NCBI GenBank assembly: GCA_016765135.1
Contig: JAESQN010000048.1
Location: 1-44,535 of the forward strand
Length of the DNA: 44,535 bases
Direction of reading: 5' to 3'
Source of the DNA: Robiginitomaculum sp.
GTDB taxonomy: Bacteria; Pseudomonadota; Alphaproteobacteria; Caulobacterales; Maricaulaceae
Shown here: in pieces, positions 1-44,535 of the stretch
Layout: each line of letters starts with the position of its first letter
Position numbering within the stretch: the stretch's first letter is position 1
Notes under the pieces: generated by a model
Databases searched by the model: none
Seen by the model: the letters and a program-made list of their open reading frames with translations, nothing else
What the model was told of the DNA's origin: nothing
Made by a program: the position numbers and the translations under genes

Positions 1-113
1 AAGCAAAAGGTAAGCCTCATAAGCAAGTCATGATTGCCGTAGCCAGGAAACTACTCCTAAGCGCAAATACAGTCCTGAAGAGAAATAAACCATGGGTAAT
101 TGAAATGAAATAA
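1..113 (+). CDS. IS110-family transposase, C-terminal tail (partial)
   Basis: An open frame entering from the left edge (first full codon at position 3) ends at TAA 111-113. Its 36 residues include GKPHKQVMIAVARKLL and end in NKPWVIEMK. This resembles the C-terminus of IS110/IS1111-type (DEDD) transposases, which typically read GK-x-K-x-x-x-x-A-x-x-RKLL followed by a P-W tail. The catalytic domains would lie outside the window, so it cannot be told whether the element is intact. It sits just upstream of a second transposase gene, marking this end as a mobile-element-rich edge. The identification rests on a short tail and is moderately sure. Confidence 0.6.
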   Translation, partial: AKGKPHKQVMIAVARKLLLSANTVLKRNKPWVIEMK

Positions 114-173
114 TACAGTTGCTACAAATAAATTACCACCTTGAAACATTCACCAAAATTCGTACCATGTACC

Positions 174-689
174 ATGTCAAATTATCGACGACTTTATGTG
201 CCGGGCGGGACGTATTTCTTTACTGTGAACTTGCAAAATCGGCGACAAACTTTGCTTGTAGATCATGTTGATATTTTGCGGGCCGTTTATGGGCGTGTGC
301 AAAAACGGTACCCGTTTGAGACTGTGGCAATTTGCATCCTGCCGGATCACCTGCATTGTGTTTGGGCACTCCCCGAAGGGGATGCGGATTTCTCCAAGCG
401 GTGGCGGTTAATTAAATCCGGGTTTTCCAAGGCGTTGTCGCAACAAGGCTTGGGTATTCAAGGCCGCCGCAAAGGGGAAAGCGGTGTTTGGCAACGTAGG
501 TTTTGGGAACATATGATTGACGGCAATACGGAATTGGATGATTATATCTCGTATATTTATTTCAACCCGGTCAAACATGGCTTGGTCGATGAAATTGAAG
601 ATTGGCCGTATTCATCATGGCATAAGCTGGAAGCCGATAATTACTTTAGCGGCAATACGATGTTCAAAAATTTGAAAACCGGTGAGTGA
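174..689 (+). CDS. REP-associated tyrosine transposase (RAYT, Y1/HUH family)
   Basis: A 171-residue single-domain Y1 transposase. It shows the HUH-type metal motif as PDHLH (H59, H61) followed by CVWALP, and the helix with the candidate nucleophilic tyrosine, SYIYFNPVKHGLV (Y127, with Y124 nearby), then WPYSS. This is the arrangement known for RAYT proteins, which cleave and join single-stranded REP sequences. An in-frame TTG lies upstream at 141, but ATG 174 begins the typical MSNYRR-x-Y-x-PG-x-TYFFT start and is preferred. A REP doublet starts 14 bases after the stop codon, the classic RAYT-REP arrangement, and three more doublets lie in the window. No truncation or missing key residue is seen, so it may be active. 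Confidence 0.93.
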   Translation: MSNYRRLYVPGGTYFFTVNLQNRRQTLLVDHVDILRAVYGRVQKRYPFETVAICILPDHLHCVWALPEGDADFSKRWRLIKSGFSKALSQQGLGIQGRRKGESGVWQRRFWEHMIDGNTELDDYISYIYFNPVKHGLVDEIEDWPYSSWHKLEADNYFSGNTMFKNLKTGE

Positions 690-702
690 GAGGCTAAGCC
701 CT

Positions 703-812
703 GTAGGGTGGATTAGCGTTTCTTGCGCGTAATCCACCTTTGGCAACCACCAAAAGGTGGATTACGGCTAAGAAGCCTAATCCACCCTACGGGGCTTGTA
801 ATCCACCTTTGG
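703..812. repeat. REP doublet family A, copy 1 (next to the RAYT gene)
   Basis: The 88-bp unit 703-790 begins GTAGGGTGGATTAG and ends with the exact reverse complement CTAATCCACCCTAC. Inside are GTAATCCACC and GGTGGATTAC, so the DNA can fold as two adjacent hairpins or one long one. A further partial half site, TAATCCACC, follows at about 800. The same architecture recurs at 6107-6192, 8626-8710 and 32733-32820. This copy is the only one touching the RAYT gene and the only one with an extra half site, which suits the resident, source-like copy. A short open frame running through it (723-929) is repeat sequence, not a gene. Confidence 0.88.
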
Positions 813-888
813 TTTGATGCTTGGCCATTGTATTTCAATCACCCACCCCCTATAACGCCCGCAAACCTACCAACACATAAGGAAACCC

Positions 889-1179
889 ATGAAAATACTT
901 GTTCGAAATTTGGCGCGGGCTACGACTGAGGAAAACCTTGGTGCGTTATTTGCAGCCTTCGGAGACGTGCAGTTTTGTAATTTGGTTTTGGATAAGGACA
1001 GCGGCGCGTCCAAGGGGTTCGGGTTTGTAGAAATGCCCAAAGCCGGGGCTGCGAAGGCTGCCATTAAAGCGCTTAACAATACTATGGTTGACGGCGCAAA
1101 AATCCGTGTGAAGCTCGCGCAAGCTAAGACGGATGCCTCCCAAATGCCGCCTCAAACATCCCCTCAAACATCTGAGTAA
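889..1179 (+). CDS. RRM-domain RNA-binding protein
   Basis: A 96-residue protein that is almost entirely one RNA recognition motif. RNP2 is ILVRNL (residues 3-8) and RNP1 is KGFGFVEM (42-49), with the conserved aromatic residues in place. A short Gln/Pro/Ser/Thr-rich tail follows. The start ATG has a good ribosome-binding site (AAGGAAA, 6 bases upstream). Small single-RRM proteins of this type are known in bacteria as putative RNA chaperones, often cold-responsive; the specific RNA target cannot be read here. It stands alone between the REP doublet and a hydrolase gene on the same strand. Confidence 0.9.
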   Translation: MKILVRNLARATTEENLGALFAAFGDVQFCNLVLDKDSGASKGFGFVEMPKAGAAKAAIKALNNTMVDGAKIRVKLAQAKTDASQMPPQTSPQTSE

Positions 1180-1211
1180 CGCCGAAAATTCTGACATTAT
1201 AGGACGCCCCC

Positions 1212-1943
1212 ATGAACATCACCACAAAGCCTTTCGAGTATAAAGACGGTAAAACCACATGTGTGGGTTATCTGGCTTGGGACGAGACATATGCCGATCC
1301 CAAACCTTGTGTTCTGGTTGGCCATGCCTGGGGTGGGTGTGACGGTTTTGCCCAGAGCAAAGCCGTGCAAATGGCGGCCCAGGGTTATGTCGGCATTGCT
1401 ATTGATGTGTACGGCGACGGCAAGACGGGCGCGGGGCCAGAGGAAAACGAAGCCCTGATGACGCCGTTTATAAACGACCGCAAAATGCTGTTGAAACGGC
1501 TGAAAGCGGCCGTGAAAGCCGCGAAAGCGCTGGAGCAAGTGGATGCAACGGCGCTGGCCATGATGGGGTATTGCTTCGGCGGGCTGTGCGCTCTTGATCT
1601 GGCGCGTTCAGGCGTTGACCTCAAGGCAGCCATCAGCTTTCACGGGCTTTTCAACGGAAACGGCTTGCCGCCCAAAAAGATCAAAGCCAGTGTTCTGGCC
1701 CTACACGGTTGGGACGACCCTATGGTACCCCCCGCCGCCGTCACAGAGCTGGGCATTGAGCTCACCAAAGCCAAATGCGACTGGCAAATCCACGCTTACG
1801 GCGACACAAAACACGCCTTTATGGTCGAAGGTGCCAATGACCCCAAAAACGGCATCCAGTACAACGCGGTCGCAGAACGTCGCGCCTGGGCCGCAGCACT
1901 GGATTTGTTGGCCGAGAAATTTGATCTGCACGGGGTTGGGTAG
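1212..1943 (+). CDS. Dienelactone hydrolase family protein
   Basis: A 243-residue alpha/beta hydrolase of the dienelactone hydrolase (DLH) family. The nucleophile elbow is GYCFGG with Cys121; candidate triad partners are Asp169 in GWDDP and His201 in TKHAF, the usual DLH Cys-Asp-His set. Length and layout match the family, which hydrolyses cyclic esters or lactones. No chlorocatechol-pathway neighbours are present, so the substrate is unknown. It has no signal peptide and is probably cytosolic. The start ATG follows AGGA at 1201-1204. It is 32 bases downstream of the RRM gene and convergent with the next gene, leaving only three bases between stops. Confidence 0.92.
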   Translation: MNITTKPFEYKDGKTTCVGYLAWDETYADPKPCVLVGHAWGGCDGFAQSKAVQMAAQGYVGIAIDVYGDGKTGAGPEENEALMTPFINDRKMLLKRLKAAVKAAKALEQVDATALAMMGYCFGGLCALDLARSGVDLKAAISFHGLFNGNGLPPKKIKASVLALHGWDDPMVPPAAVTELGIELTKAKCDWQIHAYGDTKHAFMVEGANDPKNGIQYNAVAERRAWAAALDLLAEKFDLHGVG

Positions 1944-1946
1944 CGG

Positions 1947-2330
1947 TTAACCCGCCTCTTTCCGCCCCTCTCGCCGCCAAGCCCAATATGCTGCTATCAC
2001 TGCGACGATTTCCATACCCAAAAATATATACACATATTTGTTTGGGTCGCCGTCTATGGCGATGCCGAGTATGCGGGCGGCTGTGATGCTTGTTAGCGTC
2101 AGGAGGGCGGCGAACAATCCGATTTTCAAGTTGTTCTTGAGACAATAAAACAAAAACAAACCAAACCCGAGGCTGAAACCGCCATAAGTCGTGCGCACAT
2201 CAATGGCGGCACTGGTGGTCGGGAATGTAGCATCTGTGAACATCTCGAAAAATATATGCGGCGCGAAAATAAAGCTCAGCCCGAACGCGGTCGATATCAG
2301 CGCAATAATAAATAAAATCGATTTTGTCAT
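1947..2330 (-). CDS. DUF4345-like small integral membrane protein
   Basis: A 127-residue, very hydrophobic protein with about four membrane segments: an N-terminal one within residues 1-25, two around 45-85, and one near 100-118 before a basic tail WRREGRKEAG. The RTTYGGFSLGFGLFLF segment in the middle is typical of the DUF4345 family. The function of that family is unknown to me. It reads toward the DLH gene and ends three bases from it. Its codon use and base composition look like the flanking genes. The family call is by resemblance only. Confidence 0.7.
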   Translation of the reverse strand: MTKSILFIIALISTAFGLSFIFAPHIFFEMFTDATFPTTSAAIDVRTTYGGFSLGFGLFLFYCLKNNLKIGLFAALLTLTSITAARILGIAIDGDPNKYVYIFLGMEIVAVIAAYWAWRREGRKEAG

Positions 2331-2445
2331 TTACACAGTCTGCACGGAATGCCTTTTTTGGCAAGGGGTTAGGCCCTAATTTTCTCTTGACTCGTATGTA
2401 TTTCCTTTATAGAACAAATCATGAACATATAAATGGGAGTAAATT

Positions 2446-2538
2446 ATGAAACAAATAGCTATAGACATTGGTAGCGGTATGGTACTTGGTGGATTCGTGA
2501 TTGTGATGAGCGTCTGGATGATGGTCTTGGGCGGTTAA
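2446..2538 (+). CDS. Putative 30-residue membrane peptide
   Basis: ATG 2446 to TAA 2536-2538 encodes 30 residues. A short polar start (MKQIAIDIGSG) is followed by an uninterrupted hydrophobic stretch, VLGGFVIVMSVWMMVLGG, long enough to span a membrane once. GGGAG lies six bases before the ATG. The stop is 17 bases before the dnaE start, so the two may share a transcript. I do not recognise a family. A chance open frame is possible at this length; the ribosome-binding site and the clean single membrane segment are the arguments for a gene. Confidence 0.42.
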   Translation: MKQIAIDIGSGMVLGGFVIVMSVWMMVLGG

Positions 2539-2555
2539 AAACTTGAGGGTGACGG

Positions 2556-5500
2556 GTGCCGGAAAAACAACCAAATAAAAGACATGCCAAGTCAAAGAGA
2601 GTGTCGGGGTTTGTGCCTTTGCGGTGCCGTACGCCCTATTCCTTGCTGGAGGGGGCAACCAAAATTGACGAGTTGACGGCACGCCTTCGCGAGTGGCGTA
2701 TCCCGGCGGCGGGCCTGACCGATACCAATAATATATGTGCGTCTCTGGAGTATTCCCAAGCCATGTGCGCAGCCGGTATTCAGCCGATTATTGGCTGCAC
2801 ATTGATGGTGGATTTGGGGGAGGATGATCAAACCCTCAATCCAAATCCTCACGGTGGCAGAGAACTGTCGGGTACGATTGTATTTTTGGCCCAAAATGAA
2901 CAAGGTTATAGCAATCTTTTGAAACTGTCTTCCTCAGCGTTTCTTGACGCAGAGGCTACGGATTTACCCCACATAAAAATCACCCAGCTACAAGAACTAA
3001 GCGAAGGCTTGATTGTGCTTACGGGCGGTATGGACGGGTTTATCAATAAGCTGATTTGTGCAGGACAGGAAGAACAGGCCAAGGACTGGCTGGCGAAGCT
3101 GGCGAAGTGGTTCCCCCAGCGTTTGTATATAGAGCTTCAACGCCACGACTTGCCCCAGGAAAAAAAGGCCGAGCCGCATTTGATCGACTTTGCTTACGCT
3201 ATGGATTTGCCGCTCGTGGCTACCAATGAACCTTATTTTCTCGACCCGGATATGCACAAGGCCCATGATGCGCTTTTGGCCATATCCGAGGCCAGCTATG
3301 TGCTGGAGCCGGATCGCCGCCATGTTTCGCCCGAGCATTATTTAAAAATGCCGGAAGTCATGGAGGAGTTGTTTAAAGACATTCCCGAAGCCATTGAAAA
3401 CACTGTGAACATTGCGAAAAGATGTGCCTTTCAAAGCCCGAAACGTGAGCCGATTTTGCCGGGGTTTGGGGACGGGACGACCAGCGAGACCGATATGTTG
3501 GCCGAGCAGGCACTGGCCGGGCTGGAGGCAAGGCTGGCGCAAGCCGAGCCAGCCACCGCACGGGAAGACTATTTTGAGCGGTTGGATTTTGAGCTTAATG
3601 TCATTAACAAAATGGGCTTTCCCGGTTATTTCCTCATCGTTTCAGATTTTATCAAATGGGCCAAGGACGAGAAAATTCCAGTCGGGCCGGGGCGGGGTTC
3701 GGGGGCTGGCTCGGTCGTTGCCTGGGCTTTGCTCATTACGGATTTGGATCCGCTTCGTTACGGTTTGCTGTTCGAGCGATTTTTGAACCCCGAACGTATA
3801 TCCATGCCCGATTTCGATATCGACTTTTGCCAGGAACGGCGCGGCGAAGTTATTCGTTATGTGCAGGATAAATACGGCGAAGAACAAGTGGCGCATATTA
3901 TCACATTTGGGACGCTGCAAGCCCGCGCCGTGGTGCGCGATGTTGGGCGGGTGTTGCAAATGCCCCTCGGGCAGGTGGACAGGTTGGCCAAGCTGGTGCC
4001 GTCCAATCCGGCAAACCCGGTTAGTCTTTCCGAAGCCATCAATATAGAACCGGCCTTGCAACGTGAACGTGACAACGAACCCGCCGTGCAAGAGCTTCTG
4101 ACCATTGCTCTGCAACTCGAAGGTCTGTACCGCAATGCCTCGACCCACGCGGCGGGGGTGGTGATTGGCGACCGGCCTTTGGCGGAATTGGTGCCGCTTT
4201 ACCGCGATCCGCGCTCCGAAATTCCGGCCACCCAATTTACGATGAAATGGGTCGAGAAAGCCGGCCTAGTCAAGTTCGATTTTCTGGGCCTTAAAACCCT
4301 GACGGTGATTGACCGCGCACTCAAATATCTCAAAAAGCAAGGCATAGATCTGGATTTGGACGCCGCGCCTGTTGACGACGAAAAATCCTATAAACTCCTG
4401 GAGCAGGGTCTGTCCCAGGGCATATTCCAGTTGGAAAGCTCGGGCATGCGCGATACTTTGCGCAAGATGGCCCCCAATTCTATTGAAGAATTAACCGCGA
4501 TCATCTCGCTTTATCGTCCCGGCCCCATGCGCAATATTCCGGAATATATCGAGCGCAAATTTGGCCGCAACCCGATCAGCTATCCCCATGACAGTCTTGA
4601 GGAGATACTCAAGGAAACCTACGGGATTATTATCTACCAGGAACAGGTGATGCAAATCGCCCAGGTCTTGTCGGGGTATTCCCTCGGCGAAGCGGACGTG
4701 TTGCGCCGGGCTATGGGCAAAAAGGATAAAGCCGAAATGGCGCGCCAAGAGGCCCGTTTTGTTGACGGGGCCGCAGAAAACGGCGTCAAAAACGTGCTTG
4801 CGCGGCAAATATTTGAACTGGTCAATGAATTTGCTGGCTACGGGTTTAACAAATCCCACGCGGCTGCTTACGCGATGATTTCGTTTCGCACGGCCTATCT
4901 GAAAGCCCATCACCCGGTGGAGTTTCTCGCCGCTTCCATGAGCCTTGATGTTTCCAATGTGGAAAAATTGTCGCTCTTTGCCAAAGAAGCCGGGCGTATG
5001 GGTGTCGAGATCGCACCGCCCTGCGTCAATCACAGCTTTGCTGATTTCGAGGTGCAAGCCAATTCTGATGGTACAAGTGGCAAGATATTATATGCGCTGG
5101 GGGCCGTCAAAAATGTTGGGCTGGAAGCCATGCGGCATTTGGTGGCCGTACGCCAAGAGGGCGGGCCGTTTACAGATTTGTTCGACTTTGCGCGCCGGGT
5201 CGATACCCGCATTGTCAATAAACGCGCCTATGAAAACTTGGCCCGGGCTGGCGGGTTTGACGGCTTGGAGCCGAACCGGGCCAGAACCCATGCGTCTGCC
5301 GCCGTGCTATTGTCTATCGGAGCCCGCGCCGCCGAAGAACGTAATTCTACCCAGGTCAATCTGTTTGGTGATGCGCAGGAGGCCATGGCGGAGCCGGAAT
5401 TGCCAATGGTCGAGCCCTGGGGTGTCGTTGAAAAATTGGATCAGGAACTGGGCGCAGTTGGTTATTATCTAAGCGGGCATCCTCTCGAGACCCAACAAGA

Positions 5501-6074
5501 GGCGCTGAAACGGCGAAAAGTCGTCTATATAGAAGACGCCGACGCCGTCTATGTGCGCGGCGGGCGGGTTGTCCGTATGGCGGGGGTGTTACACAAGCGC
5601 CAGGAACGCATTTCCCAGCGCACCAAGAAACGCTTTGCTTATTTGAATTTATCTGATCCAACTGGTGAGTATGAGGTGTTTATCGGAGAAGATTTGCTGG
5701 TCAGTTCGCGCAGTTTATTGCAAGCGGGGACGCTGCTGGAATTACAGATTAAACTGGATATGCGCGACGGCGAAATACGGCTGACGGCCAATGCCATTAA
5801 GCCGCTAGCTGAAGCGTCCGGTGCGGATATTGCCCCTAAAGTCCGGGGCCTGGATGTGTATATCCGCAATGCCGAGACTCTTGAAGCCCTCAAGAAATGC
5901 ATAGCAGGGCTTGAGAGTGCGCCGGTAAAAGGCAAGGGGAAAATGAACATCATAGTACCCGTTGAGGACAACCGCGAAATCGCCCTGAAACTACCTGGGA
6001 AATACGGCCTGGACGCCAGTTATCAAGCTGCCCTGAAAGCCGTAGGCGGTGTGGAGAAAATTAGCGAGTTTTAG
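2556..6074 (+). CDS. dnaE: DNA polymerase III subunit alpha
   Basis: A 1172-residue DnaE-type replicative polymerase, the catalytic subunit of the holoenzyme. In order: a PHP domain from about residue 20 (start FVPLRCRTPYSLLEG), the palm with GPGRGSGAGS and MPDFDIDFC (aspartates 421 and 423), the third catalytic aspartate in VKFDFLGL (575), the finger region with YQEQVM and GYGFNKSHAAAYA, and a C-terminal OB-fold region. The PHP motif has Pro and Arg where active versions carry His-x-His, so its metal site is probably dead, as in E. coli DnaE. The start is GTG after GAGGGTGA; no better ATG fits the family's N-terminus. It is followed by REP doublet 2 and then rpsB. Confidence 0.98.
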   Translation: MPEKQPNKRHAKSKRVSGFVPLRCRTPYSLLEGATKIDELTARLREWRIPAAGLTDTNNICASLEYSQAMCAAGIQPIIGCTLMVDLGEDDQTLNPNPHGGRELSGTIVFLAQNEQGYSNLLKLSSSAFLDAEATDLPHIKITQLQELSEGLIVLTGGMDGFINKLICAGQEEQAKDWLAKLAKWFPQRLYIELQRHDLPQEKKAEPHLIDFAYAMDLPLVATNEPYFLDPDMHKAHDALLAISEASYVLEPDRRHVSPEHYLKMPEVMEELFKDIPEAIENTVNIAKRCAFQSPKREPILPGFGDGTTSETDMLAEQALAGLEARLAQAEPATAREDYFERLDFELNVINKMGFPGYFLIVSDFIKWAKDEKIPVGPGRGSGAGSVVAWALLITDLDPLRYGLLFERFLNPERISMPDFDIDFCQERRGEVIRYVQDKYGEEQVAHIITFGTLQARAVVRDVGRVLQMPLGQVDRLAKLVPSNPANPVSLSEAINIEPALQRERDNEPAVQELLTIALQLEGLYRNASTHAAGVVIGDRPLAELVPLYRDPRSEIPATQFTMKWVEKAGLVKFDFLGLKTLTVIDRALKYLKKQGIDLDLDAAPVDDEKSYKLLEQGLSQGIFQLESSGMRDTLRKMAPNSIEELTAIISLYRPGPMRNIPEYIERKFGRNPISYPHDSLEEILKETYGIIIYQEQVMQIAQVLSGYSLGEADVLRRAMGKKDKAEMARQEARFVDGAAENGVKNVLARQIFELVNEFAGYGFNKSHAAAYAMISFRTAYLKAHHPVEFLAASMSLDVSNVEKLSLFAKEAGRMGVEIAPPCVNHSFADFEVQANSDGTSGKILYALGAVKNVGLEAMRHLVAVRQEGGPFTDLFDFARRVDTRIVNKRAYENLARAGGFDGLEPNRARTHASAAVLLSIGARAAEERNSTQVNLFGDAQEAMAEPELPMVEPWGVVEKLDQELGAVGYYLSGHPLETQQEALKRRKVVYIEDADAVYVRGGRVVRMAGVLHKRQERISQRTKKRFAYLNLSDPTGEYEVFIGEDLLVSSRSLLQAGTLLELQIKLDMRDGEIRLTANAIKPLAEASGADIAPKVRGLDVYIRNAETLEALKKCIAGLESAPVKGKGKMNIIVPVEDNREIALKLPGKYGLDASYQAALKAVGGVEKISEF

Positions 6075-6106
6075 AATTGTGGCTATAGCGAGTGAAACAA
6101 AACCTT

Positions 6107-6192
6107 GTAGGGTGGATTAGCGCTTTCTTGCGCGTAATCCACCGTCGGTGTGTGCCAAAGGTGGATTACGCTAAAAGGCTAATCCACCCTAC
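6107..6192. repeat. REP doublet family A, copy 2 (dnaE-rpsB gap)
   Basis: An 86-bp copy with the same terminal inverted repeat (GTAGGGTGGATTAG / CTAATCCACCCTAC) and inner GTAATCCACC / GGTGGATTAC pair. It starts 32 bases after the dnaE stop and ends 32 bases before the rpsB promoter candidate. It could act as a transcript-end stabiliser for dnaE, as REP sequences are known to do; that role is inferred. Confidence 0.88.
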
Positions 6193-6224
6193 GGGACTAC
6201 GGGAAATTAGGCTGATTTTCCCCC

Positions 6225-6252
6225 TTGCCAGCCGTAATTTACCTGCTATATA
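6225..6252 (+). promoter_or_regulatory. Candidate sigma70-type promoter for rpsB-tsf
   Basis: TTGCCA (6225-6230), 16 bases, then TATATA (6247-6252). It would leave an rpsB leader of about 115 bases, long enough to hold an autoregulatory structure of the kind known for S2 operons; no specific leader fold was verified. Confidence 0.5.
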
Positions 6253-6375
6253 GCGCACAAATTCGCAGAGCGGGGAATGGCGGCTACACACATGTAGTTT
6301 GTCTTTCCGGTGAAAACTGGCAATTGTGCCTGTTTTCTCTCCCCCGTTCGAGGCCAACCGGAGAAGGAGAAACCC

Positions 6376-7530
6376 ATGGCACTACCAGAATTTTCCATGC
6401 GTCAGCTTTTGGAAGCAGGCGTTCATTTTGGACATCAAACCCATCGTTGGAACCCGAAAATGGCACCCTATATCTTTGGGTCACGTTCCAATATTCATAT
6501 TCTTGATCTGTCCCAGACGGTTCCGCTTTTGCACCAGGCTATGGTGAAAATGCGTGATGTTGCTGCTGGCGGCGGTCGTATTTTATTTGTTGGCACCAAG
6601 CGCCAAGCATCTGATGCTGTGAAAGAATCTGCTACACGTTGCGCCCAATATTATGTTAATCACCGCTGGCTTGGTGGCATGTTGACCAATTGGCAAACCA
6701 TTTCTAACTCAATTGCCCGTCTGCGTGAGCTTGAAACCATGTTAGAAAATGTTGAGCAGTCCGGTTTGACCAAGAAAGAATTGTTGAAGCTGACCCGCGA
6801 AAAAGACAAGCTTGACCGCGCCTTGGGCGGCATTAAGGACATGGGCAAAATCCCTAATCTGATGTTTGTGATCGACACCACCAAAGAAACCATTGCCATT
6901 AAAGAGGCCCGTAAATTGGGCATTCCGGTGATTGCGCTCCTCGATACCAATTGTAATCCTGACGATGTTGATATGCCTATTCCGGGCAATGACGATGCGG
7001 TTCGCTCTATCACATTGTTCTGTGATTTGATGGCCGATGCCATTCTCGACGGTATGACTGAAGGCGCGATTGCTGCCGGTGTTGATATCGGCGCGGCCGA
7101 AAACCCGGTTGAAACTGCAATCGCGGTTGATGTGCCAGCTCCTGTGAAAGAAGAAGCAAAGGTAGAAACGCCGGCTCCTGCGAAAGAAGAAGTAAAGGCA
7201 GAAACGCCTGCTCCTGCACCTGAAGTGGCAAAAGAAGAAACCAAAGCCGAAGCTCCTAAAGAGACACCCGCCAAAGAAGAAGCGCCTGCCGAAACGCCGG
7301 ACGATATTTCTTTGATCGACGGCATTGGTCCGATCTTCAAGAAAAAGCTGGAAGGAGAAGGCATCAAGACTTTGACACAAATCGCCGAGTTTGATGCAAA
7401 AGCCATTGAGGCCCTGGACGAAAAACTTGAGCTTAAAGGTAAAATCGTTTCGGGTGAGTGGGTTGAACAGGCCAAAGAAATATTGGCTGGCAAACCGCCC
7501 CGCGCCAAAAGCGACGCCGCCAGAGCATAG
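6376..7530 (+). CDS. rpsB: 30S ribosomal protein S2 with C-terminal extension
   Basis: A 384-residue S2. The first roughly 245 residues are ordinary S2: the start [20 protein letters not shown], then [10 protein letters not shown], and the nucleotide-fold end with [11 protein letters not shown]. Usual S2 length is about 240-260. Here the chain continues with an Ala/Lys/Glu/Pro linker (about 250-305) made of near repeats of ETPAPAKEE, then a compact domain (about 309-370) reading [19 protein letters not shown] and [11 protein letters not shown]. That pattern matches the helix-hairpin-helix-like module attached to several alphaproteobacterial proteins. ATG 6376 follows GAAGGAGA; an upstream in-frame start at 6310 lacks S2 homology. 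It heads an rpsB-tsf unit. Confidence 0.97.
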
Positions 7531-7592
7531 CTTCAGGGCATAACAAAAGCGTTTAGAGCCTAAAATCAAGACGGTTCAAGCTATTGAATTGC

Positions 7593-7616
7593 GGGCAAAG
7601 ATATCCATCTTTGCCC
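7593..7616 (+). promoter_or_regulatory. Perfect 10-bp hairpin between rpsB and tsf (attenuator-like)
   Basis: GGGCAAAGAT, a four-base loop, then ATCTTTGCCC. No T run follows, so it is not a full intrinsic terminator. An attenuating structure between S2 and EF-Ts genes is known in E. coli, and this could play the same part in setting the S2:EF-Ts ratio; that is inference. Confidence 0.5.
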
Positions 7617-7672
7617 CATATTCTAAACATAGGGCCGCTACATTTACGGCCAACAAATTTACGGAGAGCATA

Positions 7673-8611
7673 ATGGCTATGATTACAGCAGCGTTGGTAA
7701 AAGAACTGCGCGAAAAAACATCTGCAGGCATGATGGACTGCAAAAAAGCCCTGACGGCTACGGACGGCAATATTGAAGATGCGGCGGATTGGTTGCGCAA
7801 AAAAGGTATTGCCAAAGCGTCCAAGAAATCTGGTCGCATCGCGTCCGAAGGTTTAATCGGCCTTGGCCAAGGAAATGGTCAAGACGGCACTACATCTGCA
7901 TTGGTTGAAGTTAATTCCGAAACCGATTTTGTGGCGCTGAACGAAGAATTTCAGGGCATGGTACGCGAAATTGCCGCTTTGTCCGTGGGTTCAAACAGTG
8001 ATGTGGAGGTTTTGGCCGCCATGAATACATCTGCGGGTAAAACCGTGGCGGCAACGATCACTACCCTGATTTCAAAAATCGGCGAAAACATGAATTTGCG
8101 CCGCACATCTGCCCTCAGTGTGGATAAGGGCGTGGTTGCCGGGTATTTGCACAACAGTGTTGCGGATAGTCTTGGTAAAATTGGCGTGTTGATAGCACTC
8201 GAATCGGACGCTGATGCAGAAGCTTTGATTGCGCTTGGCAGAAAGCTAGCCATGCATGTTGCGGCCACATCGCCGCTGTCTCTCAGTGTTGATGATATGG
8301 ACGCAGCGGTCGTGAAGAAAGAGCGTGATGTGTTGTCCGAGCAAGCCCGTGCGTCTGGTAAACCTGAAAATATCATTGAAAAAATGGTTGATGGCCGGAT
8401 GCAAAAGTTCTTCAAAGAATCCGTTTTGCTCAACCAGATGTTTGTTATGGACCCGGACCGTACTATCGCAAAGGTTATCGAAGACGAAGCCAAATCCTTG
8501 GGCGCGTCTATTGAAATGACAGCATTTGTGCGGATGCAACTTGGTGAGGGTATTGAGAAAAAAGTCGAAGACTTTGCCGCCGAAGTTGCTGCTACTTTGG
8601 GCGACGCTTAA
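7673..8611 (+). CDS. tsf: Elongation factor Ts
   Basis: A 312-residue EF-Ts, the guanine-nucleotide exchange factor for EF-Tu. The N-terminal UBA-like domain reads MITAALVKELREKTSAGMMDCKKAL, a near-consensus start. The exchange core follows with NSETDFVALNEEF (the TDFV motif that touches EF-Tu), and the C-terminal module ends at about residue 310. ATG 7673 follows GGAGAG; an earlier in-frame start at 7589 would add 28 residues not found in the family and would overlap the intergenic hairpin. It is 142 bases downstream of rpsB. REP doublet 3 begins 14 bases after the stop. Confidence 0.97.
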   Translation: MAMITAALVKELREKTSAGMMDCKKALTATDGNIEDAADWLRKKGIAKASKKSGRIASEGLIGLGQGNGQDGTTSALVEVNSETDFVALNEEFQGMVREIAALSVGSNSDVEVLAAMNTSAGKTVAATITTLISKIGENMNLRRTSALSVDKGVVAGYLHNSVADSLGKIGVLIALESDADAEALIALGRKLAMHVAATSPLSLSVDDMDAAVVKKERDVLSEQARASGKPENIIEKMVDGRMQKFFKESVLLNQMFVMDPDRTIAKVIEDEAKSLGASIEMTAFVRMQLGEGIEKKVEDFAAEVAATLGDA

Positions 8612-8625
8612 GGTAAAAAAGTCCT

Positions 8626-8710
8626 GTAGGGTGGATTAGCGCTCTTGCGCGTAATCCACCGTGCGGCGAACACCAATGGTGGATTACGCCAAGAGGCTAA
8701 TCCACCCTAC
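8626..8710. repeat. REP doublet family A, copy 3 (tsf-pyrH gap)
   Basis: An 85-bp copy with the same outer and inner inverted repeats as copies 1, 2 and 4, placed directly behind tsf. It separates the tsf and pyrH transcription units. Confidence 0.88.
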
Positions 8711-8724
8711 AGATTTAAATTCCC

Positions 8725-8784
8725 GCCCGCGTTGATTTTTAGACATGTTTATTTTTAGACGCGGGCGCAAAGCTTCGTTATAAA
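8725..8784 (+). promoter_or_regulatory. pyrH upstream region: inverted repeat and candidate promoter
   Basis: GCCCGCGT (8725-8732) is matched by its reverse complement ACGCGGGC (8759-8766). Between and overlapping them lie two direct copies of ATTTTTAGAC (8735-8744 and 8751-8760). A TATAAA at 8779-8784 with TAGACG 17 bases upstream is a possible promoter. The direct and inverted repeats overlapping the promoter make an operator plausible, but no regulator is identified. Confidence 0.4.
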
Positions 8785-8831
8785 GGCGGGGACTGAGTCG
8801 TAAGCCTATAGGGAATAGTCAGGGGAAGAGC

Positions 8832-9551
8832 ATGAGCGCCAAATTAAAATATAAACGGGTTTTGCTGAAAATCTCCGGTGAAGCCCTGATGGGGAGCCAG
8901 TCTTTCGGGATTGATGTGGATGTAACCGCACGCATCGCCGAGGAAGTGGCCAGCGCCCATGCCAAAGGTCTGGAAATCGGGCTCGTCATTGGCGGCGGTA
9001 ATATTTTTCGCGGACTAGCAGCTTCCGAAGCTGGGATAGAGCGCACAACCGCTGATTATATGGGCATGTTGGCTACGGTGATGAATGCCTTGGCCATGCA
9101 AAGTGCGCTCGAACATATCGGGCTGGACACACGGGTTATGTCGGCCATTCCTATGACCACCGTATGTGAACCCTATATCAGGCGCCGCGCCTCGCGCCAT
9201 ATGGCCCGTGGCCGGATCGTTATTTTTGCGGCTGGAACCGGCAATCCGTTTTTCACCACGGATACGGCTGCGGCCCTGCGCGCCGCTGAAATGGGGTGTG
9301 ATGCGCTTCTTAAAGGCACCAAGGTGGACGGGGTTTACGATAAAGACCCGGCCAAGCATGGGGACGCGGTTCGCTATGACCAGCTTTCCTATATGGATGT
9401 GATCACCAAGGATTTACAAGTCATGGACACATCGGCTGTGACATTGATGCGTGACAACGCTATCCCGATCATTGTATTTTCTATTGCTGAGAAACGCAGA
9501 TTTGAAGATGTGATGACCGGAAAAGGAATATGCACCATAATTACGTCATAA
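8832..9551 (+). CDS. pyrH: UMP kinase
   Basis: A 239-residue bacterial UMP kinase of the amino-acid-kinase fold; it converts UMP to UDP with ATP. Visible motifs are KISGEAL near the N-terminus (phosphate loop), [10 protein letters not shown], the [16 protein letters not shown] stretch, [20 protein letters not shown] and [13 protein letters not shown], all diagnostic for PyrH. Length is normal. ATG 8832 follows AGGGGAAGAG. It begins a run of closely spaced genes (pyrH-frr-uppS-cdsA-dxr-rseP-bamA) and was probably transcribed from its own promoter after the REP doublet. Confidence 0.97.
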
Positions 9552-9590
9552 TTTTTATATTAGAGGTTTTGGCAAACGAAGGAGTTGAAG

Positions 9591-10154
9591 ATGGCTATAC
9601 AAGAATATGATCTCGCCGATTTGGGCCGCCGTATGGACGGAGCGATTACGGCGATGAGAAGCGAGTTTAACAGCTTGCGCACCGGGCGGGCCCACACGGC
9701 CATTTTAGATAATATTACCGTGGAAGCGTACGGCGCCCAGACCCCGCTTAACCAGGTAGGGGCGATCAATGTGCCCGAACCGCGTATGCTGAGTGTCAAT
9801 GTCTGGGATAAATCTCTGATTGCGGCCGTGGAGAAATCCCTGCGCGAAAGCAATCTCGGCATCAACCCGGTAGTTGACGGCCAGACCATCCGCATTCCCA
9901 TGCCGGCACTGACCGAAGAACGCCGCCAAGAGCTGACCAAAGTTGCGGGCAATTACGCCGAAGCCGCCAAGGTTGCAGTGCGCAATGTCCGGCGCGACGG
10001 TATGGAAACCCTGCGCGACCTGGAAAAATCTGGTGATATCAGCGAAGACGATCACAAGCATAGCTCCAGCGATGTTCAGGATATCACCGACAAGCATATT
10101 GAAAATATAGACAAGGCATTGGTGACCAAGAACGAAGAGATCATGCAGGTTTAA
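9591..10154 (+). CDS. frr: Ribosome recycling factor
   Basis: A 187-residue RRF, which with EF-G splits post-termination ribosomes. It shows the conserved [19 protein letters not shown], the [12 protein letters not shown] region, and the second helical part with [21 protein letters not shown] and ISEDDHK. Length equals the family norm of about 185. ATG 9591 follows AAGGAG; an in-frame TTG six bases upstream is less likely. It lies 39 bases after pyrH, the usual alphaproteobacterial partner. Confidence 0.97.
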
Positions 10155-10161
10155 ATAGAGC

Positions 10162-10908
10162 ATGACCACCCGCGCCCCTAATCACATATTTCCGCAGCAC
10201 ATTGCCATAATTATGGACGGCAATGGGCGGTGGGCCAGCGGGCGCGGTAAACCACGGATTTTTGGTCATCAAGCCGGGGTTAAAACGGTGCGCCGGGTGG
10301 TGGAAGATGCATCCGAAATGGGTGTGAAATGCTTGACCCTATACAGTTTTTCCACGGAAAACTGGTCACGCCCGAAAACCGAAATTTCTGCACTGTTCGC
10401 GCTGATGCGCAAATATATCGACGATGATTTACAGACCTTGCATAAACGCGGTGTGCGGATACGGATATTAGGATCGCGGGCCGGGTTGAAGCCGGATATG
10501 TTGGCCATGCTGGACAGGGTTGAGGCTACCACCAAGGACAACAGCACATTTTTTCTCAATATCGCTTTTAATTATGGTGGCCGGGACGAAATATTGCGAG
10601 CGGCGCGGGCGTTTGCAGCAGATGTGAGTTCGGGGCGGACAGATAGCGCTGATTTGGACGAAGTCATGTTTGAAACCTATTTGGATACACATGGTTTAGT
10701 CGCGCCGGATCTGGTTATTCGCACCAGCGGAGAAAAGCGCATCAGCAATTTCTTGTTATGGCAGGCGGCCTATGCGGAATTTGTATTCACGGATGTGCTG
10801 TGGCCGGATTTTACCAAACATGATTTGCAGGCGGCCATAGAGGTTTTCCAAAACCGGGATCGCCGATTTGGTAATCTCGCACCTGTCAACACTGAAGAAG
10901 TGGCCTAG
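10162..10908 (+). CDS. uppS: Undecaprenyl diphosphate synthase (cis-prenyltransferase)
   Basis: A 248-residue cis-prenyltransferase that makes the C55 lipid carrier for cell-wall and LPS O-unit assembly. Motifs are complete: IIMDGNGRWA (the metal-binding Asp and Asn), TLYSFSTENWSRP, and DLVIRTSGEKRISNFLLWQ with AYAEFVF. The start ATG is seven bases after the frr stop. The stop is four bases before the cdsA start, so translation of the two is probably coupled. Confidence 0.97.
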   Translation: MTTRAPNHIFPQHIAIIMDGNGRWASGRGKPRIFGHQAGVKTVRRVVEDASEMGVKCLTLYSFSTENWSRPKTEISALFALMRKYIDDDLQTLHKRGVRIRILGSRAGLKPDMLAMLDRVEATTKDNSTFFLNIAFNYGGRDEILRAARAFAADVSSGRTDSADLDEVMFETYLDTHGLVAPDLVIRTSGEKRISNFLLWQAAYAEFVFTDVLWPDFTKHDLQAAIEVFQNRDRRFGNLAPVNTEEVA

Positions 10909-10912
10909 GATT

Positions 10913-11755
10913 ATGGGGGAAATTGCGGAAACGACGGTCAAAAGCTCTCGCTGGAAAACCCTTGGTGTGCGGGCGGTTTCGGGCCTGGTTTTGATGGCCA
11001 TTTGCGGTATTCCTATTTATTTTGGCGGCTGGATTTGGGCGGTTTTTATCGTTTTGGTGTGTGCGCGTGTGATTTATGAATGGGTGCGTATGACTGATAT
11101 TGGCGCGGGGAAGCTGGCATTTGTTGTGCCTGTTGTCGGCTTGCTCGCGGTTATGGGCTTGGCCCAATACGGGTTGTGGCAACAGGCTCTGGTGTCGGTT
11201 GTGTTCATCGGGGCGGTAGCCACCTATGAACGCTCTAGACGTAGTGGTGGTTTGTGGGCCGGGTTTGGTGTCTTGTATGTTTTATTGCCAAGCCTGACAA
11301 TGTTATGGTTGCGCGGAGATGTGGCCGGTTTTGCGGCCGCCGGGTTTGCCAAATTTTTGTTTATTGTTGTTGTGGTTATTGCGGCGGACACCTGGGCCTA
11401 TCTGGGTGGTTCGACGATTGGTGGCCCGAAATTGGTGCCAAATATAAGCCCCAACAAAACCTGGTCTGGCTTGGTCAGCGGGTTTGTTTTTGGCGCGGCC
11501 TTTGGCGCTCTTGCGGCCTGGGTTATCGGATTTAACCCTGCATATGGCGCATTATTGGCTCTGCCAATTGTAGCATTTGCTGTGGCTGGTGATTTGCTGG
11601 AATCCATGATCAAGCGGCATTTAAAGGTTAAGGACGCAGGCGGTATTATTCCGGGACACGGAGGTCTTCTGGATAGAATAGACTCGCTTTTGCTGATTGT
11701 GGTTGTGGCGGCTGGTGCATTATTGTTGTGGCCAAGTTTATGGCCCATGGTCTAA
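10913..11755 (+). CDS. cdsA: Phosphatidate cytidylyltransferase
   Basis: A 280-residue integral membrane enzyme that makes CDP-diacylglycerol from phosphatidate and CTP. There are about seven to eight hydrophobic segments. Near the C-terminus is the CdsA signature, IKRHLKVKDAGGIIPGHGGLLDR-IDS in two adjoining parts, with the invariant Lys, Asp and His. ATG 10913 is chosen because it leaves a short cytosolic head (MGEIAETTVKSSRWK) and fits four bases after uppS; an earlier start would overlap uppS. It acts in the inner membrane. Confidence 0.95.
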   Translation: MGEIAETTVKSSRWKTLGVRAVSGLVLMAICGIPIYFGGWIWAVFIVLVCARVIYEWVRMTDIGAGKLAFVVPVVGLLAVMGLAQYGLWQQALVSVVFIGAVATYERSRRSGGLWAGFGVLYVLLPSLTMLWLRGDVAGFAAAGFAKFLFIVVVVIAADTWAYLGGSTIGGPKLVPNISPNKTWSGLVSGFVFGAAFGALAAWVIGFNPAYGALLALPIVAFAVAGDLLESMIKRHLKVKDAGGIIPGHGGLLDRIDSLLLIVVVAAGALLLWPSLWPMV

Positions 11756-11761
11756 TAATTT

Positions 11762-12958
11762 ATGGCTAAACGTGTCACCATATTAGGCTCAACCGGGTCT
11801 ATCGGGCAAAGCACACTGAGCCTGTTACGCGCTGCAAAACCGGACGCGTACAAAGTCGTTTGCCTGAGTGCACATACCAGTGCAAAGGAACTGGCAGAGC
11901 AAGCCCTTGAGTTTAGGCCCGAATTTGTGGTGCTGGGCCATGAGGGTGATCGGGCGGATAATCGGGCTATCTTGGAAGATGCATTATCCGGGAGCGGCAT
12001 AGAAATAGGTATAGGGCGCAAAGCCGTGATTGAAGCCGGGGCCTGGCCTTCGGATTTTATCATGGCGGCCATCGTCGGAGCCGCCGGGCTAGAGCCGACA
12101 TTAGCGGCGGCCTCGCAAGGGACAACGCTTGCTCTGGCCAATAAGGAATGTCTGGTCAGCGCGGGCGCGTTGTTTATGGAGGCAGTGGCGGCATCCGGTA
12201 CGACATTATTGCCCGTGGATTCCGAGCACAATGCGATCTTCCAGGTTTTGAACAACAAGCGGCCCGAGGATGTGCGCAGGTTGATTTTAACGGCGTCCGG
12301 CGGCCCGTTTCGCACGTTCACGGATGCGCAACTTAAGTTCGTCACCCGCGCACAAGCGCTTAATCACCCGGTTTGGGATATGGGGGCTAAGATCTCCATT
12401 GATTCGGCCACCTTGATGAACAAAGGGTTGGAGCTTATCGAGGCCAGTTATTTGTTCGAGCGCCCGTCCAGGGAAATTGATATTATCATCCACCCCCAAT
12501 CTATCATCCATTCCATGGTTGAATATGTGGACGGTTCGGTTCTGGCGCAAATGGGGTCGCCTGACATGCGTACCCCCATTGCTTATGCTTTGGCGTGGCC
12601 AGAACGTATGCAGACGGATGTGAAAACCCTGGATTTGACCGAAATAGCCAAATTGGAGTTTTTTGCGCCTGACCCGGAGAAGTTTCCGGCTTTGCGCCTG
12701 GCTCGCGAAGCCCTTGAGGCGGGCGGCATGGCTCCAACTGTGCTTAATGCTGCCAATGAGATTGCCGTGGCGCAATTTTTGCAAGGCGATTTAGGTTTCC
12801 CGGCCCTTACAAAGTGTATAGAAAAGGTATTGGGGTGCTTCCAAAGGGAGAAAAGTTTTGCTAAGCCTCCTCGAAGCTTAGAAGATGTGCTGGATATTGA
12901 TCAGCGTGCAAGGATAAAGGCTACTGAAGTGGTAAAAGCAATGGGTGGAACGTCTTAG
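11762..12958 (+). CDS. dxr: 1-deoxy-D-xylulose 5-phosphate reductoisomerase
   Basis: A 398-residue Dxr, the second step of the non-mevalonate isoprenoid pathway, feeding uppS above. The NADPH-binding start is VTILGSTGSIGQSTL. The substrate and metal segments PVDSEHNAIFQVL and LTASGGPFR are present, as are NHPVWDMGAKISIDSATLMNKGLE and the HPQSIIHSMVEY stretch. Length is as expected. It sits six bases after cdsA, and its TAG stop directly abuts the GTG start of rseP. Confidence 0.97.
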   Translation: MAKRVTILGSTGSIGQSTLSLLRAAKPDAYKVVCLSAHTSAKELAEQALEFRPEFVVLGHEGDRADNRAILEDALSGSGIEIGIGRKAVIEAGAWPSDFIMAAIVGAAGLEPTLAAASQGTTLALANKECLVSAGALFMEAVAASGTTLLPVDSEHNAIFQVLNNKRPEDVRRLILTASGGPFRTFTDAQLKFVTRAQALNHPVWDMGAKISIDSATLMNKGLELIEASYLFERPSREIDIIIHPQSIIHSMVEYVDGSVLAQMGSPDMRTPIAYALAWPERMQTDVKTLDLTEIAKLEFFAPDPEKFPALRLAREALEAGGMAPTVLNAANEIAVAQFLQGDLGFPALTKCIEKVLGCFQREKSFAKPPRSLEDVLDIDQRARIKATEVVKAMGGTS

Positions 12959-14158
12959 GTGTTACAATTTTTAATAAATGCGGTCATCACGGTTCTAAGC
13001 TTTGGCTTTGTGCTTGGCTTGCTGGTGTTTATCCACGAGCTTGGCCATTACGCTATGGGGCGGTTTTTCGGGGTTGCGGTTGAGCGGTTTTCCGTCGGTT
13101 TTGGCAAACCCGTGCTTCGTTACAAGGCTAAATCTGGCACAGAATGGGTGGTGTCGCGTATTCCGCTGGGCGGATATGTGAAATTTCTCGGCGATGCAGG
13201 TGCTGCCAGCAATCCCGACACCGAGGAGTTGGCGAAAATTAAAGACGAAATGGACAGCAAGCACGGCAAGGATGTGTGGAAGTCCTGCCTGCATTTCAAA
13301 CCACTTTACCAAAGGGCATTGGTGGCATTTGCCGGCCCTATGGCCAATTTCATTTTGGCGGCGGTGTTGTTTGCAGGCATAGCTTTGGGGATTGGTGTCT
13401 ATAAAAACACCGCTGAGATTCAGACGGTGATGCCCGGCGGCCCGGCGGCGCAAGCCGGGTTTGTTGTCGGGGATAAATTTTTAACCATAGACGGCAAAGA
13501 GGCTAGCGGCGTCAATATGGTCATACAAATTATCACTTTAAATAGCGGCGAGCAGCTCGGCGTAGAAGTTCTGCGCGGCAACGAGACTGTGGATTTGGTT
13601 GTAACACCCGAGCGTCGTGAGAAAAAAGATGGTATTGGTGGTCGAATGACGGGAGGGGGCATTGATGTAGTAATTGGTGGTGCGATTGTTCACAAAACCT
13701 ACACTTTACCCGAGGCGGCCAAATACGGGGTGGATAGTGTTGGCAATACGTTGTCTTCTACAGTCTACTATATCGGGCGGATATTTCAGGGCAAGGAAGA
13801 TGGGAAAGCCCTTGGCGGCCCCGTGAAAATCCTGGCATTTTCTGGCAAAATTGGCGTGATGTCCTCGCAGGTTGAGGGCGGCATTGGCGCTAAATCACGC
13901 GCCCTGTTCTACAATCTACTCTCGCTGGCTGCCGTACTTTCCGTCGGCTTAGGTTTCGCAAATTTAATGCCAATTCCTGTTTTAGACGGTGGACATTTGA
14001 TGTACTACGGCTATGAAGCTGTCATGCGACGTCCTTTAAGTGCACGGGCGCAAGAAATAGGGTTTCGTGTCGGTTTTGCCGTGCTAATAACTCTGTTTGT
14101 AGTATTAACATTCAATGATATCGGGTATGTCTCGAGCTTATTTGAGAAAACGGGATAA
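12959..14158 (+). CDS. rseP: RseP/RIP site-2 zinc metalloprotease
   Basis: A 399-residue intramembrane protease that cleaves anti-sigma factors and leftover signal peptides. The first membrane helix carries the zinc motif HELGH (residues 26-30). A periplasmic PDZ domain follows at roughly residues 130-220 (PGGPAAQAGFVVGDKFLTIDG), and a late helix holds NLMPIPVLDGGH with the third zinc ligand Asp. The start is GTG immediately after the dxr stop, within the tightly packed operon. One PDZ domain rather than two is common in alphaproteobacteria. Confidence 0.95.
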   Translation: MLQFLINAVITVLSFGFVLGLLVFIHELGHYAMGRFFGVAVERFSVGFGKPVLRYKAKSGTEWVVSRIPLGGYVKFLGDAGAASNPDTEELAKIKDEMDSKHGKDVWKSCLHFKPLYQRALVAFAGPMANFILAAVLFAGIALGIGVYKNTAEIQTVMPGGPAAQAGFVVGDKFLTIDGKEASGVNMVIQIITLNSGEQLGVEVLRGNETVDLVVTPERREKKDGIGGRMTGGGIDVVIGGAIVHKTYTLPEAAKYGVDSVGNTLSSTVYYIGRIFQGKEDGKALGGPVKILAFSGKIGVMSSQVEGGIGAKSRALFYNLLSLAAVLSVGLGFANLMPIPVLDGGHLMYYGYEAVMRRPLSARAQEIGFRVGFAVLITLFVVLTFNDIGYVSSLFEKTG

Positions 14159-14170
14159 ATTGTAGGGGTT

Positions 14171-16558
14171 ATGATTAAAACCGAGACCAATTACAGTATG
14201 CGTGCTTGCCTGTTTGCCTTCTTCATGGGGGTCGTGTTGAGCCTTGGCTTGGTAACAGCACCCGTTGCTTCGGCCCAAGATGAAGCGAATGCACAAGCGC
14301 CGGTACAAGTCCGTCCCGACTTTATCAAATCCATAAGAGTTATTGGCAACCAGCGGGTGGAAGCCAACACGGTTGCTTCATATCTGTTGATCGCACCGGG
14401 TGATCGGTACAGTGAAGAGCGGATTGATTTGTCCATCAAGACCTTGTTTGCTACGGGGCTATTTGCCGATGTTTTAATCGAACCGGGCGACGGGAATTTG
14501 GTTATCCGGGTTGTGGAAAACCCGATCATTAACCGGGTGATCGTTGAGGGCAATAAGGCCCTCAAAACCGATAAAATTACAGACGAGCTAGAAGCAGCTC
14601 CGCGTTCGGTATTTACTCGTTCTCGTGTGCAGGCGGATGTGCAGAGAATTGTTGATCTATATAGTCAATCAGGCCGGTTTGCAGCGCAAGTCATCCCCAA
14701 AGTCGTTCAGCAAGATCAAAACAGGGTTGATCTGATTTTCGAAATTACCGAAGGGCCGACCACGGGCATCAAGCGTATCAATTTTATTGGTAATAACGAG
14801 TATTCCGACAGGCGTTTGCGTAAACAATTGGCTACCAAGGAATCTATTTGGTACAAGTTTTTAACCTCAAATGACAATTATGATCCCAACAGACTGGAAT
14901 TTGACCGCGAACAAGTCCGGACATTTTACACGGACAGGGGGTTCGCTGATTTCCGGGTCGTTTCTGCCGTAGCGGAACTGGTGCCTAACCAGAAAGATTT
15001 CTATATCACGTTCACCGTTGATGAGGGCCTGGAATATACATGGGGTGACATAACTGTTGAAACCGAATTGGAAGCTCTCGACCAGAAAGTTCTAGAAGCC
15101 ATCGTGCCCATTAGGACGGGCCGGATTTATAGATCCAGTGATGTGGAAGCTGCCATTGATACGCTGACATTTGCTTCTGGCGCGGCGGGTTATGCATTTG
15201 TTGATATTCAACCGCAGATCAAACGAAACCGTGAGACGAAAACCGTTGATCTGGTATTTAATATGGTTGAGGGGCCTAGAGTCTATATTGAGCGTATTGA
15301 TATCGTCGGCAACACAACCACGCTGGACTATGTTATTCGCAGGGAAATGGAACTGGTTGAAGGGGATGCCTTTAACCGGATATTGCTGGACAGATCCAGG
15401 AACCGTGTCCGGGGGTTGCGGTTTTTTGAAGCAGTGGAAATCACTGAAATTCAAGGGTCAACACCGGACCGCGCTATTGTTGAAGTGAAAGTCGTTGAAC
15501 AACCGACGGGCGAGTTATCGTTCTCCGCCGGGTTCTCGTCCGCCAGTCGTTTTTTGGTCGATTTTACGATCAGCCAGCGTAATTTGCGTGGACGTGGGCA
15601 ACAATTACGCCTTGCAATTCGCGCTAGTTCTTTCCGCCAGGAGATTGATCTGCGATTTACCGAGCCGCGTTTCTTAAACCGGAATTTGGCGGCTGGTATT
15701 GAATTGTTTAACATTACCAACGACTTCACCCGGCAGGCGGGCTTCCGCTCGACCCGAGTAGGTGCGCAAGCAACTTTGGGATTTCGTGTAACAGACTTTA
15801 CGAGCTTGCAGGCCCGGTATGCGCTTCGTCGCGAAACTGTGGATTGTTCAGCCGCTTTGACGCAAACGAACCCGCAATTGTGCTTGCAACAAAACAACCG
15901 CTTGTCATCAGTTCTTGGCTATACATTTAACTGGGATCGTAAAAATGACCCGATCCAGCCGACAGGTGGCTTTGATCTATTTCTGACGCAAGACTTCGCC
16001 GGTCTTGGTGGGGATGTGAAGTATCTGCGTACTGAATTTAGAGCGGCTACTTACCGAGGTATTATTAAAGATGTTGTGGCAACGCTCAAAGTTTCTGGCG
16101 GATTTATCACGGGTTGGGGTGGTGATGCCGTACAAATCAATGACAGGTTTTTTAAAGGCTCGCAGACATTTCGCGGCTTTGATCGTGCGGGTATTGGGCC
16201 AAGGCAAGTCATACTGAATAATCCAGCTTTTCCAGAGGGCCAACGAGGCAATGCTCTTGGTGGCAACGCTTTTGGTCACGCTGTTGCTGAGGTGAGTTTT
16301 CCCCTTGTAGCTTCTCTGACAGGGAGTATATTTATTGAAGCGGGTACAGTTGGTTTGCTCGATGATGAATTTAGAGTGACACCGGATCCAAACATCTTGA
16401 TTGTTCGGGATGATTTATCCATCCGTTCCGTGGTTGGTAGTAGTATCTTCTGGACTTCACCATTCGGGCCTATCCGGTTCGATTTCACCCAATCGCTTGC
16501 AAGAGAAAGTTTTGATGAAGCTGTATCCTTCCAGTTTAACACAAGTACAAGGTTCTAA
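14171..16558 (+). CDS. bamA: Outer membrane protein assembly factor BamA
   Basis: A 795-residue Omp85 protein. A signal peptide of about 35 residues ends near ASAQDEANA. Five POTRA domains follow, beginning FIKSIRVIGNQRVEANTV, with GNNEYSDRRL and VGNTTTLDYVIRREM marking later ones. The C-terminal barrel includes the loop-6 RGF motif in TFRGFDRAGIG, and the chain ends in a terminal Phe (NTSTRF), the usual barrel recognition signal. BamA folds barrel proteins into the outer membrane, including the TonB receptor encoded downstream. It lies 12 bases after rseP and one base before the ompH gene. Confidence 0.97.
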   Translation: MIKTETNYSMRACLFAFFMGVVLSLGLVTAPVASAQDEANAQAPVQVRPDFIKSIRVIGNQRVEANTVASYLLIAPGDRYSEERIDLSIKTLFATGLFADVLIEPGDGNLVIRVVENPIINRVIVEGNKALKTDKITDELEAAPRSVFTRSRVQADVQRIVDLYSQSGRFAAQVIPKVVQQDQNRVDLIFEITEGPTTGIKRINFIGNNEYSDRRLRKQLATKESIWYKFLTSNDNYDPNRLEFDREQVRTFYTDRGFADFRVVSAVAELVPNQKDFYITFTVDEGLEYTWGDITVETELEALDQKVLEAIVPIRTGRIYRSSDVEAAIDTLTFASGAAGYAFVDIQPQIKRNRETKTVDLVFNMVEGPRVYIERIDIVGNTTTLDYVIRREMELVEGDAFNRILLDRSRNRVRGLRFFEAVEITEIQGSTPDRAIVEVKVVEQPTGELSFSAGFSSASRFLVDFTISQRNLRGRGQQLRLAIRASSFRQEIDLRFTEPRFLNRNLAAGIELFNITNDFTRQAGFRSTRVGAQATLGFRVTDFTSLQARYALRRETVDCSAALTQTNPQLCLQQNNRLSSVLGYTFNWDRKNDPIQPTGGFDLFLTQDFAGLGGDVKYLRTEFRAATYRGIIKDVVATLKVSGGFITGWGGDAVQINDRFFKGSQTFRGFDRAGIGPRQVILNNPAFPEGQRGNALGGNAFGHAVAEVSFPLVASLTGSIFIEAGTVGLLDDEFRVTPDPNILIVRDDLSIRSVVGSSIFWTSPFGPIRFDFTQSLARESFDEAVSFQFNTSTRF

Positions 16559-16559
16559 A

Positions 16560-17168
16560 ATGAAAACCCCTAAATTTATTCTATCCATGGCTATTGGCCT
16601 ATTCGCGACACTCACTCTGGTCAATACGGCTATGGCGCAATCGACAATTCTTGTTGTTGACCAATCCCGTGTTTTGCGTGATTCCGATGTTGGCAAACAT
16701 ATTAAACGCCAGATCGAATCTATCGGCAAGCAAATGGAAGCCGAAATGAAAGCGCAAGTTTCACCAATTGCAGGTGAGCGTACACGGTTAATGACAGAGT
16801 TGAAAGATATGAATGTTGAGGCGCTGAAGTCCAGGCCTGATTTACAAAAACGGGCAGCGTCTTTGCAAGAAAAAACTCAAAAATCTCAACTGGAAGTGAA
16901 ATATAAGCAAACAGAACTGCAAATCACAGAGCAGAAAGCTTTAGCTAAAATCAATGAAAAGCTTGCAGCTATTATGAAGGCCATCGTAGACGAGAAACGT
17001 GCAGACGTGGTTTTGGATCGGTCAATGGTGATTTATACAGGGCCTAGCACTGACATCACTGACGCTGTCATCAGCCGCCTAAACAGCCAGATGAAAACTG
17101 TAACTGTTGTACGTGAACGTTTGCCGCGCAAGCCCTTACCCAAAGCCCAACCAACACAAGGCCGATAA
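16560..17168 (+). CDS. OmpH/Skp family periplasmic chaperone
   Basis: A 202-residue protein with a clear signal peptide (MKTPKFILSMAIGLFATLTL to NTAMAQ). The mature part opens with STILVVDQSRVLRDSDVGKHI, the usual OmpH beginning, followed by a long charged helical stretch (about 50-140, rich in Lys, Glu and Gln) that would form the coiled-coil tentacles of Skp. It holds unfolded outer-membrane proteins in the periplasm for BamA. The ATG is one base after the bamA stop, so the two are surely co-transcribed. The C-terminus is somewhat longer and more basic than in E. coli Skp. Confidence 0.9.
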   Translation: MKTPKFILSMAIGLFATLTLVNTAMAQSTILVVDQSRVLRDSDVGKHIKRQIESIGKQMEAEMKAQVSPIAGERTRLMTELKDMNVEALKSRPDLQKRAASLQEKTQKSQLEVKYKQTELQITEQKALAKINEKLAAIMKAIVDEKRADVVLDRSMVIYTGPSTDITDAVISRLNSQMKTVTVVRERLPRKPLPKAQPTQGR

Positions 17169-17188
17169 ACGCGAGGGGGTGGGGCGTT

Positions 17189-18193
17189 ATGGTAGAAGAA
17201 CGGTTTTATAAACATCTTGGCCCGCTCCCCCTAATCGAGCTTCTTGACACGTTGGATGTGGATATCCCCGAAGGTCAATTTGGCGACATTCAAATACAAA
17301 ATGCGGCCCCTATAGGCCAAGCTGCCAACGCTGATATAACTTATTTGGACGGGAAGAATGTTGCCAAAAAAAGTGCGGGATGTAAGGCGGCGGCGTGTTT
17401 TGTTCGTGCAGGTAATGCCCATCTAGTCGGTCAAAATAATGTGCTTGCGCTTATTTCGAACCAGCCGCAGGCGGATTTCGCCAAAGTTTTAGGGCATATG
17501 TATGCGCCTTTGAAATATGGTAAAAATGGAAATCCTAGTTTTACAAATGTCACACCTAATCAGGGCGTAGTTATTGGTGCGGGGGCTGAGATAGGCGAAG
17601 GCACCAGCATTGGGCCAAATTCTGTCATTGGTCCTGGCGTTCGGATTGGCGCGAACTGCCAAATCGGTGCCAATGTTGTCATCGAATTTTCGCGGCTGGG
17701 GGATGGTTGTAAAATCCACCACGGGGCCGTTCTAGGCGGCACAGGTTTTGGTGTTACACCATCTGCTGATGGTGCAGTTGATGTCCCCCATGTGGGTAGT
17801 GTGCGCCTTGGTGATCATGTCAGTATCGGATGTAATACGACCATTGACCGGGCTATGTTCGGTGAAACGAAAATTGGTACGGGTAGCAAGCTTGATAACC
17901 TCATCCAGATCGCCCATAATGTACAAATTGGTAATAATTGTATGTTCGCAGCCTTTGTGGGCATCGCTGGAAGTGCGCGTATTGGAAACGGCGTGATCAT
18001 GGGGGGGGGCGTTGGTATTCCTGATCATATTTCTATTGGCGACGGTGTGACTTTGGTGGCGCAAGCCGGGCCGATTAGAGATGTGCCAGCCGGGGAAACA
18101 TGGGGCGGGGCGCCTGCTACGCCTATACGGGAACAATTGCGACAATTGAGTGCACTGCGCAAATTGGTTAAGAAAAAACCACCTGCCAAGTGA
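17189..18193 (+). CDS. lpxD: UDP-3-O-acylglucosamine N-acyltransferase
   Basis: A 334-residue LpxD, the third step of lipid A synthesis. An N-terminal uridine-binding domain (up to about 110) is followed by a left-handed beta-helix of hexapeptide repeats (for example GAGAEIGEGTSIGPNSVIG). The catalytic His lies in LIQIAHNVQIGNN. A C-terminal helical part ends in KKKPPAK. The start ATG follows a purine-rich GAGGGGG. It opens the lipid A part of the cluster. Confidence 0.96.
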   Translation: MVEERFYKHLGPLPLIELLDTLDVDIPEGQFGDIQIQNAAPIGQAANADITYLDGKNVAKKSAGCKAAACFVRAGNAHLVGQNNVLALISNQPQADFAKVLGHMYAPLKYGKNGNPSFTNVTPNQGVVIGAGAEIGEGTSIGPNSVIGPGVRIGANCQIGANVVIEFSRLGDGCKIHHGAVLGGTGFGVTPSADGAVDVPHVGSVRLGDHVSIGCNTTIDRAMFGETKIGTGSKLDNLIQIAHNVQIGNNCMFAAFVGIAGSARIGNGVIMGGGVGIPDHISIGDGVTLVAQAGPIRDVPAGETWGGAPATPIREQLRQLSALRKLVKKKPPAK

Positions 18194-18219
18194 GATGCGT
18201 ACAAAGTGAGGGAGCGGTC

Positions 18220-18663
18220 ATGCAATTACCGTTTGGACAAGACATAATAGAGAAGTTTCTCCCCCACCGCCGCCCTATGCTCATGCTTGACCGGGTTAGC
18301 CAATACGACGGGAAATCCATCACAACCGAAATTGATGTGCGCCCGGATGCGTTTTTCTTCGCAGGTCATTTTGATGGTAACCCGATTATGCCGGGTGTCA
18401 TAATTATGGAATGTATTGGGCAAACGGGTGCATTATTGGTTGCACTGGGCGGTGATTTTGATACGAAAACCCATTTATTGGCTTTCACGGGGTTTGAAAA
18501 AACCAGATTTCGCAGATTTGTGAAGCCTAATGAAACGCTTTGTGTCTATTGCGAATTGGTAAAAGCACGTAAGCACCTTTATAAGTTTTCTGGTCATGCA
18601 AAGGTGGGCGGTGAATTGGTGATGAACTTAGACTTTTCGGCGGCGCTAACCCCGAAAACCTAA
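18220..18663 (+). CDS. fabZ: 3-hydroxyacyl-ACP dehydratase FabZ
   Basis: A 147-residue hot-dog-fold dehydratase for fatty acid elongation. The active-site stretch HFDGNPIMPGVIIMECIGQTGA contains the catalytic His and Glu, in two adjoining parts, preceded by FLPHRRPMLMLDRV. ATG 18220 is preferred over the upstream in-frame ATG 18193 region because GGGAG precedes it and the family starts here. Its place between lpxD and lpxA is the classic arrangement in which hydroxyacyl-ACP is shared between lipid A and phospholipid synthesis. Confidence 0.95.
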   Translation: MQLPFGQDIIEKFLPHRRPMLMLDRVSQYDGKSITTEIDVRPDAFFFAGHFDGNPIMPGVIIMECIGQTGALLVALGGDFDTKTHLLAFTGFEKTRFRRFVKPNETLCVYCELVKARKHLYKFSGHAKVGGELVMNLDFSAALTPKT

Positions 18664-18676
18664 CACGGGAACAATA

Positions 18677-19477
18677 ATGAGTATAGATATTCATCCGTCT
18701 GCATTTGTGGACAGCAAGGCACAAATTGCAGACGGCGTCAAAATTGGCCCGCTTTGTGTGGTTGGCCCCGATGTGAAATTGGCCGAAAATGTGCATTTGG
18801 TTAGCCAGGTCAATATTGCTGGTAACACGGAGATTGGAGAAGGTTGCACATTTTATCCGTTCGTGTCTCTCGGCCATCCCCCACAAGATTTCAAACATAA
18901 AGGCGGGCCGGTTAGCTTGAAAATCGGAGCGCGTACCGTGCTTCGCGAACTGGTCAACATCCACCCCGGAACCGATGCAGGGCGACCTCAAACGGTGGTC
19001 GGAGACGATTGCTATTTCATGGTCGGCACCCACTTGGCTCATGAGGGCAAGGTCGGCAACAAAGTCGTGCTCTCTAACGGCACCCAGGTGGGCGGCTGTG
19101 TCACTATTGATGATAATGTGGTCATTGGCGGTCTGTGCGCCGTGCATCAATATACGCGTATCGGCAGAAATGCGTTTATTGGCGGTATGACCACCGTGGT
19201 CAAAGACGTTATTCCGTTTGGTATATCTGTAGGTAATCAGCAACAATTGACCGGGTTAAATGTCGTAGGCCTCAAGCGCAGCGGGTTTGAGCGCGAGGAA
19301 ATCCACGAAATCCGTTCAGCCTATAAATTGATCTTTGCCGGGGAAGGGAATTTCCAGGACAGACTAAGGCAAGCGGCGGATACATATGCGGACAATCAAC
19401 AGGTGGTGCAAATGGTCGAGTTTATCAAGAGTCAGGACAAGCGCCCGATCTGCCTGCCTGAAGGTGCCGGGATATAG
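18677..19477 (+). CDS. lpxA: Acyl-ACP--UDP-N-acetylglucosamine O-acyltransferase
   Basis: A 266-residue LpxA, the first acylation of lipid A. It begins with hexapeptide repeats (IHPSAFVDSKAQIADGVKIG), has VNIHPGTDAGRPQTVVGDDC, and the catalytic-His segment THLAHEGKVGN. The helical C-terminal domain begins at about residue 190 (GLNVVGLKRSGF). Length is the family norm. It lies 13 bases after fabZ and one base before lpxI. Confidence 0.97.
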   Translation: MSIDIHPSAFVDSKAQIADGVKIGPLCVVGPDVKLAENVHLVSQVNIAGNTEIGEGCTFYPFVSLGHPPQDFKHKGGPVSLKIGARTVLRELVNIHPGTDAGRPQTVVGDDCYFMVGTHLAHEGKVGNKVVLSNGTQVGGCVTIDDNVVIGGLCAVHQYTRIGRNAFIGGMTTVVKDVIPFGISVGNQQQLTGLNVVGLKRSGFEREEIHEIRSAYKLIFAGEGNFQDRLRQAADTYADNQQVVQMVEFIKSQDKRPICLPEGAGI

Positions 19478-19478
19478 A

Positions 19479-20309
19479 ATGGGCCGGGCAGGGAAAATTG
19501 GTTTGATAGCAGGCGGCGGGGCATTGCCCCATGATGTTATCAGCGCTGCCCAAGATCAGAACTATGATATATTTGTGGCCGCCTTGCGCGGTTTCGTCGG
19601 GCCTGATGCCTTTGATGTTTCCGCAGATGCTTTTGGGTTTGGTGAATTTAGAAAGTTGATCAAACGTTTCAAGCAAGAAAAATGCACCCATGTTATCATG
19701 GCGGGTACTGTCTCGCGGCCGGATTTTTCCACCATAAAACCCGGCATTCGCGATTTACCGTTATTGGCAAAAGTTGTCAGTGTGGCAGCAAAAGGGGATG
19801 ACGCTCTGCTGAAATTTCTGATCTCCTTGTTTGAAAAAGAGGGGTTCATCATTCTGGCCCCCCAAGAGGTGCTGGGTTCTGCCTTGATGGAAGTTGGTTT
19901 CCTTGGCATAATTAAACCCGCCGCTAAACATAGAGATGATATGGAAAAAGCCATGCGCATTGCGGCTCTGATTGGGGCACAAGATATTGGCCAGGGTGCA
20001 GTGGTGCATAATGGCTTGGTGCTGGCGGTTGAGGCCCAGGAAGGCACCGACAAAATGTTGGAGCGGGTCGCGGAACTGCCGTCTGAAATTCGCGGCGGTG
20101 TGCTGGCAAAATGCTTGAAGCCAGGCCAGGAAGACCGTGTGGATTTACCGACCATCGGTGTAAAAACCATTGAACTGGCCGCCAAAGCCGGACTGGCAGG
20201 TATCGTGCTGGTGGCAAGTAAGGCTTTCGTTATGCAAGGTGATGACGTTCGGGCATTGGCTGATAAACACGAAATTTTTATTTACGGTATAAAGCCAGAT
20301 GACGGTTAA
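19479..20309 (+). CDS. lpxI: UDP-2,3-diacylglucosamine pyrophosphatase LpxI
   Basis: A 276-residue LpxI (DUF1009 family). It makes lipid X and UMP and replaces LpxH in most alphaproteobacteria. The start IGLIAGGGALPHDV is characteristic, as are ALRGF, IMAGTVSRPDF, and the C-terminal half with DIGQGAVVHNGLVLAVEA and the VDLPTIGVKTIELA segment. ATG 19479 is one base after the lpxA stop; longer starts would run through lpxA. The gene overlaps the start of lpxB by 11 bases, pointing to coupled translation of consecutive enzymes. Confidence 0.95.
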   Translation: MGRAGKIGLIAGGGALPHDVISAAQDQNYDIFVAALRGFVGPDAFDVSADAFGFGEFRKLIKRFKQEKCTHVIMAGTVSRPDFSTIKPGIRDLPLLAKVVSVAAKGDDALLKFLISLFEKEGFIILAPQEVLGSALMEVGFLGIIKPAAKHRDDMEKAMRIAALIGAQDIGQGAVVHNGLVLAVEAQEGTDKMLERVAELPSEIRGGVLAKCLKPGQEDRVDLPTIGVKTIELAAKAGLAGIVLVASKAFVMQGDDVRALADKHEIFIYGIKPDDG

Positions 20310-21477
20310 GCGCCATATCTATATTGTCGCCGCCGAGAAATCCGGTGACGAATTGGGTGCCGCCTTGGTACGAGAGCTTAGAAAACAGACGGACGACGCT
20401 ATTACCCTGTCGGCGATTGGCGGCAACGCTCTCAAGGCCGAGGGGTTGGAAAGCCCCGTGGATATCGCCCCCTTATCAATCCTGGGGTTCTTGGAGGCTG
20501 TGAAGTCCTATCCTATTATCATGCAGCGTGTCGCCCAGGCCACCGCCGTAATCATGGCATCAGGTGCAGATGCGGTGGTGCTGATCGACAGTTGGGGCTT
20601 CATGATGCGCGTAGCAAAACATTTGAAAAAACAAGGGTTTAAAGGGCAAATCATAAAGTATGTTGCCCCGCAAGTTTGGGCCATGCGCGAGGGCCGCTCC
20701 AAAGTTTTGGCGGACGGGGTTGATCATCTATTGACCATTCACGACTTCGATGCACCCTATTTTATCCGCCACGGGCTGAACACTATATATGTGGGCAACC
20801 CGGTGTTTGACCAGGCTTATGATACGGGCGACGGCGCAGGGCTACGTGCGGAATACAATATCAGCCCGGATACACCGGTGCTTATTATGTTGTTCGGGAG
20901 CCGTCTGTCTGAAATCCAAAGGCTGGCCGAACCGTTCGCGGATGCTATTGCGCGGCTAAAGAAAGCCTTGCCGGAATTGGTAATTGTTTCCCCCGTCTCC
21001 GACACGATTAGCGAAGATGTATTGGCGGCTGCGGCCCAGGAGAAAAGCTTGCATGACGTGATCTTGCTTGGTGAAAACCGCAAGCTGGATTGCTTCGCCG
21101 TTGCGGGCGCAGCCATAGCTTGCTCCGGCACCGTCACCACCCAATTGGCCTGCGCCGGTATACCGACCGCGGTCGGCTACAAGCTAAACACACTAACATA
21201 CCTGGTCGCCAAACGATTATTCAAACCCGACTATATATCCATAGTCAACATAGCCAATGACGAACTCCTAATGCCAGAATTCATGCAAGACGATTGCAAC
21301 GGAGAAAATTTGGCGGACACAGTTTTGCCCTATCTGACCAACAAAGAAACCCGCAAAACCGCCAGCCAAGCCTTAATATCCGCAACCAAAAAAATGCGTG
21401 ATGGAAATGCAGGGGATGGGGGGCAATCAAGTGCCAGAGCGGCGAGGGCGGTGCTGGGGATTTTGGGAAAAACCTAA
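20299..21477 (+). CDS. lpxB: Lipid A disaccharide synthase
   Basis: A 392-residue GT19 glycosyltransferase that joins UDP-diacylglucosamine and lipid X. It shows AAEKSGDELGAALVREL at the start, the GFLEAVKSYP and APQVWAMREGR segments, and the C-terminal sugar-nucleotide site with SGTVTTQLACAGIPTAVGYKLN. The start overlaps lpxI by 11 bases. It ends the lpx cluster; a pair of inverted palindromic repeats follows, facing the convergent gltA. Confidence 0.96.
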   Translation: MTVKRHIYIVAAEKSGDELGAALVRELRKQTDDAITLSAIGGNALKAEGLESPVDIAPLSILGFLEAVKSYPIIMQRVAQATAVIMASGADAVVLIDSWGFMMRVAKHLKKQGFKGQIIKYVAPQVWAMREGRSKVLADGVDHLLTIHDFDAPYFIRHGLNTIYVGNPVFDQAYDTGDGAGLRAEYNISPDTPVLIMLFGSRLSEIQRLAEPFADAIARLKKALPELVIVSPVSDTISEDVLAAAAQEKSLHDVILLGENRKLDCFAVAGAAIACSGTVTTQLACAGIPTAVGYKLNTLTYLVAKRLFKPDYISIVNIANDELLMPEFMQDDCNGENLADTVLPYLTNKETRKTASQALISATKKMRDGNAGDGGQSSARAARAVLGILGKT

Positions 21478-21488
21478 ACACCCCCGCA

Positions 21489-21593
21489 CCCCAATCATAC
21501 CCAGCTCGACTGGGTATCCAGCGAATAAAGAGCGAGCAAAGCTCGCACATTATTGTGGGGACTGGATTCCCGCTCAAGGCGGGAATGAGCGGG
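21489..21593. repeat. Palindromic repeat family B, inverted pair 1 (lpxB-gltA gap)
   Basis: Unit on the plus strand, 21564-21593: GGATTCCCGC, short loop, GCGGGAATGAGCGG. Unit on the minus strand, 21489-21519, reads GGATACCCAG, loop, CTGGGTATGATTGG. A smaller hairpin, GCGAGC-AAA-GCTCGC, lies between them. The two units share the pattern GGAT-x-CC, hairpin, GG-x-ATGA, so this is a head-to-head pair similar to REP/BIME elements. It fills most of the 156-base gap between convergent lpxB and gltA, where it may end both transcripts. Confidence 0.75.
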
Positions 21594-21633
21594 TTGTGGG
21601 TATTGGAATGCGTGAGCTTAAGCCGGTTAGCCC

Positions 21634-22938
21634 TTACCTCTCACCCATCGGCACATAATCCCGTAGCGGCGCACCCGTATATATCTGTCTCGGCCTACCG
21701 ATGCGTTGGGATTTGTCTTGTAGCATTTCGTTCCATTGGGAAATCCAGCCTACGGTTCTGGCTAATGCGAACAGGACTGTGAACATTGAGGTTGGGAATC
21801 CTAATGCCGAGAGCACTGTACCTGAGTAGAAATCTACATTGGGGAACAGTTTTTTCTCGATGAAATATTCGTCGTTCAGCGCAATACGTTCAAGCTCCAT
21901 AGCCACATCCAAAATCGGATTGTCCGTGATGTTAAGTTCGGCCAGCACTGCGTGAGCGGTTTTTTGCATGACTTTGGCGCGTGGGTCGTAGTTTTTATAA
22001 ACCCGGTGACCAAAGCCCATGAGCCTGAACGGATCATTGCGGTCTTTGGCGCGGGCGATAAATTCCGGGATGCGGTCAACCGTGCCGATTTCCTTGAGCA
22101 TGTTCAGACAAGCCTCATTAGCCCCGCCGTGGGACGGCCCCCACAAACAAGCAACACCCGCCGCGATACAAGCGAACGGATTGGCACCGGACGATCCGGC
22201 TAAGCGCACGGTTGAGGTGGATGCGTTTTGCTCATGATCGGCGTGCAGGATAAAGATTTTGTCCATCGCATCGGCAATCACCGGGCTGACAACATAGTCT
22301 TCCGTCGGAACGGCAAAACACATTTTTAGGAAATTCTCTGAATAATTCAAAGAATTATCCGGATAAACATGGGGTTGACCGATAGAATATTTATAAGCCC
22401 GCGCCGCAATGGTCGGCATTTTTGCGATCAACCTGTGGATGGCCAATTGGCGCTGAACAGGATCTGTAATATCGGTGCTGTCATGATAAAACGCGGCCAA
22501 TGCGCCCGTGGTCGCGCAAATCATAGCCATGGGATGGGCGTCGCGGCGAAAGCCGTGAAAGAAGCGCTCGACCTGTTCGTGTAGCATTGTGTGGCGGGTG
22601 ATGGTGTTGGTAAATTCTGCGCTTTGCTCTGCGGTTGGTAGTTCGCCATTGATCAGCAGATATGAAGTTTCGAGAAATGTGGATTGTTCGGCCAATTGCT
22701 CAATCGGGTAGCCGCGGTACAACAATTGCCCCTTCAGCCCGTCGATGAATGTGATCTGGCTTTCGGTGCTGGCGGTGGAGGTGTAGCCGGGGTCAAAGGT
22801 AAAATGCCCGGAGTTTTTGTACAAAGCCCGCACATCAACCGCGTCTGGCCCCATGGTGCCGCCGTAAACCGGTAGTTCGAAATTTTTGCCGCCAAGCTCG
22901 ATTTTTGCCGTGCCTCTGTTTTCAATTTTGTTTTCCAT
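21634..22938 (-). CDS. gltA: Citrate synthase
   Basis: A 434-residue hexameric-type citrate synthase, entry to the TCA cycle and to the glyoxylate shunt encoded further on. The N-terminal beta domain ([17 protein letters not shown]) is typical of proteobacterial GltA. Active-site stretches are [15 protein letters not shown] and [15 protein letters not shown], with the catalytic His residues. ATG 22938 is chosen because AGGAAAGAGGAAAG lies directly upstream; an in-frame start 48 bases earlier lacks this. It is 20 bases downstream of gltX on the same strand. Confidence 0.97.
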
Positions 22939-22958
22939 TCTTTCCTCTTTCCTATTTT

Positions 22959-24386
22959 TTAATCTGTAAAATATGTTTTCAGGCAATCTTCAATACGTCC
23001 GAGCGCCTCATTCCGGCCCAATAATTCCAGCACCAATGATAAATCAGGCGATGGTGCGCCCCCGGTCAGGCAGACCCGTAAGGGTGCGCCGATTTTGCCG
23101 AACCCTATATCCTGCGCCGCAATATATTGGTTTAGCTGTTCCAAAATACTGTGGTCATCCCATGCATCTTTATGTATATCTTTTAGCACTAAAAGTAAAT
23201 CACGAAGTCTCATTTCTGCGTCATTTTTAAAGGGTTTTTGGGCTTTTGCGGTGATTTCAATGGGACGCTGGCGGGTTACAAAAAAAGCTTTGTCTGCAAG
23301 TTCAATCAGCGTCTTGGCCCGTGTTTTAAGATGGGGTAGTGCGGCGGTGAGCCGTGCCATTTGCGCGGCGTTTAAAGGCCCGCCGTTTTTATCCTCAAAG
23401 AATTTTTTTCCGTACAGCAACAGTGTGTCCGTATCGGCCATATGCATATGCTCGCCGTTGATAAACGCCATTTTATCAAAATCGAGACGGGCAGGGGCTT
23501 TGTTGATATCGGACAGCTCAAACAAGGCGGTGATTTCGTCGTCGTCGAACACTTCCATATCGCCGTGGCTCCAGCCAAGCCGGGTCAAATAATTACGCAG
23601 GCCCGCAGGCAAATATCCCATATCCCGATAAGCATCGACACCGAGCGCGCCGTGGCGTTTGGACAGCTTTTTGCCGTCCGGGCCAAAAATCAAAGGCACA
23701 TGGGCGAAGGCGGGAACATCCCAACCTAGAGCCTGATAGATCAATTTTTGCCGGCCCGCATTAACCAGATGATCATCGCCGCGCACTACATGGGTGACGC
23801 CCATATCGTGGTCATCCACCACAACTGCCAGCATATAAACCGGGCTAGCATCAGCCCGCAATAAAATCAGATCATCAAAATCCTGATTGTTCCATTTCAC
23901 CCGGCCTTGCACCAAATCATCAACAACTGTCTCGCCGTCCGGAACCCTGAAGCGCACAACAAAAGGCGCGTCTTTTGGAGGTGTGCCCCCGTCGCGCCAT
24001 TTGGAGCGAAACGCCCGGCCTTGCTCGCGGGACAGTTCGCGCTCGGCGGCTTGTTCCTCGGGTGTCAAATAACACAGATAAGCATGGCCAGTTTTTATCA
24101 GGTTTTCTGCTGCGGCTCGGTGCCTGTCCGCGTTCTGGCTTTGGTAAACAATTTCGCCGTCGTGCTTGAGACCGAGCCAATCCATACCGTCCAAAATTGC
24201 CCCGGTGGCTTCAGCGCTTGAGCGGGCTTTGTCGGTGTCTTCGATGCGCAGTAAAAAGTTTCCGCCGTGCCGCCGGGCGAAATAATAACAAAACAAAGCC
24301 GTGCGCGCCCCGCCGATATGCAGGAACCCCGTCGGCGACGGTGCAAACCGCGTTACAATTTTAGCTTGATGATTTGGGTTGGACAT
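22959..24386 (-). CDS. gltX: Glutamate--tRNA ligase
   Basis: A 475-residue class I aminoacyl-tRNA synthetase. The HIGH-type motif is in [18 protein letters not shown] and the KMSKS-type motif is KLSKRHG. The [15 protein letters not shown] and [14 protein letters not shown] regions are standard. Alphaproteobacteria often carry two GltX paralogues, one also charging tRNA-Gln for later amidation; which this one is cannot be read here. ATG 24386 is chosen over a TTG 12 bases upstream. The gene leads the gltX-gltA pair and is divergent from comEC. Confidence 0.95.
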
Positions 24387-24482
24387 GGGTAAAACCAATA
24401 AGAGGTGAATATAGGGGAGCTTAACATAAAAGCTACGGAAACTAAAGGGTTTAACGGGCCAAACTTGCCTAAAGGAGGGATA

Positions 24483-26561
24483 TTGGGTGAGATATTTTTG
24501 AGCGGGCTAAACACGGCCAAAGCCGGGCTTGTGTCGATGATGGCGCGGGCAAGGTTCGAATGGTGCCTAGTCGCATTTGGCGCGGGGATTGCCGTTTATT
24601 TTAGCATGGCGACTGAGCCAGGTTTATGGCCGGGACTTGTGGCTATGGGGGTTCTGGCGGCTTTGGTGTTGGCGTCGGGGAAATATTTGGCTTTGCGCGA
24701 AATGTTGGTGTTGGGTTTGTTTCTGGTGGCAGGGCTTTCGCGGGCCATTTATCACACGCAGATGGTTCAAGCACCCATATTGCCAGATACACAGCGGGCC
24801 TATACGGTCAATGGCTGGATTGAAAATATCAAATCCTCGGGCAAATTACAGCATTTTTTCATACGGGTACAGAACATTGAGCGGCTAGACACCGACAAAA
24901 CCCCGGTGCGTATCCGCCTGCGGATCAAGCCTTATGATTTCAAACCCGGCGATAGCATCCACATCAGAGCTTTACTCAAAACCCCGCCCGGCCCGGCAAT
25001 CGTTGGCGGTTACGATTCGGGCCGGGCTTCGTATTTTAAACAAATCGGGGGCAGCGGGTTTGCGATATCCAAAGCCAAAACCGCCGAGTTTGCACCATTG
25101 CCGCTGGGGCAACGATTGGAACGCAGGCTGGTGAAATTTCGCTACGGCCTGTCGCGCCATATTCAAGCCCGCGCCCCGCCGCGCACTGCCGGATTACAAT
25201 CCGCCCTCTTGACCGGAGATAGATCCGCCATTGCGCCCGCCCAGGCACAAGCTTTGCGCGACGCCGGGCTGGCGCATTTGCTGGCGATTTCCGGATTGCA
25301 TATGGGGCTGTTGGCCGGGGGGTCTTATTTTTTGATGTCGTTATTTTTGGCCTCCATAGGGCCGTTGGCCCGGCGGTATGATATGCGTAAATGGGCCGCC
25401 GCCACGGCCATTTTGACCGCCACCGCATATTTGCTAATATCCGGGGCCAGTGTTTCGACCACGCGGGCCTTTATTATGGCGGTGGTCGTGTTTTCCGCCG
25501 TGATATTGGGCCGCCGGGCTTTGTCCATGCGCTCGGTGGCGTTGGCGGCGGCGATAACACTGGTGTTGCATCCGGAGAATATTTTATCGTCGGGGTTTCA
25601 CATGTCCTTTGCCGCCACCGCCGCCTTGATCGCGGTTTATAGATATTGGGCCGACAGGCGCGTCTATACCCGCCCTGCCAACTTTGCGCGGCGAATGTGG
25701 AGCGGTTTTACCGGCATGGCCGTGACCAGTTTTGTCGCAGGCGGGGCCACGGGCGGTTTTGCGGCTTTGCATTTTCAACGCTTCGCCCGGCTCGGGTTTC
25801 TCGCCAATATATTGGCCATGCCCATGTTTACCCTGGTGGCTATGCCCGCCGGATTTTTGGCGGTGTTGGTCATGCCGCTCGGCTTGGATAAATTACCGCT
25901 CCTCGTGATGGGGAAGGCGCTGGATTATGTGTTGGCGGTCGCCGTCTGGGTTAGCGAAATGGACGGAGCTTTGATGTATTTCAAAAGCGCCAACGGACAA
26001 ATCATCAGCCTGTTTGCCCTCGGCTTTGTGTTTTTGTGTTTGGGGCCAAAGCGGATACGGATAACAGGTTTCGCCATGCTGATTGGGTCGTGGTTTATGT
26101 GGGCCGGGATACATAGGCCGGACATGCGCATATCCGACAAAGCCCGCGTGGCATTTTGGGACACGCGAGATGTCAACATCCTCACCGTAGACCGCAAGCG
26201 CGGCGACGGGTTTGGCCGCGCCCGTTTCATAGAACAAGCGGGGTTGAAAACCGCAGAACTACGCACATTCAAAGACGCTGGAACAGTGTGCGACATACAA
26301 GCCTGCCGCATAGAACTAAAAGAAAAAATCATCAGCATCGTCCACACCCCCGAAGGCGTAGCCGAAGCCTGCACAGATTCCGATCTGGTAATTCTAACCC
26401 TACGCGAAGCCGGCCCAAGAACAAGACGCCAATGCGGCGTGCCGCTCCTGGATATCCGCGAACTAAGCCAAAACGGCGCCCGAGATATACACATAAAAAA
26501 CGGCAAACTAAAAATCCGAAAAACTAATCCGAAGGCGCGCAAGGCTAGGCCTTGGGGGTGA
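24483..26561 (+). CDS. comEC: ComEC/Rec2-family DNA uptake channel protein
   Basis: A polytopic inner-membrane protein of about 692 residues. It has an N-terminal region with an OB-like soluble part (NGWIENIKSSGKLQHFF), then the competence core with LQSALLTGDRSAI, DAGLAHLLAISGLHMGLLAG, GFHMSFAATAALI and many helices. The C-terminal soluble part lacks the metallo-beta-lactamase metal motif and carries a Cys-rich segment (VCDIQACRI), as I recall for alphaproteobacterial members. A GTG at 24405 opens the frame, but TTG 24483 has a strong AAAGGAGG four bases upstream and leaves room for promoters toward gltX, so I prefer it. The family transports single-stranded DNA; no other competence genes are in the window. 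Confidence 0.88.
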   Translation: MGEIFLSGLNTAKAGLVSMMARARFEWCLVAFGAGIAVYFSMATEPGLWPGLVAMGVLAALVLASGKYLALREMLVLGLFLVAGLSRAIYHTQMVQAPILPDTQRAYTVNGWIENIKSSGKLQHFFIRVQNIERLDTDKTPVRIRLRIKPYDFKPGDSIHIRALLKTPPGPAIVGGYDSGRASYFKQIGGSGFAISKAKTAEFAPLPLGQRLERRLVKFRYGLSRHIQARAPPRTAGLQSALLTGDRSAIAPAQAQALRDAGLAHLLAISGLHMGLLAGGSYFLMSLFLASIGPLARRYDMRKWAAATAILTATAYLLISGASVSTTRAFIMAVVVFSAVILGRRALSMRSVALAAAITLVLHPENILSSGFHMSFAATAALIAVYRYWADRRVYTRPANFARRMWSGFTGMAVTSFVAGGATGGFAALHFQRFARLGFLANILAMPMFTLVAMPAGFLAVLVMPLGLDKLPLLVMGKALDYVLAVAVWVSEMDGALMYFKSANGQIISLFALGFVFLCLGPKRIRITGFAMLIGSWFMWAGIHRPDMRISDKARVAFWDTRDVNILTVDRKRGDGFGRARFIEQAGLKTAELRTFKDAGTVCDIQACRIELKEKIISIVHTPEGVAEACTDSDLVILTLREAGPRTRRQCGVPLLDIRELSQNGARDIHIKNGKLKIRKTNPKARKARPWG

Positions 26562-26740
26562 TGGGGTGACGTTAGAGAAAATCAGCTATAGGAGACATTA
26601 AACGTAAGCATAATACAGAATGTGTAATTTGCTTGCTTTTATTGTGATTTGACACATCTTGAAATTATGGCATGACGCAAGCGATATAAAACACAGTGGA
26701 GAACTGTTATTCATAAAATTACAAACATTCAACATTTGAA

Positions 26741-27763
26741 ATGAAGAAGCATTCTAGAATGCCGAATCCACCGAGAAAGCACCATTTTGTGCAGGCTGCT
26801 CATATAGAGCAATTCATCAACGCTGGCGGCACACTTAGCGTTTATAGTAAAAATGGAGAAGATTTTCCCGGTACGCCTAAGAGTATTTTTAAGAAAAGGG
26901 ACTTGAATTCATTTGTATCACCGGATGGCCTGGATACTAGCTTTGAAAATTTTGTGACGAAGCGAGAGAACATATCATTCCCGGCAATAAAACGAATTTC
27001 TTTAAAACGTGAGATAAGCTTAGAGGATTTGCCACTCGTTATTGCTTACCTATCTCTTTCATTGATTCGAAATCCAACTGTTCAAATCGGAGTGGTTGAG
27101 CTACATCGTCTTTGTGCCGTAGCCTCTGCAAAAATAATGGACAAAAATGGCATGTTCGGTATACCGCCAGAGTCCCTTGGACAGGGTAAATCAATGGCAG
27201 ACTTAATTGACGAAGGTATTTTGGATTTTGATATTAACAATATTGTGTATTTAAAGTACTTTAGCGAAATGATTGAGGCTGTGTTTCGAGTTCTTATCGG
27301 AGGGTTCAAGTGGTCTTTGTTGCAATCCCCAAGTGGTAACGTAGCTATCTCAGACCACCCACTCACCTTTCTTACCCCTGGAATGGATTATCGTGCATAT
27401 GGTATACCGATGGGAGGTCAGAATTGTGAAATAGCATTTCCTATTTCTAAACATCTATACTTGATTGGGCGCTGGGGAGACCCATTTCAAAACTCTGATT
27501 CTGAACTTGCAGTGGAGCAGTTGAATATGCGACAGGCTGTTTTTGCCAATCGACAAGTTGCTTCCAGCGAACCCAATTCAATAATTAAGGGCTTGGTCTC
27601 AAATTACTGCGCAATAGGATTTCAATCAAAAGCGAACGGAATCGAAATGGGCGATGGCACACCGATTATGTTGCGAAGGGGTGTTTTTCCTTTGACCCAG
27701 TGCTCAACAGTAAATTGCTACGAGTTTATGCGAGAAGTCGTGCCGTTGTCCCGCTTGCTTTAG
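26741..27763 (+). CDS. DUF4238-family protein
   Basis: A 340-residue protein of the DUF4238 type: an N-terminal PPRKHHFVQAAHIEQFI (the family's HH-x-V-x-x-x-x-x-x-x-F pattern) and, near residue 200, AISDHPLTFLTPG, matching the family's SDHP segment. Function is unknown; such genes are often found alone in variable regions. ATG 26741 is the first start; MPNPPRK at 26759 is an equally good one. Codon use is more AT-rich than in the core genes around it, suggesting recent arrival. A consensus -35 TTGACA lies at 26649-26654, but no good -10 follows. The 179 bases upstream hold nothing else I recognise. Confidence 0.75.
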   Translation: MKKHSRMPNPPRKHHFVQAAHIEQFINAGGTLSVYSKNGEDFPGTPKSIFKKRDLNSFVSPDGLDTSFENFVTKRENISFPAIKRISLKREISLEDLPLVIAYLSLSLIRNPTVQIGVVELHRLCAVASAKIMDKNGMFGIPPESLGQGKSMADLIDEGILDFDINNIVYLKYFSEMIEAVFRVLIGGFKWSLLQSPSGNVAISDHPLTFLTPGMDYRAYGIPMGGQNCEIAFPISKHLYLIGRWGDPFQNSDSELAVEQLNMRQAVFANRQVASSEPNSIIKGLVSNYCAIGFQSKANGIEMGDGTPIMLRRGVFPLTQCSTVNCYEFMREVVPLSRLL

Positions 27764-27892
27764 AATAATTCCCAGGTATTTAATATTTAACGCGATTTAT
27801 TTTAAGCCAATTATGGATTCCAGATTAGCTAATTCTAATGCTCTATTCTTGTTGTAAATATATCTTCCTAGGAAAACCCAACTACCCACCTG

Positions 27893-27985
27893 CCGCTCAC
27901 CCCTGCGAATGCAGGGGTCTATTGCTGGGTTATCGGGGATGCCGGAAATTCGGTTATGGATACCTGCATGCGCAGGCATGAGCGG
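27893..27985. repeat. Palindromic repeat family B, inverted pair 2 (beside GIY-YIG gene)
   Basis: A minus-strand unit (27893-27919) reads AGACCCCTGC, loop, GCAGGGGTGAGCGG. A plus-strand unit (27958-27985) reads GGATACCTGC, loop, GCAGGCATGAGCGG. They are inverted relative to each other with about 38 bases between, like pair 1 at 21489-21593. The TGAGCGG tail is shared. This pair lies 123 bases before the GIY-YIG gene. The rest of the 345-base gap (27764-28108) is AT-rich and holds nothing else I can name; an open frame crossing the repeat on the minus strand is repeat sequence. Confidence 0.72.
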
Positions 27986-28108
27986 TTTTAAAAAATAACT
28001 CACCTTTACTTAGCTCATCCGGGCAGGTGGGGGATGTAGGGGTTTAACGGGATATATATTGTTTGTTTTGGGCTTGAATATATTTTACTATTGCAGTATG
28101 TTCATTAA

Positions 28109-28432
28109 ATGTTCTACACTTATATCTGCACCAATAAACCACACGGCACCCTCTACACAGGTCATACGGACGACCTTTCTGCACGGGTCGAGCAACATAA
28201 GCAGAAAATTTTCGATGGTTTTACTGCGAAATATGGATGTGACAAACTGGTATGGTTTAAGGAATATCATACCCGAGAAGATGCATTCAGGAAAGAACGA
28301 CAGATCAAGAAATGGAAGCGGGTTTATAAATTGAACGTGATTGAACTGTTTAACCCATTTTGGATAGATATTCACGAACAACCCGCTTGGCCACCAATAA
28401 ACGGACATCTACCACTCCCACCTAATCTTTAG
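28109..28432 (+). CDS. GIY-YIG single-domain nuclease family protein
   Basis: A 107-residue protein made of one GIY-YIG domain. The two motif halves are YTYICTN and TLYTGHTDDL, the conserved Arg is in SARVEQHK, and the metal-binding Glu is in FRKERQIKKWKR. The family cuts DNA; stand-alone members of this size are common in alphaproteobacteria but their role is unsettled. No ribosome-binding site is obvious before ATG 28109. The tail (from about residue 90) is Pro-rich. It stands next to an inverted pair of palindromic repeats, recalling the RAYT-REP pairing, though no link is proven. Confidence 0.88.
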   Translation: MFYTYICTNKPHGTLYTGHTDDLSARVEQHKQKIFDGFTAKYGCDKLVWFKEYHTREDAFRKERQIKKWKRVYKLNVIELFNPFWIDIHEQPAWPPINGHLPLPPNL

Positions 28433-29095
28433 GCTAATGCTCTGACCTTGTTCTCTCCCCCATTATTTCTTTCATTACATAAAATCCCAAAAAATCTAAT
28501 CCACGGTCTCTGCGGCGCGTATATATTAAGCGCATGAATTATATTTCTGAATTTAAAATAGCGTGTTTGTGTAGTGTGTCCCCGGTGGTTGTGTTGGGGC
28601 TTGGGGATGCGTCTGTGGTTGAGGATGTGCGCTTTGAACATGGGGGGCGGCCCGTGAACGGCGCGTTGGGGTTCTTCGTTTGGTTTCAGATTTGGCTGGA
28701 TTGGTTGTGGGCTGGATGTGATTTTGGGTGTGGGGTTGGCTCGGATGTGTCCGGTGGGCAGGATTTGCCCAATCGGTACTTGCGGCGTCTGGAGCGGTGT
28801 ACCTTGCCGCCCGTGCGTAATTTTGGGGTTTTTTGGTTCTTGTTTCCGCGTGGTATTAGCGGTGGGCAATATATGGAGTTGTTGTGCAGGTTGTCCCCTT
28901 TGGGGCGGGCGCGGATATACGGATTTGTCTATTATGGCTCCGTCCTGCAAAGGCGGGCTTTGCTGGTTTGTTATGACCACGGTTGGTGGCGCGAGCCGCT
29001 CGGTGTTTTTGGCCGGGTACGTTGCGGCGTTTGGCGTGTGCATTTATGGCCCGGATGGTGGTTCTGTGTGGTGGTTCTACATGATGTTAGCCAAG
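28433..29095. other. Strand-asymmetric region without a convincing gene
   Basis: About 660 bases, strongly G+T-rich and A-poor on the plus strand from about 28560 to 29090. Because stop codons all contain A, this leaves long overlapping open frames on both strands. The main plus frame (28534-29166) is overloaded with Trp, Cys, Gly and Arg; the minus frame (28429-29043) is overloaded with Pro, Gln, Asn, His and Thr. Neither shows a family motif, hydrophobic pattern or ribosome-binding site. Many GG and GGGG runs are present. It may be decayed sequence or a structured RNA; I cannot decide. Confidence 0.4.
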
Positions 29096-29121
29096 AAAAA
29101 CCCCGGGCGGAACGGCCCGGG
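29096..29121 (-). terminator. Intrinsic terminator, probably for aceB-aceA
   Basis: On the minus strand CCCGGGC, a six-base loop and GCCCGGG are followed at once by GG then TTTTT. The direction fits transcripts coming from aceA, about 210 bases upstream. The plus strand has no T run after the stem, so it is one-directional. Confidence 0.65.
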
Positions 29122-29206
29122 ATGAGGATTTCGCGTGGGTTATGGGTGGTGTTTGGACACCAATAGAGCGCCGCTCTTGAAATACCTGCTAACAGGTTTC
29201 CCTTCA

Positions 29207-29253
29207 CCCCTCACCTTGTTCCTCTCCCAAAAGGAGAGGAACAAGGTGAGGGG
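29207..29253. repeat. Perfect 21-bp inverted repeat (long hairpin)
   Basis: The left arm 29207-29227 (starts CCCCTCACC) and right arm 29233-29253 (ends GGTGAGGGG) are exact reverse complements with a five-base loop CAAAA. No T run follows in either direction. It lies 76 bases downstream of the aceA stop. It may stabilise or stop the aceBA transcript, or be one copy of a dispersed palindrome; only one copy is in the window. Confidence 0.8.
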
Positions 29254-29328
29254 TAACGGGGGTGCGGGAGACGATCATAATTTCACACCTTTGTAGCTTG
29301 AACGGTACAGCCACAAACATGTGTTTCC

Positions 29329-30951
29329 CTAAGCCACATTACTAAACTGGTTCATGGTGTTTTTGTGGCCGCCGGCTTTAAGAGCGCGTTCGCCTGCTAC
29401 CATTTCTTTGAAACTGTCGCCGATGTCGGAGCCTACTTCGTGTTGGTGTTTGACGGCTGAGACTTCGCGGCGGATTTCTTCGCGCTGGATGGTGTTCACA
29501 TAGGCCATCATTTTGTCGTCGCCGAAATAGCCGCGTGACAAATCATCCATAAATTTCGCTGTCATGTGGAAGGTCGGCAGTGTGATGAGGTTGTGGAATA
29601 CGCCAGCTTTTTCCGCGATGTCGCCCTGGAAACTGCGCAGGCGGTTATCGGTTTCCAAGCCAAGCTCCGTGTCGTCATATTTGGCCGACATCAGCGCGAG
29701 GCCTTCGGGGTATTCGTCTGCTTCTATTTTCCCGGACGCGATCCAGTCCTCGCGAACCTGGCCGCGCAAGTTTAGTGTCCAGTTAAAGGACGGGGAATTA
29801 TTATAGGTCAGCTTTGCGTCTGGCACGACTTTCTTAATCTCGTCGACCATGGCGCCAATGACGCTCACGTCCGGCGTTGCGGTTTCAATCCACAAAAGAT
29901 CCGCGCCGCCGTCAACGAGGCTTGAAATACAATCCTCGATGACGCGCTCGCGGCCCGTGTCTTGTCTGAATTTATATAGGCCATTGGGCAAGCGCACGGG
30001 CTTGACCAATTTACCGTCCAGTTGAATAGCGACTTCGCCTTCGCCCAAAGGATTGGCATCCGTGACGTCGCTGGTTTCCAGCCATTTTGTGTACTGCGCC
30101 GCGCTATCACCGGGTTCGGTAGAAACCGGGATTTTCTGGGTTAGACCTGCGCCGAGGCTATCGGTACGGGCAACAATCACCCCGTCCTCAACGCCCATTT
30201 CTTCAAAAGCTAAGCGCACGGCGCGGAGTTTCTCGATGAAATCTTCGCGGGGAACCGTGACCTTGCCGTCTTGGTGGCCGCACTGTTTGGCGTCGGACAC
30301 CTGGTTTTCAATCTGGATGCAGCAGGCACCTGCCTCGATCATTTTCTTGGACAGTAAATACGTAGCATGGGAATTACCAAAGCCCGCGTCAATATCGGCG
30401 ATGATCGGCACGACATTGCTCTCGAAATTATCAATGGCTTTTATAGCTTTTCTTGTTGCAATCTCGTCGCCAGTTTCTTTGGCGGTTTTTAAAACTTTGA
30501 AAAGGTCGTTCAACTCAACTTCGTCGGCTTGGCGTAGGCTCGCATAAATCTCGCTAATCAACTCCGGCACGGCAGTTTTTTCGTGCATGCTTTGATCGGG
30601 CAAATGGCTAAACTGGTTGCGCAGACCGGCAATCATCCAGCCGGATAAATATACATATGTGCCCTTTGTTGTACCTTTCATGCGCTTGACGGATTTGATC
30701 ATTTGCTGGGCGTGAAAGCCGCTCCAGCAGCCTAAACTCTGGGTGAATTTGGCGGTGTCTTTGTCGTACGCCTTCATGTCTTTGCGCATGACCGTCGCCA
30801 TTTTCTTGGCAATGTCCAAATGGGTTTTATAGGTGTTTTGCAAATTCAGTTGCACCAGATCGTCCACAGAGATGCCGCCCGGTACGACGCCGTCCGGATA
30901 GCGCTTGAGGTATTTTTTCAGAGTTTTTGCATAGGATTTACGTTTGGTCAT
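29329..30951 (-). CDS. aceA: Isocitrate lyase (long subfamily)
   Basis: A 540-residue isocitrate lyase, first step of the glyoxylate shunt, splitting isocitrate into succinate and glyoxylate. The active-site loop is KQCGH with Cys224, rather than the KKCGH of E. coli; this and the length of about 530-540 match the long subfamily known from Pseudomonas. PIIADIDAGFGN carries metal-binding acids, and SPSFNW is the closing-lid segment. ATG 30951 follows AAAGGA. It lies 11 bases after aceB and is surely in the same operon. It competes with the TCA cycle for isocitrate and would let the cell grow on acetate or fatty acids. Confidence 0.96.
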   Translation of the reverse strand: MTKRKSYAKTLKKYLKRYPDGVVPGGISVDDLVQLNLQNTYKTHLDIAKKMATVMRKDMKAYDKDTAKFTQSLGCWSGFHAQQMIKSVKRMKGTTKGTYVYLSGWMIAGLRNQFSHLPDQSMHEKTAVPELISEIYASLRQADEVELNDLFKVLKTAKETGDEIATRKAIKAIDNFESNVVPIIADIDAGFGNSHATYLLSKKMIEAGACCIQIENQVSDAKQCGHQDGKVTVPREDFIEKLRAVRLAFEEMGVEDGVIVARTDSLGAGLTQKIPVSTEPGDSAAQYTKWLETSDVTDANPLGEGEVAIQLDGKLVKPVRLPNGLYKFRQDTGRERVIEDCISSLVDGGADLLWIETATPDVSVIGAMVDEIKKVVPDAKLTYNNSPSFNWTLNLRGQVREDWIASGKIEADEYPEGLALMSAKYDDTELGLETDNRLRSFQGDIAEKAGVFHNLITLPTFHMTAKFMDDLSRGYFGDDKMMAYVNTIQREEIRREVSAVKHQHEVGSDIGDSFKEMVAGERALKAGGHKNTMNQFSNVA

Positions 30952-30962
30952 GGGAGTGTCCT

Positions 30963-32597
30963 TTAAGTGTATTTGAGAAGTTGTTGGTAAGCTGGCAAAG
31001 TCAGAAATGAGACGAAATCAATACTGGTCGCGCATTTTTTGAAAAGCTCGGCGGCTTCGGCGAAATGGCCTTTGCGGAAATCCGAGACGCTCATGGCGTC
31101 TTCCAATTTTTCGATTTCCTGGGCGAAGATCCGGTCAAACAATTCCGAGTTCATTTTGGCGGTTTTGCCGTCGGCCAGCTCGACTAAGACGCTGTGGCGC
31201 AACCATTGCCAGATTTGCGAGCGGGATATTTCCGCCGTGGCCGCATCTTCCATCAGGTTGTGAATAGGCACGGCCCCGCGCCCGGAAAGCCAGGCGGCGA
31301 TATAGATAATACCGACCGATATATTGGTGCGGATACCGTCCTCGGTGATGCTGCCTTCGTGGGGTGCGAGCATGGACTCGGCTGTAATTTTTGGCGCCAG
31401 GCCTTTGCGTAATATCTGGTGCGGGCCGGGCATGTGTTGGTCGAACACTTCCATAGCTACCGGAACAAGACCCGGATGGGCCACCCATGTACCGTCATGT
31501 CCGGCCAGAACTTCGCGTTCTTTATCGGCGCGGACTTTGGCATAAGCTGCTTCATTAGCGGCATCATCATTCTTGACCGGAATTTGCGCGGCCATACCGC
31601 CCATAGCATGGGCGCGGCGACGGTGGCATGTCTCGATCAATTTGAGGGAGTAAGCCTGCAAAAAATCCTTATCCATCGTCACTTGGGCGCGGTCAGGCAG
31701 GACGAAGCCTTTATGGTTTCGCAGGCATTTGATGTAGGAGAAAATATAATCCCATCGACCGCAATTCAGACCGGTGATGTGAGATTTAAGCTCATAGAGG
31801 ATTTCGTCCATCTCGAACGCGGCGGGCAGGGTTTCAATGAGAACGGTAGTTTTAACCGTACCGTGGGGAATGCCCACAAAAGTCTGGGCGAAGTTAATCA
31901 CATCATTCCAAAGCCTTGCTTCTTTGTGGCTCTCCAGCTTGGGGAGATAGTAAAAAGGCCCTCTCCCTTGCTCGGCCAATAATTTGCCGTTGTGGAAAAT
32001 ATGCAGGCCAAAATCACACAGGCTTGCTGACATGGGGCGACCATCGACGGTGATATTGGCTTCTTCAAGATGCCAACCGCGTGGGCGCACCAACATGGTG
32101 GCGATGTCGTCGTTTAGCTTGTAATCTTTGCCACTAGCAGAATGCGTCAACTGCCCCCGGGCGAAATCATACATGTTGACTTGTCCGTCGATCATATTGT
32201 CAAAGCTCGGTGCGCTGGCGTCCTCAAAGTCCGCCATGAACATTTTTGCACCGCAATTGAGCGCATTGATCATCATCTTGCGGTCAACTGGCCCGGTGAT
32301 CTCAACACGGCGGTCGCGCAGGGCAGGGGGGATAGGGTCAACCTCCCACATGCCCGCACGGATATGGGCGGTCTCGGGCAGGAAATCTGGAAGTTCGCCG
32401 TAGTCAAACCGGTCTTGACGGTCCTGGCGATATTCCAGCATATTGCGCCGGGCGCGGCCAAAACGGCGCTCTAAATCAGCCAGAAACAAGAGCGCATCCG
32501 GGGTGAGAATGGTCTCAAAACCAGGGCGTAATGTTCCAGTGACTTGTGCCAAGACCCGGTGACGGGGAATATCTATGTTGGGCGAAATGGTGGTCAT
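30963..32597 (-). CDS. aceB: Malate synthase A
   Basis: A 544-residue malate synthase of the A type, condensing glyoxylate with acetyl-CoA. The TIM-barrel core shows MFMADFEDASAPSFDN, LVRPRGWH, and the family signature KSHITGLNCGRWDYIFSYIK. The C-terminal part includes NLMEDAATAEISR. The start ATG 32597 (MTTISPNIDIPRHR) is chosen; the open frame extends 62 codons further upstream, but that stretch runs into the TTGTAAA cluster and REP copy 4 and is not malate synthase sequence. It heads the aceB-aceA operon and is divergent from the XRE-type regulator. Confidence 0.96.
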   Translation of the reverse strand: MTTISPNIDIPRHRVLAQVTGTLRPGFETILTPDALLFLADLERRFGRARRNMLEYRQDRQDRFDYGELPDFLPETAHIRAGMWEVDPIPPALRDRRVEITGPVDRKMMINALNCGAKMFMADFEDASAPSFDNMIDGQVNMYDFARGQLTHSASGKDYKLNDDIATMLVRPRGWHLEEANITVDGRPMSASLCDFGLHIFHNGKLLAEQGRGPFYYLPKLESHKEARLWNDVINFAQTFVGIPHGTVKTTVLIETLPAAFEMDEILYELKSHITGLNCGRWDYIFSYIKCLRNHKGFVLPDRAQVTMDKDFLQAYSLKLIETCHRRRAHAMGGMAAQIPVKNDDAANEAAYAKVRADKEREVLAGHDGTWVAHPGLVPVAMEVFDQHMPGPHQILRKGLAPKITAESMLAPHEGSITEDGIRTNISVGIIYIAAWLSGRGAVPIHNLMEDAATAEISRSQIWQWLRHSVLVELADGKTAKMNSELFDRIFAQEIEKLEDAMSVSDFRKGHFAEAAELFKKCATSIDFVSFLTLPAYQQLLKYT

Positions 32598-32680
32598 AGC
32601 TGGCTTCCTGAGTTTGGTTCCAGCATTAGGTAGGCGTAAAACCAGAAGAAATCCAGAAACAACGGGTGCATAAGAATTGA

Positions 32681-32719
32681 TTGTAAACAAAGGACTTGTA
32701 AATTTGTAAATATTGTAAA
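32681..32719. promoter_or_regulatory. Cluster of four TTGTAAA sites (candidate operator)
   Basis: TTGTAAA begins at 32681, 32696, 32704 and 32713. The cluster lies 84 bases before the aceB start and 129 bases before the regulator start. On the aceB strand the same sites read TTTACAA. RamB, a related regulator of glyoxylate genes in Corynebacterium, is known to bind sites containing a TTTGCAAA-like core, so a regulator operator is a fair reading. The link to this protein is inferred. Confidence 0.5.
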
Positions 32720-32732
32720 GAATAGAGGTGTT

Positions 32733-32820
32733 GTAGGGTGGATTAGGCTTCTTTGCCGTAATCCACCTTGCGGCGTGTGCCAAAGGTGGATTACGCGTGA
32801 AAAACGCTAATCCACCCTAC
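32733..32820. repeat. REP doublet family A, copy 4 (aceB-regulator gap)
   Basis: An 88-bp copy with the same outer 14-bp inverted repeat as copy 1. It sits 14 bases from the TTGTAAA cluster and 28 bases before the regulator's start codon, so it lies inside a leader or promoter rather than behind a gene, unlike copies 2 and 3. Confidence 0.88.
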
Positions 32821-32847
32821 AGGGCTATTGTAGGAAACCTAGAGAAA

Positions 32848-34272
32848 ATGAACAAACAAAAACTCATGATCGGGCCAAGGGTAAGGCGCTTGCGGCAGTC
32901 TTTGGGCATAACCCAGGCGGCCATGGCTGATGAACTGGGTATTTCCACCAGCTATATGAATTTAATCGAACGCAATCAGCGGCCCATGAGTGCTAAAATA
33001 TTGTTACGTTTGGCCCAAGTTTACGAAGTTGACATTTCCAAATTATCACCAGAGTCAGATGCTAAAACGGTTCTGGAGATTGCCAGGATTTTGAAAAATC
33101 CGACCTATCGTTCCTATAGCATTTCTAATGCCGAAATTAGAGACAGTGTTGGTGTCAGCCCGGACTTTGCCCGTGCCTTTGTCACCCTGCATGAACGGGC
33201 TGAGGAATTAACCGTGCGGGCTTCCATGCACGACGACCCTTTGGCCGACAGGGATAAGGTTGAGCTTTTGGAAGAGAGCGCCGGAGCAGTGGAAAATGTA
33301 CGCCGATTTATCCACGACAGTCAGAATTATTTTGATGCCATTGACCGAGCGGCAGAAGACACGGCGGATGAACTTGGCCTTGGCAATCGTCAACCTAATA
33401 CGGCGCTTACGGACAGGCTCAAAGACGCGCACGGTATTGTGGTCAGAATTGTGCCCGCAGATATTATCCCCGGACAGTTTAGCTTGTTTGACCCCCATGC
33501 CAGCCGTCTTAGCTTGTCTGAACTGCTCCCGCAATCCGGGCGGCGGTTTCGCATTGCTTATCAATTGGGTCTGCTGGAGCAACGGGCATTGATCGATGCG
33601 ACCATCAGTAAAGCCGCTTTGCCAAGCACGGAGGCGGAGGATTTGGCGTGTCTTAGCCTGGCCAATTATTTTGCCGCTGCCGTTCTCATGCCTTACGGCC
33701 AGTTTTTGAAAGCCGCCAAGGATAATCAATATGATGTGGAGATGCTGACCAGACGTTTTGACACCAGTTATGAGCAGACCGCCCACCGTCTCACCACACT
33801 CCAGCGCAAACGCGCCCGTGGTGTGCCGTTCTTTTTTGTGCGTGTGGATATGGCTGGAAATATTTCCAAGCGGTTCAGCGCTGGCAAATTTCATTTCTCG
33901 CGCTTTGGCGGCGCTTGCCCTTTGTGGAATATTCACGCTTGTTTCCAAACACCCGGCGAAACCATTCCGCAGGTCATTGAGATGCCGGACGGTACGCAGT
34001 ATTTTAGTGTTGCTCGGGCGGTGCTTAGGCCCGAAGGGGCACATGGGCAACGGGCGCAAATGGTGGCCATTGGCTTGGGCTGCGAAATGAAGCACGCTGG
34101 GGAGCTGGTTTACAGCAAAGGCAATGTTGATCTCGCGCCAACCCCTATCGGGGTGAATTGCTATATGTGTGAACGCCCCGCCTGCCGGTCCCGCGCCCAT
34201 GCCCCCATCAACAGAAAGCTAAGGTTTGACGAACGGGCCAGAAACCAATCTATTTTCAGATTTGAAGGGTAA
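32848..34272 (+). CDS. XRE-type short-chain acyl-CoA-responsive regulator (RamB/ScfR-like)
   Basis: A 474-residue transcription regulator. An N-terminal XRE helix-turn-helix (about 8-62, RLRQSLGITQAAMADELGIS with SYMNLIERNQRP) is followed by an IrrE/ImmA-like domain, and a C-terminal domain ends with a Cys-rich NCYMCERPACRSRA. The protease motif HExxH is absent: the matching place (232-245) reads RRFRIAYQLGLLEQ, as in non-catalytic family members. Relatives sense acyl-CoA and control propionyl-CoA or glyoxylate genes. Its divergent position from aceB-aceA supports control of that operon. ATG 32848 is chosen; an earlier in-frame start at 32797 lies inside REP copy 4. Confidence 0.88.
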   Translation: MNKQKLMIGPRVRRLRQSLGITQAAMADELGISTSYMNLIERNQRPMSAKILLRLAQVYEVDISKLSPESDAKTVLEIARILKNPTYRSYSISNAEIRDSVGVSPDFARAFVTLHERAEELTVRASMHDDPLADRDKVELLEESAGAVENVRRFIHDSQNYFDAIDRAAEDTADELGLGNRQPNTALTDRLKDAHGIVVRIVPADIIPGQFSLFDPHASRLSLSELLPQSGRRFRIAYQLGLLEQRALIDATISKAALPSTEAEDLACLSLANYFAAAVLMPYGQFLKAAKDNQYDVEMLTRRFDTSYEQTAHRLTTLQRKRARGVPFFFVRVDMAGNISKRFSAGKFHFSRFGGACPLWNIHACFQTPGETIPQVIEMPDGTQYFSVARAVLRPEGAHGQRAQMVAIGLGCEMKHAGELVYSKGNVDLAPTPIGVNCYMCERPACRSRAHAPINRKLRFDERARNQSIFRFEG

Positions 34273-34292
34273 AGCTTAAATTTTCCAGCCCT

Positions 34293-35060
34293 CTAAATCT
34301 TCCAACCCCAATGCAGGGCACACACACCGCCTGTGTAGTTTTCAAAGCCGACACGGGCGTATCCGGCGTCTTTTATTATTTCGGCGAATTCTTCTTGTTT
34401 GGGGAATTTTCTGATGCTTTCTACGAGGTATTGATAGCTGTCTCTATCGCCCGTGAGGACTTCGCCCATGGGGGGGATGACGTTGAAAGAGTAGATGTCG
34501 TAAAATTTGCGCAGCCACTCGGTCGGCGGGGTGCTGAACTCCAAACAGAAAAACCGCCCGCCCGGTTTCAACACCCGGCGCATATCGCGAAGGGCTTGCG
34601 GGCGGTCTGTGACATTACGAATGCCAAAGGCTATAGTGATAACATCAGCAAAATTATCGGGGAATGGCAAAGTTTGCGCATTACCGCACACGCGGGTGAT
34701 ATCCATGCCAGCATCTTTAACCTCGTCTATGCCCGCCAGCAACATTTCGGCGTTAATATCGGCAATTATAGCGCGGGCCGGTTTGCCGCCTCTACGAAGC
34801 CTAACTTGCTCGGCCCGTTTGATAAAGCGCCTGCCTAGATCACCAGTGCCGCCCGCCACGTCTATGTGTAGCTCGCCGGGCTGGGGGTTAATCTTGGCGA
34901 TGGTCATGTCTTTCCAGACACGGTGCAACCCGGCGCTCATGGCATCGTTCATCAAATCATACTTGGAGGCAACGCTGTCAAATACGCCGCGTACCTTAGC
35001 TTGCTTGTCGGCAACGGGAATATCTTCAAACCCGAAATCAATTGTGTTTTGCTTTGTCAT
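34293..35060 (-). CDS. ubiE: Ubiquinone/menaquinone C-methyltransferase
   Basis: A 255-residue SAM-dependent methyltransferase of quinone synthesis. It shows VRGVFDSVASKYDLMNDAMSAGLHRVWK (in two parts), the SAM loop DVAGGTGDLGRRF, the NVTDRPQALRDMRRVLKPGG segment and the C-terminal GGVCALHWGWKI. Length is normal. ATG 35060 follows GAGGT. In many alphaproteobacteria ubiE is directly divergent from mutM; here a TonB receptor gene lies between them, on the same strand as ubiE and 49 bases upstream. Confidence 0.97.
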   Translation of the reverse strand: MTKQNTIDFGFEDIPVADKQAKVRGVFDSVASKYDLMNDAMSAGLHRVWKDMTIAKINPQPGELHIDVAGGTGDLGRRFIKRAEQVRLRRGGKPARAIIADINAEMLLAGIDEVKDAGMDITRVCGNAQTLPFPDNFADVITIAFGIRNVTDRPQALRDMRRVLKPGGRFFCLEFSTPPTEWLRKFYDIYSFNVIPPMGEVLTGDRDSYQYLVESIRKFPKQEEFAEIIKDAGYARVGFENYTGGVCALHWGWKI

Positions 35061-35109
35061 AGGACCTCAACATGGCAAGAAAACCGCACGGCTTCAAGGG
35101 GCGATAGTT

Positions 35110-37299
35110 TTACTGCCCGAAATAATAATCAAGGGTGATGCCGTAGCGGCGCGGTTTTTCGTATTGCACGGTCACATTATCCAGCAATGGCCCTAGTCCC
35201 GCCCCCCAACGAAAATTGGTCACGGGTTTGTTGAGGTCAAAAAGGTTTTTCACCCACAATTTAACTGCCCATTTTCCGTGCTGTGGCCGATAACCTGTCC
35301 AGCCATTGACAATGGCATGGCTACCGACAAAGCTCAAAGTTCGTAACTCGAAATCATTGGGCGCGGTCTGGTTCGCATAATCAAGATGTGTTTGCCACGT
35401 TCCGTTCTTTAATGGGTGTTGATAATCGACCACGGCGCTGAAGCTTAATTCCGGAGCCGTACCGAAACCTGTGCCGGACAAATCCCGGCCTGGTTCAGGC
35501 ATAAATTCGGTGTATCTGGTTTTTAAATACCCCAGGCTGGCCCCCACATTCAAATTTTCAGTCATGCGCCAATTCATATCCGCTTCAACCCCCCAGACCC
35601 GCGCCTTGGCGGCGTTGGTCAGGGTGCGCAAGAACAAAAATGGTTCTTGGGAAATGGAGACCTGTATGTCCGTATAATCCATGTAAAATGCCGAAGCGTT
35701 GAGCCGGAAATGCCGGTCAGGCGTTTGGAACTTAAACCCGGCTTCATAATTGGTGACAAATTCCGGTTCGGTGAAAAACCCGCTGGGCGCATCCAAATCG
35801 GCCTGGCCAATAAAATCGTCTTTTACCGTAGCACTGCGAAATGCCCGCGCCGCACTGATATAGGTGGTGAGGTTGTCGCTCACACGGTACCGCCCGCCCA
35901 AAGTCCAGGACAGTGGATCATCGCGCAAGCTTTGCGTGGTGCGTAGGGCATTTAGCCCGAACAAGGCAAAGGTTTCACCAAATATAGAATAATCCACATT
36001 TCGTGCGTCGCGGGTGTAACGCAGTCCGCCGAACAGGTTGAGCCTGTCGGTTAATTTGAAATTTCCGTGTCCGTAAAGTGCAAGGCTCTCATTATTGCTG
36101 ACAATTCTTTGCCCGTCCAATTCGTCGGGTGGATGCAGGGCAGGGGGCAGAAAAAATACTTGTTCCAGAAATGCGGTGCTCATCAGGGGGAAGGCCGGCG
36201 CATACAGGCTTTGGGTTTTTAAATAATAGAGTCCGACCACATAATCATAGCGCTCATATTGGGGCGAGCTTAGGCGAAATTCCTGGGTGATATCTTCATT
36301 GGCCCCGTCAAATTGGTTGACGGTTATGGCCTGGGGTAGACGGTCGCTGTCCTGGATGTAAAAATCGCGCACATCCGACCAGGCGCTAATGGATGTGAAC
36401 GTGAATCCGTTGTCCGTAACATAATCCAGATGCAAAGTGGCACGCTGCGCCTTTTGGGTTTGGCGTTCTTCTTGGTCAAAATTGACCGTGTAGGGGATGG
36501 TGTCGGCCCCGATATTGGTAATCGGTTCGCCCTGGGCATTGGGATGGTCATCACGGTCTTGGAAGTCATAACTGAGCCGGGCGGAAAGCTTATCATCGGG
36601 CGTAAACAGTATTTGCCCCCTCAAGGCCGTGCGGTTCTCGCTCCCCAGTTTTTGCCCACCGTTTAAATTGGTGATATAGCCGTCTGCGCGGCGTTTCAGA
36701 CCAGATACTCTGATGGCCAGTTTATCCTTGACCAGAGGTATATTGACATTGGTCATAATTTGCTTGCGGTCAAAATTGCCGTATTGGGCCTGGACACGCC
36801 CGCTGATTTTGGTGTCCGAGACAATAGGTGTCCCGGTGGTGATGTTAATGGCCCCGCCAACAGTGTTGCGGCCAAAGAGTGTGCCTTGCGGCCCCCTCAG
36901 GACTTCCACCTGTTCCACATCTGCCATGGCCACGTCCAGTGCCGTATCGGCGCTTACATATACCCCGTCAATATACACACCCACGGCCCGCCCGGCTGTG
37001 CGGTTAATACCGCCACCTATACCGCGAATGGTAATATTGCTTTGGCCAGCTTCTCCGGCCGGGGGTTGGTACATGTTGGGAATTTGTTGGCTTAGATCAG
37101 CTAGGCCATCCGCTTGCAAGCCTTCGATCTGCGCCGTGCCGAACACGCTGAGGGATATCGGTACGTCCTGGGTTTTTTGCGCCCGCTTGGTGGCGGTCAC
37201 TATGATTTCGTCTATTTGTGTTTGGGCATTCGTAGTGAGTGGTGTGCAAATGAGTATTATCATACTCAGGGTGATCTGCTTCTTGGTGAGTATTCTCAT
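35110..37299 (-). CDS. TonB-dependent outer membrane receptor
   Basis: A 729-residue receptor. A signal peptide (residues about 1-25, ending TNAQ) is followed by the TonB box-like DEIIVTATKRAQKTQDVPIS, a plug domain with IRGIGGG, EVLRGPQGTLFGRNTVGGAINI, and a 22-strand-type barrel ending YGITLDYYFGQ. The barrel segments RAFRS and NYEAGFKF are typical. The substrate is not readable; this subgroup in marine alphaproteobacteria often takes up plant- or algal-derived compounds or siderophores. ATG 37299 is preferred to a start 72 bases upstream since the signal peptide begins there. It interrupts the usual ubiE-mutM adjacency. Confidence 0.93.
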   Translation of the reverse strand: MRILTKKQITLSMIILICTPLTTNAQTQIDEIIVTATKRAQKTQDVPISLSVFGTAQIEGLQADGLADLSQQIPNMYQPPAGEAGQSNITIRGIGGGINRTAGRAVGVYIDGVYVSADTALDVAMADVEQVEVLRGPQGTLFGRNTVGGAINITTGTPIVSDTKISGRVQAQYGNFDRKQIMTNVNIPLVKDKLAIRVSGLKRRADGYITNLNGGQKLGSENRTALRGQILFTPDDKLSARLSYDFQDRDDHPNAQGEPITNIGADTIPYTVNFDQEERQTQKAQRATLHLDYVTDNGFTFTSISAWSDVRDFYIQDSDRLPQAITVNQFDGANEDITQEFRLSSPQYERYDYVVGLYYLKTQSLYAPAFPLMSTAFLEQVFFLPPALHPPDELDGQRIVSNNESLALYGHGNFKLTDRLNLFGGLRYTRDARNVDYSIFGETFALFGLNALRTTQSLRDDPLSWTLGGRYRVSDNLTTYISAARAFRSATVKDDFIGQADLDAPSGFFTEPEFVTNYEAGFKFQTPDRHFRLNASAFYMDYTDIQVSISQEPFLFLRTLTNAAKARVWGVEADMNWRMTENLNVGASLGYLKTRYTEFMPEPGRDLSGTGFGTAPELSFSAVVDYQHPLKNGTWQTHLDYANQTAPNDFELRTLSFVGSHAIVNGWTGYRPQHGKWAVKLWVKNLFDLNKPVTNFRWGAGLGPLLDNVTVQYEKPRRYGITLDYYFGQ

Positions 37300-37379
37300 G
37301 GTTACCGCGCCTAAAATTATGACTATGCCAGCTTGCCAAAACCCTGTAACTGCAAACAAATATAAATACAAAGGAAACT

Positions 37380-38243
37380 ATGCCTGAACTGCCAGAAGTC
37401 GAAACCGTGCGGCGCGGACTTGCACCAGTTATGGAAGGGCGCAGGTTTGAACATGTGCAGCTGAACCGCGCTGATATTCGTTTTCCGTTCCCTGATGATT
37501 TTATAGGGCGCTTGCAAGGCGCGGTATTGGAACGCTTGAGCAGGCGGGCTAAGTTTTTGGTGGCGGAGCTTTCTAGCGGCGAAACCTTGCTCATGCATTT
37601 GGGCATGAGCGGGCGGTTTGTTATAGAGACGGGGAGCTGGCCCCCGGACAGTGGCACCCACAACCCCAAACACGACCATGTTGTCTTTACCATGTCTGGC
37701 GACGACAAGACAATGTCAGGAAAAGACAGGCCTCTCATTATATATAATGACCCGCGACGATTTGGCTTTATGGAACTATTAAAGGCGGGCGATAAAGGCC
37801 GTATGGCCGAGCTTGGGCCGGAGCCTTTGTCCAATAGTTTCAGCGGCCCGGTGCTGCACGCAGCTTTACGGGCCAAGAAAGCCCCAATAAAATCGGCACT
37901 GCTTGACCAACGCATTGTCGCAGGGCTTGGCAATATATATGTATGTGAAGCTTTGTACGGGGCGCATATTTCGCCGCTGCGCCTATCCAATACATTGAGT
38001 GAGGATGAGTGCGAGTTTTTAAGCGCCGATATTAAATCCACACTTGCGTTGGCCATAGAGGCAGGCGGTTCGACGCTCAAGGATTTTGCCGCCGTGGACG
38101 GTGCGCTCGGATATTTCCAGCACCGTTTTAAAGTTTATGACCAAAAGGGCAAAGCTTGCCCCGACAAACACTGCGGTGGGACAATAAGCCGCATTAAACA
38201 ATCTGGCCGGTCCAGCTTTTACTGTGATATGTGCCAGAAATAG
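37380..38243 (+). CDS. mutM: Formamidopyrimidine-DNA glycosylase (Fpg)
   Basis: A 287-residue base-excision repair enzyme that removes 8-oxoguanine and formamidopyrimidines and cuts the abasic site. The N-terminus PELPEVETVRRGL carries the catalytic Pro2 and Glu3 once Met is removed. A lysine in RRAKFLV, the MHLGMSGRF motif, the DQRIVAGLGNIYVCEAL helix-two-turn-helix and a C-terminal zinc finger (CPDKHCGG to FYCDMCQK, four Cys) are complete. The ATG follows AAAGGAAA. It is divergent from the TonB receptor gene. Confidence 0.97.
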   Translation: MPELPEVETVRRGLAPVMEGRRFEHVQLNRADIRFPFPDDFIGRLQGAVLERLSRRAKFLVAELSSGETLLMHLGMSGRFVIETGSWPPDSGTHNPKHDHVVFTMSGDDKTMSGKDRPLIIYNDPRRFGFMELLKAGDKGRMAELGPEPLSNSFSGPVLHAALRAKKAPIKSALLDQRIVAGLGNIYVCEALYGAHISPLRLSNTLSEDECEFLSADIKSTLALAIEAGGSTLKDFAAVDGALGYFQHRFKVYDQKGKACPDKHCGGTISRIKQSGRSSFYCDMCQK

Positions 38244-38261
38244 TTTATGGATACGCATATC

Positions 38262-38290
38262 TTGCCAAATACTGCGCTGCTGGATATACT
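38262..38290 (+). promoter_or_regulatory. Candidate sigma70-type promoter for the PepSY protein gene
   Basis: TTGCCA (38262-38267), 17 bases, then TATACT (38285-38290). The predicted transcript start is about 25 bases before ATG 38321. Spacing and match are good for the plus-strand gene. Confidence 0.55.
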
Positions 38291-38320
38291 TGACTTCACA
38301 TATACCGATTGAGAATTATT

Positions 38321-38893
38321 ATGACACTTTCCAAAATTTCACCTATTAAGCTTCGCCAAACCCTTGTGACGTTGCATTTGTTATTTGCCGGATTTATGGC
38401 CCCAGCTTTTTTACTTGTTGCCATATCAGGCGGACTGTATTTGCTTGGCAATAAAGGTCAGACAGCATCACAGGTGATCGAATTGCCTGTGTCGGCTAAG
38501 TTGGATTTCACGTCCAAAACCCTGGATGCTGATGTGCGTGCTTTGCTTGCGGACGCCGGGGTTAAACCCCGCTTTGAATATGTTAAAACACGCGGGGATG
38601 ATGTGATCCACCTGCGTCCGACCTCTCGCCGTTATATTGAGATGACACAGACAAAAGACGGGCTGAGCGCCGCGCTGATGACGCCAAATTTGCAAGCATC
38701 CATGATGGAACTGCACTCTGGCCACGGCCCGAAATTGTTCAAACTTTACCAGAAATTTGTGGCGCTGGCGTTGCTTTTCGTGATTTTTGGCGGGGTGGTT
38801 GTGGGTCTGTTGGCGAGGCCATATCGCCGTAAGACGATTATGGCTCTATCGTTTGGTACGGTCGTGTTTTGGGTGTTGGCATTATTTGCTTAA
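38321..38893 (+). CDS. PepSY-associated transmembrane protein
   Basis: A 190-residue membrane protein. One membrane helix lies at about 18-42 (HLLFAGFMAPAFLLVAISGGLYLLG), a soluble periplasmic-type domain spans about 43-140, and two helices lie near 148-165 and 172-190. The GGLYLLGNKG and HSGHGPKLFKLYQKF segments resemble PepSY-associated TM proteins, some of which are linked to iron reductases. The function here is not known. ATG 38321 is preferred to a TTG 12 bases upstream. It sits in the mutM-ech gap of an otherwise conserved alphaproteobacterial gene order. Confidence 0.72.
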   Translation: MTLSKISPIKLRQTLVTLHLLFAGFMAPAFLLVAISGGLYLLGNKGQTASQVIELPVSAKLDFTSKTLDADVRALLADAGVKPRFEYVKTRGDDVIHLRPTSRRYIEMTQTKDGLSAALMTPNLQASMMELHSGHGPKLFKLYQKFVALALLFVIFGGVVVGLLARPYRRKTIMALSFGTVVFWVLALFA

Positions 38894-38959
38894 AAATAGT
38901 CCGTGACTCTTCTGTCTGGGGGCGTAAAATGCCAAGCTTGAAATTCATAAGGATACCAC

Positions 38960-39736
38960 ATGGCCTATAATACGTTAGAAGTTACCAAAGACGCCGGGGT
39001 TTGCATTATCAAGCTGAACCGGCCCAAAGCGCTGAACGCACTCTGCGCCGAGTTGACTATGGAATTAGCCGACGCGCTGGGCAAGCTTGAGGCGGACGAC
39101 AAAATTGGTTGTGTAATATTGACAGGCTCGGACAAGGCTTTCGCCGCCGGGGCTGATATTACCGAGCTTAAAGACGGCACATTTTTGGGCATGTATGACC
39201 ATGACGTGTTTGGCTTGTATTGGGAGGCCGTAGCCCGGTTTCGTAAACCGATCATTGCGGCTGTGGCCGGATATGCTCTGGGCGGCGGGTGTGAAATCGC
39301 CATGATGTGCGACTTTATTATTGCGGCGGATAATGCCAAATTCGGCCAGCCGGAGATTAACCTGGGCGTTATGCCGGGCGCGGGCGGCACGCAGCGTTTG
39401 ACCAAGGCGGTCGGTAAATCCAAAGCCATGGATATGTGCTTGACCGGGCGGATGATGAAAGCCGACGAAGCCCACGCTTGCGGCCTGGTGTCGCGGGTTG
39501 TGGCTCTGGACGAGCTGATGGAAACTGCAATGGAAGCGGCGAAAAAGATCGCCGGACAATCCCAGCCTATCGCTATGATGACCAAAGAAACCATCAACAC
39601 TTCATTTGAAACCACCTTATCCCAAGGCATTCATTTCGAACGCCGTCTGTTTCAGGCCATGTTTTCCACTGACGACCAAAAAGAAGGCATGGCGGCCTTT
39701 GCAGAAAAGCGCAAACCGCATTTTAAGAATAAGTAG
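38960..39736 (+). CDS. Enoyl-CoA hydratase
   Basis: A 258-residue crotonase-fold enzyme that hydrates 2-enoyl-CoA in beta-oxidation. The CoA and oxyanion segments AAGADITELKDG and ALGGGCEIAMMCD and the second catalytic Glu in QPEINLGVMPGAGGTQRL are all present, so both catalytic Glu residues are kept. The KAMDMCLTGRMMKADEA segment is standard. Its place near rpsT and dnaA is usual for alphaproteobacteria. Acetyl-CoA from fatty acids would feed the glyoxylate operon nearby. Confidence 0.95.
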   Translation: MAYNTLEVTKDAGVCIIKLNRPKALNALCAELTMELADALGKLEADDKIGCVILTGSDKAFAAGADITELKDGTFLGMYDHDVFGLYWEAVARFRKPIIAAVAGYALGGGCEIAMMCDFIIAADNAKFGQPEINLGVMPGAGGTQRLTKAVGKSKAMDMCLTGRMMKADEAHACGLVSRVVALDELMETAMEAAKKIAGQSQPIAMMTKETINTSFETTLSQGIHFERRLFQAMFSTDDQKEGMAAFAEKRKPHFKNK

Positions 39737-39748
39737 AGCCGTGAATGA

Positions 39749-39880
39749 CACAAACAATCGTTCAAGCTCATCACCACCCGTAAACTTCACCCCGGTAAGC
39801 ACCAAGTTTCGCTAATTGTCAACGGAACGGAACTGGAGGGGCTGGATTTTCGGTTGGTTGATGGTTCAAGGCGTAAATGA
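39749..39880 (+). pseudogene. Remnant of a C-terminal domain (degraded gene)
   Basis: A 43-codon open stretch without a start codon ends at TGA 39878-39880. It contains SFKLITTRKLHPGKHQVSLI and VNGTELEGLDFRL, a clear beta-strand pattern with TTR-x-x-x-PG-x-H and VNG. From memory this resembles the end of DNA-alkylation-repair proteins of the AlkC/COG4335 type; that is a weak identification. The rest of the gene is missing: ech lies directly upstream and rpsT's promoter directly downstream. It is best read as the debris of a lost gene. Confidence 0.35.
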
Positions 39881-39894
39881 CTGTCAGAAGACGG

Positions 39895-39923
39895 TTGACG
39901 GGCGAAAAACTTGGGGCTATACG
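39895..39923 (+). promoter_or_regulatory. Candidate sigma70-type promoter for rpsT
   Basis: TTGACG (39895-39900), 17 bases, then TATACG (39918-39923). It gives a leader of about 38 bases before ATG 39968. The spacing is ideal for a strong ribosomal-protein promoter. Confidence 0.65.
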
Positions 39924-39967
39924 CCGGATTCTAAATTACGCCGATGTTCGGTATATACGAGGAAATA

Positions 39968-40234
39968 ATGGCAAATACATCATCCGCTAAAAAATGCGTG
40001 CGCAAAATGGCTCGCAAAACGGCAACAAATAAAAATCGTCGCACCGGAGTGCGTTCAACGCTTCGCAAAGTCGAAGATGCAATCACCGCAGGTGATCAAG
40101 ATGCAGCCCGCACCGCACTGGGTCAAGCTGAGCCAGCTATGATGCGTGCCGTTGGTAAAGGCATTTTCCACAAAAACACGGGCGCCCGGAAAATATCCCG
40201 GCTGTCCAAGCGTGTAAAAGCTATGGTTGGTTAA
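39968..40234 (+). CDS. rpsT: 30S ribosomal protein S20
   Basis: An 88-residue, very basic S20. It opens [29 protein letters not shown] (given here only as the recognisable start MANTSSAKK and NKNRR) and ends [18 protein letters not shown], as in the family. ATG 39968 follows GAGGAAATA; an in-frame ATG at 39944 would add eight non-family residues. It is followed by a strong terminator and then dnaA, the standard alphaproteobacterial neighbour. Confidence 0.96.
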
Positions 40235-40274
40235 ATGCCTGGCTCATAAGCCGCCGCTTTCAGCGATAACGTAC

Positions 40275-40312
40275 AAAACCCGGCCATTGGTCGGGTTTTT
40301 GTGTTTTTTTTT
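40275..40312 (+). terminator. Intrinsic terminator of rpsT
   Basis: AAAACCCGGCC, a short loop, then GGTCGGGTTTT and a T-rich run (TTTTTGTGTTTTTTTT). The stem has one G-T pair. It lies 40 bases after the rpsT stop. Confidence 0.9.
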
Positions 40313-40474
40313 GCTCTGAATCTATCAGAAAGTCTCTGTGGTTTAATTACAACTAGAGAGGGGGTTTGCGCATTCATAAAAAATAATTTCTTTACGCGCT
40401 GCAAGCAAATGCCCGTGGAAATTAACTTTTTTTCTGTCAAGCGCAAAAACTTAAAAAAACATGAAAAAACCCCA

Positions 40475-40503
40475 TTGACGCAGTGCTTCAAAGCGTCTTT
40501 AAA
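40475..40503 (+). promoter_or_regulatory. dnaA: Candidate dnaA promoter and leader
   Basis: TTGACG (40475-40480), 17 bases, then TTTAAA (40498-40503). The -35 is the left half of a separated inverted repeat, TTGACGCAG (40475-40483) and CTGCGTCAA (40536-40544). The 356 bases between the rpsT terminator and dnaA are AT-rich, with a TATATTATATATAT-like tract near 40597-40611 and one near-match to a DnaA box (TGTGGATTT at 40571). That is not enough to call an origin. GGGGG five bases before ATG 40669 may serve as ribosome-binding site. Confidence 0.45.
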
Positions 40504-40668
40504 GGGGCAAGGGAGGGCCTTCCTGTGGGGGGTGTCTGCGTCAAAGTGTCCAACCAAAGCTAGAGGAGGTCTGTGGATTTCTCCTTTGGTTTCTATTATA
40601 TTATATATATTTTTCAATGATTTAGAGCGTTTTACCGTTTTAAGTCACCGATATTTTTGGGGGTTTAA

Positions 40669-42237
40669 ATGAGCGATTGGCAAGATAAATCTGACGGGAA
40701 GCCCAAGGGCCAACCCAAGGATATGCAATCGCAGGAAGATTCCGCCAACCTTGACGCAAATGTATTGCAAAAGTCCCAAATCAACGATCCAGCCCAAATT
40801 TGGCGGCAAGTTCAAGGAAAATTGCGAGCGCATTTAGGTGACCGTGTCCACATGTCGTGGACTGGACAATTGGTTTTACAATTTGCGGATGAACGGCAGG
40901 TTGTGCTTGGTGCGCCGTCCAAATTTATCGTCGGGCGTATTGATGGCAAATATGGTGATCTCGTGCGTAAATTATGGGCAGAGTGCGATAGCCGTCATGT
41001 GGAAATTGGTAATTCTGCGCCCAATGCGCCCGAAAAACGAAACACCACCCCGTCAACGCAAAAGTTACAGGCGCAGGAATTAAATAGGCCAATGGGGGCG
41101 AGACCTACCTCGCATACCCCACAAGGACATTATAGCCGTTCGGCTTCGCCTGATAACCGTCCGGCCACGCCTGGATTTACTGCCCCAACCCCTGTTCAAA
41201 ATCATGAACGGTTTACCTTTGAGAATTTTGTGGTCGGCGCGCCCAATGAATTGGCGTTTGCTGTGGCCCGCCGGGTCGCCAATTCGGCGGACAGCCAATA
41301 TAATCCAATTGTTATTCACGGCCCGCACGGCATGGGCAAAACCCATTTGTTGCACGCGGTTAAGGCGGAGGCTGCCAAGAAAGACCCATCCAGACGTGTG
41401 CGCCTTATATCATCCGAGGATTTTGTAGCGTCTTTTGTGCAGTCTGTACGCGCCCAAGGGCGCAGTGAAATTGATGCTTTTAAGGCAGGGCTTCGGGATG
41501 TGGATTTACTGATCATTGATGACGCCCATTTTATCGCCGACAAACCCGGCTCTCAAGAAGAGTTGATGCATACACTGATTTCGCTGGTTGATAGCGGCAA
41601 GCAAATTCTTTTGGCCTCAGACCGTCATCCCCATGCCATTCACAAGGCCAGTGATCGGTTGAAGTCATATTTATGTGGCGGTTTGCTGTGCGATATTGGG
41701 GCGGCTGATTATGAGTTGCGCCGCCGTATTCTCGACCGCTTAATTGAGCGGCGTAGAACGGGTGGTCATGCATCTTTGGTTATGCCCCAAGATGCCCGCG
41801 ATCATCTGGCGGCCCGTATCAATGCGACCCCCCGGGATCTGGAAGGCGCCTTTAACCAGGTCGTGGCCAGGCTGGAGTTTCTCGGCAAGCCTCTGACCCT
41901 GGACAGTATCCAGGAAGCTTTGGCCCATTCGCGCTATAGCGGGCAGACCAGGCCAACTGTGGACAAAATCCAACGCGCCGCCGCCAAACATTTCGGTATC
42001 AGCATGGAAGAAATGTTGTCCAAACGCCGGGCCCGTGCCATTGCCCGTCCGCGCCAAGTTGCTATGTATCTGGCAAAAATGCTGACCACAAGATCTCTGC
42101 CCGATATAGGCAGACGTTTCGGTGGCCGTGACCATACGACGGTCATCCATGCGGTTAAGCGTATAGACAAGCTACGCGCCGAAGACACAAGCCTCAACAC
42201 AAGTGTCGAGACTTTGCTGGAAACGCTTAAAGGCTAA
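40669..42237 (+). CDS. dnaA: Chromosomal replication initiator DnaA (unusual AAA+ residues)
   Basis: A 522-residue DnaA. Domain I is at about 40-105, a Pro/Ser/Thr/Gln-rich linker lies at about 115-180, and the AAA+ core follows: Walker A GPHGMGKTH (218-226), Walker B LLIIDDAHFIA, sensor 1 LASDRHP, box VII DRLKSYLCGGL, sensor 2 TPRDLEGAF (Arg389). Domain IV ends with the signature GGRDHTTVIHAVKRI. In E. coli box VII reads RLKSRFGWG, with Arg281 and the arginine finger Arg285. Here Arg330 matches Arg281, but the finger position is Tyr334. The rest of the active site looks intact. It is downstream of rpsT, the usual place. Confidence 0.95.
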   Translation: MSDWQDKSDGKPKGQPKDMQSQEDSANLDANVLQKSQINDPAQIWRQVQGKLRAHLGDRVHMSWTGQLVLQFADERQVVLGAPSKFIVGRIDGKYGDLVRKLWAECDSRHVEIGNSAPNAPEKRNTTPSTQKLQAQELNRPMGARPTSHTPQGHYSRSASPDNRPATPGFTAPTPVQNHERFTFENFVVGAPNELAFAVARRVANSADSQYNPIVIHGPHGMGKTHLLHAVKAEAAKKDPSRRVRLISSEDFVASFVQSVRAQGRSEIDAFKAGLRDVDLLIIDDAHFIADKPGSQEELMHTLISLVDSGKQILLASDRHPHAIHKASDRLKSYLCGGLLCDIGAADYELRRRILDRLIERRRTGGHASLVMPQDARDHLAARINATPRDLEGAFNQVVARLEFLGKPLTLDSIQEALAHSRYSGQTRPTVDKIQRAAAKHFGISMEEMLSKRRARAIARPRQVAMYLAKMLTTRSLPDIGRRFGGRDHTTVIHAVKRIDKLRAEDTSLNTSVETLLETLKG

Positions 42238-42438
42238 TTCTTCACCACGCATGGATTGATATCTATCATTCAAACACAAGCCAGCACTGGCAAGTTAGGG
42301 CCTGTGGACATTTAGCGCAAACGGCATGAGTTGGCCCTTTTTGGCTACAGATCAGACCATTTTTAGTGGGGTGTGAAGTAGGCTTGTTTTAAGCGGCGTT
42401 TTGCACAAAAAGAACCTGCGAAAGTATCCGTAGTTTTT

Positions 42439-42468
42439 GCCTGTTTTATTTTAAAGGAAAAAACAGGC
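42439..42468. terminator. Hairpin downstream of dnaA (weak terminator candidate)
   Basis: GCCTGTTTT and AAAACAGGC pair across a 12-base loop, about 200 bases after the dnaA stop. No T run follows directly on either strand, so true terminator function is uncertain. The rest of 42238-42500 holds no gene and no DnaA-box cluster. Confidence 0.35.
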
Positions 42469-42500
42469 CATCTATAAGCACCACTAAATGCCTGCGACCT

Positions 42501-42759
42501 TCACTCATTTTTCGCCAGATATTCGCCGCAACCTATGACTTTGGCATAAGCCATTGCCAGGGGCGCCATGAAAGCTGCGTGCACGTGTGGGGCAGAGACT
42601 TCTTGACCGTTGAACTCTTGCTCTTTTGCACCGCACGCATCTTCGACAACCGTAACTGTATAGGAGCCTCAGGCAAACCCGGGACGGTTCGCACCATAAA
42701 CGCATGCCAAAGTAAATCACATTAAAGTGAATTGTATTATTACCACCTTGGCGGCACAA
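42501..42759 (-). pseudogene. Isochorismatase-like cysteine hydrolase, decayed C-terminal fragment
   Basis: On the minus strand the frame ending at TGA (42501-42503) reads ACVYGANRPGFA, a stop codon, then GSYTVTVVEDACGAKEQEF and VHAAFMAPLAMAYAKVIG. The order Cys-Val-Tyr, then VTVVEDACGA, then HAAFMA-LAMAYA is that of the C-terminal third of isochorismatase/nicotinamidase-family hydrolases, with the catalytic Cys in ACVYG. An internal TGA, a likely frameshift before ACVYG and the missing N-terminal two thirds show it is dead. It marks the start of an accessory patch after dnaA. Confidence 0.65.
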
Positions 42760-42767
42760 ACATTCTT

Positions 42768-42783
42768 GTCACACTGCTGTGAC
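42768..42783. promoter_or_regulatory. 16-bp palindrome before the GG-leader peptide gene
   Basis: GTCACACTGCTGTGAC: six-base arms GTCACA / TGTGAC around CTGC. The ribosome-binding site GGAG starts at the very next base. It could be an operator for a dimeric regulator or an RNA hairpin that affects access to the ribosome-binding site. No T run follows. Confidence 0.45.
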
Positions 42784-42793
42784 GGAGACTATT

Positions 42794-42919
42794 ATGAAGA
42801 CGATAAACAAAGATATTCCTGAGCTTTCTCTTGAAGATATGAGGCAGGTAACGGGCGGCGGGGATTATTCAGGTGTTTTTATCCAGCATCTTTTTCTTAA
42901 ACAAAAGAGACAGAGATGA
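42794..42919 (+). CDS. Double-glycine leader peptide (bacteriocin/pheromone-like precursor)
   Basis: A 41-residue precursor. Residues 10-22 read ELSLEDMRQVTGG. Counting back from the second Gly: Leu at -12, Ser at -11, acidic at -8, Met at -7, Val at -4, Gly at -2 and -1, a full match to the leader used by C39-peptidase ABC exporters. The predicted core after Gly22 is GDYSGVFIQHLFLKQKRQR: small, aromatic, with a basic end and no Cys. GGAG lies six bases before ATG 42794. Its stop overlaps the next start as ATGA (42916-42919), so translation is probably coupled. No matching exporter gene is in the window. Core function, whether toxin or signal, is unknown. Confidence 0.62.
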   Translation: MKTINKDIPELSLEDMRQVTGGGDYSGVFIQHLFLKQKRQR

Positions 42920-43584
42920 GATTTTTTACACTGACTATCTTAAGCGCGTTATTCTTGGCAAATTTTAGTTTCGCGGCAGAAAAACGGGGGCCGAGCTTTG
43001 CTCGATCTGGAATTGAGAAAGCAGAATGCTATTATAATGAAGCAGGTGAATTCGTCCTAAAAGGCGGGTTTGATCACCAAGCCAGTAATTGTTTTGCGCA
43101 GACCTATAAGCCGGGAACAAAAACAATTCGCATCACCTCGAAAGGTGGCTCAGTCCCAACTGGGCTTGGCTTGGCACACTGGCTTAAAGATGAAGACTTC
43201 CATCTCATTGTCGAAGACAAGTGTAACTCGGCTTGTGCAGTATATATTTTACCGTTAGCACGCGAGCTTACCGTATTGAAGGGAAGCAGTATTATCTTGC
43301 ACGGCGCACCCTCTCACGATCTTCTTAAGAGGATAAGAACAGCAAATGGCAAACGGCGCATGATTGATCGGAATATAGAGAGCGGGTACAGTAAAAAAGA
43401 AGCAAAGAAAGAGTACAAAAACACCATAAAGTATCTTAAACGGAATATCGCGACCCAAGAGCCTTTCAAGGCCCGCTTTAACATAGGCGATGGCTGGTTT
43501 ATGGAGCCGGAGAGCTGGACTGAAGACAATAGCCGGGTACCTGTTGCTGATGATGCAGAAACTTGGCTGCAAAAAATGATGTAA
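42916..43584 (+). CDS. Exported ClpP/crotonase-fold putative serine protease
   Basis: A 222-residue protein with a signal peptide (MRFFTLTILSALFLANFSFA, cut near residue 20). The core has ITSKGGSVPTGLGLAHWL (about 73-90), then VEDKCNSACAVYIL (Ser105 between two Cys) and SIILHGAP with His129. The SKGG, C-x-SAC and H-G-x-P order is that of exported ClpP-like proteins (COG3904 type), in which the Ser of SAC and the later His are the likely catalytic pair. A charged Lys-rich helix (about 146-180) follows. The start overlaps the leader-peptide gene by four bases. It may process or answer to the peptide; that is inference. Confidence 0.72.
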   Translation: MRFFTLTILSALFLANFSFAAEKRGPSFARSGIEKAECYYNEAGEFVLKGGFDHQASNCFAQTYKPGTKTIRITSKGGSVPTGLGLAHWLKDEDFHLIVEDKCNSACAVYILPLARELTVLKGSSIILHGAPSHDLLKRIRTANGKRRMIDRNIESGYSKKEAKKEYKNTIKYLKRNIATQEPFKARFNIGDGWFMEPESWTEDNSRVPVADDAETWLQKMM

Positions 43585-43808
43585 ATGGATTTTTTGTTGA
43601 CCGTAAATTTATCGAAACCTGTTTGCCAAATGTGAAGATCAACCAATATTTTGGCCCCACGCACGCAGAAAACACAAAAATTTCAGGCTTTAGCGAACGG
43701 ATTAAAAAAGCAAATGTCGCCATTCGACCAGACGCCGAGTGTACTTCCCAAAGCCAAGCCACAGCTAACCTGGATGCCCATAAAGAATGGGCGCGGGCAA
43801 AGGAATAG
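43563..43808 (+). CDS. Small open frame of unknown function (possibly a fragment)
   Basis: An 81-codon frame overlapping the end of the ClpP-like gene in another frame. The residues look protein-like (KFIETCLPNVKINQYFGPTH, ERIKKANVAIRPDAEC), with two Cys, but there is no ATG: only a TTG at 43563 or 43623, neither with a ribosome-binding site. I recognise no family. It could be the tail of a gene whose start has been lost, or a chance frame. The lipoprotein gene follows 57 bases later. Confidence 0.3.
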   Translation: MAAKNDVNGFFVDRKFIETCLPNVKINQYFGPTHAENTKISGFSERIKKANVAIRPDAECTSQSQATANLDAHKEWARAKE

Positions 43809-43865
43809 TATTGTCCATATTACCCATATTCTTCAGGGCTAATCAAACCATAACAAAGGTATGAA

Positions 43866-44141
43866 ATGATGAAATATACAAAACTTGTTTTTCCGCTATT
43901 GATCAGCAGCTTTGCATTAACGGGCTGCATTATCACGGCTGAAGAGAGAGCCACCTATGCTAATAAATCCTGTCAGGACTTGCTTGCGTCTGTGCAACCT
44001 CGAAACCAAGACCTGTTGTTTAATACCAAAGGGCCATTCACGACGCCTAATGATATCATAGCAACAGTTTTCCAAACCGACGAGCAGAAACAACAAGCGG
44101 CTTTGCGGTCTTCCTATAGCAAAAGATGCGTGCGCGAATGA
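43866..44141 (+). CDS. Small putative lipoprotein
   Basis: A 91-residue protein with a lipoprotein signal: MMKYTKLVFPLLISSFALTGC, where LTGC is the lipobox and Cys21 the lipidation site. The mature part (about 70 residues, starting IITAEERATYANK) has two more Cys and a basic end KRCVRE; I do not recognise a family. AAAGGT precedes the tandem ATGATG by about six bases; either ATG may be used. Its place after the peptide and protease genes would suit an immunity or accessory role, but nothing proves a link. Confidence 0.6.
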   Translation: MMKYTKLVFPLLISSFALTGCIITAEERATYANKSCQDLLASVQPRNQDLLFNTKGPFTTPNDIIATVFQTDEQKQQAALRSSYSKRCVRE

Positions 44142-44351
44142 TGCAATCGCAGGCTGACTTCGGTAGGGTTATGGGCTTCTAAATACTGAAGGATGGTTTT
44201 GTGTGTAGTTGATATATAGATAGTGGTTGGTATAGCGATAAAACGCCTGCAAGGCGAAAGCTAGGGGAGCCATCATAACAAATTGCATAAAGAAGGCCGC
44301 TGCGATGAATAAAAAATATTTTCTCCTAATCGCGTTTCTGCACAAAACACC

Positions 44352-44535
44352 TCAAAGTGACCTGAGTTTGGCCACCTTCTTGATCTCAATCGATTTATTA
44401 TGCTCAATCAATTCTGACATATTGTCTTCTACCCAGTGATCAAGCGCACAAATTTTTTCGCATAGCTCCACGCCCAGCGCAGTGAGTTTATATTCAACAT
44501 GGGGCGGAATCGTTTTCATGTCCAGCCGACTTATA
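44352..44535 (-). CDS. HxlR-family transcriptional regulator, C-terminal part (partial)
   Basis: On the minus strand a frame enters from the right edge and ends at TGA (44352-44354). Its 60 residues begin ISRLDMKTIPPHVEYKLTALG, the wing of the HxlR winged helix (PP-x-VEY-x-LT-x-LG), followed by a helical tail with CALDHWVEDNM. The DNA-recognition helix lies beyond the window. The 210 bases to the left hold a small hairpin (CGCCT-GCA-AGGCG) and no convincing gene. Confidence 0.78.
   Translation of the reverse strand, partial: ISRLDMKTIPPHVEYKLTALGVELCEKICALDHWVEDNMSELIEHNKSIEIKKVAKLRSL

What the first reader, a model, noticed from the sequence alone, without database searches (positions are those of the whole stretch)
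42768..43584. Overlapping pair: double-glycine leader peptide and exported ClpP-like protein
Seen: a 41-residue precursor with a textbook GG leader (LS-x-x-D-M-x-x-V-x-GG), a 19-residue Cys-free, basic-ended core, and an ATGA overlap with a gene for a signal-peptide-bearing ClpP/crotonase-fold protein with C-x-SAC and a following His. Known: GG leaders are normally cut by C39-peptidase exporters; COG3904-type exported ClpP-like proteins have no settled substrate. Inference: the two form a unit in which the exported protease processes, degrades or protects against the peptide after export. I know of no described system with this pairing.
Basis: partly seen in the sequence, partly recalled or inferred. 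Interest (0 to 1): 0.75.

Follow-up and report, generated by a model that had tools for sequence, protein, structure and literature searches.

The report
Secreted peptide paired with exported protease
A small gene for a probably secreted, microcin-like peptide overlaps a gene for an exported protein shaped like the protease ClpP, and the same pairing recurs in distantly related bacteria, often beside the peptide's export machine, which suggests an undescribed kind of bacteriocin partner, perhaps the producer's self-protection.

Summary
A 41-aa double-glycine (GG) precursor (42794-42919) shares an ATGA overlap with a ClpP-fold protein with a signal-peptide-like start (42916-43584); the strict GG motif appears in 0 of 100 shuffles. 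One correction: the conserved C-terminus lies in another frame (43563-43808), so this copy is frame-broken as assembled.

No relative of this peptide was found in 299 genomes of the order, and the nearest ClpP-like homologue has no GG frame upstream. But the pairing recurs: 11 of 84 ClpP-like genes in the order have a GG ORF within 182 nt upstream on the same strand, where chance gives well under one. It also recurs in Gammaproteobacteria (Klebsiella, Enterobacter, Pantoea, Erwinia, Vibrio) and other Alphaproteobacteria, often with HlyD and a C39 exporter. The window's genome holds three C39 exporters, one in a second GG/ClpP-like locus.

Best reading: the protein is the exported protease partner of a GG peptide, most likely a self-protection enzyme that cleaves it in the periplasm. 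The pairing is well supported; the mechanism is inferred. The papers searched do not describe it. New variant of a known kind (microcin-type clusters).

The parts
42784..42787 (+). GGAG, ribosome-binding-site-like, 6 nt before the peptide ATG
   Evidence: sequence
42794..42919 (+). double-glycine leader precursor peptide, 41 aa plus stop (leader 42794-42859, core 42860-42916)
   Evidence: strict GG motif 0 in 100 shuffles; leader matches PF16934 below its cut-off
42916..43584 (+). ClpP-fold protein, 222 aa as read; ATGA overlap with the peptide gene; residues 1-20 look like a signal peptide
43228..43230 (+). Ser105 codon in C-x-S-A-C, predicted nucleophile (Ser in 56 of 56 aligned members)
43300..43302 (+). 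His129 codon, predicted catalytic His (56 of 56 aligned members)
43563..43808 (+). frame carrying the conserved C-terminal region of the same protein, out of frame with 42916-43584
   Evidence: 57-residue gapless alignment to L039, 34 identical; listed as an ORF

Best explanation
The pair is a secreted-peptide/exported-protease unit of the microcin (GG-peptide) kind. The 41-aa precursor is recognised through its GG leader by a C39 peptidase ABC exporter (three elsewhere in this genome), cut after GG and exported. The overlapping gene's ClpP-fold serine peptidase is sent by its own signal peptide to the periplasm. There it most likely serves as the producer's self-protection enzyme, cleaving the mature peptide when it re-enters, and so takes the place of the small inner-membrane immunity protein of classical class II microcins. 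Shown: both frames, the motif, the ClpP-like fold model, the conserved Ser/His, and the recurrent adjacency with GG peptides and C39/HlyD. Inferred: export, proteolytic activity, cleavage of the peptide, immunity.
For: Adjacency: 11 of 84 ClpP-like genes in the order have a GG ORF just upstream on the same strand (from 31 nt overlap to 182 nt gap); 2 GG ORFs lie just downstream, 1 chance-looking motif is antisense, 8 lie farther away, 5 of these in C39/HlyD loci. C39 exporters lie within 8 kb of a ClpP-like gene in 6 of those 81 loci, one of them (L245) doubtful at 244 bits. Own genome: a second ClpP-like gene lies between GG ORFs beside a C39 exporter. Outside the order: Klebsiella variicola, Vibrio maritimus (1-nt overlap), Pantoea dispersa, Asticcacaulis excentricus and Sphingomonas parapaucimobilis plasmids carry GG + ClpP-like + HlyD + C39. 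Of 80 contig loci chosen by ClpP-like sequence alone (the best 80 of 185), 8 have an adjacent GG ORF and/or C39/HlyD within 8 kb. In V. maritimus (L072) the stretch 5468-10100 holds only GG, ClpP-like, HlyD and C39 and no further ORF of 35 aa or more outside them. Homologues without GG or C39 in the Erwiniaceae clade (L085, L089 in the tree; L090 and L092, like L089, not in the tree) look like orphan immunity genes. In C39 clusters of the order the gene after a GG ORF can be another hydrolase with a signal-peptide-like start: retropepsin-like with PDZ, or S9/S33 alpha/beta hydrolase. Precedent for protection by cleavage: NSR, an S41 peptidase with a Ser-His dyad, cuts nisin (PMC4828448, passages). 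Class II microcin immunity proteins are canonically inner-membrane proteins encoded next to the microcin (PMC13101503, passages).
Against: 73 of 84 ClpP-like genes in the order have no such upstream GG ORF; the nearest homologue (G242) has none in 694 bp and its genome is not among the 99 with a C39 match. Of 11 C6-like genes (over 80 bits) 5 have no recognisable GG ORF (one of them, L248, has only 745 bp of upstream sequence). Only 2 of 52 best-scoring C39 loci have a ClpP-like gene within 8 kb. In 72 of 80 contig loci my search saw no adjacent GG ORF and no C39/HlyD, and 9 of 14 plasmid regions opened lack the full set. This peptide has no relative in the order sample. The window's copy is frame-broken and has no exporter on its contig. 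A 19-aa core is short for a microcin. The third catalytic residue is unsettled (Glu/Asp in 54 of 56, Gln in the window). Other immunity genes are not excluded: in Enterobacter vonholyi (L098) two small hydrophobic ORFs remain, 7672-7818 and, in another frame of the peptide gene, 8634-8885, with similar overlapping ones in L071 and L091; in the window a 91-aa lipoprotein-like ORF begins 282 nt after the pair. No biochemical evidence exists; processing would give the same gene pattern.
Confidence: 0.48

Rival explanations
1. Maturation: the exported ClpP-like protease makes a second, activating cut in the peptide after C39 has removed the leader.
For: The same pairing data; GG first and protease second in 11 of 84 genes. 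Two-step leader removal by an exporter and then an extracellular protease is described for mersacidin (PMC7616364, passage).
Against: With C39/HlyD-type export the peptide is thought to bypass the periplasm (recalled), where a signal-peptide protein or lipoprotein would sit. The V. maritimus module would then lack any immunity gene. Homologues persist without peptide or exporter.
Confidence: 0.2
2. Signalling: the window's short cationic peptide is a pheromone and the protease clears or trims it.
For: The precursor is 41 aa with a 19-aa basic-ended core, reminiscent of streptococcal competence peptides (recalled). The same genome and relatives carry another C39 locus with a 22-aa GG peptide next to a sensor histidine kinase, so GG peptides may well signal in this family.
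Against: No long ORF that could be a kinase follows the pair before the contig end. Other ClpP-linked GG peptides are mostly longer (37 to about 170 aa) and microcin-like.
Confidence: 0.14
3. Clean-up: the protease degrades cleaved leaders or signal peptides, as SppA does, and is only loosely tied to the peptide.
For: ClpP/SppA-like fold (SppA chains among the Foldseek matches); many unlinked homologues suggest a general ancestral role.
Against: C39 cuts the leader on the cytoplasmic side (recalled), the wrong side for an exported protein; the tight, repeated gene order argues for a specific partner.
Confidence: 0.05
4. In this genome the pair is a decaying remnant without function.
For: Frame break in the protease gene, no exporter on the contig, contig end nearby, no relative of the peptide in the order sample.
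Against: The peptide frame, start site, overlap and active-site residues are intact; the C-terminus in the other frame is still 34 of 57 identical to the nearest homologue, so the break is recent or a sequencing error.
Confidence: 0.13

Closest known systems
Class II microcin clusters (GG peptide, immunity protein, HlyD-type MFP, C39 exporter/PCAT)
   Same: GG leader, in relatives mostly of the MREL..E...VSGG type; adjacent C39 exporter and HlyD in many of them
   Different: The partner gene encodes an exported ClpP-fold protein, not a small inner-membrane protein; in the window itself no exporter is adjacent
ClpP (peptidase family S14)
   Different: Signal-peptide-like or lipobox-like start instead of cytoplasmic; two Cys flank the Ser; PF00574 misses the window protein
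Nisin resistance protein NSR (S41)
   Same: A serine peptidase whose cut weakens a bacteriocin (passages of PMC4828448); S41 and S14 are both put in clan SK (recalled)
   Different: Found in non-producers, acts on a lanthipeptide, other sequence family; here the protease is encoded with the peptide
COG3904-type predicted periplasmic ClpP-like proteins
   Same: C-x-S-x-C signature, exported, unknown substrate (label recalled, no COG search available)
   Different: Only a minority are paired with GG peptides

Membership tests
Class II microcin / GG-peptide C39 export cluster | Precursor with double-glycine leader | tested here: met
   ELSLEDMRQVTGG; strict motif 0 in 100 shuffles
Class II microcin / GG-peptide C39 export cluster | C39 exporter and HlyD protein in the same cluster or genome | tested here: inconclusive
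   Neither next to the pair before the contig end; three C39 exporters elsewhere in the genome, HlyD genes in two of those regions
Class II microcin / GG-peptide C39 export cluster | Small inner-membrane immunity protein next to the peptide | tested here: inconclusive
   The next gene is ClpP-like; the only other hydrophobic same-strand ORFs after it are a lipoprotein-like 91-aa ORF (43866-44141) and a 44-aa ORF (44305-44439). I therefore claim 'works like', not membership
Class II microcin / GG-peptide C39 export cluster | Antibacterial activity | not testable with these tools
   needs bench work
Type 2 lantibiotic (PF16934, TIGR03893) | Curated score reached | tested here: not met
   19.8 of 27.6 bits and 16.6 of 32.95 bits; only the leader region matches
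Type 2 lantibiotic (PF16934, TIGR03893) | Cys in the core for lanthionine rings | tested here: not met
   the 19-aa core has no Cys
ClpP (S14) | ClpP/crotonase fold | tested here: met
ClpP (S14) | Catalytic Ser and His | tested here: met
   56 of 56 aligned members
ClpP (S14) | Catalytic acid | tested here: inconclusive
   Glu/Asp in 54 of 56 at the column of window residue 181, Gln in the window
ClpP (S14) | Pfam PF00574 membership | tested here: not met
   no match for the window protein; 6 of 56 members weakly, best E 1.4e-4
COG3904 | COG assignment | not testable with these tools
   no COG library; label recalled

The most novel reading that the evidence does not exclude
Proteobacteria have a widespread, undescribed class of GG-peptide systems in which the peptide is encoded with its own exported peptidase: a ClpP-fold enzyme in many lineages, and retropepsin-like/PDZ or S9/S33 hydrolases in the same slot elsewhere. 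The peptidase gives self-protection by destroying the peptide in the periplasm, so immunity is proteolytic and the slot has been filled by unrelated protease folds.
Probability: 0.4. Interest if true: 0.82.

Novelty: new variant of a known kind. Interest (0 to 1): 0.7.

Why it matters
Exported ClpP-like proteins of this type have no known substrate that I know of (one paper in the library names COG3904); a neighbouring short peptide gives them a directly testable one. If the protease is the immunity factor, microcin-type clusters that seem to lack an immunity gene would be explained, and microcin miners would gain a marker gene. It would also be a case where a bacteriocin producer is protected by cleaving its own peptide, a mode that I know mainly from resistant non-producers such as those with NSR.

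Tried and rejected
Close relatives of the locus for a codon-level test: the search for related loci with the window protein gave no relative; the peptide found only itself in its own genome and in 299 genomes of the order; the best ClpP-like match in that sample was 33% identical. So codon-level conservation of this peptide frame is untested. The peptide was not searched outside the order.

Lantibiotic reading: leader-only, sub-cut-off matches and a Cys-free core; rejected. Phage head-maturation protease reading: NF045542 matches 34 of 56 members, window 17.2 bits of a 120-bit cut-off; phrog_26024 'protease' E 2e-9; but no phage record matched the Pantoea homologue, and the proteins have signal-peptide-like starts, so I take this as shared fold only.

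Enterobacter-type pair in E. coli complete genomes: no match. A shared upstream DNA element between window and C6: not found.

Foldseek against PDB gave no E below 0.001 (best 4.7e-3, low TM); the ClpP assignment rests on the second look and the motif. No viral structure library was searched.

Tree: quick maximum likelihood, 90 rows, many long branches. There I had labelled L085 as linked by mistake; with the corrected label (19 linked of 90) the fewest changes of the linked state are 11. The shuffle mean (18.2) and the 4 changes forced by starred branches belong to the mistaken labelling. Several origins or losses are likely; how many is unsure.

Selection notes: one search covers all places listed (82 loci, 81 with a gene recognised, 84 genes). 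L250-L252 were first picked because C39 lies near, and L199 was first met in a C39 search, but all four are in the list. L258 was picked for C39 alone and is not in that count. The 52 C39 loci are the 49 best-scoring outside the own genome plus the own three; lower-scoring C39 genes in G013, G072 and G023 do have a ClpP-like neighbour. Of the 22 plasmid records I opened 14; 5 of the 14 have GG, ClpP-like, HlyD and C39 together, Vibrio harveyi has a C39 gene 6.5 kb away and no GG motif, and I saw neither a C39 exporter nor a convincing GG ORF in the other 8. The 80 contig loci are the best 80 of 185. The GG motif in my scripts changed between and 87/90; inside one motif is used. The Enterobacter and Klebsiella peptides read GA, not GG, and are missed by the strict form.

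Literature: searches are search listings; passages were seen of PMC3482391, PMC9746304, PMC7616364, PMC4828448, PMC13101503, PMC11494933 and PMC13174018. None of these listings or passages describes the pairing. PMC13174018 treats Erwinia/Pantoea microcins, has no occurrence of 'ClpP' or 'protease', and says that most candidates of its two groups lie near ORFs that likely encode immunity proteins, so other microcins of these genera probably have ordinary immunity genes. Supplements and most subscription journals were not available.

Full report
What is there. The sequence at 42794-42919 encodes a 41-residue peptide with a double-glycine leader, preceded by GGAG, and its stop overlaps the start of a second gene (ATGA) at 42916. 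A strict GG-leader motif near a start codon occurs once in the window and in 0 of 100 dinucleotide shuffles. The second gene, read to its first stop, encodes 222 residues: a signal-peptide-like N-terminus, then SxGG, C-x-S-A-C and a His 24 residues after the Ser. The nearest homologue (L039, genome G242, 278 aa) shows that the conserved C-terminus of the family lies in another frame of the window (43563-43808; 57 residues align without gaps, 34 identical), so the gene is frame-broken as assembled. The pair lies in the lower-GC right end of the contig (40-47% in the stretches from 42238 on, against 51% for 1-42237), which ends at 44535.

Does the pairing recur? In the window's own genome a second, distant ClpP-like gene lies on contig C6 between GG-leader ORFs, beside a C39 peptidase ABC exporter and with an HlyD gene downstream. 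I collected every ClpP-like place reported by two searches of 299 genomes of the order: 82 loci, 84 recognised genes, 1.198 Mb. With one fixed motif, 11 genes have a GG ORF ending between 31 nt inside and 182 nt before their start, on the same strand; 2 GG ORFs lie just downstream; 1 motif lies antisense; 8 lie farther off, of which 5 are in C39/HlyD loci. Taking the four remaining odd motifs (one antisense, three far) as the chance rate, fewer than 0.1 would be expected in the upstream zone (my rough estimate). Genomes G013 and G072 show a full set: a C39 exporter on one strand, then GG, ClpP-like and HlyD on the other (L250, L251).

The pairing is not confined to this order. tblastn against plasmids with the window protein found weak matches in Klebsiella and Vibrio. 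Their neighbourhoods hold a GG (in Klebsiella GA) ORF, an HlyD protein and a C39 exporter. In Vibrio maritimus the GG gene overlaps the ClpP-like gene by one base, as in the window by four. Pantoea dispersa, Asticcacaulis excentricus and Sphingomonas parapaucimobilis plasmids have the same set; 9 of the 14 plasmid regions opened do not. In Klebsiella, Pantoea and their relatives the peptide gene follows the ClpP-like gene instead of preceding it. Of 80 contig loci chosen only by ClpP-like sequence (the best 80 of 185), 8 have an adjacent GG ORF and/or C39/HlyD within 8 kb: L086, L087, L088, L091, L098 (Erwiniaceae and Enterobacter) and L140, L141, L149 (Vibrio, where the GG ORF lies some kilobases away). 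In the other 72 my search saw neither, so the family has a large unlinked part. On a quick tree of 90 members the linked state needs 11 changes.

Against the pairing: 73 of 84 homologues in the order are unlinked by this measure, the nearest one has no GG frame in the 694 bp before it, and its genome is not among those with a C39 match. Five of 11 genes of the C6-like subfamily have no recognisable GG ORF. The window's peptide has no match in the other genomes of the order sample. Seen from the exporter side, only 2 of 52 best-scoring C39 loci have a ClpP-like gene within 8 kb, whereas 35 of 52 have a GG ORF within 3 kb. So ClpP-like is one of several partners, not the rule.

How it may work. 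C39 exporters cut GG leaders and export the peptide (established). In Vibrio maritimus the compact module holds only GG peptide, ClpP-like, HlyD and C39, with no further ORF of 35 aa or more outside these genes; in Enterobacter vonholyi the same four lie between unrelated genes, but two small hydrophobic ORFs remain, one of them in another frame of the peptide gene. Class II microcin clusters normally carry a small inner-membrane immunity protein (PMC13101503, passages; PMC11494933, passages). Here the ClpP-like gene sits in that slot, and its product has a signal-peptide-like start or, in 42 of 56 aligned members, a Cys where lipoboxes fall. Homologues without peptide or exporter in the Erwiniaceae clade (L085 and L089 in the tree; L090 and L092 not in the tree) look like orphan immunity genes. 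In other C39 clusters of the order the gene after the GG ORF can be a different hydrolase with a signal-peptide-like start: retropepsin-like with a PDZ domain (C6; L216 has a DTGAS motif by eye and a PDZ match below cut-off), or an alpha/beta hydrolase of the S9/S33 type (C6, L258); in still others it is an HlyD gene, a protein without a family match, or a histidine kinase. That unrelated peptidase folds fill the slot suggests that cleavage of the peptide is the point. Protection by cleavage has a precedent in NSR, an S41 peptidase with a Ser-His dyad that cuts nisin (PMC4828448, passages). I therefore favour self-protection by proteolysis (0.48), ahead of a second maturation cut (0.2) and clearance of a signalling peptide (0.14). 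None of these is tested.

For the window itself, the likely exporter is one of the three C39 transporters elsewhere in the genome. The frame break, the contig end and the absence of close relatives leave open that this copy is a decaying remnant.

Novelty. COG3904 occurs in one paper of the library. Searches combining GG leaders, microcins, ClpP-like, periplasmic proteases and immunity and the passages read show no description of the pairing. This covers open-licence papers only. I rate it a new variant of a known kind.

Noticed in passing
G000 contig C26, locus L038:9080-14547 (own genome), and L202, L204, L205, L206, L207, L210, L213, L220, L225, L226, L230, L231, L292, L296: A C39 exporter followed by a short GG-leader ORF (own genome: MRDLTMEEVEIVTGGFPILINN, about 7-residue core; most cores read xPI-hydrophobic) and then a large protein with a signal-peptide-like start. 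Of these 15 large proteins I scanned 13; all 13 are sensor histidine kinases, 11 with a receiver domain. It looks like a peptide pheromone system in a Gram-negative family; one literature search listed no paper on such a system.
   Followed up: partly
L036:3861-12600 (own genome, contig C6): The C6 locus is built from duplicated blocks: a conserved element before GG ORFs (3 copies of 222 nt, 4 copies of a 60-nt part, one GG copy decayed by eye at about 8159) alternating with three unrelated hydrolases (ClpP-like, S33-type, retropepsin-PDZ).
   Followed up: partly
L037 (own genome, contig C27, 8646 bases): A small contig with C39 exporter, HlyD, a 66-aa GG ORF (3998-4198) and genes that look by eye like ParA, a resolvase and a relaxase: probably a small plasmid with a microcin-like cluster.
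   Followed up: no
window 43866-44141: A 91-aa lipoprotein-like ORF follows the pair; no family match above cut-off. It could be a third member or an ordinary immunity gene.
   Followed up: no
L066:6552-8525 and L262:3700-5894 (both genome G203): Two ClpP-like genes in tandem, overlapping; in L066 the first also overlaps a GG ORF.
   Followed up: partly
L140:1286-8615 (Vibrio thalassae): Glycosyltransferase, GG ORF, a protein that looks by eye like a radical SAM enzyme, HlyD, C39, a hexapeptide-repeat protein and ClpP-like in one run: possibly a modified-peptide cluster.
   Followed up: no
L071:6553-6804, L098:8634-8885, L091:8794-8946: Hydrophobic ORFs in another frame inside the GG-peptide gene of three relatives; may be an artefact of Gly/Ser-rich coding or a hidden gene.
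   Followed up: no
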